This document shows, in pieces, positions 1 to 53,152 of a stretch of 53,152 nt of DNA (positions are counted from its first letter, which is position 1; each line of letters starts with the position of its first letter). Origin of the DNA: Gammaproteobacteria bacterium (GTDB taxonomy: Bacteria > Pseudomonadota > Gammaproteobacteria > UBA6429 > Thiohalophilaceae). The notes beneath the pieces are model-generated. The model was not told the origin of the DNA, made no database searches, and saw nothing but the letters and a program-made list of their open reading frames with translations. The position numbers and the translations under genes are program-made. Location: assembly GCA_026196045.1 (NCBI GenBank), contig JAPHRJ010000018.1, positions 1 to 53,152 of the forward strand, given 5' to 3'.

Positions 1-1845
1 CTGGACACACCAACTAACTCACGTCTGGTTGTCCGTGTACGTGATGAATTTCATAACTGCTGGAGCGGTAACTGTACGACAGATGGTAATGAACTACTGA
101 CTGAAATAACTAACCTTGCAAATACAATCACACCGGATACGGTTAATACTGATCTAGTGGTCAGTAAGGCCCTGTTCATGGGTGATGGCATTATCGCCAG
201 TGGTGGCTCGCGTCATGAAGCTAATCAGATTGCACTGTATGAGTTTAAACATCTGGGTGATGACTATACCGCTTATGATACCAGTGGTATTGAACCTGCC
301 CTGAACCTGGAACTTATCGGTAATGTTACCTGGCTAAACAACTATGGCATTCAGATTGTCAGTGGCATGGCCAAAGGCACAACCCAGGACAGTAAAAAAC
401 TCCATGACATGATCAAAAATACAGGTGAGTATTCTATTGAAGCCTGGGTCATTCCGGCTAATGTCACTCAGGAAGGTCCTGCACGCATTATCAGTTACTC
501 TGCCAGCACCACTGCTCGTAACTTTACTCTGGGTCAAACCCTGTATAACTATAACTATCTGCATCGTAGTAATACAACGGATGAAAATGGTGAACCTGAT
601 CTCTCTACGGCTGATGCGGATGAAGTTCTACAGGCCACTTTACAGCATGTCATTATCACCTTTGATCCTGTTAACGGCCGTCGTATTTATGTTAATGGTG
701 AATTTACTGGAGATGCGGATACCACTGCAGCGGGTAATCTGAATGACTGGGATGACAGCTTTGCCCTGATACTGGGAAATGAAGCTTCAAGTGACCGTCA
801 GTGGCAGGGTACCTTACGTATGGTTGCTATCCATAACCGTTCATTGAGTGCTGCCCAGATTACCCAAAACTATGAAGTAGGTGTTGGCAAAAACCTGTAT
901 ATGCTGTTTGCTGTGAGTGATCTGGTTAATATCCCTCAAAGCTACATCATGTTCGAAATGAGCTTGCAGGATAACTACAGTTACTTATTTAACAAACCAA
1001 CCTTTGTCAGCCTGAGTGACAATCCTGACCCTCAAAATATTACCCTCAAGGGAATACGCCTGGGCATTAATGGTAAAGAAGCCACGGTAGGTCAGGGTTA
1101 TATGAAACTGGATACCACTATTAATGCAAACAATCAGGTTTTATCCAATATTGGAACCATCATCGCCCTTGAGAAAGGTGCAGATAATGATGAATTTTTC
1201 CTGACCTTTGATGACATTAATGGCAATCTCAATGCCATGAGTCGTACCGTAACTTATACCGCGACTCCGGTTGCCGATCCGGATGCAAGTTCCGATATAA
1301 GTGTACGTACTTTTGACGAAATCAATGCTTCCATGTATGAGGTCACCGGTGTCGACCCACAAACAACAAGTGTTTTAACTACCTATAATACCGTCAAGCA
1401 ACAGTTACCCGCGGCCGAAAATATTGGGGGATTTGTTTCTGCAAATCAGGTAGCTATTACTCAGTTAGCTTTCGCCTACTGTAGTGCTCTTGTTGATGAT
1501 ACAAGCTTGCGTACCAGCTATTTCAGTGGTTTTGATTTTACGGCTGATGTGGCGACCGCCTTCTCTACAGCAAATACAACACAAAAAGATCTAACCATTG
1601 ATGCTCTGACAACCTCACTCTATAACCAGATGATCACAACGGGCCTAACGACAGCACCGGGATATGCCAGTATTCGTGCCGAATTGTCCAGCACCATAGA
1701 TGCTGACGGTAATGGTGTGGGAGATGGCCTGTTTGAACAGTTAACACAATCCTGTCCAACTAACTGTCAGTCTGATCGAACCCAGACCATTGTCAAAGGC
1801 ATGTGTGCGGCTGTACTTGGTAGTGCTGCAATGCTGATACAGTAA
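1..1845 (+). CDS. LamG-domain protein, 5' partial
   Basis: The frame is open from base 1, so the true start lies outside the window and the GTG at 157 is not the start. Window residues about 142-300 form a LamG/concanavalin-like fold: an IEAWV strand, then a VNGEF strand, then GTLRMVAIHNRSLSAAQI. LamG domains bind carbohydrate or protein ligands at the cell surface. Near residue 568 is a DADGNGVGDG loop, a calcium-binding type seen in dockerin and thrombospondin-3 repeats. Cys residues occur in CWSGNC near the left edge and in CPTNC near the C-terminus, which suits an exported protein. It ends 19 bp before the Tat-exported gene and is probably co-transcribed with it. The ligand is unknown. 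DUF1501 proteins are often paired with a large exported partner, and this may be that partner. Confidence 0.8.
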   Translation: MDTPTNSRLVVRVRDEFHNCWSGNCTTDGNELLTEITNLANTITPDTVNTDLVVSKALFMGDGIIASGGSRHEANQIALYEFKHLGDDYTAYDTSGIEPALNLELIGNVTWLNNYGIQIVSGMAKGTTQDSKKLHDMIKNTGEYSIEAWVIPANVTQEGPARIISYSASTTARNFTLGQTLYNYNYLHRSNTTDENGEPDLSTADADEVLQATLQHVIITFDPVNGRRIYVNGEFTGDADTTAAGNLNDWDDSFALILGNEASSDRQWQGTLRMVAIHNRSLSAAQITQNYEVGVGKNLYMLFAVSDLVNIPQSYIMFEMSLQDNYSYLFNKPTFVSLSDNPDPQNITLKGIRLGINGKEATVGQGYMKLDTTINANNQVLSNIGTIIALEKGADNDEFFLTFDDINGNLNAMSRTVTYTATPVADPDASSDISVRTFDEINASMYEVTGVDPQTTSVLTTYNTVKQQLPAAENIGGFVSANQVAITQLAFAYCSALVDDTSLRTSYFSGFDFTADVATAFSTANTTQKDLTIDALTTSLYNQMITTGLTTAPGYASIRAELSSTIDADGNGVGDGLFEQLTQSCPTNCQSDRTQTIVKGMCAAVLGSAAMLIQ

Positions 1846-1864
1846 TTAACCCAGGAACAGTACT

Positions 1865-3469
1865 ATGAGTAAAAAGTCGGGTAAGAAATCAAAATACATG
1901 TCTCCGGATGAACCTCTTTTTCATTCCGATCATAAACGTCCGGTTACACGCCGTGACTTTCTGGCGCAGGGATTTATGGCGGGTTCAGGTCTGGTGATTG
2001 GAAGTTCATTATTAAGCCTGTTCGCATCATCCCGTTCAGCCCATGCCGCCCTGTCCACCGATATGGAAGCATTGAAAAGTAGTTGTGGTATCGCAACAGC
2101 AGGCGCTGGAAAAATTCCATTTATCTGTTTTGATCTGGCCGGTGGAGCCAATATCGCCGGTTCCAACGTCCTGGTTGGTCAGGGCAGCGGACAACTGGAT
2201 TTTCTGAATACCGCAGGATATAGCAAGTTAGGTCTACCTGGCGACATGTTACCCAGCAGCAGTACGACTAACTTTGTTAATACCGAGTTGGGACTGGCCT
2301 TTCATACCGATAGCGCATTTCTACGCGGTATTCTGAGTAAAACCAGTATTGCTACTCGTGCCAGTACCAATGGTGCAGTCATCCCGGCTCGTTCAGCCAA
2401 CGATACAGCCAACAACCCACATAATCCGATGTATGGTATTTATAGCGCAGGAGCCAATGGTGAATTATTGCCGTTAATTGGTTCTCGTAACTCTGATTCC
2501 GGCGGTAACTCTATGGCTCCAGCCAGTATGATTGATCTGGAAGTCCGCCCCACTAAAGTTGATCAAGCCAGTGATGTAACCGGTATGGTGGATACTGGCG
2601 ATCTGGTTGGCCAGTTAAATCAAAGTGATGCTGTTAAGGTAATGGAATCAGTGGCTCGTATTACCCGAAATAAACTGGATCGGGTTTCCACCGGTTTAGG
2701 AACTGATACCGCTATAAAAAACAAAGTTGAATGTGCTTATGTTAAAAGTGCCGACCTGGTAGATCGCTATGGCGATCCCACCGCTCTGGATCCCCGTCCT
2801 TTAAGTACCGCCTATCCAACTGGTGACAGTAATATCGCAAGCATATTTCCACAGCCTGAGTTTGACTCTGACCGAGAATTTCGCAAAACAGCCTCTGTAA
2901 TGAAAATGGTCATCAATGGTTATGCTGGTGCCGGTACTATCCAGATGGGTGGTTATGACTACCATACTGGCAACCGATCAGCCGGAGAGATTCGTGATTT
3001 TCGCGCAGGACAATGTATGGGAGCCTGTCTGGAATATGCTGCACGTGTCGGTGTGCCATTAATGCTATACGTGTTTAGTGATGGTTCTGTTTCCAGCAAC
3101 GGGACAACTGATGATTCAGCAGACGGCCGTGGTAAAGGCGTATGGACGGGTGACAATGGTTCGACTGCCGCTTCATTCTTCCTTGTGTATAACCCTGCAG
3201 GTCGAGCCACGTTACTTGGCGGCACAACAGAAGAACAGGCACGCCATCAACAGTTAGGTTATATGACCGCGGATGCTTCGGTAGTAACCTCATCCAGCCC
3301 GGCTGCAAATAATGTCAACCTGCTTGCTGAAACAGTTATTCTTAATTACATGGCTTTGCATGGTGAACAGAATAATTTTGCCAGTACATTCACTAACCAT
3401 GGCCTTGGCAATAGTCTCGACACCTATACTGCCTTTTCACCTGTCGTGAATGGAACTATAGGGGGTTAA
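1865..3469 (+). CDS. Tat-exported DUF1501-like protein
   Basis: A 534-residue protein with a twin-arginine signal: T-R-R-D-F-L-A at residues 28-34, a hydrophobic stretch to about 58, and likely cleavage after SAHA. Folded export suggests a cofactor or a pre-assembled partner. After the signal, the pattern FICFDLAGGANIAGSNVLVG resembles the N-terminal strand of DUF1501 proteins, a sulfatase-fold family of unknown activity (usually L-x-GG-D-G-L-N). The central part keeps GYAGAGTIQMGGYDYHTG and ends with TNHGLGNS, also typical of the family. The start ATG follows CAGGAACAGTACT, an acceptable ribosome site. It sits directly behind the LamG gene. The reaction, if any, is unknown, and the DUF1501 assignment rests on motif resemblance only. 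Confidence 0.7.
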   Translation: MSKKSGKKSKYMSPDEPLFHSDHKRPVTRRDFLAQGFMAGSGLVIGSSLLSLFASSRSAHAALSTDMEALKSSCGIATAGAGKIPFICFDLAGGANIAGSNVLVGQGSGQLDFLNTAGYSKLGLPGDMLPSSSTTNFVNTELGLAFHTDSAFLRGILSKTSIATRASTNGAVIPARSANDTANNPHNPMYGIYSAGANGELLPLIGSRNSDSGGNSMAPASMIDLEVRPTKVDQASDVTGMVDTGDLVGQLNQSDAVKVMESVARITRNKLDRVSTGLGTDTAIKNKVECAYVKSADLVDRYGDPTALDPRPLSTAYPTGDSNIASIFPQPEFDSDREFRKTASVMKMVINGYAGAGTIQMGGYDYHTGNRSAGEIRDFRAGQCMGACLEYAARVGVPLMLYVFSDGSVSSNGTTDDSADGRGKGVWTGDNGSTAASFFLVYNPAGRATLLGGTTEEQARHQQLGYMTADASVVTSSSPAANNVNLLAETVILNYMALHGEQNNFASTFTNHGLGNSLDTYTAFSPVVNGTIGG

Positions 3470-3539
3470 AGGCATTCTTGTTATTTTAACGTTGTAGTCC
3501 TGTCTCAACACACAGATACAACCGGCCTATAACACTGCA

Positions 3540-4598
3540 ATGTTTGCCTTTATAACGGACCCGGTCAGTATGAAAAACCTGTCAGCCCAGCATGATTTAT
3601 TCCAGTCTGGTATAAAATTAAACTTTATACCCGGTGTAGTGCTGCTTGTATTTTGTCTGATCAGCAACCCAGTTCAGGCACAATGGTTCAAGGAACAACA
3701 TTCCATCATGGGAACCTTGATCCAGGTTGAGCTCTGGAGTAAGGATACTAACAAAGCAAAACAGGCTATCGATGCGGTCATTACTGAAATGCATCGCATT
3801 GATCAATTAATGAGTCCTTTTAAGGAAGATAGTGAGATATCACTTATTAATCGTGAAGCCGCTAATCATCCTGTCACTCTATCCATTGAATTATTTCATC
3901 TCATTCAGCAGGCTGAAAAAATTTCTCAATTATCGAAGGGCACATTTGATATTAGTTTTGCCAGTATCGGTCACCTTTATGATTACCGAAAAAATAAAAA
4001 GCCAGGTGAACAAACTATTAATAAAAAATTATCCAAAATAAACTACAAAAATATTATTCTAAATACAGATACGCACAGTCTCTATTTTTCACAACCCGGT
4101 ATGCGAATCGATCTTGGTGGTATTGCCAAAGGCTATGCCGTTGATAAAGCAGTTGAAATTTTACAGAACCTAAAGATCCAAACAGCCATGGTCAGTGCTG
4201 GTGGTGATAGTCGCATATTGGGTGACAGGAAAGGACGTCCATGGATGATTGGAATTCGCCATCCTCGTGCCGAAGAAAAATCACGAGTCGTACTACCTCT
4301 TTCATCTGTCGCCGTTTCAACCTCTGGTGACTATGAACGTTTTTTTATTGAACAGGGTAAGCGCTATCATCACATCATCAGCCCCTATAATGGAAAATCG
4401 GCTAACCAAAGTCAGAGTGTAACCATTTTAGGACCAGAAGCGACCATAACGGATGCTCTATCTACCACTGTATTTATACTAGGCCATCAACAGGGACTGG
4501 CGTTTATTAACCGTCTTCCTGATTATGACGCCATTATTATCGATAGTCAGGGCCAGATGCACTATTCAGATGGCTTACAACAACCTGATAACACCTAA
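3540..4598 (+). CDS. apbE: FAD:protein FMN transferase (ApbE family)
   Basis: ApbE enzymes move FMN from FAD onto Thr/Ser of periplasmic flavoproteins such as RnfG or NqrC. The family pattern is clear: MGTLIQVEL after the signal, FDISFASIGHLYD, RIDLGGIAKGYAVDKA, VSAGGDSRILG, the Mg/substrate segment STSGDYERFF, YHHIISPYNG and ATITDALSTTVFILG. The length of 352 is usual. A hydrophobic signal ends with NPVQA and has no lipobox, so this is a soluble periplasmic or anchored form rather than a lipoprotein. An alternative ATG at 3570 gives a more normal signal peptide; neither start has a good ribosome site. It lies between the DUF1501-like gene and the TPR/ExbBD genes. No flavin acceptor protein is evident nearby. 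Confidence 0.93.
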   Translation: MFAFITDPVSMKNLSAQHDLFQSGIKLNFIPGVVLLVFCLISNPVQAQWFKEQHSIMGTLIQVELWSKDTNKAKQAIDAVITEMHRIDQLMSPFKEDSEISLINREAANHPVTLSIELFHLIQQAEKISQLSKGTFDISFASIGHLYDYRKNKKPGEQTINKKLSKINYKNIILNTDTHSLYFSQPGMRIDLGGIAKGYAVDKAVEILQNLKIQTAMVSAGGDSRILGDRKGRPWMIGIRHPRAEEKSRVVLPLSSVAVSTSGDYERFFIEQGKRYHHIISPYNGKSANQSQSVTILGPEATITDALSTTVFILGHQQGLAFINRLPDYDAIIIDSQGQMHYSDGLQQPDNT

Positions 4599-4630
4599 AT
4601 CTGATTGAGTAACCAATAGCGAATACTGAA

Positions 4631-5161
4631 ATGAAACAATATTATTTTCTCTTCTTAACACTCATGCTTGTTTACAGCCACGCTCAGGCAGAGCCTGATA
4701 ACACACCAAGCAATGAGCAGTCCATGGATAAGCGCATACAGAACCTGAAAATGCAGGTACTGGAACTAAATCGTGATCTATTCCAGCTCGAAGAAGAATT
4801 ACTGTTCCCGGCCAACACCCAGTTCACCGTCTTTCTTTCCTATGATATAGGCAGTTTTTTTTCCCTTGACTCAGTACAGCTAAAAGTTAATGAGAAAGTA
4901 GTAGCCAACCATCTTTATACAGAACGCGAAATTAAAGCACTAAAACGCGGCGGCACTCAAAAACTGTATATAGGTAACCTGCCGTCAGGTGAGCATGAGC
5001 TCATCGCTTTCTTCACGGGTACGGGTCCTAAAGGCCGAGATTATCGCCGAGGCAGTACTGTTAAGTTAGAGAAAGGATCTGACCCACAGTTTGTAGAATT
5101 AAAAATTACCGATAACAGTCGACAACAACAACCGGACTTTGCCATTAAAGTCTGGGAGTAA
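4631..5161 (+). CDS. Exported protein of unknown function in the TPR/ExbBD cluster
   Basis: A 176-residue protein with a signal peptide (cleavage after SHAQA, near residue 20) and a short coiled coil at about 32-60. A compact, probably beta-rich domain follows, with NTQFTVFLSYDIG, LYIGNLPSGEHELIAFFTG and a charged C-terminal tail. The GNLPSGEHEL segment resembles PEGA- or carbohydrate-binding-like beta domains, but I cannot assign a family. It is 17 bp upstream of the first TPR gene and so belongs to that operon. The most likely place of action is the periplasm, as an accessory part of the envelope complex. Confidence 0.75.
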   Translation: MKQYYFLFLTLMLVYSHAQAEPDNTPSNEQSMDKRIQNLKMQVLELNRDLFQLEEELLFPANTQFTVFLSYDIGSFFSLDSVQLKVNEKVVANHLYTEREIKALKRGGTQKLYIGNLPSGEHELIAFFTGTGPKGRDYRRGSTVKLEKGSDPQFVELKITDNSRQQQPDFAIKVWE

Positions 5162-5178
5162 ATCCACAATAGAATAAA

Positions 5179-7092
5179 ATGCAGCAACGACACCTACTTA
5201 ATTATTTTTCGATTTCTAATATCAGGATAGTTTTCTCTGTCCTGATTGTGTCGTTATGCCTGTTGTTCACGCCACATCGACTTAGCGCAGAAAGTAATAC
5301 GGACATTACTGTACAGGACCTTCGTTATGGTGAAGTCCTGTTTTATTATTATCAGGACAAGTACTTTTCTGCCATCACCCGACTAATGCAGGCTCGGAAA
5401 TATAATCCAATTAAAAACCAGGGCAAGATTCCAGAAGTTTTGCTTGGAGGACTATTTCTTGGATACGGCCTACGTGATGATTCGGTAAACATATTTAACA
5501 CCTTACTTGAAAGTCATACTGAACAGGCAACCCAGGATCAGGCCTGGTATTACCTGGGAAAATCCTGGTATCGCATTAAGGATATGGAAAAAGCGGCTCA
5601 GGCACTGAATAAGGTTTCCCCTAACCTGCCTGAAGAAAGAATGAATGAACGGCATCATCTTCTGGCCAATATTTTTCAACAACAGGGAAAATATACTGAA
5701 GCAGAAGAAATGCTGGATAACATTAGCAAACAGTCAATATGGAAGTCTTATACACATTACAACCTCGGTGTGGCACTAATAAAAGCAGGGAAAACTAAAG
5801 ATGGCCTGGAGTTACTGGATGAAGTAAGTGATATAGAACCTCACTCAGAAGAACTGGCTGGTTTAAAAGACCGCGCCAACCTGGCGCTGGGCTTTAGCTA
5901 CATTCAAAAAAACAATACCTATAATGCACTAAGCTACCTGAAAAAAATACGCCTGCATGGTCCTCACTCAAATAAAGCCCTGTTAGGCCTGGGTTGGGCT
6001 CATAGCCTGTTACAACAGCATCCACAGTCCCTTGTGCCATGGCATGAAGCCGCACGGCGTCCAGCACTTGATCCATCAGTACAGGAATCCCTGCTTGCTA
6101 TTGCCTGGGCCAATGATGAAGCTGGCCATACAGAACAGGCTCTGGCTGACTATGAACGTGCATTGATAATTTTAGCGGCCGAAAAAACTAATCTAGACAG
6201 AGTTATCAATGCCGTAAAAAATGGTGAGTTAAAGAAAGTCCTTCACCCTCACGCCCATGATCTTGAAATCATTGTACCGCTGGAAATTAAACGCGCTAGT
6301 CGCTCTGACACCCTGCCCTATTTAAATGAACTACTGGCTTCAGGTACTTTTCAGTCTGCCTATAAAAATTATCGTGATCTGGTTTATTTACGTAGCATTT
6401 TACAGGACTGGCAGCATCAGCTCCCCGCCTTCAAATCAATGTTAAGTGAACGCATCATTACATATAACAAAAAATTAAAACGTGTTTCCACTGACCCGCG
6501 TCTACAACAGTTAAAAAAATACAAATCTGAACGTAACAAACTGGCGAATGAATTTTCTAAAATTTTAAAATCTGAAGATGCTCTGGCACTGGCTACAGAT
6601 GAGGAACTGAAACAGTTACAAATACTTAACCGGATCAAAACTGGTCTGGATACATTTAGCCAACTTGAAGAGCTACAGGAACAACGGGATAAATACCAAC
6701 GCCTATACGGTATACTCACCTGGGACATTAGCACCGATTATGCTCCGCGTACCTGGTCTGTTGAACGACAATTTCAGGAACTGGGTAATGAACTTAAAAA
6801 GACGAGTGCAGCAGAAAAAAGTCTGGCTAACACATGGAAAACCGCACCTCGTTATTTTAATGCCCATGCGCGTAAGTTAACGCAACATCGGGGTAACCTT
6901 GCCAGACTAACAACTGATATTAATACACTACTTCAGCATCAGTCTGACTATTTGCATAAACTGGCTTTAAACGAGCTTGATAGTCGAAGACAGGCATTAA
7001 ATGATTACCAGATCCGCGCACAATATAATTTGTCCTTATTACTGGATAGACTGTCAAGCCCATCATATGCCAGCAAGCAGGTGCAGCCTTGA
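5179..7092 (+). CDS. Periplasmic TPR protein with C-terminal coiled coil
   Basis: A 637-residue protein. A membrane-spanning signal (about residues 18-36, cleavage after LSA) is followed by a chain of tetratricopeptide-like helical pairs from about 47 to 350, for example AWYYLGKSWYRIKDMEKAAQAL, NLGVALIKAGKTKDGLELL and ALLGLGWAHSLLQQ. From about 415 to the end the sequence is charged and heptad-like, so probably a long coiled coil. TPR arrays hold multi-protein assemblies together. The stop codon overlaps the TTG start of the next TPR gene, so the two are translationally coupled. The gene order with ExbB/ExbD/TonB-like proteins recalls the TPR components of Agl-Glt and TonB2-type systems; that comparison is inference. 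Confidence 0.85.
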   Translation: MQQRHLLNYFSISNIRIVFSVLIVSLCLLFTPHRLSAESNTDITVQDLRYGEVLFYYYQDKYFSAITRLMQARKYNPIKNQGKIPEVLLGGLFLGYGLRDDSVNIFNTLLESHTEQATQDQAWYYLGKSWYRIKDMEKAAQALNKVSPNLPEERMNERHHLLANIFQQQGKYTEAEEMLDNISKQSIWKSYTHYNLGVALIKAGKTKDGLELLDEVSDIEPHSEELAGLKDRANLALGFSYIQKNNTYNALSYLKKIRLHGPHSNKALLGLGWAHSLLQQHPQSLVPWHEAARRPALDPSVQESLLAIAWANDEAGHTEQALADYERALIILAAEKTNLDRVINAVKNGELKKVLHPHAHDLEIIVPLEIKRASRSDTLPYLNELLASGTFQSAYKNYRDLVYLRSILQDWQHQLPAFKSMLSERIITYNKKLKRVSTDPRLQQLKKYKSERNKLANEFSKILKSEDALALATDEELKQLQILNRIKTGLDTFSQLEELQEQRDKYQRLYGILTWDISTDYAPRTWSVERQFQELGNELKKTSAAEKSLANTWKTAPRYFNAHARKLTQHRGNLARLTTDINTLLQHQSDYLHKLALNELDSRRQALNDYQIRAQYNLSLLLDRLSSPSYASKQVQP

Positions 7093-9947
7093 AACTAGTG
7101 CATCTGCCTATACTATTGATTGCTGCAACACTAGTCGCCTGTAGTTCACAGGTTGCGACTCTGGATTCGTTGCCTGATCGCGTTGCTATAGAAAAGACTC
7201 CTGCACGTTCAACACAGAATAACGAAGCCCTACTTGATCATAGTTCTGATCGTGACTTTGATCGTGACTTTGATCGTAGCTTTGATCGAAGTAGAGCCAT
7301 CGCACATTATCGCCAGTTTCTTGAACTGGCTCCCGGCAGCCCCATGTATCCTCGTGCTATGAAACGCCTGGCTGAGCTGGAAATGCTGTCTGCAGAAGAG
7401 CGGGACAGTAATACGCAGCAGCTTGCAAAGCAGAATAAGCAGCAGGTCAAAAATGCCATTGAGATATATAAAACTTATTTGCGCACCTATCCCCAGGCAA
7501 AAGATAATGATCAGATCCTTTATCAACTGGCCAAAGCATATGAGTTAGTGGGTGATATTCATAACAGCATCACTACCCTGTCACAACTTACCAACACCTA
7601 CCCCTATAGTCGCTATTTTGATGAAGCGCATTTCAGACGAGGTGAAATACTATTTTCTCTTCAGAAGTATCCTGATGCTGAACGTGCATTTCGTATGGTG
7701 AATACGCGTAAATATTCCAACTACAAAGTTAAAGCCCTGTACAAGCATGCCTGGTCCCTGTTTAAACAAAGTAAATATCAGCAGGCATTGAGCGTCTATT
7801 TCAAACTATTACAGGAAAAATCTGAATATAGTCAGATTAACCAGCTGGAATATACTGGTCATATTGTAGAAACTGAAAAATCCTTTTTAAATGACGTACT
7901 GAGAGCAACCGCCTTAAGCCTCTCCTATGAAGATGGAGTCAACACCTTAAAACAGCATATGCCACAACGCAGTGAGCAGCCGTTTGAAGCCTTGCTTTAT
8001 GATCGCCTCGGTCACCTTTACCTGGATAAACAACGACACATTGATGCTGCAGAAACGTACCTGGCCTATGTTGATAAATATCCAGCGAACTCTATTGCAC
8101 CAAATTTTCATGAAAGTGCCATCAAGGCCTATCAGGCTAGCGGGATCTCTCTGTTAGTTCTATCCAGTAAGGAAGACTTCATAAATCGGTACGGTGTCGG
8201 TACCGAGTTCTGGTCCCAACATGATACGTCAGTGCGCGATTCTCTACGGCCAATGTTAATTAGTCATGTCAAAGATCTGTCAACGCATTATCACGCCACC
8301 GCACAAAAAACAAAAAAACAGCCTGACTTCAAAAAAGCTATTTACTGGTACCAGCATTATATTCAGGCCTTCAAGACCGAAGCAGATGTGGCCCAGACTC
8401 ATTTTCTTCTGGCAGAAGCCCTGCAGGAATCAGGTCGTTATGAAATGGCAATAGAGGCTTTTGAAAAAACAGCTTATGACTATCCAGCACATAAACAAAG
8501 TGCAGACGCTGCTTATGCTGCACTATTGCTTTACCCCATAATTGATAAAAATAAAAAGACCGCCGACAGATTGAGTTGGAAAACACGTCAGATTGACCAT
8601 TCCCTGCGCTTTGCTGATACTTTCCCAGAACATAAACATGCACTACCCGTACTCATAAAAACTGCAGAATTACTCTATAGCAAAAATAATTACATCAAGG
8701 CCACTTTAGCCGCAGAAAAATCTATATTACGCTTTAAGCCGAAAACAAATCCAGGTTTGAAAAAAACAGCCTGGACGGTTTTAGGTCATGCCAGTTTTGA
8801 CAATAAAGATTATCTCAAAGCAGAATCCGCCTATAAGTCGGCACTTAAACTTACACCAAAGAAAGATATGCAATATGCCTCTCTGACAGAGCGTTATGCC
8901 GCTAGTATTTACAAACAGGCAGCACAATTACGTGAGCAGGGAGAAACACAGTTAGCTGTAGCCACATTCCTGCGCATTGGAGTGAATATTCCGCAATCAA
9001 AAATTCGCTGGACGGCTGACTATGATGCTGCCTCACTGTTAATTCAAACTGAAAAATGGAGTCAGGCTCAACCTGTGCTTGAACGTTTACGCAAGCATTA
9101 TCCGAATAAACATAAAATGCAGGCTAACATCACGGAGAAACTGGCTTTTGTCTATAACAAGTCTGGGCAACCCGTTAAAGCTGCAAGAGAAATGGAAAAT
9201 CTGGCCAGTGCCTCCAGTGATCCCAAATACCGGCAGGAAATTCTCTGGCAAACAGCTGAGTTATACCAAAGCAATAATCGTAATATTGACGCGGCACGTA
9301 TTTATCAAAAATACCTGAAACAAAAAGGGAGCACGGCAGAACGTACACTCGAAGCTCAGTATGCGCTAGCCGAACATTTTGATACTCGTAAAGACGCTAA
9401 AAGTGCACGCCACTGGTACAAAAAACTTATCTCAACAGATAAGACTGCCGGAAAAAAACGCACCGAGCGTAGTCGTTTCCTTGCCGCGACCGCAACAGTC
9501 AAGTTGGCAAAGCCAATACATCATACTTATAAAAAAGCCAGGTTAACTGTCCCACTTAAGAAAAGTCTTAAACGAAAAAAGGCTTTAATGAAAAAGACGC
9601 TGACAGCCTACGAAAAAGCTCTTAAGTATAAAGTGGCAGATATTAATACCTCAGCCACTTATGAAATTGCAGAGATCTATCATGATTTCTCCCGCTCACT
9701 GATGAAATCACAGCGTCCAAAAAATCTCGCGGGAGAAGAACTGGAGCAATATGATATTTTGCTGGAGGAGCAGGCCTACCCCTTTGAAGAAAAAGCCATT
9801 GACATTCATATCGCTAATTTAAAGCACATGCAGCAGGGAATATATGATCAATGGATTAAAAACAGCCTGGGGCAACTTAAAAAACTGCAACCAGCCCGTT
9901 TTTCTAAAGAAGAAGTGATTGATGACTATGTATCTACTACCAACTAA
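7089..9947 (+). CDS. Large TPR lipoprotein
   Basis: A 952-residue lipoprotein. The signal is followed by LVAC with Cys18 as lipidation site, and residue 19 is Ser, which favours outer-membrane sorting. The TTG start overlaps the TGA of the preceding gene; a GTG at 7098 would also give a complete signal. Many TPR units follow (for example ILYQLAKAYELVGDIHNSITTL, AHFRRGEILFSLQKYPDAERAF, WTVLGHASFDNKDYLKAESAY), so it is a long helical solenoid. Residues about 53-68 hold an Asp-Arg-Phe repeat encoded by a 12-bp tandem repeat. Size and position suggest it is the main periplasmic scaffold of the machine, anchored in the outer membrane. This role is inferred. Confidence 0.88.
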   Translation: MKLVHLPILLIAATLVACSSQVATLDSLPDRVAIEKTPARSTQNNEALLDHSSDRDFDRDFDRSFDRSRAIAHYRQFLELAPGSPMYPRAMKRLAELEMLSAEERDSNTQQLAKQNKQQVKNAIEIYKTYLRTYPQAKDNDQILYQLAKAYELVGDIHNSITTLSQLTNTYPYSRYFDEAHFRRGEILFSLQKYPDAERAFRMVNTRKYSNYKVKALYKHAWSLFKQSKYQQALSVYFKLLQEKSEYSQINQLEYTGHIVETEKSFLNDVLRATALSLSYEDGVNTLKQHMPQRSEQPFEALLYDRLGHLYLDKQRHIDAAETYLAYVDKYPANSIAPNFHESAIKAYQASGISLLVLSSKEDFINRYGVGTEFWSQHDTSVRDSLRPMLISHVKDLSTHYHATAQKTKKQPDFKKAIYWYQHYIQAFKTEADVAQTHFLLAEALQESGRYEMAIEAFEKTAYDYPAHKQSADAAYAALLLYPIIDKNKKTADRLSWKTRQIDHSLRFADTFPEHKHALPVLIKTAELLYSKNNYIKATLAAEKSILRFKPKTNPGLKKTAWTVLGHASFDNKDYLKAESAYKSALKLTPKKDMQYASLTERYAASIYKQAAQLREQGETQLAVATFLRIGVNIPQSKIRWTADYDAASLLIQTEKWSQAQPVLERLRKHYPNKHKMQANITEKLAFVYNKSGQPVKAAREMENLASASSDPKYRQEILWQTAELYQSNNRNIDAARIYQKYLKQKGSTAERTLEAQYALAEHFDTRKDAKSARHWYKKLISTDKTAGKKRTERSRFLAATATVKLAKPIHHTYKKARLTVPLKKSLKRKKALMKKTLTAYEKALKYKVADINTSATYEIAEIYHDFSRSLMKSQRPKNLAGEELEQYDILLEEQAYPFEEKAIDIHIANLKHMQQGIYDQWIKNSLGQLKKLQPARFSKEEVIDDYVSTTN
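7245..7292 (+). repeat. 12-bp tandem repeat inside the TPR lipoprotein
   Basis: Four in-frame copies of a 12-bp unit (TTTGATCGTGAC and variants) lie end to end and code for S-D-R-D, F-D-R-D, F-D-R-S, F-D-R-S. The first two complete units differ at only one base; the last two have drifted. Because the unit is a multiple of three, copy changes would lengthen or shorten the linker between the lipidated Cys and the first TPR without shifting the frame. Confidence 0.9.
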
Positions 9948-10563
9948 TTTACTCATGCACAGAGTTAGTTTGATTATTATGGCTATGCTACTTCTGCTCA
10001 TCAGTGGATGTACAAGTACACCTGTTAAAACCATAAAGGAAGATATCGTTGCAAAAGAACAGCAGGAGTTTAATCTGGCCATAAACTATATTAAAGCTAA
10101 ACGCTACGACTCTGCCAGGATCAGGCTCGAACAAATCATTCGCAAATACCCTGATATGTCAGGCGCTTATACCAACCTGGCTATATTAGAATTAAAAAAT
10201 CAGGCCTACCCTGCAGCCAGAGATTATTTGTCTCGTGCAATCGAGGTCAATCCAGATTCTGCCGATGCTCATCATTATATGGGGGTCACATACCGTTTCC
10301 TTGGTCAGTTCAAGCAAGCAGAGGCATCTTATAAAAAATCAATCGATCTTAAACCTGATTATGCCAAAGCCTATTTAAATCTTGGCATCCTTTATGACAT
10401 CTATCTTGATAAGCCTGAATATGCATTACGGCTCTATCAGAAGTACCAGGAGCTGATAAATTCAGAAAGTATAACTGTCAAAAAGTGGATTGCTGAAATT
10501 GAACGACGCATACCGAAAACTGTAAACCGGATTGAACCAGGCATAGGTAACCAGCATGGCTAA
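9922..10563 (+). CDS. Small TPR lipoprotein
   Basis: About 213 residues, with a lipoprotein signal ending ISGC (Cys near residue 30) followed by T, so probably sorted to the outer membrane. Three or four classic TPRs follow: AYTNLAILELKNQAYPAARD, AHHYMGVTYRFLGQFKQAEA and AYLNLGILYDIYLDKPEYAL. The ATG at 9922 was chosen because AGAAG lies at a suitable distance; ATGs at 9928 and 9955 would keep the signal. The reading frame starts inside the end of the preceding gene. It resembles PilF/GltE-type TPR lipoproteins in size and layout, which act as pilotins or scaffold parts. Here a scaffold role in the ExbBD-powered complex is likely but not shown. Confidence 0.85.
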   Translation: MTMYLLPTNLLMHRVSLIIMAMLLLLISGCTSTPVKTIKEDIVAKEQQEFNLAINYIKAKRYDSARIRLEQIIRKYPDMSGAYTNLAILELKNQAYPAARDYLSRAIEVNPDSADAHHYMGVTYRFLGQFKQAEASYKKSIDLKPDYAKAYLNLGILYDIYLDKPEYALRLYQKYQELINSESITVKKWIAEIERRIPKTVNRIEPGIGNQHG

Positions 10564-10831
10564 AATTATTATTAGCACGTTATTTTTCCTATGCCTGCAA
10601 CCAGTCTTTGCTGAAACACGCATCGAAATGCAGGGTACATCCATTATTGGTAACCATGAATTACCAAAAATTCTTTATATAGTGCCATGGAAAAAATCTG
10701 AGTTACCTGAAATGCAACAACCACCGATGAACCAGATCATTTCAGATGTATTAACACCGATAGAACGCGATGAGTTTAAACGTCAGATCTATTACCACCG
10801 CGCCTTTTCAAACACAGAAGAAACTCCATAA
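10556..10831 (+). CDS. Small exported protein in the TPR/ExbBD cluster
   Basis: A 91-residue protein with a signal peptide (cleavage after PVFA, near residue 19). The mature part has a strand-rich core with GNHELPKILYIVPWK and a C-terminal TPIERDEFKRQIYYHR segment. Its ATG overlaps the end of the small TPR lipoprotein gene by 8 bp, so the two are coupled. I do not recognise a named family. The compact conserved-looking LPKILYIVPW core and its tight place in the operon argue that it is a real structural part. It ends the first transcription unit before the CRP-type promoter. Confidence 0.75.
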   Translation: MAKIIISTLFFLCLQPVFAETRIEMQGTSIIGNHELPKILYIVPWKKSELPEMQQPPMNQIISDVLTPIERDEFKRQIYYHRAFSNTEETP

Positions 10832-10883
10832 TCCGAGCTTATTCTATGTTTTAGTGACGTCCGTTTTTTACATCGTTCGTACT

Positions 10884-10928
10884 TGTGACTTGATTCACAT
10901 ATTACAACAGGTAATAAGGACGTATTAT
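10884..10928 (+). promoter_or_regulatory. CRP-type operator and -10 box upstream of exbB
   Basis: TGTGA (10884-10888), six bases, then TCACA (10895-10899): an exact match to the CRP/Vfr core palindrome. A TATTAT -10 box lies at 10923-10928, which puts a start near 10935 and the operator centre at about -43, close to the class II position of -41.5. No good -35 box is needed in that arrangement. The leader to the exbB ATG would be about 65 nt. An FNR site (TTGAT-N4-ATCAA) is not present. Confidence 0.65.
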
Positions 10929-10999
10929 TTTTATACTAGGTGATTATTACAACGGCAATCACCGTTAACTTTAATTTTTCTGTCACGAAGGAGATAACA

Positions 11000-11641
11000 A
11001 TGTATGCCAGTGTAATCAGTTTTTTTCAGGATGGTGGGACATTCATGTACCCAATCATGATTGTTTTAGCTATTGGCCTTGCTATCACGCTTGAACGCTA
11101 CCTCTACCTTACGGCGGCGAAACGTAGAAATAGTAAATTACTTAAACAGCTCCTGCCACTGTTACAGGATGGTGATTTCAAGCAGGCCTATGGCATTGCA
11201 ACCAAATCAAACCATGCCATCAGTCGCATGCTGTCACAGGGCCTGTCGCGGTTTAACAGCGCCAGTAATCGTGATGATATTGAAACCGCCATGGAAGAAA
11301 GTATGCTGGAAGCCATTCCTCGTCTTGAGAGGCGGACTCACTATCTTGCTATGCTGGCTAATATTGCAACCCTGTTAGGCCTGCTCGGTACCATTATTGG
11401 TTTAATCAAGGCCTTTACCGCTGTTGCAGCTGTAGACCCTTCTTTAAAAGCAGAAATTTTATCGACCAGTATTTCAGTTGCCATGAATACCACCGCCTTT
11501 GGACTCATGGTTGCAATTCCTTTACTCTTGTTCTTTACCGTGTTGCAGACTAAAACGACCCAGGTTGTCGATAGTCTCGAAATGGCCACTGTCAAGTTCG
11601 CCAACTTATTAATGCATCGTAAGAACTCTACTTCAGTATGA
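11000..11641 (+). CDS. MotA/TolQ/ExbB-type proton channel protein
   Basis: A 213-residue inner-membrane protein. AAGGAG lies 7 bp before the ATG at 11000, which decides the start; the open frame extends back to a GTG at 10940 without a ribosome site. Helix 1 is at about 16-34 (PIMIVLAIGLAITLERYLYL), then a cytoplasmic loop ending in RRTHYLAMLANIATLLGLLGTIIG (two pieces of the classic TolQ/ExbB signature), and a third helix at about 155-180. Such proteins form the pentameric stator that works with ExbD dimers to turn proton flow into motion. The stop overlaps the next start (ATGA). It is the motor of this cluster; the symbol exbB is avoided because the system is not the TonB iron system. Confidence 0.92.
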   Translation: MYASVISFFQDGGTFMYPIMIVLAIGLAITLERYLYLTAAKRRNSKLLKQLLPLLQDGDFKQAYGIATKSNHAISRMLSQGLSRFNSASNRDDIETAMEESMLEAIPRLERRTHYLAMLANIATLLGLLGTIIGLIKAFTAVAAVDPSLKAEILSTSISVAMNTTAFGLMVAIPLLLFFTVLQTKTTQVVDSLEMATVKFANLLMHRKNSTSV

Positions 11642-12150
11642 GCCGAATCCGCCATCGACATCGGCGCCAGCCTGTTAGTGCTGAACTGAATATTACTGCC
11701 TTCATGAACCTGATGGTGGTGCTGGTCCCGTTCCTGTTAATGACGGCAGTCTTTTCGCATCTGACAATCCTGGAATTAAACCTGCCTGCCAGTGCTAACC
11801 CTGCAGATAATAAAAAACCAGCACTTGAAATTCAGGTCATTATTCAGAAAGACAGTCTATTAATTGCCGATACCCGTGGCGGCCTGATTAAACGCATTGC
11901 AATTGATAAATCTGGACAACACTACAAAGTGCTGCGTGAAAGTCTGAAACAGGTCAAAGCCCGTTTCCCGGACAAAACCTCCGCTACGATTCTGTCGCAA
12001 CCAGATACTGACTACAACACATTGGTCCAGGTTATGGACAGTGTCCGCAGTTATCCTGCGCTGGAAGATGGTAAAACCATTTATGCTGAACTGTTCCCTG
12101 ATATTTCAATTGGTGATGCGCCTACAGTAGCCGCCGGTACGAACAAATGA
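11638..12150 (+). CDS. ExbD/TolR-like protein lacking the membrane Asp
   Basis: A 170-residue protein with a basic N-terminus (RHRHRR), one membrane helix at about 19-41, and a periplasmic domain of TolR type with VQVMDSVRSYPALEDGKTIYAELFPDI. In ExbD/TolR the helix carries a conserved Asp that takes the proton. Here the aligned position is Asn24 (AFMNLMVV), so this copy probably cannot carry protons itself. It overlaps exbB and the next exbD by ATGA, which implies fixed stoichiometry. Paired ExbD-like proteins also occur in Agl-type motors (AglV/AglS). A structural subunit of the stator is the likely role. Confidence 0.85.
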   Translation: MSRIRHRHRRQPVSAELNITAFMNLMVVLVPFLLMTAVFSHLTILELNLPASANPADNKKPALEIQVIIQKDSLLIADTRGGLIKRIAIDKSGQHYKVLRESLKQVKARFPDKTSATILSQPDTDYNTLVQVMDSVRSYPALEDGKTIYAELFPDISIGDAPTVAAGTNK

Positions 12151-12653
12151 AAGATTCACGTCGTATAAAACGCATTATGCGTCATCACAAACGCAGTGGT
12201 AATCAAAATGCTATTTTAAACATGGTTTCTTTGATGGATATTTTTACCATCCTGGTTTTTTTCCTGCTGGTAACCTCCAGTGACTCTGAAATCCTGCCAA
12301 CTCCCAAAGCGATTAAGCTACCTGAGTCCAGTGCTGAAAAATATCCAAAACAAACATTAGTTATTATGGTGAATGATCAGGATATTCGTATTAATGATAA
12401 GTTGGTTACGTCGATTGCAGAGGTAAAAAGAAATAACAAATCTACTATTCCCGCATTAAAGACAGCTTTAACAAGCTATCGTGGACAGGAAAAGACTGGA
12501 CGCAGCTCTGTTAACAAAGAGGCTGTGACGATTATGGGGGATAAAACCATTCCCTATAACTTATTGAAAAAGATCATGCTGACCTGTGCAAATAGTGAGT
12601 TCAGTAATATTTCTTTAGCCGTCGTGCAAAAATCTGAATTAGGCATGAACTAA
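12147..12653 (+). CDS. ExbD/TolR-like protein with membrane Asp
   Basis: A 168-residue protein: a basic N-terminus, a membrane helix at about 24-44 with the pattern LNMVSLMDIFTILVFFLL, and a periplasmic domain (LVIMVNDQDIRINDKLV, then KTIPYNLLKKIMLTCANSEFSNISLAVVQK). Asp31 is in place for proton transfer, unlike the preceding paralogue. It overlaps its neighbours on both sides by a few bases. It should form the active ExbD of the motor. Confidence 0.9.
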   Translation: MKDSRRIKRIMRHHKRSGNQNAILNMVSLMDIFTILVFFLLVTSSDSEILPTPKAIKLPESSAEKYPKQTLVIMVNDQDIRINDKLVTSIAEVKRNNKSTIPALKTALTSYRGQEKTGRSSVNKEAVTIMGDKTIPYNLLKKIMLTCANSEFSNISLAVVQKSELGMN

Positions 12654-13579
12654 TGATGGAGTATCAAGCCTACCCCAATACTCCTATTCTGCCCTGGACA
12701 GAAACTGACTTTGATCGCCGTTTTCGAAAAATATTACTGATATTTCTTTTAGTTTTTATTGCTATTGGTGCAGCGGTACCCTTTTTATCTCGTCCCGACA
12801 TTAAGCCGCAATCACTTAACCAGGTCGCTCCCCGTCTGGCTAAATTGATTTTACAGAAAAAACAGACCCTAAAACCCAAACCACAGGCCACGGTAAAAAA
12901 AGAAGAACCTAAAAAAGCTGAAAAAGCCAAACCGAAACCTGAAAAGAAAAAAAAGGCCCAGCCTAAAGACGAATCACAACAGGCCCGCAAAAAAGCTCAA
13001 CGTAGTGGCCTGCTTGCTATGCAGGACGAATTAGCCGATTTACGTGAAAGTTTTGATGTTAGTAGTTTGAATACAACCCAGCCGATCAGTAAATCTGGAA
13101 AGCAAAAATCTCAGACACGTAATGACAATATCCTGGGTACACGCGCCAGGTCTGGTAGCCAGGGAATTAATACCGGGTCTTTAAGCAAAGCCACAGGCGG
13201 GACCGCGTTAAGTGGTCGTACTGGCACTCAAGTTAGTAGTCATATCAAAAAATTCGACAAGCCTTCAGAACGCGCAGGCAATGGTAGAGCAGCAAGAAGC
13301 CAGGAAGAAATTGAACTGGTATTCCAGCAAAACAAAGGGGCGATCTACAGTCTCTATAACCGTGCGCTACGCAAAGACCCATCACTACAGGGCAAAGTAT
13401 TATTAGAACTAACGATTTCTGCTGATGGCTCAGTCATCCGTGCCCGTATTGTCAGTAGCGAACTCAATGCACCTAAACTGGAAAAACGTCTCGTTTCACG
13501 TATCAAATTATTCAAATTCTCTCGTCGCGATGTCGACAGCGTGACCGTCACATACCCCATCGATTTCCTGCCTTCCTGA
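12653..13579 (+). CDS. TonB/AgmX-like energy transducer
   Basis: A 308-residue protein: a short cytoplasmic N-terminus, a membrane helix at about 26-45, then a Lys/Pro/Glu/Ala-rich periplasm-spanning stretch (about 68-125) as in TonB. A low-complexity Ser/Thr/Gly region follows, and the C-terminal domain (about 215-308) carries LVFQQNKGAIYSLYNRALRK, GKVLLELTISADGSVIRARI and FKFSRRDVDSVTVTYPIDF. That C-terminus is the AgmX/PglI-type variant of the TonB fold. Proteins of this type pass motor strain to outer-membrane or periplasmic partners; here the TPR lipoproteins are the obvious candidates. The start overlaps the stop of exbD (TAATG). It is the last gene of the motor operon. Confidence 0.88.
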   Translation: MMEYQAYPNTPILPWTETDFDRRFRKILLIFLLVFIAIGAAVPFLSRPDIKPQSLNQVAPRLAKLILQKKQTLKPKPQATVKKEEPKKAEKAKPKPEKKKKAQPKDESQQARKKAQRSGLLAMQDELADLRESFDVSSLNTTQPISKSGKQKSQTRNDNILGTRARSGSQGINTGSLSKATGGTALSGRTGTQVSSHIKKFDKPSERAGNGRAARSQEEIELVFQQNKGAIYSLYNRALRKDPSLQGKVLLELTISADGSVIRARIVSSELNAPKLEKRLVSRIKLFKFSRRDVDSVTVTYPIDFLPS

Positions 13580-13598
13580 TCATCCTTTTTTTCACAAA

Positions 13599-13642
13599 CC
13601 AGAATTTCTACGTGCCTTTACATAAAAATTTCTGGAATTTTT
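13599..13642 (+). terminator. Possible terminator after the TonB-like gene
   Basis: CCAGAA at 13599-13604 pairs with TTCTGG at 13630-13635, extended by TTT/AAA with a bulged base. AATTTTT follows. The loop is long (about 20 nt), so efficiency is uncertain. Confidence 0.4.
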
Positions 13643-13721
13643 CTCTCATAGCAAACGTCTACTAGAATAGTAGTCAATAGTTAAGCCCCATTATATCCAC
13701 ACATTCTTAAGGAGAAGGTTG

Positions 13722-14195
13722 ATGTCAAAATACCTATTATGGTTCTTACCTTTACTAGGCCTCCTGGTTACACCAGCGGCTTATTCCGCAGATCGTTATG
13801 GAAAACAAAAGGTCGTATACCACATCAATTATGACCAGCCCAAAGCCCAGGCCGGTGCCTTACGAAATATCCAGAACCATATTAATGCGGTAGGTGCCGA
13901 AAACATGGACATTAAAATTGTTCTTCATGGCAAAGGACTTTCACTCTTACTAATGCCTGAAGCTAAAGAAAATACCCGTATGGAATATGCAAATGCTGAT
14001 GAAGTTCGTCAGGCTAAAATTTCTGGACTGAAAGACCAGGGAGTGAAATTCCAGGTCTGTGCCAATACCCTGAAAGGGAAAAAAATCAGCTACGAGGATG
14101 ATCTCTATGATGTCTATGATTCTGACATCGTTCCAAGTGGCGTTGCAGAATTATCGTATCTGCAAATGCAGGGTTATACCTATATAAAACCTTAG
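13722..14195 (+). CDS. Exported DsrE-family protein
   Basis: A 157-residue protein with a signal peptide (cleavage after AYSA, near residue 23) and a DsrE/DsrF-like fold: KVVYHINYDQPKAQAGALRNIQNHINAVG, then IKIVLHGKGLSLLL, then LKDQGVKFQVCANTLKGKKI. A strong AAGGAGAAGG lies just before the ATG at 13722, so the TTG at 13719 is not used. The Cys in FQVCANTL is the position often kept in periplasmic DsrE proteins of sulfur-using bacteria, but it is also common in proteins without sulfur-transfer function. It is the same strand as the motor operon but follows a 142-bp gap with a likely terminator. A role in sulfur-compound binding is possible, not shown. Confidence 0.85.
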   Translation: MSKYLLWFLPLLGLLVTPAAYSADRYGKQKVVYHINYDQPKAQAGALRNIQNHINAVGAENMDIKIVLHGKGLSLLLMPEAKENTRMEYANADEVRQAKISGLKDQGVKFQVCANTLKGKKISYEDDLYDVYDSDIVPSGVAELSYLQMQGYTYIKP

Positions 14196-14586
14196 TCACT
14201 CGGTTAGATCCGACAGACTGGAACTATACACACATATAACACATGGTTATTATTGCTCGTTTGCGGTCTACGCTGAAAAATAACCTGTAAAATCAAGTTT
14301 ATGCGAGGAAATTCCTCTGGACAGGCCGGCACTTGTTCACAGATTTTAACTTTACCTGCTCACTTTTTGTCCTTGTAGTCTACGTTGTGCGGCACTTCAC
14401 AACACAGTTTGAATGCATCTACTACATTTAGCCTGTCACTGCCGAGACTGCATCTGGTAAGACAATATCGGGGCCCTGCTGAGAGCCTGAAAAAGCTTCA
14501 GTATTTTCAGGATTGTCCGCTGTATTTGTTATCCCGATATCAGCTTTTATTTTTTAACATTTTGAAACTTAAGTACTTTATTACAT
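14196..14586. other. Intergenic region without a gene
   Basis: No convincing coding frame. GGTTATT (14245-14251) and AATAACC (14279-14285) form an inverted repeat with a 27-nt loop, and GAGGAA/TTCCTC (14305-14317) is a perfect 6-bp palindrome around one base. TTGAAA near 14562 could be a -35 box for the following gene, but no good -10 was found. The region probably holds the regulatory DNA of the cyclic-nucleotide-binding gene. Confidence 0.4.
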
Positions 14587-17500
14587 ATGGCTAAAAGCAA
14601 TACAATTCTGGACAAAAAATTACTGCAAACGCTGGAACCTCTCAGTAATTTAGCTCATGACAAGCTGGAAGAACTGGTGAACAAATCGGTTATACAGGAT
14701 TTTCCACCAGGAAAACTGCTATTCAAACAGGGCGACAGCGACAGCCATACTTTCTTCCTTATCAACGGCCAGGTTGAATTACTGGAAGTCGGGCAGAAGA
14801 AAAATAAAATCATTAAAGCCAAATCTAAAGATGCTTCTCTGCCACTTGCACAGGAGCTACCGCGCCCCTGCTCTGGCCGCACCAAAACTGAAACCACTCT
14901 GGTTATCATTGATAGCAATCTGCTCGAAATTCTGAGCGACGACAATCCCTCCGGTACATTTGAAGTAGAAGAACTGGGAGGCGATGACGGCGGCTACTGG
15001 ATGACCCGTTTCCTTCAGTCCCGTGCGTTTCTTAAACTCCCAACAGAAAATATCCAGGCCCTGCTTATGGCCATGGAAGAATTTCCTGTATCTAAAGGAG
15101 AAGTCATTATTCATCAGGGTGCCAAGGACGACTATTACTACATAGTACAAAGTGGTAAATGTGCCGTTTCCCGTCGACCCGCCCCGAATGCTGAAGAAAT
15201 GCAACTGGCCATTCTCAAGGAAGGTGATGGTTTTGGTGAAGAATCACTAATCACCAATAGTAAACGTAACGCCAATATTACGATGCTTGAAGATGGCATC
15301 CTGATGCGCGTTAATAAAAAAGATTTTTTGACCTATCTGGCCAGTCCTCTGATTCTGTTTACAGAAGAAAAGGATGTGCTGGAAAGTGTTGGTAAAGGCA
15401 GCCTGCTGATTGATGTGCGCACCCATGAGGAATACCACGCCACTCATGTTGAAGGTTCGGTCAATATTCCTTTATCCATGTTGCGACTTAAAGTTGATGG
15501 TTTAAACCCAACTCGTGATTATATTCTTTGCTGTAATGATGCCACACTGAGTTCAGCGGCAGCATTCCTGTTGACCCAGCATGGCCTGACCTGTCACGTA
15601 TTAAAAGGTGGCCTCAAGGCCGCCAATATTCAATTACCCGCTCCTAACCTGTCGGTTAATGTCGCACCTAAAGATAATCGTAAAGTTCAAGCAGCCGATC
15701 AAAAACGTAAAGTCGCGGAAGAAAAAGCTGAAAAAATTCAGCAACAGGCCCAGGTCGCTCATGATCAGGCTGAACAACTATCCAAACGCGTTGCCGCCGC
15801 CGAACAGGCTCAGCGTAAGGCCGAACAGGAAGTTGCCCGTCTGCAACAGGAAGAGCTTGCTCAACGTGACAACGCCATTCGTTCAGCCAAAATGCGCATT
15901 GAGAAAGAAGCCTCACGTGCACGCAAAGCTGAAGAAAAAGCGGCCAAACTCAAAATTGAAGCCAAGGCTATTAGTAATAAGGCAAATGAAGAATTACTCA
16001 AAGCGCGAGAAGAAGCGGCAGCTGTAGTTAAACGTCAGGCCGCACTGGATGATTCTCTGAATCATGCCAAAGAAGTAGCTGCCGAAGCAGAAAAAGTGGC
16101 CGCACATGCACGTAAGCAGGCACAGATTGAAGCCGCACAAATTCGTCAACAGGCCGAAGATGAAGCTCAACAACTGCGTACTGAAATGGAAGAAACCTCG
16201 CGCAAAATTGTTGCTGATGCACAACGAGCTAAAGAACAACAGGAAGAACAACGTCGTATAGCGATGGATGCTGTACGCAAAAAAGAACAGGAAGCGGAAA
16301 TCATACGTCAACAGGCCGCAACAGAAGCAGCAGAAATGCGTTCGGCCTTTGAAGCTGAACGAGATCAGTTACGACGGGAAACCGAAGAACAACGACAGAA
16401 AGAAGAAACACAACGCCGCGCACAGCATGAAGAAGAAAAAAGAAAAGCGGCGGCTGATGCCGAAGCCATACGACATCAGGCGCAACTTGAAGCTGAAAAA
16501 ATGCGGGCTGAATTATTAGCAGCCCAACAGGAATTCCAGGAAAGCCTTAACCAGGCAAAAACTGAAGAACAGAAACAACGCCAGCGTATGTTGGAAGAGG
16601 CACAGGAACATGCGCAACAGGTTATTGCTAACACAACACTGAAAGCTGAGCAGGAAGCCGAAAGTATTCGCCTACGAGCGGAGCAGGAAGCGGAACAACT
16701 ACACCAGGAACTGGAGTCTGCCCGAAAACAAATTGAGGAATCTCACGCTACCGTATCCAGAGTTGAACGGATTAAACGTGAAACCTTACTGGAAGAGTCT
16801 CGTCGCCAGGCTCAGGCCCTGCTAAAACAAAATGCAGAAAAAGCGGCCCATGATGCAGAAGAGATCCGAGAAAATGCACTGGCTGAAGCCGAGCAACTTC
16901 GTAGCGAGTTAGCCAGAGCACGCGAACAAATTGAAGGAACCGTTGCCAAGGCCCAGGTTCTGAGTGGTCAGCAGAAACAACAGATTATCAGTGATGCTCA
17001 GGAACGGGCTCAGCAGGTAATTAATGAAGCCACGATGAAAGCGGAACAAAAGGCGGAAGCCATTCGCCTGCTAGCGCAGGAAGAAGCCGAACAACTTCGC
17101 CAGGAACTTGAACGTACCAGGATGGAGCTGGCTGAACAGGCCGCACAGGCCAGACAGGAACAGGCTGAACAGGTACGTCAGGCTAAGATCAAAAAAGAAC
17201 AGGCAAAAAAAGCACAACTGCGGAAACAGCAGGCTAAAAAAGAAGATCAGGCTCGCATGATGGCCGAACAAATTCGAGCCAAGCTGGAACAGGCCGAACA
17301 GGAACGTCAAAACCAGGAACTGGAAAAAACCGGTGAAGGTATGGCGCTGGCCGAAGTAAAAATAAAACGTGTGGATAATCGAATTATTCTTGAAGGTGCC
17401 GAAGACATCTTTATTTTCAAAGAACCCTCTGTTAAACAGGATGATATTCCAGTCCTCAATCAGACAAGCGGTTCTCAAACAGCTCAAACTCACGAAGAAG

Positions 17501-17991
17501 ATGAACTTCCTTCTTTCAATATTGAAGGAGATGATACGCCTGCTGTTACTCCCTTTAATGCTCAGGAGTTCAATCGTGCAAGGCGTGAACGTGATGAGGT
17601 CATTGCCCAGGCGACACGAAGTAAACGCAAAGGAATCTTTGCTGTTGCCGCCAGCTTGATCGTTACCGTTGCAGTAGGCGCGACCTTTATTGTCATGAAG
17701 CCGGAGTTACTGGATCAAAATATGTTTGCCCAAAATCAAGGGGCTCCCAAATTAACGGCCAAGGCATCCATCAATCCAGTTAGTAACCTGAAGAAAGCCA
17801 TTGAGCTTCCCTCAGCGCTGGCCATCAAGAAAGAAGAATCTCAGCTCATGCAGGAAGCGGAAGCTACTTTTAATAAAATGGTAGATAAATGGAAAGATCT
17901 TGTATCAATCGAAACCGATACCATTCCTGCAGTTGATGTTGATACCGTCCCGGCTGAGGAACCGAGTACACAGCAAGAAGCGGGACAATAA
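14587..17991 (+). CDS. Membrane protein with two cNMP-binding domains, rhodanese domain and long coiled coil
   Basis: An 1134-residue protein. Residues about 13-118 and 141-257 are two cyclic-nucleotide-binding domains. The second keeps a good phosphate-binding cassette (FGEESLITNSKRNANI, with Glu and Arg); the first is degenerate (AQELPRPCSGRTKTE). Residues about 258-350 are a rhodanese domain with LIDVRTHEEYHATHVEGSVNIP. Its active loop reads CCNDATLSSAAA: a Cys is present but the usual Arg and Gly are replaced. From about 365 to 920 the sequence is Glu/Gln/Ala/Arg-rich heptads, a very long coiled coil. One membrane helix lies at about 1015-1036 (GIFAVAASLIVTVAVGATFIVM) and a 100-residue tail follows it. 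No ribosome site is visible before the ATG. The domains imply a cAMP- or cGMP-sensing scaffold tied to the inner membrane; no family name is known to me. Confidence 0.85.
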   Translation: MAKSNTILDKKLLQTLEPLSNLAHDKLEELVNKSVIQDFPPGKLLFKQGDSDSHTFFLINGQVELLEVGQKKNKIIKAKSKDASLPLAQELPRPCSGRTKTETTLVIIDSNLLEILSDDNPSGTFEVEELGGDDGGYWMTRFLQSRAFLKLPTENIQALLMAMEEFPVSKGEVIIHQGAKDDYYYIVQSGKCAVSRRPAPNAEEMQLAILKEGDGFGEESLITNSKRNANITMLEDGILMRVNKKDFLTYLASPLILFTEEKDVLESVGKGSLLIDVRTHEEYHATHVEGSVNIPLSMLRLKVDGLNPTRDYILCCNDATLSSAAAFLLTQHGLTCHVLKGGLKAANIQLPAPNLSVNVAPKDNRKVQAADQKRKVAEEKAEKIQQQAQVAHDQAEQLSKRVAAAEQAQRKAEQEVARLQQEELAQRDNAIRSAKMRIEKEASRARKAEEKAAKLKIEAKAISNKANEELLKAREEAAAVVKRQAALDDSLNHAKEVAAEAEKVAAHARKQAQIEAAQIRQQAEDEAQQLRTEMEETSRKIVADAQRAKEQQEEQRRIAMDAVRKKEQEAEIIRQQAATEAAEMRSAFEAERDQLRRETEEQRQKEETQRRAQHEEEKRKAAADAEAIRHQAQLEAEKMRAELLAAQQEFQESLNQAKTEEQKQRQRMLEEAQEHAQQVIANTTLKAEQEAESIRLRAEQEAEQLHQELESARKQIEESHATVSRVERIKRETLLEESRRQAQALLKQNAEKAAHDAEEIRENALAEAEQLRSELARAREQIEGTVAKAQVLSGQQKQQIISDAQERAQQVINEATMKAEQKAEAIRLLAQEEAEQLRQELERTRMELAEQAAQARQEQAEQVRQAKIKKEQAKKAQLRKQQAKKEDQARMMAEQIRAKLEQAEQERQNQELEKTGEGMALAEVKIKRVDNRIILEGAEDIFIFKEPSVKQDDIPVLNQTSGSQTAQTHEEDELPSFNIEGDDTPAVTPFNAQEFNRARRERDEVIAQATRSKRKGIFAVAASLIVTVAVGATFIVMKPELLDQNMFAQNQGAPKLTAKASINPVSNLKKAIELPSALAIKKEESQLMQEAEATFNKMVDKWKDLVSIETDTIPAVDVDTVPAEEPSTQQEAGQ

Positions 17992-18032
17992 TTAAAACTA
18001 CACTGACAATATTATTTTAAAGAACCTGACGA

Positions 18033-18485
18033 TTACTCTTCTACAGCAAGGGGAACAACCAGCGTCTGACCCTGACCTGCTGTTATGTATTCAAACTTCA
18101 CAATCTTCATCGGCCAGCCACGATCATCAGTTACTGTCACGGTCCATGTGCCTGTCATATTTTCTGGAATATCTTTTTGCGAATAAATGCGCCAGCGTGG
18201 ACCCTCAACAGGAAACTCTTTTTTGGAAACCAGCTTACCATTATGCTTCCAGTGATGAATCACTGACTGGCCATCCATGTGCCGTATATCTGAAAAGAAA
18301 TAAAGCTGCTTTGTACGAGTATCGAGGATTAAAACCTGATCAACGGGTTCTCTTTCAATAATCCCCGTGGTAAACATGGCCCTGGCCACGTAGCCCTTTG
18401 TTTGATCTGCTGCAAAAACTGTTGATTGAAACAGACTGTTAATTAAAACCAGAAGTAAGAATGAACTGTATCGTAGTGTAAGCAT
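18033..18485 (-). CDS. Exported DUF2914 protein
   Basis: A 150-residue protein with a signal peptide (cleavage after TVFA) and a full DUF2914 domain: RAMFTTGIIEREPVDQV, LYFFSDIRHMDGQSVIHHWKHNGK, GPRWRIYSQKDIPENMTGTWTVTV. DUF2914 is a beta-rich periplasmic or extracytoplasmic domain of unknown activity, often found with signalling or surface proteins. It ends 42 bp from the convergent coiled-coil gene. It lies downstream of terB on the same strand after a 132-bp gap and may have its own promoter. Confidence 0.85.
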   Translation of the reverse strand: MLTLRYSSFLLLVLINSLFQSTVFAADQTKGYVARAMFTTGIIEREPVDQVLILDTRTKQLYFFSDIRHMDGQSVIHHWKHNGKLVSKKEFPVEGPRWRIYSQKDIPENMTGTWTVTVTDDRGWPMKIVKFEYITAGQGQTLVVPLAVEE

Positions 18486-18617
18486 AGTATGATGTTAGTT
18501 TATGTTAACCATGTCATCCCGACTATTTAACGCTGTCCTTTGTTGCAACAAAGTACCCTGATTAAGATTATACCGCTGAGTACCGCATCACAGCTTTTCT
18601 ATTTTAATGCCATTTTT

Positions 18618-19067
18618 CTATGAGGAGATAATACGGTGTTTTATTCGGATAAAATCTGTATGGCTGATATACAGTAGTTCGGCAATATTCCGAACCAGAT
18701 GTTCTTCATATTTATCCATATCCTGATCTGAAAATACAACGGCCCAAATTTTTTCAAGCAACATATGCTTTGTCGTTACGTCAAATGACTTATTAATTAT
18801 AGATGTATATTCATGTAAAGATATAACATCTTTCGCCTGTTTTTCTGCAAGTTCCAGAAGTTCAGCAGATTCTTCATCGTCCAGGTCAAACAGACTTTTT
18901 AGCGCTTGTGTAATTGTTACCCTTTCTGAATGATCAATTTGATGGTCAGCATGCATCACTTCGACCAGTAACAACGCTGCCGCTAACTGTATCGTGTGAG
19001 GATCACTATTCTCAGTAACCGGTTGAGATAAAGACTCTTCCAAAAAAATCTTCAAACGCTTCAGCAT
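18618..19067 (-). CDS. TerB-family protein
   Basis: A 149-residue, all-helical protein with the TerB pattern: IQLAAALLLVEVMHADHQIDHSERVTITQAL at about 26-56, then LLEKIWAVVFSDQDMDKYEEHLVRNIAELL. Acidic residues in the two half-repeats are those that bind metal in TerB proteins. Single TerB proteins are found in many envelope-stress and signalling contexts and do not by themselves mean tellurite resistance. One base separates it from the NERD-like gene upstream, so the two form an operon. Confidence 0.85.
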   Translation of the reverse strand: MLKRLKIFLEESLSQPVTENSDPHTIQLAAALLLVEVMHADHQIDHSERVTITQALKSLFDLDDEESAELLELAEKQAKDVISLHEYTSIINKSFDVTTKHMLLEKIWAVVFSDQDMDKYEEHLVRNIAELLYISHTDFIRIKHRIISS

Positions 19068-19068
19068 A

Positions 19069-19629
19069 TTAGTTCTCTACAATGGCAACCTGCTTGAGTG
19101 TATTCCAGGCACTTAATAATTCAGTATTGACGTCACTACTGTCTTTGTTCGAAAACCGCTCCCGTGCTTCTTCCAGGGACAATACATTTTCTGGTTTGCC
19201 CTTGGGAAACTCTGCCCCTTTAGTATACAAAATAAAGTTATGAATATTTTCCCTGGGTAAATGCGCCCGTACAGCGGCTGTTTCCTGCTCAAGCTTGAGT
19301 AAGGGGTTTGAAAACCGATAACTGCGATTCCGAAATACCTGGGTCCAGACATCAATATTATCAGCCGCAAAAATGACGCCTTTATAGTAGCCAAATGAAA
19401 TTACAATAATTTCCTTTGCTGTCAGTACCAGGTTTTCAATAAAAACCGTTCCGTCCATACCATCAGGCACAATCACGTTGTGCAAAACATCATGACCGAA
19501 TTGTTTAATTGTTTTACGTAAACAATATTCCTGATACCAGGATTTAATACTTTTGGAAAAAATAATAAACAGAATGAGAATTATCCCAACTGGGATCAAC
19601 CCATACCATATCGCATTATTAATTATCAT
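19069..19629 (-). CDS. Membrane-anchored NERD-like protein, degenerate active site
   Basis: A 186-residue protein with an N-terminal membrane helix (about 8-25), then a NERD-type fold: HNVIVPDGMDGTVFIENLVLT, IIVISFGYYKGVIF, W after NIDV, and SNPLLKLEQETAAVRAHL. In NERD nucleases the strand reads V-I-E-x-K; here it is V-I-S-F-G, so the Glu and Lys of the active site are gone. The protein is therefore likely a binding or scaffold version rather than a nuclease. It is followed at once by terB. The NERD assignment is by pattern only. Confidence 0.7.
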   Translation of the reverse strand: MIINNAIWYGLIPVGIILILFIIFSKSIKSWYQEYCLRKTIKQFGHDVLHNVIVPDGMDGTVFIENLVLTAKEIIVISFGYYKGVIFAADNIDVWTQVFRNRSYRFSNPLLKLEQETAAVRAHLPRENIHNFILYTKGAEFPKGKPENVLSLEEARERFSNKDSSDVNTELLSAWNTLKQVAIVEN

Positions 19630-19771
19630 ATTGCTTATTGCTCAGCTTTATATTTACAACAACGTATTTTATTAGCGGCAATGTAAGCGGCAGGTAAATA
19701 CTTGTATTTTTACGAGGTTAAAAATTGAAATTATAATTTTTATTACCGACAGATGCACTACTCGGTTAATA

Positions 19772-20743
19772 TTATTTTGCTGACTTAATATTTTTTAAGT
19801 CATTAGCCCGTTGTTTGTCTGTGTGTATTTTTCTCAGTAACTGTTCAATTTCAGAAAATTCCAGGCAACAAATACGGACCGGGTCACGCTTACCCTTTAC
19901 TTTTACATGTTGTTTTTTACCTTCTATCAGACTTTCAGGCAAGTGCTGATAAGTGGTTTCGCTGATGACGACATCTGTTCCTAATAATTTGGTGGCACTT
20001 TCCAGGCGAAATGCCACATTCACGGCATCCCCCAATGCGGTATTATCCTGACCCACTCCTAATGACGCCGCTCCTGTGTTAATTCCCACACCAATTCTGA
20101 TCTGCTCGCCAATCTCAGCATAACTCTTGTTAAGTTCCTGGGTGATCCGGTTGATGTCATAAGCGGCCTTTAATGTCTGCATCACTGTGCGCCGATCCAG
20201 GTCGGCCTCCCAGCAGGCAAACACACAATCACCAATAAACTTATCCACCACCCCACCATTAATAAAAATAGCGTTGCTGACTTTGTGGAACCAGGAATTC
20301 ATAAATTTACTGAGCGTACGAATATTCACTCGCTCTGAAAGCGAGGTAAATCCACGGATATCAGCGACTAAAATTGTGATTTGCTTAATCTCCGGGGTAT
20401 CCGAAATCAGGGTATCCTGCATGGATATGGTATTGGCACGGGGATCTTTTTTTACTTCCTGGGTAAACAGTAGCTCGGTCTGACCTATGGTAATGCAGTC
20501 CCCTGAACGTAGAAGCTTCGGAATCGTGACACGCTGACGATTGATATAACTGCCATTAGAGCTACCACTGTCAATGAGATAATAATCATCCGGGCCCACG
20601 CAACGAACCATGGCATGGTTTCGTGAAACATGCGCACCGGACAGAAGAATATCACTGTTTTTATCCCTTCCAATCGTCAAAATGGACTCACAGGGGACCT
20701 TTTTGATATTCCTGTCTTGCCGATATGTAATTACCGCAGCCAT
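19772..20743 (-). CDS. FHA-domain class III adenylate cyclase
   Basis: A 323-residue soluble protein. Residues about 1-95 are an FHA domain with the phosphothreonine-binding residues GR, S-R-N-H and SNGSYIN. Residues about 120-300 are a class III cyclase. The first metal Asp is in LVADIRGFTSLSERV and the second in DKFIGDCVF. The Lys just before it and the Asp of ALGDAVNVAFRLES are the usual ATP-choosing pair, and the Asn and Arg of the latter motif are the transition-state residues. All key residues are present, so cAMP is the predicted product. The FHA domain suggests activation by a Ser/Thr kinase substrate. It faces the cNMP-binding protein some 2 kb away, a plausible receptor. Confidence 0.93.
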   Translation of the reverse strand: MAAVITYRQDRNIKKVPCESILTIGRDKNSDILLSGAHVSRNHAMVRCVGPDDYYLIDSGSSNGSYINRQRVTIPKLLRSGDCITIGQTELLFTQEVKKDPRANTISMQDTLISDTPEIKQITILVADIRGFTSLSERVNIRTLSKFMNSWFHKVSNAIFINGGVVDKFIGDCVFACWEADLDRRTVMQTLKAAYDINRITQELNKSYAEIGEQIRIGVGINTGAASLGVGQDNTALGDAVNVAFRLESATKLLGTDVVISETTYQHLPESLIEGKKQHVKVKGKRDPVRICCLEFSEIEQLLRKIHTDKQRANDLKNIKSAK

Positions 20744-20917
20744 GGCAAACGTTGTTATTCCTTCATCATTGCAGTGAATATAGAGCGAAATAGACTTATA
20801 TGATACTTGATTTGGGGAAAAGGTTTCACCCGCTTACCCTATTCATTTAAGAGTAGCTAAGTTATTGTTTTTACATGATGAATATTTTCTACTTAGAACA
20901 AGCAGAAGGTGTAGAGC

Positions 20918-20933
20918 GTAAGTACGTACTTAC
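20918..20933. promoter_or_regulatory. 16-bp perfect palindrome
   Basis: GTAAGTACGTACTTAC reads the same on both strands. It lies 12 bp beyond the stop of the DUF2786 gene and about 175 bp upstream of the cyclase start. There is no T-run, so it is more likely an operator than a terminator. The binding protein is unknown. Confidence 0.5.
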
Positions 20934-20945
20934 ATATATGACTAA

Positions 20946-21653
20946 TCAGTTAGAAGCTACGGCCTTGGGCAACTGGCGTGGAACCAGAAGTTCGGACATA
21001 GAACGATACAAAGCCACCTCTTCGGCCGCACGCATACCCGAGAGAATGTCCTCAAAGTCACCATGATCCGTATCAACAGGATCCTGAACAAGATCATCCG
21101 TATCCCCATATTTTTCTTTCACATAGTTATCTACCGCCTCACGCACTTTATTATCAGCAACAAACTCCCTGACTTTACTGGCCACTCGGAATAACCAGGC
21201 CTGGGCGAAAACATCCCGACGGCGATTACACTCCTCTTCATTCAAATCCCCAGCAGGGATCAAAAAACTCTCTCTAGCCTGTTCGAGCTTGCGAAAAAGA
21301 ACGGTAAACGTATAACTGGCCACACTGGGAGCACAGGAGACACCAATAAAGCGATATTCTGGCTGCCTGCCAAAGCGCCGAGCAATGAGGACCTGGCAGT
21401 CGAAGGCCTTGGCTACAACATCAGAAAGTGCCAATGCCCAGAAAGGTGGGTTAAAATGCTGTCCCTTGGCGGCAGAAGCTTCTTCCATCTGCATGGCATG
21501 GATCTGTTCTTCAGAAACATCATATTTTTCCATTAAACGACGTGCCTGCCGTAAAGCGGCCCCGGCTTCATTCGGGTTGCAGGATTCAGATAAACGCATG
21601 CATTTACTGATTTTGTCGATAATTTTCTGGCGATCCATCATTATTATTCTCAT
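20946..21653 (-). CDS. DUF2786 protein
   Basis: A 235-residue protein. The N-terminus is a DUF2786 domain: DRQKIIDKISKCMRLSES, NPNEAGAALRQARRLMEKYDVSEEQI. The rest (FNPPFWALALSDVVAKAFDCQVLI, YRFIGVSCAPSVASYTFTVLFRKLEQAR) matches the longer form of the family. Such proteins are common in phages, plasmids and mobile islands and also in chromosomes; no activity is known. Several start codons are possible (21653, 21641, 21638) and none has a clear ribosome site. It is divergent from nadA. Confidence 0.85.
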   Translation of the reverse strand: MRIIMMDRQKIIDKISKCMRLSESCNPNEAGAALRQARRLMEKYDVSEEQIHAMQMEEASAAKGQHFNPPFWALALSDVVAKAFDCQVLIARRFGRQPEYRFIGVSCAPSVASYTFTVLFRKLEQARESFLIPAGDLNEEECNRRRDVFAQAWLFRVASKVREFVADNKVREAVDNYVKEKYGDTDDLVQDPVDTDHGDFEDILSGMRAAEEVALYRSMSELLVPRQLPKAVASN

Positions 21654-21657
21654 ATTA

Positions 21658-21686
21658 TTGACAGCTAGAGTTAATAATACTATAAA
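21658..21686 (+). promoter_or_regulatory. Sigma70 promoter toward nadA
   Basis: TTGACA at 21658-21663, a 17-bp spacer, and TATAAA at 21681-21686: near-consensus. Transcription would start near 21693, which leaves a leader of about 170 nt before the nadA ATG. The promoter sits at the very start of the divergent DUF2786 gene, so its activity may affect that gene too. Confidence 0.7.
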
Positions 21687-21865
21687 AACAAAAAGTTACA
21701 AGGAACTGGTAATAATTAACCTTAACTTTAAGCCCTATCCCCTATGAGTAGCTATGCAATATAAGCAGGATTGATTTACACTTTTATTAACCCCAGATAA
21801 TCATTATCGAAATAGTGGCCACGACCAGGGTCAACAACAAGCATCAGCCGACATTTAATCGAATT

Positions 21866-22960
21866 ATGAATACAGCAGAAGCCCCTTTTGAAATCGATGA
21901 CGACCAAATTCGTGAACTAGCCATGTCGGTAGTTCGACCGCAGCCCCTTGCTGAAGAAAAACGAGAAGCCCTTCGTGCCCGTATTAAACAGCTGTTAATA
22001 GAAAAAAATGCTGTACTGGTTGCGCATTATTACACGGATGATGATTTACAGATGCTGGCCGATGAAACCGGCGGTTGTGTCTCTGACTCACTGGAAATGG
22101 CCCGTTTCAGTCATACCCATGAGGCCTCGACTATCGTGGTAGCCGGTGTTCGTTTCATGGGAGAAACGGCCAAGATCCTCAATCCCGAAAAACGGGTACT
22201 CATGCCGACATTGGATGCTGAATGTTCACTGGATCTGAGCTGTCCAGCCGATAAATTCAGTGAATTCTGTGATGCTAATCCAGACCGCACCGTTGTGGTG
22301 TATGCCAATACCAGCGCCGAAGTAAAAGCCCGAGCAGACTGGGTCGTGACGTCCAGTATCGCAACCAAAGTAGTGAAATACCTGCATGAACGCGGAGAGA
22401 AAGTACTCTGGGCTCCCGACCGTTTCCTCGGAGGCTACGTCCAGCAAGTGACTGGAGCCGATATGCTGCTCTGGCAGGGTTCCTGTATCGTGCATGATGA
22501 ATTCAAGGCTAAGGAACTATTCAAACTGCGCAACCAGCATCCCGAAGCGGCGGTACTGGTTCATCCAGAGTCTCCGATGGATATTATTAATCAGGCAGAT
22601 CTGGTGGGATCAACAACCCAGATTATTAAGGCCGCGGCTGAAATGGACAACCACACCTTTATCGTCGCAACCGATAAAGCGATTTTCTATAAAATGAAAC
22701 AGGTCGCACCCGGCAAACGTTTTATCGAAGCCCCCACCGGTGGCATCGGTGCCAGTTGTGGTAGTTGTGCCCACTGTCCCTGGATGGCGATGAATGGACT
22801 GGAAAATCTGGCCCATAGCCTGGAAACCGGCGACAACGAAGTTCATGTTGATCCGCTCATTCGAAATCAAGCCATGCGTTCTTTAAAGCGTATGCTGGAC
22901 TTTGCTGAACAATTAAAAACCGAAGCCATTGGTGAAGCCAATATCGCTTCACCGGCCTGA
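21866..22960 (+). CDS. nadA: Quinolinate synthase NadA
   Basis: NadA makes quinolinate from iminoaspartate and dihydroxyacetone phosphate in NAD synthesis, using one [4Fe-4S] cluster. The sequence holds [32 protein letters not shown] (two parts of the substrate site), [39 protein letters not shown] and [19 protein letters not shown], which together carry the cluster cysteines. The ATG at 21866 gives 364 residues. The open frame runs back to a GTG at 21815, but that extension is not like the family. No ribosome site is visible. The nearby genes are not NAD genes. Confidence 0.96.
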
Positions 22961-23051
22961 TTAACTCTTCCTAAAAAGGTATCCAGTTTTAACCGTTCCC
23001 CCTGACGACTGCATGGACGCAGGAGGTAGAGCGACGCAGGATGCCAAAGCC

Positions 23052-23093
23052 GAGCCTGTGACCGTAGCGAAGCACAGGAAATACTTGATGAAG
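23052..23093 (+). repeat. Dispersed repeat copy A
   Basis: This 42-bp stretch shares GTGACCGTAGCGAAGC and AGGAAATACTTGA with a second copy at 29994-30035. The two copies differ at a few bases and one insertion. In copy A, CCTGTG and CACAGG form a short stem. It lies just before the DUF1801 gene. Confidence 0.75.
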
Positions 23094-23103
23094 AGGCAAT
23101 CAT

Positions 23104-23424
23104 ATGAACAAGGAAATAAAAAAATACCTCGATAATCTACCATCACCACAAAAGGAAATTTGTGAGAAAGTACGGAAGATAATAATAAAAGCTTTTCCTG
23201 ATTTAGAAGAATCAATGAAGAATGGAGTACCATCATACGAAAACAAATATTATATTGTTGGCCTTAAAGATCATGTCAATATTGGTTTTTTTATTGAAGG
23301 ACTGTCTGCTGAAGAAATTGGTTTATTTGAAGGCAAAGGAAAACTAACGCGGCATATTAAAATATATAGCTTCGACGAGATAGATGAAAAGAAAATTGTG
23401 AAATTACTAAAAGTTATAAAATGA
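23104..23424 (+). CDS. DUF1801 (YdhG-like) protein
   Basis: A 106-residue protein with the DUF1801 pattern: YLDNLPSPQKEICEKVRKIIIKAFPDLEE, MKNGVPSYENKYYIVGLKDHVNIGFF and GKGKLTRHIKIYSFDEID. The family has a small alpha/beta fold and no settled function. The gene is clearly AT-richer and more Lys-rich than its neighbours and is framed by small repeats on both sides, so recent transfer is likely. No good ribosome site was seen (only AGAGG, 12 bp upstream). Confidence 0.85.
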   Translation: MNKEIKKYLDNLPSPQKEICEKVRKIIIKAFPDLEESMKNGVPSYENKYYIVGLKDHVNIGFFIEGLSAEEIGLFEGKGKLTRHIKIYSFDEIDEKKIVKLLKVIK

Positions 23425-23448
23425 GAAATAGAACAATCAAAAATCTAA

Positions 23449-23535
23449 GGATATTTGGGATATTTGGGGATATTTGGGGTCAGTGTAAAAATATCTTTCT
23501 GTGATAGTGTTGAGTTTTTACACTGACCCCAAATA
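23449..23535. repeat. Triple direct repeat and 21-bp inverted repeat
   Basis: Three overlapping copies of GGATATTTGGG run from 23449 to about 23480. Then TATTTGGGGTCAGTGTAAAA and one more A (23471-23491) pair exactly with 23515-23535, a perfect 21-bp inverted repeat with a 23-nt loop. GGGGTCAGTGTAAAA-type ends are seen around REP-associated tyrosine transposases, so this may be a small mobile hairpin. It also lies between two convergent genes and could stop transcription in both directions. Confidence 0.8.
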
Positions 23536-23545
23536 TAGATTTATT

Positions 23546-26212
23546 TTATTCCAGACATTTTGACGCGATCTCGAATACGTCTTTCGATAAACCTTCCTTG
23601 TTCGCCACACGTTGTAGCTGTTCTTGCATTAGATCCTGACGGGCTTCATCATAACGCCGCCAGCGACTCATGATCTGTAACAGCCGTGCTGCAATCTGTG
23701 GATTCAACGAATCCAGCTCCAGTACGACATCGGCAAGGAATTGATAACCTGAACCGTCTCCAGCATGAAACTGTGCTGGATTACCCGCGCAAAAACGGCC
23801 AACGACAGCTCGAACATTGTTTGGATTTTTAATGGAAAAAGCTGGATGCTGCATCAGCGTTTTTACTTTATCTAAAGTGGCGGGTAAACGTGACATGGAC
23901 TGCAGAGCAAACCATTTATCAACAACCAGTTTGTCCTGTTGCCATTTTTGATAAAAGTTATCCAGCGCTTCCTGCCTTTCAGAAATATCATAATGACTCA
24001 GACAGGCTAATGCAGCGAGTACATCCGTCATATTATTTGCTTCGTTATACTGCTTCATACAACGCTTATGAATATCCTGATTATCTAATTCCATTAAATA
24101 GGACAAACACAGGTTTTTAATATCCCGTTGGGCCATATCATCCGCATTAAAATCATAATCATTTTTTACCTTATTGCTCTCATAAACTCGTAGCCAGTCC
24201 TGCTCCAGTTCCCTGGCTAATTGTTGTCGAATAAACTGGCGTACTGCATGAATGGCTTCAACGTCTACGATATCACATTGATCAGCCATATAGGATTCTG
24301 AAGGCAAACTCAATGCCTGAGCGATCAAAGCCTTGTTTAATTTAGTATTGTTTAAGGTTTTCTGGAAACCTTTGATTAGTAGAGGATCCAGTTCGAGTGC
24401 TTTACCTGACTGATAATCCTTGATCAGTTTAAGCATTATGTTTATCGCCAGTTTTTGTCCGGCATCCCAGCGATTAAACTCATCCGTATCATGGGCAAAC
24501 AAAAAGGCCAGTGTCTTTTTATCATAAGGAGCTTTGATTTTAACTGGTGCGCTAAACCCTCGACCCAGTGATACCACTGGTTTTACAGGTACGTTTATAA
24601 ACTTAAAGATTTGTTCCTGTTGAGTAATGGACAATGTTCTTTCAGTTTGTACTGATTCCTCGGATTCTCCATCAAGCTGTAAGCCGATCTCATTACCTGA
24701 TTCATCCAGTAATGCGATAGTTAAAGGAATATGGAAAGGTAACTTTTTATCCTGTGAAGGCGTTGCTGGACAGAACTGTTTTATTGTCAGTGTATAGGTT
24801 TGTGTTTGTAGGTCGTACTTTTCAGTAATGGTTAGCTCCGGAGTCCCCGCCTGGCTATACCAATGACGGAATTCAGACAATTTAACATCGTTGGCATCTT
24901 CCATTGCTCTAACAAAATCTTCTGTTGTTACGGCCTGACCATCATGACGAGAAAAATATAGATCCGTCCCTTTGCGAAAACCATCCCACCCCAACAGGTT
25001 ACGTAGCATACGTACTACTTCCGCCCCTTTATTATAAATAGTAACCGTATAGAAATTACTGATCTCAATATAATGGTCGGGACGCACAGGATGAGCCATA
25101 GGCCCAGAATCTTCAGCAAACTGGTGACTACGTAATACATTCACATCATCAATTCGTTTAACAGCAAGGGAATTTAGATCGGCGGAAAATTCTTCATCAC
25201 GAAAAACGGTAAACCCCTCTTTAAGACTTAACTGGAACCAGTCACGACAGGTCACCCGGTTACCTGACCAGTTATGGAAATACTCATGACCAATGATGCT
25301 TTGAATACGATAAAAATCATCATCAGTCGCGGTATCCGGACTTGCAAGCACACAGGCGGAGTTAAACACATTCAGGCCTTTGTTTTCCATGGCACCCATG
25401 TTGAAGTCATTCACAGCGACGATCATATAGATATCCAGATCGTATTCACGTCCATAGGTATCTTCATCCCATTTCATCGCCTGTTTCAGCGAGCGCAGGG
25501 CATGTTCACATTTATGACTATTCTCTGCTTCAGTATATAAATGCAGGCTTACTTCACGACCATTCATTGTTGTAAAACTATCCTGCTGACAGGCTAAATC
25601 ACCTGCGACCAGTGCAAACAGATAACTGGGCTTAAGACTGGGATCACCCCAACGAGCCCAGTGACGACCATCATCAAGTTCACCTTTTTCTTCAAGGTTG
25701 CCATTAGATAGCAGGATGGGGTACTTGCTCCTGTCCGCTACAACCGTCACGGTATAACGTGACATCACATCGGGTCGATCTGGAAAATAGGTGATACGAC
25801 GGAATCCCTCCGCCTCACATTGAGTACAGAACATACCACTGGAAACATACAGGCCTTCAAGTGCGGTGTTATCTTCTGGATTTATCCGGGTAATGACTTC
25901 TAGTTCAAATTTATCTGGTACATTGTTGATAATCAGTTGCTCTTCTTCTATCTGATACCTGTCATCAGATAACTCCTGACCATCAATACTCAGTTTTTCA
26001 AGTGACAGTTCTACGCCATCCAGTACCAGTGGAGTATCACTCCCTGCATCCTGATTACGTACCACTTTCAAATTCGAACGTACCTGAGTATCAGTTTCAT
26101 TTAACTCGAAATGCAGATCAATTTTCTCAATCTGGTAAGCCGGGGGAATATAATCTTTTAGATAAATAGCTTTCGGAGATGATGCAGGTTGTTGCTTGGC
26201 CAGATCTGCCAT
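23546..26212 (-). CDS. pepN: Aminopeptidase N
   Basis: An M1-family zinc aminopeptidase of 888 residues (E. coli PepN has 870) that trims N-terminal residues from peptides in the cytosol. Seen are the exopeptidase motif GAMENKGLNVFN and the zinc motif HEYFHNWSGNRVTCRDW followed by LKEGFTVFRDEEFS with the second Glu. The typical N-terminal saddle domain and long C-terminal helical domain with DNFYQKWQQDKLVVDKWF are present. AAGGA lies 11 bp before the ATG. It is a single gene, convergent with the DUF1801 gene. Confidence 0.97.
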   Translation of the reverse strand: MADLAKQQPASSPKAIYLKDYIPPAYQIEKIDLHFELNETDTQVRSNLKVVRNQDAGSDTPLVLDGVELSLEKLSIDGQELSDDRYQIEEEQLIINNVPDKFELEVITRINPEDNTALEGLYVSSGMFCTQCEAEGFRRITYFPDRPDVMSRYTVTVVADRSKYPILLSNGNLEEKGELDDGRHWARWGDPSLKPSYLFALVAGDLACQQDSFTTMNGREVSLHLYTEAENSHKCEHALRSLKQAMKWDEDTYGREYDLDIYMIVAVNDFNMGAMENKGLNVFNSACVLASPDTATDDDFYRIQSIIGHEYFHNWSGNRVTCRDWFQLSLKEGFTVFRDEEFSADLNSLAVKRIDDVNVLRSHQFAEDSGPMAHPVRPDHYIEISNFYTVTIYNKGAEVVRMLRNLLGWDGFRKGTDLYFSRHDGQAVTTEDFVRAMEDANDVKLSEFRHWYSQAGTPELTITEKYDLQTQTYTLTIKQFCPATPSQDKKLPFHIPLTIALLDESGNEIGLQLDGESEESVQTERTLSITQQEQIFKFINVPVKPVVSLGRGFSAPVKIKAPYDKKTLAFLFAHDTDEFNRWDAGQKLAINIMLKLIKDYQSGKALELDPLLIKGFQKTLNNTKLNKALIAQALSLPSESYMADQCDIVDVEAIHAVRQFIRQQLARELEQDWLRVYESNKVKNDYDFNADDMAQRDIKNLCLSYLMELDNQDIHKRCMKQYNEANNMTDVLAALACLSHYDISERQEALDNFYQKWQQDKLVVDKWFALQSMSRLPATLDKVKTLMQHPAFSIKNPNNVRAVVGRFCAGNPAQFHAGDGSGYQFLADVVLELDSLNPQIAARLLQIMSRWRRYDEARQDLMQEQLQRVANKEGLSKDVFEIASKCLE

Positions 26213-26393
26213 GAATTTAGTCCTTATGCGACGAAAAGTAATTCTGTGATGATCCTGATTTTATAACCAGTCAAATCAGGAGGATATTAAATCCGTATAT
26301 GTGGTTATCAAATTGAAAATACAATATACCAGATTCCTGATAAATCAGTGCATTCATCTGTTTAGCGCGCACAGAAAAACAGGTAGAAACTTC

Positions 26394-26421
26394 TTAAAGC
26401 TACTATGTTAAGTAGCTTTAA
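26394..26421 (-). terminator. Hairpin at the end of dinB
   Basis: An exact 11-bp inverted repeat (TTAAAGCTACT / AGTAGCTTTAA) with a 6-nt loop; the stop codon of dinB is inside the stem. No T-run follows on the minus strand, so it may act as an end-protecting hairpin rather than a classic terminator. Confidence 0.45.
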
Positions 26422-27587
26422 TCCTTTTTCTTATAGCCACTTGCCCGTTTAATACTCCCTGTTCCAAACCGGTTTTTGATATCATCCGCAATATGGTCCA
26501 GCTTCTGCTCTTTTTCTGTCGTGGTTGTGCTGAATAAATCTTCCTGCAAAATACCCTGAGCCTGTTTTGTTAAACCGCTCACACCAACTCCCAGTAATCG
26601 GATTGGTGTGGATTTCCCTGCTAATGCTTTATCCAGTAACCCAACCGCTGTTTTCCAGATATCCTGTGTGTTCTGTGTATTGTTAGGCAGAGACTGTGAA
26701 CGTGTAATGGTTTTAAAATCAGCGTGACGTAATTTGATCTGAACAGTCGTGCAATAATAGTTATGGCGACGCAAACGAAAACTGACCTGCTCGGTAAGAT
26801 CCATGAGTATGCTGCGTAATACAGCCGATTCTCGTATATCACTGGCAAACGTGGTTTCATTAGAAATAGACCTGGCCTTCTGATCGGTAACGACAACACG
26901 AGGATCAATACCATGAGCCAGTTCCCAAAGATGTTTTCCTGACTTTCCAAAACGATACTCTATGGCATCAAGTGGTTGATGCCGGAGTTGTTTAATAGTT
27001 TTTATTCCCAGACGTTCAAATTCTGCATTGGTGGCTTTGCCTACTCCCCATAAACGACCAACGGGAAGTGGATCCAGAAAAGCCTGTACGTCTGATTTAG
27101 CCACTTCCCTAAAACCATCCGGCTTATCAATATCAGAGGCAATTTTTGCGACAAACTTGGTTGGCGCTATGCCGACTGAAGCCACAAGGGAAAGTTCGTT
27201 TTTGATATCTTCCTTGATACCTAAGCCAATATCATGGGCAGAACCAAACAGGCGCTCGCTGGCGTCAACGCCAAGAAAGGCTTCATCCAGTGACAATGGT
27301 TCTATCTCTGGTGTATAGCGCAAGAAAATTTTATGGATTTGTTGCGACACTTCACTGTATAAACTCATCCGAGGTCGAAGCAAAACCAGATCCGGACAAA
27401 GCCGTACTGCCTGTGATGTTGGCATTGCACTATGTATTCCAAACTTACGTGCCGCATAATTTGCCGCAGCAACAACTCCACGTGATTCTGCAGCACCACC
27501 AACTATAACAGGGCGACCTCGCAAGCCTGGCTGTTCACGTTCTTCAACGGAAGCATAGAATGCATCCATGTCGACATGAATAATCAC
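26418..27587 (-). CDS. dinB: DNA polymerase IV
   Basis: A Y-family translesion polymerase of 389 residues. The active-site acids are in HVDMDAFYASVE (two Asp) and SLDEAFLGV; the fingers part LRGRPVIVGG and the thumb part with VGKATNAEFERLGIKTIKQL are present. QEDLF near residue 354 is a beta-clamp binding motif. The GTG start is preceded directly by an in-frame TAA, so no longer form exists. It lies 13 bp downstream of the transglycosylase gene and is probably transcribed with it. No LexA box was noticed. Confidence 0.96.
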   Translation of the reverse strand: MIIHVDMDAFYASVEEREQPGLRGRPVIVGGAAESRGVVAAANYAARKFGIHSAMPTSQAVRLCPDLVLLRPRMSLYSEVSQQIHKIFLRYTPEIEPLSLDEAFLGVDASERLFGSAHDIGLGIKEDIKNELSLVASVGIAPTKFVAKIASDIDKPDGFREVAKSDVQAFLDPLPVGRLWGVGKATNAEFERLGIKTIKQLRHQPLDAIEYRFGKSGKHLWELAHGIDPRVVVTDQKARSISNETTFASDIRESAVLRSILMDLTEQVSFRLRRHNYYCTTVQIKLRHADFKTITRSQSLPNNTQNTQDIWKTAVGLLDKALAGKSTPIRLLGVGVSGLTKQAQGILQEDLFSTTTTEKEQKLDHIADDIKNRFGTGSIKRASGYKKKD

Positions 27588-27600
27588 TTAAAAATAAGGC

Positions 27601-28209
27601 TTAGTTTGTTCGAGTGTAACGAGATTTAAACTGCATAACTTTTTTGACATAACGCTGGGTTTCCTTATAAGGCGGAATCCCTTTATATTTATCAACAGCT
27701 CCTTCTCCGGCATTATAGGCTGCCAGTACCAGATGCAAACGATGGTCATAACGTTGTAACAGGTCGCGCAAATAGCGGACACCTGCATCAATATTCTGCT
27801 GCGGGCTGTAGAGGTCAATCACACCATAGCGTCGAGCAGTCTGAGGCATCAATTGCATCAAACCTGATGCACCCTTTCGCGAAGTTGCATTAGGATTAAA
27901 ATAAGACTCGGTATGGATCACCGCTTTCACCAGAGCCGTATCTACCTCATGACGTTCGGCAACCCGTTCAATCAAACTTTCAAACCGTTTTACATTCTCA
28001 CCTGCAGCCGGCTGATAGGCTCCTGCCACCATACGTCCAATCCCGCTTACATTCTCACTTTTACGGATCAGTTTATATTCCTTACCATACAGTAGGCGAT
28101 CAGAGACCGTGCGCGAGCCATCCGGTAATTGGTATAAATAAAACCCCGGTTCTGCCATGGCAGGCCATGATAGACACAGGCACAGTAAAAAAAGACTTCG
28201 ACGCAACAC
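27601..28209 (-). CDS. Periplasmic lytic transglycosylase (SLT)
   Basis: A 202-residue protein with a signal peptide (cleavage after AMA, residue about 19). A short N-terminal DUF4124-like segment (FYLYQLPDGSRTVSDR) is followed by an SLT domain: VIHTESYFNPNATSRKGASGLMQLMP, with the catalytic Glu in HTES, then NIDAGVRYLRDLL and VLAAYNAGEGAVDKYKGIP. It cuts peptidoglycan glycan strands. It is short compared with Slt70 or MltC. The start codon may be GTG 28209 or TTG 28206. Confidence 0.93.
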   Translation of the reverse strand: MLRRSLFLLCLCLSWPAMAEPGFYLYQLPDGSRTVSDRLLYGKEYKLIRKSENVSGIGRMVAGAYQPAAGENVKRFESLIERVAERHEVDTALVKAVIHTESYFNPNATSRKGASGLMQLMPQTARRYGVIDLYSPQQNIDAGVRYLRDLLQRYDHRLHLVLAAYNAGEGAVDKYKGIPPYKETQRYVKKVMQFKSRYTRTN

Positions 28210-28243
28210 CTTGTTATGACCTCACCCAGTATTCAGATAAAAA

Positions 28244-28390
28244 ATGAAAATACACTCATTACAGAAGAATATCGGCCACTTAGCCGGATATCTTGATGAT
28301 TTTAACCACTATCTGTCCCGTTTTCTGGCCTGGTTTCTATCCCTGTTTCACCCTGACGCTACTGCTCTTACGACTCATTTTAAAAGATAA
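28244..28390 (+). CDS. Possible 48-residue small protein
   Basis: An open frame from ATG at 28244 to TAA at 28390 fills the gap between two minus-strand genes. The product has a central aromatic, amphipathic stretch (YLSRFLAWFLSLF) that could lie on a membrane, with a basic N-terminus. No ribosome site is visible and the end overlaps tpm on the other strand. I do not recognise it; it may be chance. Confidence 0.25.
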   Translation: MKIHSLQKNIGHLAGYLDDFNHYLSRFLAWFLSLFHPDATALTTHFKR

Positions 28391-29019
28391 ACCGCTTCTT
28401 CCAGATGATCTAGCCCCTTCTGTCGGAAACGTTCATCCAAAATATCCAGAGCAAGTAGTTTCTCTATATTAAATTCCCCTGCATACAATTTGGCAATTTC
28501 CAGCTCACTCACCGCAAAGGGTGGTCCACCCATTTTTGTCTGATCATAATCCAGACTTACCAGTAACCGGGGAATCGCTGCCGGGCATAATTGCCCCAGA
28601 TGAGCGGCATAATTAGTTCGCATTTCAGGTGGTAGTGCTACCAGGGAAGCGCGATCATACACGGCATCCACCTTGCCTAGCCTGTCCGGAGTCAGCTCAA
28701 AAAAATCACCACAGTACAGGGTGATACCGGCAGCACGATAAATACTAAAACTCGATATCTGCTCAACCTGTACTTCCCAGTCCTGTTCTGCAAAAAACTG
28801 TTCCACCGCCAATGGGCTAATCTCTACCCCTGTAACCTCCTGCCCCTGTTCTACTAGCCAAACCAGATCCAGAGTCTTGCCACATAAGGGAACAAAAATT
28901 CGTTGTCCCTTTTCCAGACCAAGTTGAGAATAAAACTGTTTTAAGTAAGGATTAATCTCATCCAGATGAAATCCGATAAGATTGTCCTGCCAACGATGAT
29001 GCCAGAAATCGGCTTTCAT
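28375..29019 (-). CDS. tpm: Thiopurine S-methyltransferase
   Basis: A class I methyltransferase of 214 residues that uses SAM; bacterial Tpm also methylates selenite and tellurite. The family pattern is plain: FWHHRWQDNLIGFH, VPLCGKTLDLVWL, EVTGVEISPLAVEQFF, LYCGDFFELT, AVYDRASLVALPPEMR and DYDQTKMGGPPFAVS. AGGAAAAATA lies directly before the ATG. It is divergent from the MBL hydrolase gene. Confidence 0.95.
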   Translation of the reverse strand: MKADFWHHRWQDNLIGFHLDEINPYLKQFYSQLGLEKGQRIFVPLCGKTLDLVWLVEQGQEVTGVEISPLAVEQFFAEQDWEVQVEQISSFSIYRAAGITLYCGDFFELTPDRLGKVDAVYDRASLVALPPEMRTNYAAHLGQLCPAAIPRLLVSLDYDQTKMGGPPFAVSELEIAKLYAGEFNIEKLLALDILDERFRQKGLDHLEEAVYLLK

Positions 29020-29089
29020 TATTTTTCCTTTCGTATCAAAAACGTAATTATTCTACCGTTGGACCTAAAATATATAAAGCTGACAACCA

Positions 29090-29107
29090 ATAAACCAGGT
29101 GGTTTAT
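29090..29107. promoter_or_regulatory. Inverted repeat upstream of the MBL hydrolase gene
   Basis: ATAAACC, four bases, GGTTTAT: a perfect 7-bp inverted repeat. It overlaps the spacer and -10 part (TTATAA/TATAAA) of a possible promoter with CTGACA as -35 at 29080-29085. This is the usual place for a repressor site. It lies between the divergent tpm and hydrolase genes and could act on both. The regulator is unknown. Confidence 0.5.
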
Positions 29108-29170
29108 AAATATGCTATTGTCGTTATCCATTGTTCTATTATCAATTCTATTCTGTCTCAGGAGTACACC

Positions 29171-29875
29171 ATGAGTGAAGTTGCCAACGCTGAAACCTAT
29201 CGCATCGAAGCCCTGGAACTGGGGCCGATGGAAAATTTTATTTATCTGATTATTGATAATGCCACTCAGCAGGCCGCTGTCGTCGATCCAGCCTGGGACG
29301 TCCCTGAGATTATTCAGTTAGCAAAGGACAAGGGCGTCATCATTTCGGATATCCTGCTAACTCACAGTCATCATGATCATATCAATGGTATTGAGCAGGT
29401 ATTGAATAAGTATGATGCCCAGTTACACCTGCTCAAACCAGAAGCCCAGTTCTGGGGGCAACAACTCAACTTACCCACGCTGCACCACGGTGGAGATATC
29501 ATTAAACTGGGTAAAACCAATATTGAGATTCTGCATACCCCCGGCCATACCCCCGGCTCAGCCTGTTACCATGTTCATGATCACCTGATCACTGGCGATA
29601 CCATGTTTGTCTGGGGCTGTGGACGTTGCGATCTTGCTGGTGGAGATCCAGAAGTGATGCACAATACCTTAAAACATCTTGGTGAAGACATGCCCGGGAA
29701 CACCATTATCCTGCCCGGACACAACTATGCTGACAGTGAAACGTCCACCATGTCAGCACAGGTTGAAGGCAATCCTTTTATGCACTTTGATAAAAAGGAA
29801 GACTTTGTTGAATACCGCATGCATATCCATGATAAAACGCGGGAATCGCCTTATCATGCTGAGCCAAAGAAGTAA
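29171..29875 (+). CDS. MBL-fold hydrolase, glyoxalase II-like
   Basis: A 234-residue metallo-beta-lactamase-fold enzyme. The metal motif is HSHHDH, then HTPGHTPGSACYHVHDHLITGDTMF, and a last His in PGHNYAD. The order matches glyoxalase II / persulfide dioxygenase-like hydrolases. CAGGAG lies 6 bp before the ATG at 29171; the open frame extends upstream but that part covers the promoter palindrome. The real substrate is not known; acyl-glutathione thioesters are the first guess. Confidence 0.92.
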   Translation: MSEVANAETYRIEALELGPMENFIYLIIDNATQQAAVVDPAWDVPEIIQLAKDKGVIISDILLTHSHHDHINGIEQVLNKYDAQLHLLKPEAQFWGQQLNLPTLHHGGDIIKLGKTNIEILHTPGHTPGSACYHVHDHLITGDTMFVWGCGRCDLAGGDPEVMHNTLKHLGEDMPGNTIILPGHNYADSETSTMSAQVEGNPFMHFDKKEDFVEYRMHIHDKTRESPYHAEPKK

Positions 29876-29959
29876 GAAAAAATAATAAGTTACTGTTCTG
29901 GTTCGATTCCAGTTTAATCCTAAATAGATGTTGCTAATTACTGACCGTCTTCAAACTTA

Positions 29960-30129
29960 CCGTTCGTGGTGAGCCCTTCGGTATTACTCGGGAGAGCCTT
30001 GTGACCGTAGCGAAGCGTAGGAAATACTTGACGAAACCCGAAGGGGTTCTGAAGTGCGAACCATGAACAAGAAGCATGAAATATCTATATTTACGTGTAT
30101 TCACCCTTCGACAAGCTCAGGGCGAACGG
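29960..30129. repeat. REP/MITE-like repeat element with copy B of the dispersed repeat
   Basis: The ends are inverted: CCGTTCG at 29960 and CGAACGG at 30123-30129. The right end reads CCCTTCGACAAGCTCAGGGC, a stretch I recall as a common dispersed repeat in proteobacterial DNA. Inside, CCCTTCGG (29974-29981) pairs with CCGAAGGG (30038-30045). Between them, 29994-30035 matches copy A at 23052-23093. No open frame of note is present, so it would be non-autonomous. Confidence 0.7.
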
Positions 30130-30160
30130 TCTAAACTGGTCACCTTTTAGGAACCTCTAT

Positions 30161-31006
30161 TTAGCCCGGCTCAGCAACTATGTAGATCATCCAGGACTCC
30201 TGGTTTTCTACCTCGGTAGTCTCGTAATATTCACCGGTACCTTCCAGCTCATCATCGTCATCATCACTTTCTTCGTAACGTTCCCAGTAAACTCGGGTTT
30301 TGGCATAACCGGCTTTTTCCAGCATTTCCAGTACTTCAGGGATTGACCATAAACGCCATTCATAGGTAAAAGCTTTGTCCATGCGTGAACCATCATCGAA
30401 TTCAAAATGAATCGCACAGGCCATATGATTATTGATAGGATTAAAAGAAACATGTTCCCAGATATAGGTCGCATCAAATTCGTCCAGCTCAGTTTCTTCT
30501 TCCAGCACATCGGCACACTCAGTGCCTCCAAACAGATCCAGGATAAGCAGGCCATCATCTTTTAAACTTTTGCGGGTTTGTTTGAAGTATTTAATTAATT
30601 CATCACGCTGTTCAAACAGACAGTAACTAAAATTAAAAGCTGAAACGATATCAACTTTGGGCTTAGTTACATTTTTGACATCATCTTTTATCAGGGTTAT
30701 GCGTTTAGCGACGTCTTTTCCGGCAGGCTTGATATTATTTTTCTTTCCCCATTCCAGTGTTTCTTCGTCAATATCCACACCAATAGCTGTGCGTTCCAGA
30801 TCACTTTTACACCATTCGGTTGCTAACAAAGCTGTACCACAAAAATCTTCCTTTAGACTTTTGGCATCACGTCCGCGGAGTTCGCGAAATGTTTTGTCAA
30901 AGAACTCAACTTCAGCTTCAGGGCACTGCACAGAAGCCTGATAAAGTACGTGACGATCAGCCTTATCGGCCATAGTTGGTTTTTTCTTTTTTGCCTGCTT
31001 GCCCAT
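30161..31006 (-). CDS. Class I SAM-dependent methyltransferase
   Basis: A 281-residue protein. Motif I is weak but visible (DFCGTALLATEW), motif II has AIGVDIDEETLEWGKK, then LIKDDV, VDIVSAFNFSYCLFEQR and LKDDGLLILDLFGG. The N-terminus is very basic (KQAKKKKP) and the C-terminus has an acidic run (ESDDDDDELEG). The substrate is unknown. AAGAGA lies before the ATG. It is divergent from ispG. Confidence 0.85.
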   Translation of the reverse strand: MGKQAKKKKPTMADKADRHVLYQASVQCPEAEVEFFDKTFRELRGRDAKSLKEDFCGTALLATEWCKSDLERTAIGVDIDEETLEWGKKNNIKPAGKDVAKRITLIKDDVKNVTKPKVDIVSAFNFSYCLFEQRDELIKYFKQTRKSLKDDGLLILDLFGGTECADVLEEETELDEFDATYIWEHVSFNPINNHMACAIHFEFDDGSRMDKAFTYEWRLWSIPEVLEMLEKAGYAKTRVYWERYEESDDDDDELEGTGEYYETTEVENQESWMIYIVAEPG

Positions 31007-31168
31007 GTATAAGTCTCTTGATAAAAGTACTGAAAAACAGAAAATGTCCCCTAATTTCGGCTGATATTATAGAGCCTTTTTAGTCTGAAAGTCCTGATTT
31101 TATAAGCCCGCATGGTTTTTTAATTCTGGCACCCCAGCTCAATATGGTATGATCCATACAGCCTTTAA

Positions 31169-31174
31169 TATAAT
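31169..31174 (+). promoter_or_regulatory. Possible -10 box of ispG
   Basis: A consensus TATAAT 46 bp before the ispG start. The -35 region at 17-18 bp is poor (TGGTAT), so this promoter may need an activator. The evidence is one box only. Confidence 0.4.
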
Positions 31175-31219
31175 GCAAGCCGATATAAAACCATCTAGTT
31201 CAGCAGGATTTTTCATTCC

Positions 31220-32452
31220 ATGTCATATACTAACCCCGCGATTGCACGCAAAAAAACGGTCACCGTTAATGTTGGCCATGTTGCTATGGGAGCCTCCGCC
31301 CCAATCGTTGTGCAATCCATGACGAATACGGATACGGCTGATGTCGATGCAACGACAAAACAAACGGCTGAACTGGCTAAAGCTGGTTCAGAACTGGTTC
31401 GTATCACAGTTAATTCTGCCGAAGCAGCAAAAGCCGTTCCCCTGATTCGCGAAAAACTGGATGCTCAGGGCTGTTATGTCCCTTTAATTGGCGACTTTCA
31501 CTTTAATGGACATAAGCTCCTTTCTGATTACCCTCAATGTGCCAGTGCACTGGCCAAGTTCAGAATTAATCCCGGTAATGTTGGTAAGGGCAAAAAACGA
31601 GATGAGCAATTTGCTCGCATGATTGAAATAGCCCGCGAATATGATAAGCCAATTCGTATTGGTGTTAACTGGGGTAGCCTGGATCAAGCACTGCTGGCCA
31701 GGATCATGGATGAAAATGCGAAACTGGCTATCCCCAAAGAACCTCGGGACATTATGCTGGATGCCATGATTACCTCGGCCCTGCAAAGTGCAGAACAGGC
31801 TGAAGCGCTGGGGCTGGGCCACAATAAGATTATTCTTTCCTGCAAAATGAGTGCTGTACAGGACCTGATTCAGGTTTACCAAAACCTTGCTGAGCGTTGT
31901 GATTATCCGTTGCATCTTGGACTAACGGAAGCCGGCATGGGCTCGAAAGGGATTGTTGCCTCCACCGCAGCGCTAAGCGTGTTATTGCAACAGGGTATTG
32001 GTGATACTATTCGAATTTCTCTCACGCCCCAACCTGGCGGTGATCGCAGTGAAGAAGTTGTCGTTGCTCAGGAAATTTTGCAGGCTCTGGAACTCCGGGC
32101 ATTTACCCCTGGCGTTATTTCCTGCCCGGGATGTGGTCGCACCTCCAGCACCTACTTTCAGCAACTGACTCAGGATATTCAAACATATCTACGCCAACAA
32201 ATGCCGGTCTGGCGTGATCAATATAAAGGTGTGGAAAATATGAGTGTTGCGGTGATGGGCTGCGTAGTCAATGGTCCGGGCGAAAGCAAACATGCCAATA
32301 TTGGTATTAGTCTCCCCGGCACTGGCGAAAAGCCTGTTGCTCCAGTTTATGTTGATGGCGAAAAAACCGTGACCCTAAAGGGTGATAATATCGCTACCGA
32401 ATTCCAGCAAATTGTTGAGGACTATGTTGTCTCCCACTACCACGATTCCTGA
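31220..32452 (+). CDS. ispG: 4-hydroxy-3-methylbut-2-en-1-yl diphosphate synthase
   Basis: IspG (GcpE) makes HMBPP from MEcPP in the MEP isoprenoid route, with a [4Fe-4S] cluster. Seen are [63 protein letters not shown] and the cluster motifs CPGCGRTS and [22 protein letters not shown]. The length of 410 is usual for proteobacteria. A weak AGGA lies 12 bp before the ATG. It stands alone. Confidence 0.97.
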
Positions 32453-32534
32453 ATTAATACGGATAGAAATATCCCGGCCATATCAAAAGGTTATTAAGCA
32501 AAAACCTGCCTGATTTAATCGGGCCAGCACCATA

Positions 32535-32578
32535 TGTGATGAACATCTCATCGCAGATTAAAATATATGGTTTATACT
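32535..32578 (+). promoter_or_regulatory. CRP-like site and -10 box upstream of the hydrolase/GGDEF-EAL genes
   Basis: TGTGA-N6-TCTCA (9 of 10 core bases) at 32535-32550 and TATACT at 32573-32578. The distance puts the site centre near -42, the class II position. No -35 box is visible, as expected for that class. The leader to the TTG start would be about 90 nt. Confidence 0.5.
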
Positions 32579-32674
32579 ATTCTTAATATAACTAACTAGC
32601 CCTTTGAATTTCTTCTCACCGAGATAGAACGTGGTGGAAATAGACACATAGCAGAGTAATTTCTGAGGTGGTCA

Positions 32675-33631
32675 TTGTCACATTCCCATTTGCAAATCCA
32701 AACTATATCGATTCATTCCGTTTCATTGGATAGCTGGGTTCCCAAGCTTCATCATCCATCTTTTTTGGTGCTATTGTTGTTTCTATTTTTAGCTTTCGGC
32801 AGCAATTCAACTTCCCATGCGGCAACAATACAATTCACATTAAATAATGGAATTACCGCGCTGGCTGATTACCGAGAAGGAGATAAAGACAAACCCGTTT
32901 TATTATTACTGCATGGTTTTTTACAAACTCACACCTTTAGTACCATCCAGTCAATGACTGACGAACTGGCGGCAAGTGGTTACAGTGTACTTGCACCAAC
33001 CTTAAGTCTGGGCATTGATAATCGCAATCAAAGTTTAGCCTGTGATGCAATACATACTCATCAATATGGTGACCACAATAATGAACTGGATGACTGGATT
33101 GACTGGCTTGCCCTTAAAGGCCATAAGAACTTAATATTGATTGGACATAGTAGTGGTAGTTTACGTCTGTTAAGTTACATTGGCCTTAAACGGAAACAAC
33201 CATTAAACATTACGGGATTAGTGTCCGTTAGCCCTACAACACCAAATGCAAAGAATACCCTGTCTGTTTTAAATAAACAGATTTCATTAGCTACGAAACT
33301 CGCACAAAACAATACGATCGTTATAAATAAATATCACCTGGCGTATTGTCGGGGGAACTACGCAACACACCCTGCTGCATTCATTAGTTATGCACACATT
33401 AATGAAGAAGTATTTTTTAATTTTTTAAAAAACGCAGTCTATCCTGTTGTACATATTTTGGGAAATGAAGACAAGTTAGCACCTGAAAACTGGAACAACA
33501 AACTGTCTAAACATGGAGCAAAAGTTCTCACCGTTAATAATGCCAATCATTTCTTTAGCAATAGTTCAGAATTTGATTTACATGACGCAATATATAATGC
33601 CATTGATATATTAGGCAAGGCCAGCAAGTAA
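32675..33631 (+). CDS. Exported alpha/beta hydrolase
   Basis: A 318-residue protein with a signal or anchor at about 30-50 (FLVLLLFLFLAFG, cleavage near SHA). The hydrolase fold is seen in VLLLLHGFLQTHTF (oxyanion part), the nucleophile elbow LIGHSSGSLRLL, the acid segment VHILGNEDKLAPENW and the His in NNANHFFSNSSEF. The TTG start is supported by GAGGTG a few bases upstream. The substrate is unknown; an esterase or lipase-like role is possible. It ends 2 bp before the GGDEF-EAL gene, so the two share a transcript. Confidence 0.85.
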   Translation: MSHSHLQIQTISIHSVSLDSWVPKLHHPSFLVLLLFLFLAFGSNSTSHAATIQFTLNNGITALADYREGDKDKPVLLLLHGFLQTHTFSTIQSMTDELAASGYSVLAPTLSLGIDNRNQSLACDAIHTHQYGDHNNELDDWIDWLALKGHKNLILIGHSSGSLRLLSYIGLKRKQPLNITGLVSVSPTTPNAKNTLSVLNKQISLATKLAQNNTIVINKYHLAYCRGNYATHPAAFISYAHINEEVFFNFLKNAVYPVVHILGNEDKLAPENWNNKLSKHGAKVLTVNNANHFFSNSSEFDLHDAIYNAIDILGKASK

Positions 33632-33633
33632 TC

Positions 33634-35886
33634 ATGGCTGGAAAACGGTATACAATATCAGGGAACATCCTGCTAATCGGATTTTTGATTATTTCCATCA
33701 TATTATTTAGTCTTGTAGGTGCATGGATGATGAAGCACATGCAGACCATTCAGACTATAGCTCAACAAAGTAATGAAAAAGCTGCCGCAAGTGAAATTGA
33801 AGATGCTATTGAGGAAACATTTGAAAAAATTCAAATTCAGGTCGACAAGTTTTCACTCTGGAACGAAGTCGTTCAACAATACAACAACCCTGATTTTTAT
33901 GGATACTGGAAAAATAATCGGGCATTCGGCACTGGAATTCTGAGTGCATACGTTAAAAATATAGAACTCTATGACTCAAATAGAAACATACTGCGAAATA
34001 ATAATAGCAGTTTCGAAATTCCAGTCATTGCCCCTTTAGAAAAACTCTACTTTAAGCAGTTTCAGGGAAGTTTTTCACTTTACCTTTTTCATCCAGTACT
34101 TGATCAGGCAAGAAAGCTTCGGGGTTACGCCGGGTTGAATATTGATTTCCTGGACGCTATACGCACAGAGAATAGTTTTCGTTATGTAGATGCAACTACC
34201 ATCAGTTTTAATGCCAGTCCAGGTATCAGCTATAATAGAAAACAACTTACTGACATCATCCAGTTTTCATCTCGTCCTATACCAACGGCTCAGGCACTGG
34301 AAGATTTAATACAAGACACCTTATTGCGAACTGTCACCCTAATTGTATTCCTGGGGTTATGTGCTACTTTAATCATCTATTATCTTTTTCAGAAACCTTT
34401 ACGTCAGCTATCCACACATATTGATAATATCCGCCATAGTAAAAGCAAGTCGCTCGCAAATAAAACAGATACTTTGGGCACGTTTGCAATCAAAGAACTG
34501 GAATTATTACGATATTCATTCGAGCAATATCAACACGATCTTGGATTCATGCATTCCAGTCTCGATCAAAAAAACAAGGAACTCTGGCTCATGGCTCACC
34601 ATGATCCGCTTACCGGTGTACTTAATCGTCGAGCCTATGATGATGACTGGAGACAATTAACCAGTCTGATTCGTGGACAGGATATTAATATTTCAGTCAT
34701 ACTCTTTGATTGCGATCATTTCAAAGCGATTAATGATACCTATGGACATGCTATTGGTGACAATGTCATTAAGGCCGTTGCAGAATGCCTAAAAACCTGT
34801 ATTCGTGAATATGACAAGCTGTACCGAATTGGCGGTGATGAGTTTGTAATACATATGGCTAACACCACAGCAGACGAAGCTTCGAAACTGGCGTTACAAT
34901 GTCAACAGGCTGTAGAAAAATATCCTTTTAGAGCGCTGGGAATCAAGGAGCCGATACGTTTTAGTATCGGGCTTTCTCATGCCAAAGGAACTCAACCTGA
35001 ACAGATCTGTATGTTACATAAACAGGCGGATATTGCTATGTATCAGGCAAAAGGACCTTCATATGGAAAAGTTGTTCAGTATGAAAAGGGAATGGAGGGT
35101 CAGGAAGGTGTCATTGTTTCAAATCGCTATATTCATGCTGTATACGATGCTATAGAAAATGGAAAGGGTATTATTCTACACTTCCAGCCTATTCTCAGTC
35201 TTAACCCAACACAAACTAACTTTTATGAAGTATTAGCAAGACTAACAGACAATGAAGGAATGATAATGCCATCACATATCTTTCCTGTTGTTCATGCAGA
35301 AAATCTCGACATGGAATTTGATCTTGCTATTCTGTCACACCTCAAATCACAATTTGATAACAAAAGCATACCGGAAGATATAACATTATCTGTTAATCTG
35401 GGAGGCACCAGCCTGGTACAGCCACGTATCCTTGAATCATTAAAGAGTTTAACTCGCTATCTTGACACTTATCACATCATTCTTGAAGTGACAGAAACAG
35501 CCCTGATTACAGAATTACATAAAGCCACTGAAGTACTGAACGAGCTTCGAAGTTATGGATATAAGGTTGCACTGGATGATTTCGGCAGCGGCTATTCATC
35601 TCTGCGGTATCTTGCAAGTATGCCTGTTGATATTGTTAAGTTTGATATTTCAATGGTACGCGCATTGGAAAGTAATGACACCCAACGTCAAATTGCGGTT
35701 GATGTTGCCAGAATGATTCTGGCTGCAGGTTACGATCTTGTTGCCGAAGGCGTTGAAGATGAAAAGATGTTACGTTTGATTGAAGAGCTTGGGTTTACCC
35801 ATGTGCAGGGATTTTTACTTGGCCGACCCTCAGAGAATTTCATACACATTGTGCAACAAGCTGGCCTCACAAAAAACGTCAACTAA
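33634..35886 (+). CDS. GGDEF-EAL protein with CHASE4-like sensor
   Basis: A 750-residue inner-membrane protein for c-di-GMP turnover. Helix 1 at about 9-30, a periplasmic domain of about 200 residues with a CHASE4-like start (FEKIQIQVDKFSLWNEVVQ), and helix 2 at about 229-251. The GGDEF domain has RIGGDEFV (intact) and an I-site R-E-Y-D just upstream, so synthesis with product inhibition is possible. The EAL domain has EVLARL, LEVTETAL, LDDFGSGYSSL and GFLLGRP, so the hydrolysis residues also look intact. The net activity cannot be read from sequence. It is coupled to the exported hydrolase. Confidence 0.95.
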   Translation: MAGKRYTISGNILLIGFLIISIILFSLVGAWMMKHMQTIQTIAQQSNEKAAASEIEDAIEETFEKIQIQVDKFSLWNEVVQQYNNPDFYGYWKNNRAFGTGILSAYVKNIELYDSNRNILRNNNSSFEIPVIAPLEKLYFKQFQGSFSLYLFHPVLDQARKLRGYAGLNIDFLDAIRTENSFRYVDATTISFNASPGISYNRKQLTDIIQFSSRPIPTAQALEDLIQDTLLRTVTLIVFLGLCATLIIYYLFQKPLRQLSTHIDNIRHSKSKSLANKTDTLGTFAIKELELLRYSFEQYQHDLGFMHSSLDQKNKELWLMAHHDPLTGVLNRRAYDDDWRQLTSLIRGQDINISVILFDCDHFKAINDTYGHAIGDNVIKAVAECLKTCIREYDKLYRIGGDEFVIHMANTTADEASKLALQCQQAVEKYPFRALGIKEPIRFSIGLSHAKGTQPEQICMLHKQADIAMYQAKGPSYGKVVQYEKGMEGQEGVIVSNRYIHAVYDAIENGKGIILHFQPILSLNPTQTNFYEVLARLTDNEGMIMPSHIFPVVHAENLDMEFDLAILSHLKSQFDNKSIPEDITLSVNLGGTSLVQPRILESLKSLTRYLDTYHIILEVTETALITELHKATEVLNELRSYGYKVALDDFGSGYSSLRYLASMPVDIVKFDISMVRALESNDTQRQIAVDVARMILAAGYDLVAEGVEDEKMLRLIEELGFTHVQGFLLGRPSENFIHIVQQAGLTKNVN

Positions 35887-35894
35887 AAACTGTA

Positions 35895-37280
35895 TCAAAG
35901 AGATGCTTCAGTTGTCGTGCTCTTTTCTCCCAAATGCTGTTTAATAATATCCTCATAATCACGAATACTATTTACATAACGTACTGGTTCCCAGCCACGC
36001 GCATAACCATACTTTAAGGTCTTATAGTATTTTTTCTTGGCCAGTAAAGGTAATACTTCCTGCAATTCCACCCACAAATAAGGATTTTTATTCTCACGCT
36101 GTGCCAGTTCAAAAGCATCACGCAAGTGTCCATAACCAATATTATAAGCTGCCAGTGCCATCCAGATCCGATCCTCACCAGTAATATCTTCTGGTAAACG
36201 CTTCATTAATTTTGCCAGATATTTTGCACCACCCATTATATTTGCATAAGCATCCAGCCGGCTTTCGACTCCCAGTTCACGGGCAGTGGGTAAGGTCAGC
36301 ATCATCATTCCACGTACGCCTGTTGGACTTTTTGCACGTGGGTTCCAGTGTGATTCCTGGTAGGACTGTGCCGCCAATAATGTCCAGTTTATTTCGTGTT
36401 TTTTCCCTGCCTGTATAAACATATCTTTATATTTAGGAAGAACTCTTTTTATTTTCCGAGTTAAAGCGCGCGTGTCGACATAATCGAACTTATTTATATG
36501 TCCGTAATACTTCTCTGTAAGTTTTTCCAGTACACCGTCTCGTTTGATTTCATCAAACCAGTCCTGTACTTTGTTATTTAAACTGCCTGCATCCAGGCGC
36601 ATCATCCATGCTAAAGTGTCCGCCTTTCCAATATCAAACCGGACACTGAGTTCAGGCAAATAACGGCGGTTAACTGCAACAATATTTGAATCAGCAATCG
36701 TGCAATCTATTTTTTGTTGCCAGACTTGTTCGAGTAAATCTTCAGTGTTGGCCGACTCAATCACATTCCATTCTAGATCACGATGCTTGACTTTCAATGC
36801 TTCAAGTCGTTCAGCATAGCTGCTATTTGCTAATACGGATAATTCTATATCGATAAGCTCTTCTATTTTTTTTGGCCGCGCACCACCTCGTCGACAAACC
36901 AGTTGTTGTTTTACTTCCTGATAACCTGGCCCAAATAAAAAGCCATCTTCACGTTCGCTGGTTTTAGTCAACCCTGCCGCAGCGATATCCCCATCGCCAT
37001 CATTTAATGCCTCAAGAATTTCACCGACATTATCTCTTGTTATAATTTTAACTCTAACACCGAGATAGTCAGCAAAATGTGTAACCAACTCAAACTCAAA
37101 CCCTGCTTGACCATCGCGATCTTCATACCAGGTTGTAGGGGCATTTCGAGTAATGACGACAAGTTGTTTATCTTCCAGGATAGCCTCAAGCCTGCCGGAG
37201 GAAGATGAATTACATCCCGCCACCAACAGACTGACTCCAAAAAACCAATATTTATATTTTAATAATTTTTGATATAACAT
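35895..37280 (-). CDS. mltF: Membrane-bound lytic murein transglycosylase F
   Basis: A lipoprotein (LLVAGC lipobox) with an N-terminal solute-binding-like domain (LVVITRNAPTTWYEDRDGQAGFEFELV) and a C-terminal SLT domain: AAQSYQESHWNPRAKSPTGVRGMMML with the catalytic Glu in QES, then ALAAYNIGYGHLRDA. The layout is that of E. coli MltF. The ATG at 37280 gives the better signal; a GTG at 37292 is in frame. It lies just behind the EamA gene (gap 14-26 bp), so it may be under the same attenuator. It ends 8 bp from the convergent GGDEF-EAL gene. Confidence 0.95.
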   Translation of the reverse strand: MLYQKLLKYKYWFFGVSLLVAGCNSSSSGRLEAILEDKQLVVITRNAPTTWYEDRDGQAGFEFELVTHFADYLGVRVKIITRDNVGEILEALNDGDGDIAAAGLTKTSEREDGFLFGPGYQEVKQQLVCRRGGARPKKIEELIDIELSVLANSSYAERLEALKVKHRDLEWNVIESANTEDLLEQVWQQKIDCTIADSNIVAVNRRYLPELSVRFDIGKADTLAWMMRLDAGSLNNKVQDWFDEIKRDGVLEKLTEKYYGHINKFDYVDTRALTRKIKRVLPKYKDMFIQAGKKHEINWTLLAAQSYQESHWNPRAKSPTGVRGMMMLTLPTARELGVESRLDAYANIMGGAKYLAKLMKRLPEDITGEDRIWMALAAYNIGYGHLRDAFELAQRENKNPYLWVELQEVLPLLAKKKYYKTLKYGYARGWEPVRYVNSIRDYEDIIKQHLGEKSTTTEASL

Positions 37281-37306
37281 TGGCTTTACCACTTCATATT
37301 TAAAAA

Positions 37307-38194
37307 CTATTGTGCGCGAATAAAATATCTATCCAGTTTATGACTCCATTGATAACAGATCATACCAATGAGAATACATACCGTACCCAGCCAGATATAC
37401 TGGTCCAGAACCTCATGATTTAAATACTGCCCCATTAACAAAGCCAATACAGGCGTCATCAGGGCAATCAGGGCTACTCGACTGGCTTCAACATGTTTTA
37501 GCACATAGAAATACATAATGAAACCAAGAACAGAACCAAATACTGCCAGGTAAATTATAGCACTCCCTGTCCGTGTGCTAATGAGATCCGGTAGTTGTCC
37601 ATCAAATACAAACCAGGTAACAAGATATAAAGGTGCAGCAAACAACAAACTACCATTGGTAATTTCCAGCGCAGGTACTTTTGCATCAATGCGTTTTATC
37701 AAGACAGCACTGGTCGAATGGATGAATACAGAAAGTAAAACACCGGCTATTCCCCAGTGAGCCTGAGGGCCAAAATTGATCTTATTCCCAAATATCACCA
37801 CTAATCCTGTAATCCCCAGGATCACACCCAGTAATTTACCTGGTGTAAACGCACGCTCATTAAGGAACATAGCCGCAAGTAAACCCGTGATGATTGGAGT
37901 CAGACCAAACAATACGGACACCAGGCCAGAAGTAATATATTGCGCGCCCCAGTACACGCTCATCATCGCGCCGTATATCCCAAAACACCCAGCCAGATAA
38001 GTCAACACCGCTTCTCGATGCCAGGGTAGTTTACGTGCAAGCACCAACATCAATACTGTACATATCACAGCACTCAGGAGCATACGTGATGCGACACCAA
38101 ACAAAAAACCAACATCTTCACCACTCCATTTAATTCCCAGGGGTGTCGTTGACCATATAATAATGATCCCGATATATGCGGACGGAATAGACAT
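37307..38194 (-). CDS. EamA/DMT-family transporter
   Basis: About 295 residues with ten predicted membrane helices in two EamA repeats: WSTTPLGIKWSG in helix 1, YWGAQYITSGLVSVLFGLTPIITGLLA, LGVILGITGLVVIFG, and in the second half YLAVFGSVLGFIMYFYVLKHVEASRVALIALMTP. Such carriers export amino acids or other small metabolites. The ATG at 38194 follows GGAGAATAAA, so the ATG at 38212 is not used. Upstream lies a leader ORF and a strong terminator, a setting typical for an attenuated gene. The two Trp codons in the leader suggest aromatic amino acids as one possible signal; the substrate is not known. Confidence 0.9.
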   Translation of the reverse strand: MSIPSAYIGIIIIWSTTPLGIKWSGEDVGFLFGVASRMLLSAVICTVLMLVLARKLPWHREAVLTYLAGCFGIYGAMMSVYWGAQYITSGLVSVLFGLTPIITGLLAAMFLNERAFTPGKLLGVILGITGLVVIFGNKINFGPQAHWGIAGVLLSVFIHSTSAVLIKRIDAKVPALEITNGSLLFAAPLYLVTWFVFDGQLPDLISTRTGSAIIYLAVFGSVLGFIMYFYVLKHVEASRVALIALMTPVLALLMGQYLNHEVLDQYIWLGTVCILIGMICYQWSHKLDRYFIRAQ

Positions 38195-38255
38195 TTTATT
38201 CTCCGTAATCATTAAACATATTCACCCAGATTAAATATTCCTGACACCCAAAACG

Positions 38256-38286
38256 AAAAAAACCACACTCTCGAAAGATGTGTGGC
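38256..38286 (-). terminator. Attenuator terminator upstream of the EamA gene
   Basis: On the minus strand: GCCACACA, then TCT-TTCG-AGA, then GTGTGG, then seven T. The stem is 6 bp plus 3 bp around a tetraloop with one bulge. It is about 60 bp before the transporter start, so it can only stop transcription coming from the leader promoter. Two stretches in the upstream leader ORF can pair with its 5' arm. Confidence 0.85.
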
Positions 38287-38314
38287 TTTGGAATTCGACG
38301 CAGATTACTATAAC

Positions 38315-38407
38315 TTACATGCTTTCTCCATACCACACAGACGCGGGCCACACCTTACGCAGGCTGGCTCGAAATTGAATCGCGATAATAATATGCATGT
38401 AGTTCAT
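38315..38407 (-). CDS. 30-residue leader peptide of the EamA gene
   Basis: A short ORF from ATG 38407 to TAA 38315. The second half reads FRASLRKVWPASVWYGESM. Its two Val-Trp codon pairs lie in GTGTGGCC (38346-38353) and TGTGTGG (38333-38339), each complementary to the 5' arm of the terminator (38279-38286). Movement of a ribosome through these codons would therefore decide whether the arm is free. No ribosome site is visible; the promoter lies so close that the message may be leaderless. An in-frame ATG at 38398 is an alternative. Peptide conservation was not tested. Confidence 0.65.
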   Translation of the reverse strand: MNYMHIIIAIQFRASLRKVWPASVWYGESM

Positions 38408-38415
38408 AGTTTAAG

Positions 38416-38444
38416 AGTCTGGGTGTTCAATATGTCACTGTCAA
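38416..38444 (-). promoter_or_regulatory. Promoter of the EamA leader
   Basis: A consensus TTGACA (38444 to 38439), a 17-bp spacer and CAGACT (38421 to 38416; three of six match, including A2 and T6). A start would fall within a few bases of the leader ATG. It lies just beyond the stop of the upstream zinc-ribbon gene. Confidence 0.55.
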
Positions 38445-38452
38445 GACAGAAT

Positions 38453-39037
38453 TCAACAATTCGTATAAAAATAGTTCCATTCTTCACCAGAGACCCGTTT
38501 AAGCAACGACAACAACTGTTGTGTTGGTACCCCTTCATTGGGAAACACACTGTAGATATCAATAAACATACAGGCAAAACCCGCACTGTTGCGCCAGCGA
38601 ATATCTTCTGCAGCACTAACCGTTTCACATTTAGTGCAATGATATTGTGTTGTCTCTGGTGCCTGTTCCCATGCATTAATAAAATCATGCCAGGTTTGAT
38701 CGCGTCGACCACATTCGGGGCAGCGCGCAAAAACATCTCGCTCATGATGACGAAACTGAGCTAATGATGAAATCTCACTAAATGCCACATGACAGAAATC
38801 CAGCCCACCCTGTTCCAGAGGTTCAAGCTCTATATGCGGAGAGCACCCCATAAAGGTGATCATCTGTAAAAAGCTATCACCAATAAAGTATCTACCAGGC
38901 TCGTCTACCGTATACCTTTCACCAAGAAAAGCCTCTTCCCTCAGAACCATGACAATGTCATCCCAGGACTCAGGTGCATATGACATATTTTTGGGGTGTA
39001 AGACCAGACGAAATATAGGTTTTGATTCTACTGTCAT
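38453..39037 (-). CDS. Conserved-type protein with zinc ribbon
   Basis: A 194-residue protein. Two Cys pairs, CPECGRRDQTW and HCTKCETV (about residues 106-137), make a zinc ribbon. The first half has FRLVLHPKNMSYAPESWDDIVMVL and GDSFLQMITFMGCSPHIELEP, a pattern without a family name known to me; the C-terminus has RWRNSAGFACMFIDIYSVFPNEGVP. It is likely soluble and cytoplasmic. It is divergent from the 97-residue gene and just upstream of the EamA leader promoter. Confidence 0.8.
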   Translation of the reverse strand: MTVESKPIFRLVLHPKNMSYAPESWDDIVMVLREEAFLGERYTVDEPGRYFIGDSFLQMITFMGCSPHIELEPLEQGGLDFCHVAFSEISSLAQFRHHERDVFARCPECGRRDQTWHDFINAWEQAPETTQYHCTKCETVSAAEDIRWRNSAGFACMFIDIYSVFPNEGVPTQQLLSLLKRVSGEEWNYFYTNC

Positions 39038-39155
39038 TAAACTTGGCTAGACCGTTGCACTGGAATGTCGATTATACCAAAAGTGTTTGAATTTAAATGT
39101 ATTAATCCACCCAGTGAGTGTGATTTTACAGGTATAGCACCATATCAGCGCATGC

Positions 39156-39184
39156 GTCACATTTCGCTTTAAACCTGATAGAAT
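39156..39184 (+). promoter_or_regulatory. Promoter for the 97-residue protein gene
   Basis: GTCACA at 39156, a 17-bp spacer and an extended -10 TGATAGAAT ending at 39184. The start would be near 39191, about 27 nt before the ATG. Confidence 0.5.
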
Positions 39185-39217
39185 AGGCAACGAAATTAAC
39201 AAATTGCAGGAAAAATA

Positions 39218-39511
39218 ATGAGCCAAGAACCATTATCCAAAGAAGCCCAAATCCTTCAGGTCATGCGTAAGGTACTGACGTCCGTCGCTAAAGAAACCTT
39301 CACCAAGCCTGGTCTACGTCACCCGCTTACAGATGAAACCATCAGTAATATGCGTAGCTGTCTGGCCCTGATCAGCGCTCGTGAAAGTGAACTGGCCACA
39401 GAAGAAGGACGTAGCATGGATATGCGTCCACGTTATGTTGATGAACCCAGGAAAAGTGTTGTCGTTCCTATTGATCAAATTGGAATACGTAAAAAAGAAG
39501 ATGATAGTTAA
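39218..39511 (+). CDS. Small conserved-type cytoplasmic protein
   Basis: A 97-residue, mostly helical protein with EAQILQVMRKVLTSVAKET, PLTDETISNMRSCLALISARESEL and a basic-acidic tail. The pattern is like small gammaproteobacterial proteins often found near DnaJ-related genes and sometimes labelled, without proof, as chromosome segregation factors. CAGGAAAAATA precedes the ATG. It lies 24 bp before the J-domain gene, so both are probably on one transcript. Confidence 0.8.
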   Translation: MSQEPLSKEAQILQVMRKVLTSVAKETFTKPGLRHPLTDETISNMRSCLALISARESELATEEGRSMDMRPRYVDEPRKSVVVPIDQIGIRKKEDDS

Positions 39512-39535
39512 CCGGCTAACGTTGTCCTGTTGCAC

Positions 39536-40117
39536 ATGCCTCACCCGTCCATTGAACAACTCGTTAGCCAACTTGAGCAGTTGCTCCCCGAGTACCCAAC
39601 CGGTCTGTCTGAGTATGAACTAATTCGCACCCTGAGTCAGGATCAGCATTCGGCACTGGCAAATGCCAAAATCAATACCTCTCTTTCACTGTTCCAGACG
39701 CACTTTATCCTGTTTCATACCCTGTATTTACTGCGCGACCAGCTTTGGCAGCAGGAACAGGGGCACCTCGAAATTACAGCCTTAAAAATTCAGCTTCATC
39801 CCTATATTAAATCCAGCAACGACTTAAACACTCCCGATAAGCTACGCGAGTTTTATCTTGATCTGGATAACCTGGAAAAAACTGAAACTCAGGATGTAGA
39901 TGATTTATTAAAAACCTTTTGGGAATATTACCTCAATCCTGCTGAGCGCCGTTCAGCCCTGGCCGATCTGGGGCTGGAAGATCCTGTTGATTTTAATACC
40001 ATTAAACAACAATACCGAAAATTAGCAATGGAACATCATCCAGATCGTGGTGGTGATACCGAGAAACTACAATCCATCAATGCGGCAATGGAATGGTTAA
40101 GTCGTTATAAATATTAA
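39536..40117 (+). CDS. DNA-J related protein
   Basis: About 193 residues. The N-terminal part (PSIEQLVSQLEQLLPEYPTG, LFQTHFILFHTLYLLRDQLW) is the DNAJ_related domain and the C-terminus is a short J domain: FNTIKQQYRKLAMEHHPDRGGD, with the HPD that activates DnaK. There is no Gly/Phe or zinc region, so it is a co-chaperone of restricted type. The ATG at 39536 is preferred over the TTG at 39530. No good ribosome site is seen; coupling with the gene before it is likely. Confidence 0.9.
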   Translation: MPHPSIEQLVSQLEQLLPEYPTGLSEYELIRTLSQDQHSALANAKINTSLSLFQTHFILFHTLYLLRDQLWQQEQGHLEITALKIQLHPYIKSSNDLNTPDKLREFYLDLDNLEKTETQDVDDLLKTFWEYYLNPAERRSALADLGLEDPVDFNTIKQQYRKLAMEHHPDRGGDTEKLQSINAAMEWLSRYKY

Positions 40118-40208
40118 ACACCGGTTCAGAATTTACAACGGTGTATGATGACAAAAAATGGGTAAAGAAAAGTCATTATCAACGTCCAGCAACAAATAGC
40201 TAATTTCT

Positions 40209-41156
40209 CTAGTTTTCAATCAGAGCTTCAACGACAGCACACCAGGCTTTGGCAATATTATTCAGGTTATAGCCACCTCCGCCTAATGCCAACAACCGAC
40301 CTTCTGCTGTTTCATTAGCTAACTGGCATAACCGCCGTGTAACCAATGCATGTGACTTCGAGCTATACATCATATGCGTTATAGGATCACCAGCGAGGCT
40401 ATCAGCACCACATTGTAACAATATGAATTCTGGTTTTGCCTGCTGTATAAATTCCTCGGCTGTCGGCCATAGCTTTTCTAACGCATCATCCTTTGTTCCC
40501 ATAGGCAGTGGAATATTTAATTTTTTCCCTATGGCTTCACCTGTACCCGTTTCATTTACCGCACCGGTACCAGGGTATAAATAACGGCCATCCTCATGGA
40601 AGTCGACAAAACATAAATCTGGATCGGTTTCAAAGGCATAAAACACCCCATCACCATGATGTGCATCAATATCAATATAGGCAATTCGTTGAACATGATA
40701 TCGCTTTCGCAAATATTCGATAGCCACCCCACAATCATTAAACACACAAAATCCTGCGGCATGATCACGGGCGGCATGATGTAAACCCGCAATAGGAACA
40801 AATGCATGCATGGCCTGACCATCCATAATAGTATCGACCGCATCAATAACTGAGCCGACAACGGTTGCGGCGGCTTCATAAATACCTTCCCGAGCGGGGG
40901 TGTCACCGCCATCCAGGAACCCCTCTCCTGATATTGATGCCGCTTTTACCTGCTCAACATAATCGTGAGAATGAAACAGTTCAATCTGGGATTGGATTGC
41001 CATGACAGGGTTACGAATTGTGCAACTGTCGTTAAGATGTCGTTTTTCGTACTCATGAAAAAATGCATCATGCCGCTGAGGTCCAAAAGGATGACTCTCA
41101 CCAAAATGGTAATTGGCCAGGCCTTCGCCACAATAAACGAGAGGTTTAGTCGACAT
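40209..41156 (-). CDS. Histone deacetylase-family protein
   Basis: About 315 residues of the arginase/HDAC fold. Seen are PIAGLHHAARDHAAGFCVFND (His pair and substrate loop), YIDIDAHHGDGV (metal Asp and His), VDFHEDGRYLYPGTG, LQCGADSLAGDP and LALGGGGYNL. All zinc and catalytic residues look present. Bacterial members remove acetyl groups from polyamines or proteins; the true substrate is unknown. The ATG at 41156 has GGA six bases upstream and is preferred over the ATG at 41162. Confidence 0.93.
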   Translation of the reverse strand: MSTKPLVYCGEGLANYHFGESHPFGPQRHDAFFHEYEKRHLNDSCTIRNPVMAIQSQIELFHSHDYVEQVKAASISGEGFLDGGDTPAREGIYEAAATVVGSVIDAVDTIMDGQAMHAFVPIAGLHHAARDHAAGFCVFNDCGVAIEYLRKRYHVQRIAYIDIDAHHGDGVFYAFETDPDLCFVDFHEDGRYLYPGTGAVNETGTGEAIGKKLNIPLPMGTKDDALEKLWPTAEEFIQQAKPEFILLQCGADSLAGDPITHMMYSSKSHALVTRRLCQLANETAEGRLLALGGGGYNLNNIAKAWCAVVEALIEN

Positions 41157-41225
41157 AATCATTCCGTAACTAACATACGCGTGTATCCTAATTTTAGAAA
41201 AAAATATTATGCGGATATATTATCA

Positions 41226-42431
41226 CTATCTAATGTATCGTTGCTTAACAGTCCGCCCATCTTCTACTTCATCACTGGGATGATTGATAACCCATTCGTT
41301 TTCACTGACACCATCAATAACCTGCGCTAATAAACCATTACGTTGTCCAACTTTAACTTTACGACGTATGGCCTGATCGCTTTCAATCACAAACAATGCC
41401 CACCCACCCTGGTAACGAAACAGACTGCTGGCAGGAACCTGTAAAACATCATTCTCATGCCATAGTATGAACCGGGCCTCAACACGGTAGCCATCACCCA
41501 AACGTTGCCATTGTTCTCGTGGTGAAATGAAATCAGAGATAATGAGAACCCGTTGTTCTTCAACACCCAAAGCAGAAACTTTGGTAAATCCAACAGGCTC
41601 AACAATACGAACGTTACCTTCCAATGGCTGTGTACCGCCCCAACGTTCAAACAGAACCTTCATGCCTGGTTTGATCTTTACTGCATCGTTAGAAAGAACA
41701 TCGACTTCAACTTCAAGCGCAGAAGGATCGCCCACTTCAAGTAGAGGATCTCCAGTACGTACCGGACCTTCACATTCGTGAGCTACTTTCAGTATCTTGC
41801 CGGTAATCGGCGAACGAACCGGAACACGTTGAGCCAATTCACGAGGTGTATTCGTACTATATTCAAGAACACTTCTGGCTGCTTTTAATTCATAACGAGC
41901 AACATCAACATTAAAGTCGGCCGAACGTTTTACTGCAACGGTGGTAATAGACTCAGTGACGGCTCTATCAAAAACATCTCGTGAAATCACTCCTTTCTTA
42001 ATAAGTGGCTGCAGACGTTTGAGTTCTTTTTCTGCCAGTTGCCGTGCGGCCTCAGCGACCCGAACCTGCTCTTCAGCCGCTTTCAAGGCTGAATTAGCTG
42101 CCGCCACCTGTGCACTGGCCTGTGCTCGGCTACGAGGATCCAATACCTGAGATTCAAGCGGCGTTATCCCCAGTAACATCTGTCCCTGTTCTACCGTATC
42201 CCCCACATCCAGCTGAACGCGACATGCCACTCCGTCCACGGGTGCAGAGATAACATATCGGTCCATGACTCTTGTACGTCCTTCTTCTTCAATTGCAACA
42301 GTCAGTGGTGCGCGTTTCACAGCGACCCCTTCCACCAGTACAGGTTGCGGCAAAAATCCCCAAACCAGTAAACCAATAATCAGTACCGCAGTGAATGAAA
42401 TAACCGGATGTTTTCTTATTGAAATAAACAT
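41226..42431 (-). CDS. HlyD-type periplasmic adaptor of an ABC exporter
   Basis: A 401-residue protein with an N-terminal membrane helix (about 9-27), a lipoyl-like half (CRVQLDVGDTVEQGQMLLGI), a coiled-coil hairpin (about 80-170), the second lipoyl half (VRSPITGKILKVAHECEGPVRTGDPLLEV) and a beta-barrel part. It links an inner-membrane pump to the outer membrane. It is the last gene of the three-gene operon, 4 bp behind the permease. No outer-membrane factor gene is next to it. Confidence 0.93.
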   Translation of the reverse strand: MFISIRKHPVISFTAVLIIGLLVWGFLPQPVLVEGVAVKRAPLTVAIEEEGRTRVMDRYVISAPVDGVACRVQLDVGDTVEQGQMLLGITPLESQVLDPRSRAQASAQVAAANSALKAAEEQVRVAEAARQLAEKELKRLQPLIKKGVISRDVFDRAVTESITTVAVKRSADFNVDVARYELKAARSVLEYSTNTPRELAQRVPVRSPITGKILKVAHECEGPVRTGDPLLEVGDPSALEVEVDVLSNDAVKIKPGMKVLFERWGGTQPLEGNVRIVEPVGFTKVSALGVEEQRVLIISDFISPREQWQRLGDGYRVEARFILWHENDVLQVPASSLFRYQGGWALFVIESDQAIRRKVKVGQRNGLLAQVIDGVSENEWVINHPSDEVEDGRTVKQRYIR

Positions 42432-42435
42432 TATT

Positions 42436-44799
42436 TCACTCCTTCGTTTTTAGTACAGCGACCATGTCAAGATTGGCCAGGTTATGCCAGATCATAATGG
42501 CAGAAATGATAGAAGATGCAATTACAACCAGTGCAGCAAAAGCATAGACATTTATTCCCAGTACTAGAGGAATACGATACAGGTCAGAATCAAACTGAAA
42601 CGCCAGATAGGCACACAGGCCATAACCAAAAATCATACCCAGAGGTATTGCCACCAATGTTAACAAGGCCATTTCCCCCAATAGAATATAGGCTACTTCA
42701 CTGAGCTCAAAACCTAGTACTCGCAAGCTTGCCAGTTCACGATTACGTTCAGACAATGCAATCCGCATACTGTTATAAACCACACCAAAGGCAATACTTC
42801 CGCCAAGTAAGGTAGTAATAAAAGTAAAGAACAGGATAGTTTCAGCCATGGTTTCATAAAAAGATTCTATTGCTGACGTTTGTTCAACCACACCGGCAAT
42901 GCGTGGCATATCCTTAAGTTCAGCATACACTTCACGTTGATAACGCTCGTCTACACTTAATAGTGCACCTGAAATGGTATTCCCTTCCTTCAACAAACTA
43001 TTCAAAGCGTCACGCTGCATATAGGCATTAACGCCCAGGTATTGTTTGGCCGTCCCCACCACAGGTACATGCACAGTAGGCCGACTTCCTTCGAGTACTT
43101 CAATGGTAAGCATATCACCAGTTTTAATCTGTAATAGTTTAGCCAAATGATCTGTCAGAATGACACCCTTTTCAGGCAACTTGATCACATTCAAATCAGT
43201 ATCAAGTAAGCGAGTCAATACACCGTCAGCCTGGACCCCTTGTACAGTAGTACGATAATCACGATGTTCGAACTGTAATTTTGCTGAGACATTACGAAAA
43301 CCTTCAACATGCTCAACACCCTGTAAACTACGCAAAGAATAGAGTGAGCGTAATGAAGCAGGCTCTGTATAAATGGCAACAAGATCCTCTCGCTGGCTCA
43401 TTCCATATTGTACATCTACCATTGTATCTATCGCACCTTCCTGAAAACCACCAATCATCATTGTGCTACAGGCCATCGCAATGCCCAGTGTTGTTAGTAA
43501 TGATTTTAATGGTCGCCTTTCTATATGGCGCAATATCATTCGTGTAGGTTGAGAAAACCAACGTTGCACACCCAAACGTTCTACTAAGGTAGTATGAAAT
43601 ATAGCAGGTGGTTCTGGCCGCATGGCCTGGGCAGGAGGAAGTTTGGCGGCATTATTTACCGCAAATAACGTACCTAGAATTGCGACTGTCATACTAATCG
43701 CTATCGCGGCAAGAACCACCTGTGGATTCAGTATATAAATCATAAAGGGGAAACTATAAAATACCATATAGATATTACTCATCCCTTTTCCCATCCAGAT
43801 ACCTGCACCAATACCACCAATAATTCCAATGCCCACGATCATTAATACCAGTTTGGTATAATGTAAACCTACTGAAAAATTACTGTATCCAAATGCTTTT
43901 AAGCCAGCAATTTGTTCACGTTCAAGACTTATTAACCGACTAATCACGACATTAAGTAAAAATGCCGCCACCCCAAAAAAAATAACTGGAAATACAGTGG
44001 CAATGGTTTTCTGTTGTTTCAGCTCTTCTGTTAAAAAACGATTTGAGAGTTGATCCTTACGAGCATAGGCACCAATACCACCATAAGGTTTTAATAGTTC
44101 ATCAAGACGATCAATGACATCCTGTTCATTACTTCCTCTCATTAACGTGAGCGTCACATCATTAAAGGCACCATCCATATCATAGGCACTGGCCAGAGGT
44201 TTGCGTGCTATCCATAACACACCATAACGCTGATAGTCCGGAAACATGGCACCGGGTGCAATCTGGTAAATATATTCTGGTGAAAGTGCCAGTCCAACCA
44301 CGGTCAAAGTTTTCCGTCGGCCATTAATTGTTGCACGTAACTTATCACCCGCTTGCAGGCCGTGGGCATGAGCGAACTCTTCACTCAGAAGAACCTCATT
44401 GTCACGCCCCGGATCAAACAGTCTTCCTTCACGTAAATAAATCTGGTTTAATAGACCACGACTATTATCTGGTAAGGAAACCAGATGCCCACTAACCGGG
44501 TCATCAAATCCAGTCACATCCAAATTTACGTAGGCCACCACACGCGTTTCAACTTTATCAACTCCGGGGATGGCTTCAATTCTCTTTACTACTGACATTG
44601 GTGCGCGTTTTAATGAGGCAAATACCTGGGCGAAATGATGATTACGGTAATAACTTTCACGTGTTTCATATAATGAGTCGAGCGTGCTTAATGACATGAT
44701 AAAAATACTAACACCACCAACTATCACAACAGCAATGGCCAGGGCCTGCATACGCATAGCCCAGAGTTCTCGCCAGAGTTTTTTGTCGATGGCTTTCAT
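42436..44799 (-). CDS. FtsX-type ABC transporter permease
   Basis: A 787-residue membrane protein with an N-terminal helix, a large periplasmic part, three helices (about 270-385), a second N-terminal-like helix (RRPLKSLLTTLGIAMACSTMMI), a second periplasmic part and three more helices at the end. This is two FtsX repeats in one chain, as in LolCE/MacB-like or DevC-like exporters. The last residues (HNLANLDMVAVLKTKE) carry the usual L-x-x-x-D-x-V-A-x-L-K tail. The ATG at 44799 is preferred over the TTG before it. It probably moves lipid, peptide or another envelope molecule; the substrate is unknown. Confidence 0.93.
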   Translation of the reverse strand: MKAIDKKLWRELWAMRMQALAIAVVIVGGVSIFIMSLSTLDSLYETRESYYRNHHFAQVFASLKRAPMSVVKRIEAIPGVDKVETRVVAYVNLDVTGFDDPVSGHLVSLPDNSRGLLNQIYLREGRLFDPGRDNEVLLSEEFAHAHGLQAGDKLRATINGRRKTLTVVGLALSPEYIYQIAPGAMFPDYQRYGVLWIARKPLASAYDMDGAFNDVTLTLMRGSNEQDVIDRLDELLKPYGGIGAYARKDQLSNRFLTEELKQQKTIATVFPVIFFGVAAFLLNVVISRLISLEREQIAGLKAFGYSNFSVGLHYTKLVLMIVGIGIIGGIGAGIWMGKGMSNIYMVFYSFPFMIYILNPQVVLAAIAISMTVAILGTLFAVNNAAKLPPAQAMRPEPPAIFHTTLVERLGVQRWFSQPTRMILRHIERRPLKSLLTTLGIAMACSTMMIGGFQEGAIDTMVDVQYGMSQREDLVAIYTEPASLRSLYSLRSLQGVEHVEGFRNVSAKLQFEHRDYRTTVQGVQADGVLTRLLDTDLNVIKLPEKGVILTDHLAKLLQIKTGDMLTIEVLEGSRPTVHVPVVGTAKQYLGVNAYMQRDALNSLLKEGNTISGALLSVDERYQREVYAELKDMPRIAGVVEQTSAIESFYETMAETILFFTFITTLLGGSIAFGVVYNSMRIALSERNRELASLRVLGFELSEVAYILLGEMALLTLVAIPLGMIFGYGLCAYLAFQFDSDLYRIPLVLGINVYAFAALVVIASSIISAIMIWHNLANLDMVAVLKTKE

Positions 44800-44809
44800 C
44801 AAAGTTCAC

Positions 44810-45553
44810 TCACCAGCTCAGCTCACCAGGAGCAAGTTTCGTTGAATTAACTCGTACATTGCTAATACGACCATCAGCAAGATTAATCACTCTATCCGCC
44901 ATTTGTGCAATACCAGCATTGTGGGTGATCACAACGGTTGTCGTACCCAGTTCCTGATTAACACGTTGCAGAGCTTCCAGTACCACGATGCCGGTTTTGG
45001 AATCGAGCGCCCCAGTAGGCTCATCACAGAGTAAAACATCCGGGTTCTTTGCAATGGCCCGCGCTATAGCCACACGCTGTTGTTCACCACCAGAAAGTTG
45101 AGCAGGAAAATGATCCAGGCGCTCTCCCAGATCTACAAGTTTAAGTGCTTCCTCCGGTTGCATAGGTGCCCTGGCAATTTCGGTAACAACCGCCACATTC
45201 TCTCGTGCGGTTAGACTGGGGATCAGGTTATAAAACTGGAAGACAAAACCAACATGAAAACGTCGGTAGGCGGTTAACTCGCTTTCACTGGCACGAGTCA
45301 GATCATTATCAGCATAAAACACATGGCCATCGGTTGGTGTATCCAGGCCCCCAAGAATATTTAACAGAGTTGATTTTCCACTGCCGGATGCCCCCAATAA
45401 TACAGTGAACTCACCACGGTGCAGATCCAGATCCACTCCACGCAGTGCATGGACCTGCACCTCACCCATCTGATAAACCTTGGTGACACCATGAACATGA
45501 AAAACCACTCCTTCATCGAGTGGGGCATGCTGGTTATTTTTATTCTGAGGCAT
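44810..45553 (-). CDS. ABC transporter ATP-binding protein
   Basis: A 247-residue ATPase. Walker [11 protein letters not shown]-loop [20 protein letters not shown], signature [14 protein letters not shown], Walker [14 protein letters not shown] and H-loop VITHN are all present. The [14 protein letters not shown] and PTGALDS patterns are those of the LolD/MacB group, which serves FtsX-type permeases. It is the first gene of the operon and has its own promoter candidate. Confidence 0.95.
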
Positions 45554-45580
45554 TTGACGGCTCCGGTAGAACCTATTAAC

Positions 45581-45589
45581 AGTATAGCA
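45581..45589 (-). promoter_or_regulatory. Extended -10 promoter of the ABC operon
   Basis: On the minus strand TGC-TATACT (45589 to 45581). No good -35 box is seen, which extended -10 promoters do not need. It lies about 30 bp before the ATPase start. Confidence 0.5.
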
Positions 45590-45676
45590 ACGGTATAAAC
45601 ATGTATGGTTTGATCCCGATCAGAACGGTATCACGCAGGTAAAATAACCCTATGTTTAGACACACTAATCTCTTTT

Positions 45677-45705
45677 TTGACATGTAACTCACTAACTGCT
45701 ATACA
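45677..45705 (+). promoter_or_regulatory. Sigma70 promoter of the peroxiredoxin-like gene
   Basis: TTGACA at 45677-45682, a 17-bp spacer ending TGC, and TATACA at 45700-45705: close to consensus with an extended -10. The leader would be about 83 nt. One strong start suggests steady expression. Confidence 0.75.
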
Positions 45706-45794
45706 GTCAGACGACCGTATGACTTTTGGCCAGTAATTACAGGAAATTTCGAGTACTTATAAAAAGCCAAATCTAAATCAATGGAGAATCGAGC

Positions 45795-46451
45795 ATGTCT
45801 GATGCAGGAGTCCTGAGTGCGCAAACCCAACAACTAATGCAGGATTTTATTTCAGGTCTATCCGAAGATGCGCAAAAAACTGTTGGCGCAGCCTTTGAAA
45901 AACTAATGCAATCTGATGCTGGGGCCAATGCTCCTGCGACTGGGGATAAAGCTCCCGACTTTGAATTACCCAATGTACGTGGTGGCTCCACCCAGCTTAC
46001 CGAATTACTAAAACAAGGGCCGGTTGTACTGAGCTTCTACCGTGGTGGTTGGTGTCCCTTCTGCAACCTGGAGTTCAAGGCATTATCTGATGCTCTCCCA
46101 AAAATAAACGCAAAAGGTGCCTCTCTGATTGGTATCTCTCCAGAATTACCCGATACATCACTTTCTACTATTGAAAAATTCAATCTGCCCTTTGAAGTAT
46201 TGAGTGATGTAGGTAACAAAATAGCCGCACAGTATGGACTGATAATGACCGTTGCTGATGAAATGCGCCCACTTTATCTGGAATGGGGCATTGATGTGCC
46301 TACCTCAAATGGTGATGAAAGTTACCAACTGCCAATACCGGCAACTTATATCATTAAACAGGATGGCACCATCAAGGCCTGTTATGTAAATAAAGATTAC
46401 ACCTCACGGATGGAGCCACAGGCTGTTCTTGATGCACTGGATAGCCTATAG
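45795..46451 (+). CDS. Peroxiredoxin-like redoxin
   Basis: A 218-residue AhpC/TSA-type protein. A helical N-terminal extension of about 55 residues precedes the thioredoxin fold: APDFELPNVRGG, VVLSFYRGGWCPFCNLEFKAL, LIGISPELPD, LSDVGNKIAAQYGL and PIPATYIIKQDGTI. The active site is C-P-F-C, so it has both a peroxidatic-type Cys and a second Cys two residues on, as in thioredoxins. GGAGAATCGAGC precedes the ATG. The role is thiol-based detoxification or disulfide reduction; the exact substrate is open. Confidence 0.92.
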   Translation: MSDAGVLSAQTQQLMQDFISGLSEDAQKTVGAAFEKLMQSDAGANAPATGDKAPDFELPNVRGGSTQLTELLKQGPVVLSFYRGGWCPFCNLEFKALSDALPKINAKGASLIGISPELPDTSLSTIEKFNLPFEVLSDVGNKIAAQYGLIMTVADEMRPLYLEWGIDVPTSNGDESYQLPIPATYIIKQDGTIKACYVNKDYTSRMEPQAVLDALDSL

Positions 46452-46474
46452 GTAAATATTATTTTTAAATACCG

Positions 46475-46496
46475 AATGGTGCCAACAGGCACCGTT
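46475..46496. terminator. Bidirectional hairpin terminator
   Basis: AATGGTGCC, a four-base loop, GGCACCGTT: a 9-bp stem with one G-T pair. It lies between two convergent genes. The downstream sequence is T-containing but not a clean run, so strength is moderate. Confidence 0.55.
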
Positions 46497-46522
46497 CTTA
46501 CTTAAAAATAGCAGGCACCAAT

Positions 46523-46717
46523 TTACTTTTTACTGCCAAATTCGTTTATAAGTTTCCCCGTAATATCCTTTATAACAATTAGAAAGTGATCAACACCCAT
46601 CTGGTCATCACGACGTCGGCACTCATTCATGCCAGACAACGCCAGATTAATCGCTGCATGATAATTCCCTTTCTCAACAAAAGCCTTAATTCGCTCAGAT
46701 TCTGATTGAATATCCAT
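46523..46717 (-). CDS. Small hypothetical protein
   Basis: A 64-residue, helical, soluble protein (SESERIKAFVEKGNYHAAINLALSGMNECRRR). The pattern of helix, turn at GNYHAA and helix is like a single TPR-type hairpin. AGAGG lies 9 bp before the ATG and the frame is free of odd codons, so it is probably real. No family known to me. Confidence 0.6.
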   Translation of the reverse strand: MDIQSESERIKAFVEKGNYHAAINLALSGMNECRRRDDQMGVDHFLIVIKDITGKLINEFGSKK

Positions 46718-46778
46718 AATGGATGACCTCTAACTTTTTCATTACCTAATTAAGTGTAGAAGGCCAGGGGATATTCGG

Positions 46779-47195
46779 CTAATCGTAATTTACTTTTCCT
46801 CTTGTCGCTTTTATCTTGCCATGCCTGGTTTTGCTATCCAAACGTCGCTTAACAGCTCCCTTTCCGGGCTTTGTTGGTTTACGCTTTTTTTTCGTAACCA
46901 TTACATTTTTTATCAGTACTCGTAGCCGCTCAAGTGCAGCTTCCCTGTTTTTTTCCTGGCTACGATACTGCTGTGACTTGATAACAATCACACCCTCATT
47001 CGTGATCCGTTGATCATTTAATACCAGTAATTTTTCTTTGTACGCTTCCGGAAGTGAAGACGCCCGTATATCAAAGCGTAAATGCACAGCGGAAGATACC
47101 TTATTGACATTCTGTCCACCCGCTCCCTGGGCACGAATAGCCTGTATCTCAATTTCGGCATCAGGAATTGTGACTTTATTTGATAGTATTAGCAT
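46779..47195 (-). CDS. arfB: Peptidyl-tRNA hydrolase ArfB (YaeJ)
   Basis: A 138-residue rescue factor for ribosomes stalled on messages without a stop codon. The GGQ motif is at about 26-28 ([22 protein letters not shown]), followed by the release-factor-like core and a basic C-terminal tail ([21 protein letters not shown]), which enters the empty mRNA channel. The length equals E. coli ArfB. It is a single gene. Confidence 0.96.
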
Positions 47196-47290
47196 GATTT
47201 GAGTTTATAATAGCTTGTGGTATGTGTGACTAAATCCATCATTTGTTATAGAGTTTATACTAATGGTAGTAGGTAAAAGGAAGCGTCCGG

Positions 47291-48103
47291 TTGAAATTGT
47301 TCCAAATCATCATTGTACTTGCCCTGGGAATTAGCATTGGCTATTTCATTCAATGGAACAACTCGTCTCAGCTTCAGGAAGTTAAGACTAACTCTGAACA
47401 AGATTTTAACACAGAACCACATAACCCGTTTACTGTCATATCAGACCAGCAATATCAGCGCCAGCTCGAGGATGAAATAAAAGACTTACGCGAGCAACTA
47501 CAGGAACTGGAAAAAGAATTAACCGTGTTAGAGAAAGCCGATGGCCCGACTATCGATGAAACAGAACCAAAAACAGCACCTGGTGAAAAATTAACAAAAG
47601 AGATACTCATTCAAGTCGGCGTAGAAGAAGGTATTGCGGAAGATATTCTGAGCCGTCTCAGCCAGCACGAATATCAATTATTAGAACACCACGATCGGGC
47701 CAAACGCGAAGGTTATCTCAACTCTTCGAGATTTGCGAAGGAAAGGCGTGAGCTCATGAAAAATGCACCTTCACTTCGTGAAGCCATTGGTACCGATGCC
47801 TACGATCGTTATCTTTATGAAACTGAACAATATAATCGAGTCACTGTCACAACGGTCATGCAAGGCTCTCCGGCTTCTCGATTGGGCGTACTCAAGGGAG
47901 ATGTTATCCTTAATTATGCCAATGAAAAAGTATTAACCTGGCGTGAACTACGCGAACTAACCGGTAAGGGAGAATACGGCGAATATGTTAATTTAAATAT
48001 TCTCAGAGACGGGCAACAAATGAATATACTCATCCCCCGTGGGCCACTCGGAGTTAAACTAGGAGCCACTACGATTGATCCTCAAGCTGAATATAATTAT
48101 TAG
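47291..48103 (+). CDS. Membrane-anchored PDZ-domain protein
   Basis: A 270-residue protein with an N-terminal helix (about 4-21), a coiled coil (about 55-83), a helical middle and a C-terminal PDZ domain: VTVTTVMQGSPASRLGVLKGDVILNYANEKVLTWRELRELT (two parts) and VNLNILRDGQQMNILIPRGPLGVKL. There is no protease domain, so it is a periplasmic binding or adaptor protein. AGGAAG lies 8-9 bp before the TTG start. The partner is unknown. Confidence 0.87.
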   Translation: MKLFQIIIVLALGISIGYFIQWNNSSQLQEVKTNSEQDFNTEPHNPFTVISDQQYQRQLEDEIKDLREQLQELEKELTVLEKADGPTIDETEPKTAPGEKLTKEILIQVGVEEGIAEDILSRLSQHEYQLLEHHDRAKREGYLNSSRFAKERRELMKNAPSLREAIGTDAYDRYLYETEQYNRVTVTTVMQGSPASRLGVLKGDVILNYANEKVLTWRELRELTGKGEYGEYVNLNILRDGQQMNILIPRGPLGVKLGATTIDPQAEYNY

Positions 48104-48149
48104 ATGGGCCTTTCATACAATATGCAGTTTTCAAAACCAGTTACAAATA

Positions 48150-48893
48150 CTAATTTAACTTCGATTTAATCTCTTTCCATAGCGCTATATAACTTTGTGC
48201 GGCTGCACTGCTTTGTGCATAGACGGTTACTGGCTCACGTTTAATACCCATACGCTCTACTTCACTCGCATAGGGAATACTGGACTTTAAAAAGGCAGGC
48301 CCTTTCTTTGGTGGGTTTTCTATCATCGCACGATGCATGTTCTTACGCCGATCCACCATGGAAAAAAATGGTAGCAACTTCACATTGCCAAGAATTTTCT
48401 TATCACCATATTTCAGAATTTGTTCAAATGTTCTCAATGACAGTGGAGTTGGAATTGTAGGAATCAACAGCACATCACTGGCATAAAATATACTTTCTGA
48501 GACCATAGAAAAGCTAGGCGGACAGTCGAGAATGACATAATCATAGTCATCCGATAATGATTTCAGTATTTTGCGTAAACGACTACGTGGCTTTTTTGAG
48601 CCTTCTAGAAGAATATCCATATTTCGATAGGAAAAATCAGCTGGTAATATATCGATATTGCCATAGTCAGTACCTTTTATATAATTATCAGTTACTGACT
48701 TTTTCTGGAATAAACGCCTGACTCCGCCTTTTACTTTTGGCTTAACTCTAAAATAAAAACTCGCCGCCCCTTGAGGATCAAGATCCCATACCAGTACTTT
48801 TGCACCATCAAGCGATGCCAGATAGGCCAGGTTTACGGCTGTGGTTGTTTTTCCGACACCACCCTTTATGTTATAGCAGGAAATCGTGATCAT
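48150..48893 (-). CDS. ParA-family ATPase
   Basis: A 247-residue ATPase with the deviant Walker A KGGVGKTTT, Walker A' WDLDPQGAASFYF, and Walker B YVILDCPPSF. This is the ParA/MinD/McdA type that makes gradients on the nucleoid and places cargo. No ParB or parS is nearby, so it is not a chromosome- or plasmid-type pair. Its ATG overlaps the stop of the CHAD gene (TAATG), which suggests that the cargo is the CHAD protein or what it binds. Confidence 0.92.
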   Translation of the reverse strand: MITISCYNIKGGVGKTTTAVNLAYLASLDGAKVLVWDLDPQGAASFYFRVKPKVKGGVRRLFQKKSVTDNYIKGTDYGNIDILPADFSYRNMDILLEGSKKPRSRLRKILKSLSDDYDYVILDCPPSFSMVSESIFYASDVLLIPTIPTPLSLRTFEQILKYGDKKILGNVKLLPFFSMVDRRKNMHRAMIENPPKKGPAFLKSSIPYASEVERMGIKREPVTVYAQSSAAAQSYIALWKEIKSKLN

Positions 48894-50455
48894 TATTCGA
48901 CCTTATCTTTTACTGGTTTAAACATCTTTTTAAACAGCACCTGATTGGCTTTTGTTGAAAAGGCTGAATAACTATCCGTGAATAAAGCTCTTTGGCTTTT
49001 TATCTGACTATGAAAGTGATCGACTAACAGTTCCATGGCCACAAATGTTTCTGCGGTCATCATACCCTCAGCCTGCATTTGTATCTCCATATCATGAAAT
49101 GAATCAATCTGTACGGAAAGATCCTGAAAATCACCAAGAATCTCCTGTAACTGTTTCAATGATTTAATAATCCGCTTCATTTTTGATGCCGGATAAAGAC
49201 TTTGAAAGAATTCCAGTAAGTATCGTAGTTTTTTGCAGCTAAGTCGCAAACGGTGCAATTTTTCATCTGGGCATTTTTCTGTTATTGCATTCCCTTGTTT
49301 AATAACTCGTTTAATTGCTTTCCATATATGTATGTCAGCCGTTTCTTTAATTGACTGTTTTGCTATTGGTAAACGGGTATGTTCTACAACCGGTGTCTGA
49401 AGGAATTCCCGCCACTTCTTTTTTAAATTTCGATAACGTGCTGTTTTGAGTTGCTTGACCAGTTCTTTCTGCTCAATCCTGTGGTGTTTTATCAGGTAGT
49501 CATGTAGTGGTTCGAGATAAGCCTGTTTATCTTTTGCTAGCGCCTGTTGATATTTGTCAAATTTCAACAGGTATACATCCATATCTCGTGTAGGTCCCGT
49601 TATTGAACCTAGCCACTTAAATGCCGAAATATTAGGTTCCAGTATTCTTCGAGGGAACACGCCCTCGATCTGCTCAAGTAGTGAACGCGTCCTCCGCACA
49701 GCAACACGAAAATCATGTAAAAATTCAGTGTCAATATCTTTTATTGTTCCATCTTCATTGGCTTCAATGATATCAAGAGAAGCCAGTAACATTTCTTTCA
49801 ACGACTGATCAGATCTAGCACCAGGAGCAAGCTGTGTATCAAGCTGTGAGCTGTATTCACCAGGGTGAATATTAAGAGTTTCCATTCCTGTCTTGAAAAT
49901 TGACTGCTCGACCTTATTAAACTTAAATTCAGTTTTAAGGGTCTTATAAATCTGTTTTACATCTTTTTCGTATCCCTTGACAGTTTCAACCCTTACCCTT
50001 TTATCAAGCGCCTGTGTCTTACCGTTATCAAGAACAAGCCGATAATCTTCAAGATATACATAAGCTCTGGTTTTCTTATCTTCATCAATATACTGAAATG
50101 GGTAGCGTCGTATCTGGACAGATAACTTATTGACCAATGCTCTGATACCGAGTAAAGGTGCCAGTCTCTTTCTCAATACTACTGACTGGATATCACCAGC
50201 TATAACGGGAGGAGAACTAAGTAGAAGTGCGAAAAGTTGCCTATTATCGTGCAGGGACGATAATGTGAGATGAGTTCCAGAGAGGGTATTCTCTATATAA
50301 TATTGATAATTTTTTTTATACAATCGCCAGTCAAATGTATCCTGATAATGACGTTCAACAGTTAGCGCAGCGCCTTCCATAATTGGAAATTGGGCTTTGA
50401 GTCTATCCTTAAACTCAGCAATCGTCACGGTTCCAGGAACAAAAAACTCTGACAT
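48893..50455 (-). CDS. CHAD-domain protein with CYTH-like N-terminus
   Basis: About 520 residues. The C-terminal half (from about 215) is a CHAD domain: FLHDFRVAVRRTRSLLEQ, WLGSITGPTRDMDVYLLKF and KLHRLRLSCKKLRYLLEFFQSLYP, with the basic and His residues that hold polyphosphate. The N-terminal part (ALTVERHYQDTFDWRLYKKN, TRAYVYLEDYRLVLDN) looks like a worn CYTH (triphosphate tunnel) domain. CHAD proteins bind polyphosphate and sit on polyphosphate granules in known cases. The ATG at 50455 is preferred over the GTG at 50461. It is coupled to the ParA gene. Confidence 0.9.
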   Translation of the reverse strand: MSEFFVPGTVTIAEFKDRLKAQFPIMEGAALTVERHYQDTFDWRLYKKNYQYYIENTLSGTHLTLSSLHDNRQLFALLLSSPPVIAGDIQSVVLRKRLAPLLGIRALVNKLSVQIRRYPFQYIDEDKKTRAYVYLEDYRLVLDNGKTQALDKRVRVETVKGYEKDVKQIYKTLKTEFKFNKVEQSIFKTGMETLNIHPGEYSSQLDTQLAPGARSDQSLKEMLLASLDIIEANEDGTIKDIDTEFLHDFRVAVRRTRSLLEQIEGVFPRRILEPNISAFKWLGSITGPTRDMDVYLLKFDKYQQALAKDKQAYLEPLHDYLIKHHRIEQKELVKQLKTARYRNLKKKWREFLQTPVVEHTRLPIAKQSIKETADIHIWKAIKRVIKQGNAITEKCPDEKLHRLRLSCKKLRYLLEFFQSLYPASKMKRIIKSLKQLQEILGDFQDLSVQIDSFHDMEIQMQAEGMMTAETFVAMELLVDHFHSQIKSQRALFTDSYSAFSTKANQVLFKKMFKPVKDKVE

Positions 50456-50723
50456 AGGCACACTCAGGTTTGGGAAGCTGTATTATTCCTAAAGTATACC
50501 AAAAACCTGGCCTGGAATTGTGAAATAACACCATCCCCGGTGTATCTATTTATACTTATGTTACTTTTTCCTCAGGTTTACACTGTCGTTCATATAGGAA
50601 TTTAAGCACCTCGACAACTAAATTTGTAGATGCCATTTTCGAATTAAAAATTTAATTAGTACTGAAGCGCAATTGCACAAGAATAGTGCCAGTAAGTTCA
50701 AGAGTGCACTAACAGGCAGGTAG

Positions 50724-51359
50724 TCAATCCAGAGGTAATAAACCCTGCTGTTGCGCACGGTGTAAATCTGCGGGTGTATCGATATCCCATGATGTAGGTA
50801 GTTCATACCAGGCTAGCTGTAACTGTTGCAGGTTATTCCTGGTTTGAGACATCACGTCGGCACTCCCCCACTTAACCCTGTCAAATATTTCAGACTGCGG
50901 TTTATTCATACCAATCAAGGTATAGCCACCATCTTCTGCAGGTGTGATGACTATCTCCTGTTTTTCATTAAGTTCTGCCAAAGCATACTGAAGAGTTTCA
51001 GATGTCATAGCCGGGCAATCTGTACCGATAAGAATAACTGACTCAGAATCTATGAGTGCTGCTTTAATCGCATACGCCATTCTCTGGCCTAAATCAGAAC
51101 CCTGTTGAACTTTAAGCGGCATGGAGTATTTCTCTGCCAATAGTTTGAACAAACCATGTTCTGCATCTGGACTACACCAGAGTTCAACTAAACATAATTC
51201 TCTGCTCATAGTTTTTTCAATGGTATGGACTATTAGTTTTTCTGCCAGCTCAGCGGCTCCGGCTTCACCTAATTCGGGTACCAGCCGTGTTTTAGCTTTT
51301 CCAGCAACAGGGGCTTTGGCAAAAACAAGGATCTTTGATTGCGGAAATAAGAAAGACAT
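50724..51359 (-). CDS. Glycosyltransferase, TIGR04282 type (rSAM-associated)
   Basis: A 211-residue protein of the DUF2064/TIGR04282 type: LVFAKAPVAGKAKTRLVPELG, QQGSDLGQRMAYAIKAAL, VILIGTDCPAMTSETLQYAL, EIVITPAEDGGYTLIGMNKP and SWDIDTPADL. This GT-A-like nucleotide-sugar transferase is found with ArsS-like radical SAM proteins and a TIGR04283 transferase in arsenosugar-type clusters. It is the last gene of the operon; 5 bp separate it from the gene before. Confidence 0.9.
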   Translation of the reverse strand: MSFLFPQSKILVFAKAPVAGKAKTRLVPELGEAGAAELAEKLIVHTIEKTMSRELCLVELWCSPDAEHGLFKLLAEKYSMPLKVQQGSDLGQRMAYAIKAALIDSESVILIGTDCPAMTSETLQYALAELNEKQEIVITPAEDGGYTLIGMNKPQSEIFDRVKWGSADVMSQTRNNLQQLQLAWYELPTSWDIDTPADLHRAQQQGLLPLD

Positions 51360-51364
51360 TCAAT

Positions 51365-52042
51365 TCAGGAATAATATGTTTTATGTAAACGTGCGGGCGA
51401 TACACCAAAGAAATAGGCCAGACGAAATGACCACATCATCAACACGGTACGCAGCATTCCGTTAGTTTCCCAGCGACGGCTAGATGTAACCACCTGCTCT
51501 GTTAAGCATATTGGTCGACTAATGTGTTTCATCCGTTTACTGAATTCAATATCTTCCATTAAAGGAATGTCAGGATAACCGTGTATTTTTTTAAATGCAT
51601 CCCGTTCAATAAAGATGGTTTGATCACCCGTTACAATGCCCGTTAAACAGGAACGCCAGTTCATAAATTTTTCAATCACACGAAAAGAGAGTTTATTGCC
51701 AGACAGACGAACATTAAAACGCCCCCATTTTTTTGAGGTTTGTTTCATTGCCTGTTGAAGAATATTGACTGTATTCTCGGGAAGTTGGGTATCAATGTGG
51801 AGAAATAACAGTACCGGTTTACCTGCAACAGCGGCACCTGCATTCATTTGAATGGCACGACCTTGTTCAGACTTAACAAGTTTATCGATCTTGTCTTTAG
51901 CCAGTGCAACTGTATTGTCTGTACTACCGCCATCGACAAGAATGAGTTCAACATTTGAATTTCTTAATGGTTGAAGTCTATCCAGACTCAGCCCAATACA
52001 TTCTGACTCATTAAGAACTGGGATTATAATTGATAGTTGCAT
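51365..52042 (-). CDS. Glycosyltransferase, TIGR04283 type (rSAM-associated)
   Basis: A 225-residue family 2 glycosyltransferase: LSIIIPVLNESECIGLSLDRL, VELILVDGGSTDNTVALA, GRAIQMNAGAAVAGKPVLLFLHIDTQLPENT and DIPLMEDIEFSKRMK. It is the standard second transferase of rSAM/arsenosugar clusters. It lies 21 bp behind the radical SAM gene. Confidence 0.92.
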   Translation of the reverse strand: MQLSIIIPVLNESECIGLSLDRLQPLRNSNVELILVDGGSTDNTVALAKDKIDKLVKSEQGRAIQMNAGAAVAGKPVLLFLHIDTQLPENTVNILQQAMKQTSKKWGRFNVRLSGNKLSFRVIEKFMNWRSCLTGIVTGDQTIFIERDAFKKIHGYPDIPLMEDIEFSKRMKHISRPICLTEQVVTSSRRWETNGMLRTVLMMWSFRLAYFFGVSPARLHKTYYS

Positions 52043-52063
52043 TAATTTTAATGATTAGAAAAA

Positions 52064-53026
52064 CTAACTTAACGCACCGCCACAGCTACTACCCTGGCCA
52101 GCTGTACAACCATAACAGTGATCCGCTATGACAATGGGAAGACCATCCAACATCTCAAATTCAATGTCCGTAATATGAGTTTGAGGCTTATCATTATAGT
52201 CCAGGGGTAAGTCCAGCATCTGGTTGAAATCACAATCATAAACATAGCCCTGCCAGTCAATGCTGATCAGGCGGCGACACATGATGGTCTCAAGATTGGC
52301 ATCCTGGTGTGAAGATTTCAGCAAGTTCATATACCCATCAAACTGACCTTTGGATATAAGCGTACTACCAAAACGTTGAATCGGCATATTGGCAATAGTT
52401 AATAGCTGATTAAAGACAATGCCATATTTAGTTTTTAATTCGCGCTTATAATCAGTTTCCAGTTGACCTTGTGCTGGAGGCAAAAAGGGGCCACCTGGGT
52501 TATAAACAAAATTAAGCTGTAAGTTCGTATCATTCAGACCATAACCACATTCATTCAGTTTTTTGATTGCTTCAATACTGGTCGCATGCACACCTTTACC
52601 CCGTTGGGCATCTACATTTTCTTCCTGATAACAGGGTAAGGATGCAAATACTTCAACCTGGTGTTGTGCCATAAACTCGGCAAGCTCTTCCTGACCGGGT
52701 TCCAGCAATACCGTAAGATTACAACGATCCATCACATGCACATCAAGCATACGAGCCTGTTCAACCAGATAACGGTAATGGGGATTTAGTTCGGGTGCGC
52801 CACCGGTAAGGTCCAGCTTTTTTACATCGGAGTTTTTTAAAAACTGTAATACTTGCTCTACTGTTTCAATCGTCATATTTTCTTTACGGGAAGGACCCGC
52901 ATTTACATGACAATGTAAACACTGCTGATTACAACGGTAGCCAAGATTCACCTGTAAGGTTTCCAGACTTCCACGCTTAATCTCAGGGAAATCGGTATGT
53001 TGTAATAAAGGTAAGGTAGCGTGCAT
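52064..53026 (-). CDS. arsS: ArsS-like radical SAM protein
   Basis: A 320-residue protein. The radical SAM Cys motif is in GYRCNQQCLHCHV, and the C-terminal DUF3641-type Cys set is in MCRRLISIDWQGYVYDCDFNQML and CYGCTAGQGSSCGG. ArsS makes the 5'-deoxyadenosyl-arsenic bond in arsenosugar synthesis; the two transferases behind it match this route. The ArsM methyltransferase that should supply the substrate is not in the window. The same gene set was formerly labelled rSAM/selenodomain, so the natural element could be different. Confidence 0.9.
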   Translation of the reverse strand: MHATLPLLQHTDFPEIKRGSLETLQVNLGYRCNQQCLHCHVNAGPSRKENMTIETVEQVLQFLKNSDVKKLDLTGGAPELNPHYRYLVEQARMLDVHVMDRCNLTVLLEPGQEELAEFMAQHQVEVFASLPCYQEENVDAQRGKGVHATSIEAIKKLNECGYGLNDTNLQLNFVYNPGGPFLPPAQGQLETDYKRELKTKYGIVFNQLLTIANMPIQRFGSTLISKGQFDGYMNLLKSSHQDANLETIMCRRLISIDWQGYVYDCDFNQMLDLPLDYNDKPQTHITDIEFEMLDGLPIVIADHCYGCTAGQGSSCGGALS

Positions 53027-53130
53027 AGATATTTGACCAGTAACTATTCATTCTGTTCCATTGAAACAACCATGTTAAAAGATTACATGCTAAAATTCAC
53101 CCTGTTTTGACAATAGCTCAGGTAGTCGTA

Positions 53131-53152
53131 ATGAAATGGTTAGATAAAATAC
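53131..53152 (+). CDS. Start of a plus-strand gene, 3' partial
   Basis: An ATG follows CAGGTAGTCGTA, a good ribosome site, and the frame (MKWLDKI) is open to the window end. Only seven codons are visible, so the product cannot be named. It is divergent from the arsS gene. Confidence 0.45.

Follow-up and report, generated by a model that had tools for sequence, protein, structure and literature searches.

A ribosome-mediated transcription attenuator, probably gated by a tryptophan codon, was predicted upstream of an EamA-type transporter gene on the minus strand of the window, i.e. the 53,152-nucleotide stretch of contig JAPHRJ010000018.1 that was analysed here. Comparative sequence analysis supports the architecture of the leader, its Trp codon and its two alternative pairings. 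The minus-strand order given in the original prediction, a TTGACA promoter, a 30-codon ORF, a terminator with seven T and then the transporter, is present in full by coordinates (Table 1). The mltF gene, which had been placed behind the transporter, lies directly 3' of EamA in the window and in the 13 other loci where it was found, and its co-control with EamA by the leader is plausible. The gene before the leader, at 38453-39037 on the minus strand with its end at 38453, encodes an uncharacterised 194-aa protein with a Cys-x2-Cys zinc-ribbon-like part; a gene of this kind adjoins this leader type in many related genera.

Table 1. Elements of the leader and adjoining genes in the window.
Feature	Position	Strand	Evidence
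-35 element TTGACA	38439..38444	-	Sequence; TTGA kept almost throughout the alignment of 63 rows
-10-like element CAGACT	38416..38421	-	17 nt 3' of the -35 element; [CT]A-ACT-like hexamer in relatives
Leader ORF MNYMHIIIAIQFRASLRKVWPASVWYGESM, 30 codons + TAA, ATG at 38407, probably leaderless	38315..38407	-	Sequence; equivalents in 87 distinct leaders
Trp codon 20 (TGG), putative control codon	38348..38350	-	In-frame Trp in the leaders of relatives
Antiterminator strand CTGTGTGGTATGGAGA, inside the ORF, includes Trp codon 25	38325..38340	-	Duplex predicted with the 5' arm of the terminator; homologue of the CTGYGTGCC strand kept in relatives
Partner strand TTCCAAAGCCACACA, overlaps the terminator 5' arm	38279..38293	-	Duplex prediction; covariation in 63 leaders
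Intrinsic terminator AAAGCCACACATCTTTCGAGAGTGTGG-T7	38256..38289	-	Hairpin of -14.3 kcal/mol; run of seven T
EamA/DMT transporter, 295 aa from the MSIP start, ATG at 38194	37307..38194	-	Pfam EamA, E 1e-36; start common to relatives, GGAG upstream
mltF, 14 nt behind EamA, likely same transcript	35895..37292	-	NCBIfam MltF, E 1e-174

An initial DNA search of relatives returned many matches to the start of EamA with the same order of elements upstream. To avoid bias, 80 loci were gathered by EamA protein similarity alone, and in 76 of these orthologues a promoter, a short ORF and a terminator were found upstream of EamA. The observation is more than a product of chance, as the architecture recurs in this set chosen by the transporter only, and as the pairing described below beats both codon shuffles and swapped arms. 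At four of the 80 loci inspected (L066, L086, L092 and L110) no promoter-ORF-terminator leader precedes EamA, and within the same set L062 and L080 have an incomplete or unclear start. According to the record titles, the loci belong to Gammaproteobacteria, Gallionellales (Betaproteobacteria) and Zetaproteobacteria (Mariprofundus), with many marine and sulfur or iron bacteria among the hosts of the leader. Pooling of the EamA-collected loci with the family loci gave 87 distinct leaders, whose ORFs range from 22 to 49 codons. A scan of 274 genomes of the class with a covariance model brought in another 40 EamA leaders with an automatically readable peptide. Rfam gave no match at the gathering threshold in the window, and for the leader alone two chance-level matches (E 0.49 and 1.1). 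In L011 and L015, tandem repeats of the TGCCAGT...ACTGGCA type are inserted between the leader terminator and the EamA start.

An in-frame Trp codon was found in 85 of the 87 distinct leaders, the first one mostly at codons 18-20, and in 39 of the 40 leaders from the scan, a count that is not fully independent since the covariance model includes the Trp columns. Together this amounts to 124 of 127 EamA leaders, those without Trp being L024, L095 and L176. Leader L095, from a Lamellibrachia endosymbiont, carries a frame-changing deletion at the Trp codon compared with its relative L078, and has lost Trp. When the peptides were aligned on Trp, this residue reached 4.49 bits and no nearby position exceeded 0.75 bits. 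The substitutions in the leader ORF at codon positions 1, 2 and 3 (184, 177 and 234) point to a weak coding constraint on the peptide. The peptide end WYGESM had been suggested as a mark by which related leaders could be searched for; it is not kept in relatives, in which the Trp codon alone is kept. The original prediction was also to be given up if relatives lacked conservation of peptide or pairing: the pairing is conserved, while the peptide is hypervariable except for Trp.

Within codons 12-22, TGG lies in frame in 79 leaders, compared with 40 and 6 leaders for the two remaining frames, and the best pairing strand is located downstream of the Trp codon in most leaders. Both observations speak against the idea that the Trp codon is a by-product, with UGG kept only to pair with the GGCC arm of the terminator in a switch answering to a signal other than translation. 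In favour of this idea, UGGC is able to form pairs with GGCC[AG], and a Trp codon falls at least partly within the best duplex of 30 of the 87 leaders; such an origin of the codon is nevertheless considered highly improbable. One Trp is present in 60 of the 87 leaders and two or three in 25; in several of them, the window included, a second Trp codon falls inside the antiterminator strand.

Evidence for a leaderless start comes from the position of the promoter. The distance from the -10 hexamer to the ATG is 6-8 nt in 79 of the 86 leaders with a scored promoter (overall range 6-10 nt; 8 nt in the window), and the spacer from TTGAC to the -10 element is 16-18 nt. Since transcription usually begins about 7 nt past the -10 element, the ORF should begin at or beside the 5' end of the RNA. 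There is no room for a Shine-Dalgarno sequence before the ATG. The leader ORF is probably leaderless, with a transcript start predicted to coincide with the ATG or to lie no more than about 2 nt from it.

Two segments of the ORF had been proposed as complements of the terminator arm, each containing a Trp codon, and both exist: GTGTGGCC at Trp20 and TCTGTGTGG at Trp25. Only TCTGTGTGG, however, occupies the conserved antiterminator position, where it extends to CTGTGTGGTATGGAGA pairing with TTCCAAAGCCACACA (-17.7 kcal/mol for this duplex in the window leader by RNAduplex prediction). The two Trp codons, both seen earlier as regulators, are separated by role: Trp20 is homologous to the conserved control codon of relatives and would be the regulatory one, while codon 25, in GTGTGG, is part of the antiterminator strand. 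The segment GTGTGGCC around Trp20 is also able to pair with the arm and may contribute when the ribosome is absent. Ungapped matching of a core to the terminator arm was dropped in favour of RNAduplex because it gave scattered sites, the real duplex having a one-base bulge.

Over the collected leaders, the ORF segment that pairs with the terminator 5' arm starts at a median of 13 nt past the Trp codon and ends before the stop codon, its last pair lying mostly 5-20 nt ahead of the stop by RNAduplex. The 13-nt distance is near that expected between the A site and the leading edge of a ribosome. With its own arm, the segment reached a mean of -16.7, compared with -14.5 with arms of other species, and none of 10,000 permutations was as good; in 81 of 87 leaders the own pairing also surpassed the mean of codon-shuffled versions. 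The check for covariation in the leader, called for with the original prediction, revealed compensatory changes both in the alignment and on the EamA tree. In the alignment of 63 leaders, the antiterminator helix showed 77% paired cells and 30 double-change cells, versus 15.5 in shuffles and 4-16 in slid controls, and the terminator stem was 96.3% paired, again with compensatory changes. Column pair 153-246 of this alignment, for example, is occupied by UA in 22, CG in 21 and UG in 8 leaders. On the EamA tree, all nine inferred G-to-A changes in the arm leave a U partner, four of them with C-to-U on the same branch, although mismatched partners are under-counted in this test as the partner bases were taken from predicted duplexes. 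The reading as a ribosome-dependent attenuator is thus supported by a pairing that is kept and covaries, together with the Trp codon.

Folding of the window leader with a constrained ribosome footprint had two outcomes: the antiterminator for a ribosome at Trp20, in a transcript that ends at the 5' arm, and the terminator for a ribosome at the stop codon. The leader folds with the antiterminator also without a ribosome. When the full leader is folded with a ribosome at Trp20, the terminator has the lower energy, and the antiterminator must therefore prevail by kinetics. No protector (1:2) hairpin was detected: the upstream part of the ORF paired with its own segment 2 at -13.8 versus -13.5 with the segments of other leaders.

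We infer the start of transcription, translation, pausing, the direction of the response and Trp as the signal as follows. Transcription would begin at the ATG of the short ORF or no more than a couple of bases away from it, and the ORF would be read from the 5' end of the RNA without a Shine-Dalgarno sequence. When charged tRNA-Trp is scarce or elongation is slowed, the ribosome would wait once the conserved Trp codon, number 20 in the window leader, has entered its A site, with its leading edge just short of the antiterminator strand. The strand, being free, could pair with the emerging terminator 5' arm, and the polymerase would run on into EamA (and mltF), which is the ON state. A ribosome that has passed Trp and stands at the stop codon would cover the strand, so that the terminator forms and transcription ends (OFF). 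As no protector hairpin was detected, an untranslated leader should also read through. Against this reading stand the usually single Trp codon, the three EamA leaders that lack Trp, the weak coding constraint on the peptide, the enrichment of Arg as well ahead of the Trp codon and the fact that EamA is not a Trp biosynthesis gene; if EamA exports Trp, its induction by Trp shortage would be odd.

A leader of this build could alternatively sense a general slowing or failure of translation (ribosome drugs, stress, poor initiation), with Trp merely a slow codon and EamA a drug or stress exporter. With no protector hairpin detected and an antiterminator fold in the unblocked leader, whatever prevents the leader from being translated should turn the gene on, which would fit such a role. 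DMT/EamA proteins include drug and metabolite exporters, and the second-best NCBIfam match of the transporter is YedA, below cut-off. A precedent is BmrB of Bacillus subtilis, where translation of the leader peptide sets the read-through into the transporter operon bmrCD (PMC4191407), much as leader-peptide translation is proposed here to govern read-through into a transporter gene. The bmrB leader differs in that it senses ribosome-targeting antibiotics, depends on rare codons instead of a conserved amino acid and controls an ABC transporter. A slow-codon device would not need one and the same amino acid in nearly all EamA leaders, and leaders of the same build without Trp stand upstream of argD-like genes (see below), which makes translation sensing of this general kind rather unlikely.

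The stall could also lie in the nascent chain, if basic residues and Trp formed an arrest peptide that halts the ribosome when a small molecule is present (for TnaC, Trp) and thereby frees the antiterminator strand. Arg or Lys ahead of Trp is common in the leaders, and Trp is frequent in known arrest peptides. Arrest peptides of the TnaC type require, however, a defined motif with fixed stall spacing, whereas Trp is the only conserved position here and its distance to the stop codon varies from 7 to 24 residues; we regard this explanation as very unlikely.

The proposed Trp-gated attenuator resembles the trp attenuator (trpL) of E. coli in its short ORF with Trp codons, in mutually exclusive antiterminator and terminator structures that use the terminator 5' arm in common (here with covariation), and in the position of the codon relative to the antiterminator strand, with specific-amino-acid codons fixed ahead of this strand as fits gating by a ribosome. 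It differs from E. coli trpL in several respects: there is mostly one Trp codon in place of a tandem pair, the antiterminator strand is part of the ORF, placed after the control codon and ahead of the stop, no protector hairpin was detected, the ORF appears leaderless, and the target is a DMT transporter, not the trp genes. Published descriptions of amino-acid attenuators have at least two control codons; theory likewise expects this number, and predicts a lower sensitivity if regulatory codons make up only a small share of the control region (PMC1183508). For trpL of Sinorhizobium meliloti (rnTrpL), the leader RNA begins at the ATG of the leader ORF (PMC7298713). An ORF start at the RNA 5' end (predicted here), Trp codons and an intrinsic terminator are shared with that leader; its three consecutive Trp codons, 14-aa peptide and control of trpE(G) set it apart, and no sequence relation was seen. 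The leaderless cysteine attenuators of mycobacteria are likewise short leaderless ORFs serving as amino-acid attenuators, but with Cys-rich ORFs, in another phylum and with another mechanism.

For the transporter itself, no relative of solved structure was found at E 0.001, and its NCBIfam matches, YddG included, are all below cut-off. Full-length matches of the covariance model were also located upstream of two alpha/beta hydrolase genes, two small-protein genes and a second DMT transporter gene, all with Trp in the leader and in the last case with tandem Trp (WW). These Trp leaders (L142 in G170, L156 in G084, L154 in G158, L162 in G273 and L185 in G072) may mark a small regulon, with a small secreted protein among its products. 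In L148 (G073) and L160 (G277), a leaderless ORF and a GGCC terminator precede argD-like acetylornithine transaminase genes, and their peptides are Arg-rich and without Trp (LRMRFMLRLRG and SRRRRPPLR). These two cases suggest that the control amino acid changes with the target gene, with the reservation that the EamA leaders are themselves Arg-rich. A close argD-like gene was found in only 7 of 369 genomes of the class, and on inspection of the five beyond the two with leaders no such leader was seen directly upstream. An argD-like gene is located directly 3' of EamA in one genome and 3' of a DMT transporter gene in another.

Taken across Gamma-, Beta- and Zetaproteobacteria, the leaders could represent a compact and deeply conserved class, for which, judged from the sequences, the chances appear about even: leaderless, with a single control codon and an antiterminator encoded in the stretch from this codon to the stop, without a protector hairpin, controlling a transporter and sometimes other genes, with a control amino acid that changes with the gene. 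No description of this leader, nor of EamA together with a leader peptide and attenuation, was found among openly licensed papers, and EamA and DUF6 are absent from the main text of a genome-wide attenuator survey (PMC2965389). A conserved RNA switch upstream of this transporter seems previously undescribed. If the proposed mechanism holds, a widespread uncharacterised DMT/EamA transporter would be tied to tryptophan supply or to the state of translation, which would offer a starting point for finding its substrate. Amino-acid attenuation would then also be possible with one control codon and without either a Shine-Dalgarno sequence or a protector hairpin; so minimal a design would escape searches that look for control codons in tandem.

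The source genome carries trpE, so the organism probably makes Trp. A comparable Trp attenuator upstream of this trpE was considered and rejected, none being seen on inspection of the upstream region. Between gph and trpE (L189), a short ORF MKMFKHSLNTGERWRA is found together with an inverted repeat GAATTCTGGATCCAGAATC, the latter resembling a repeat element.
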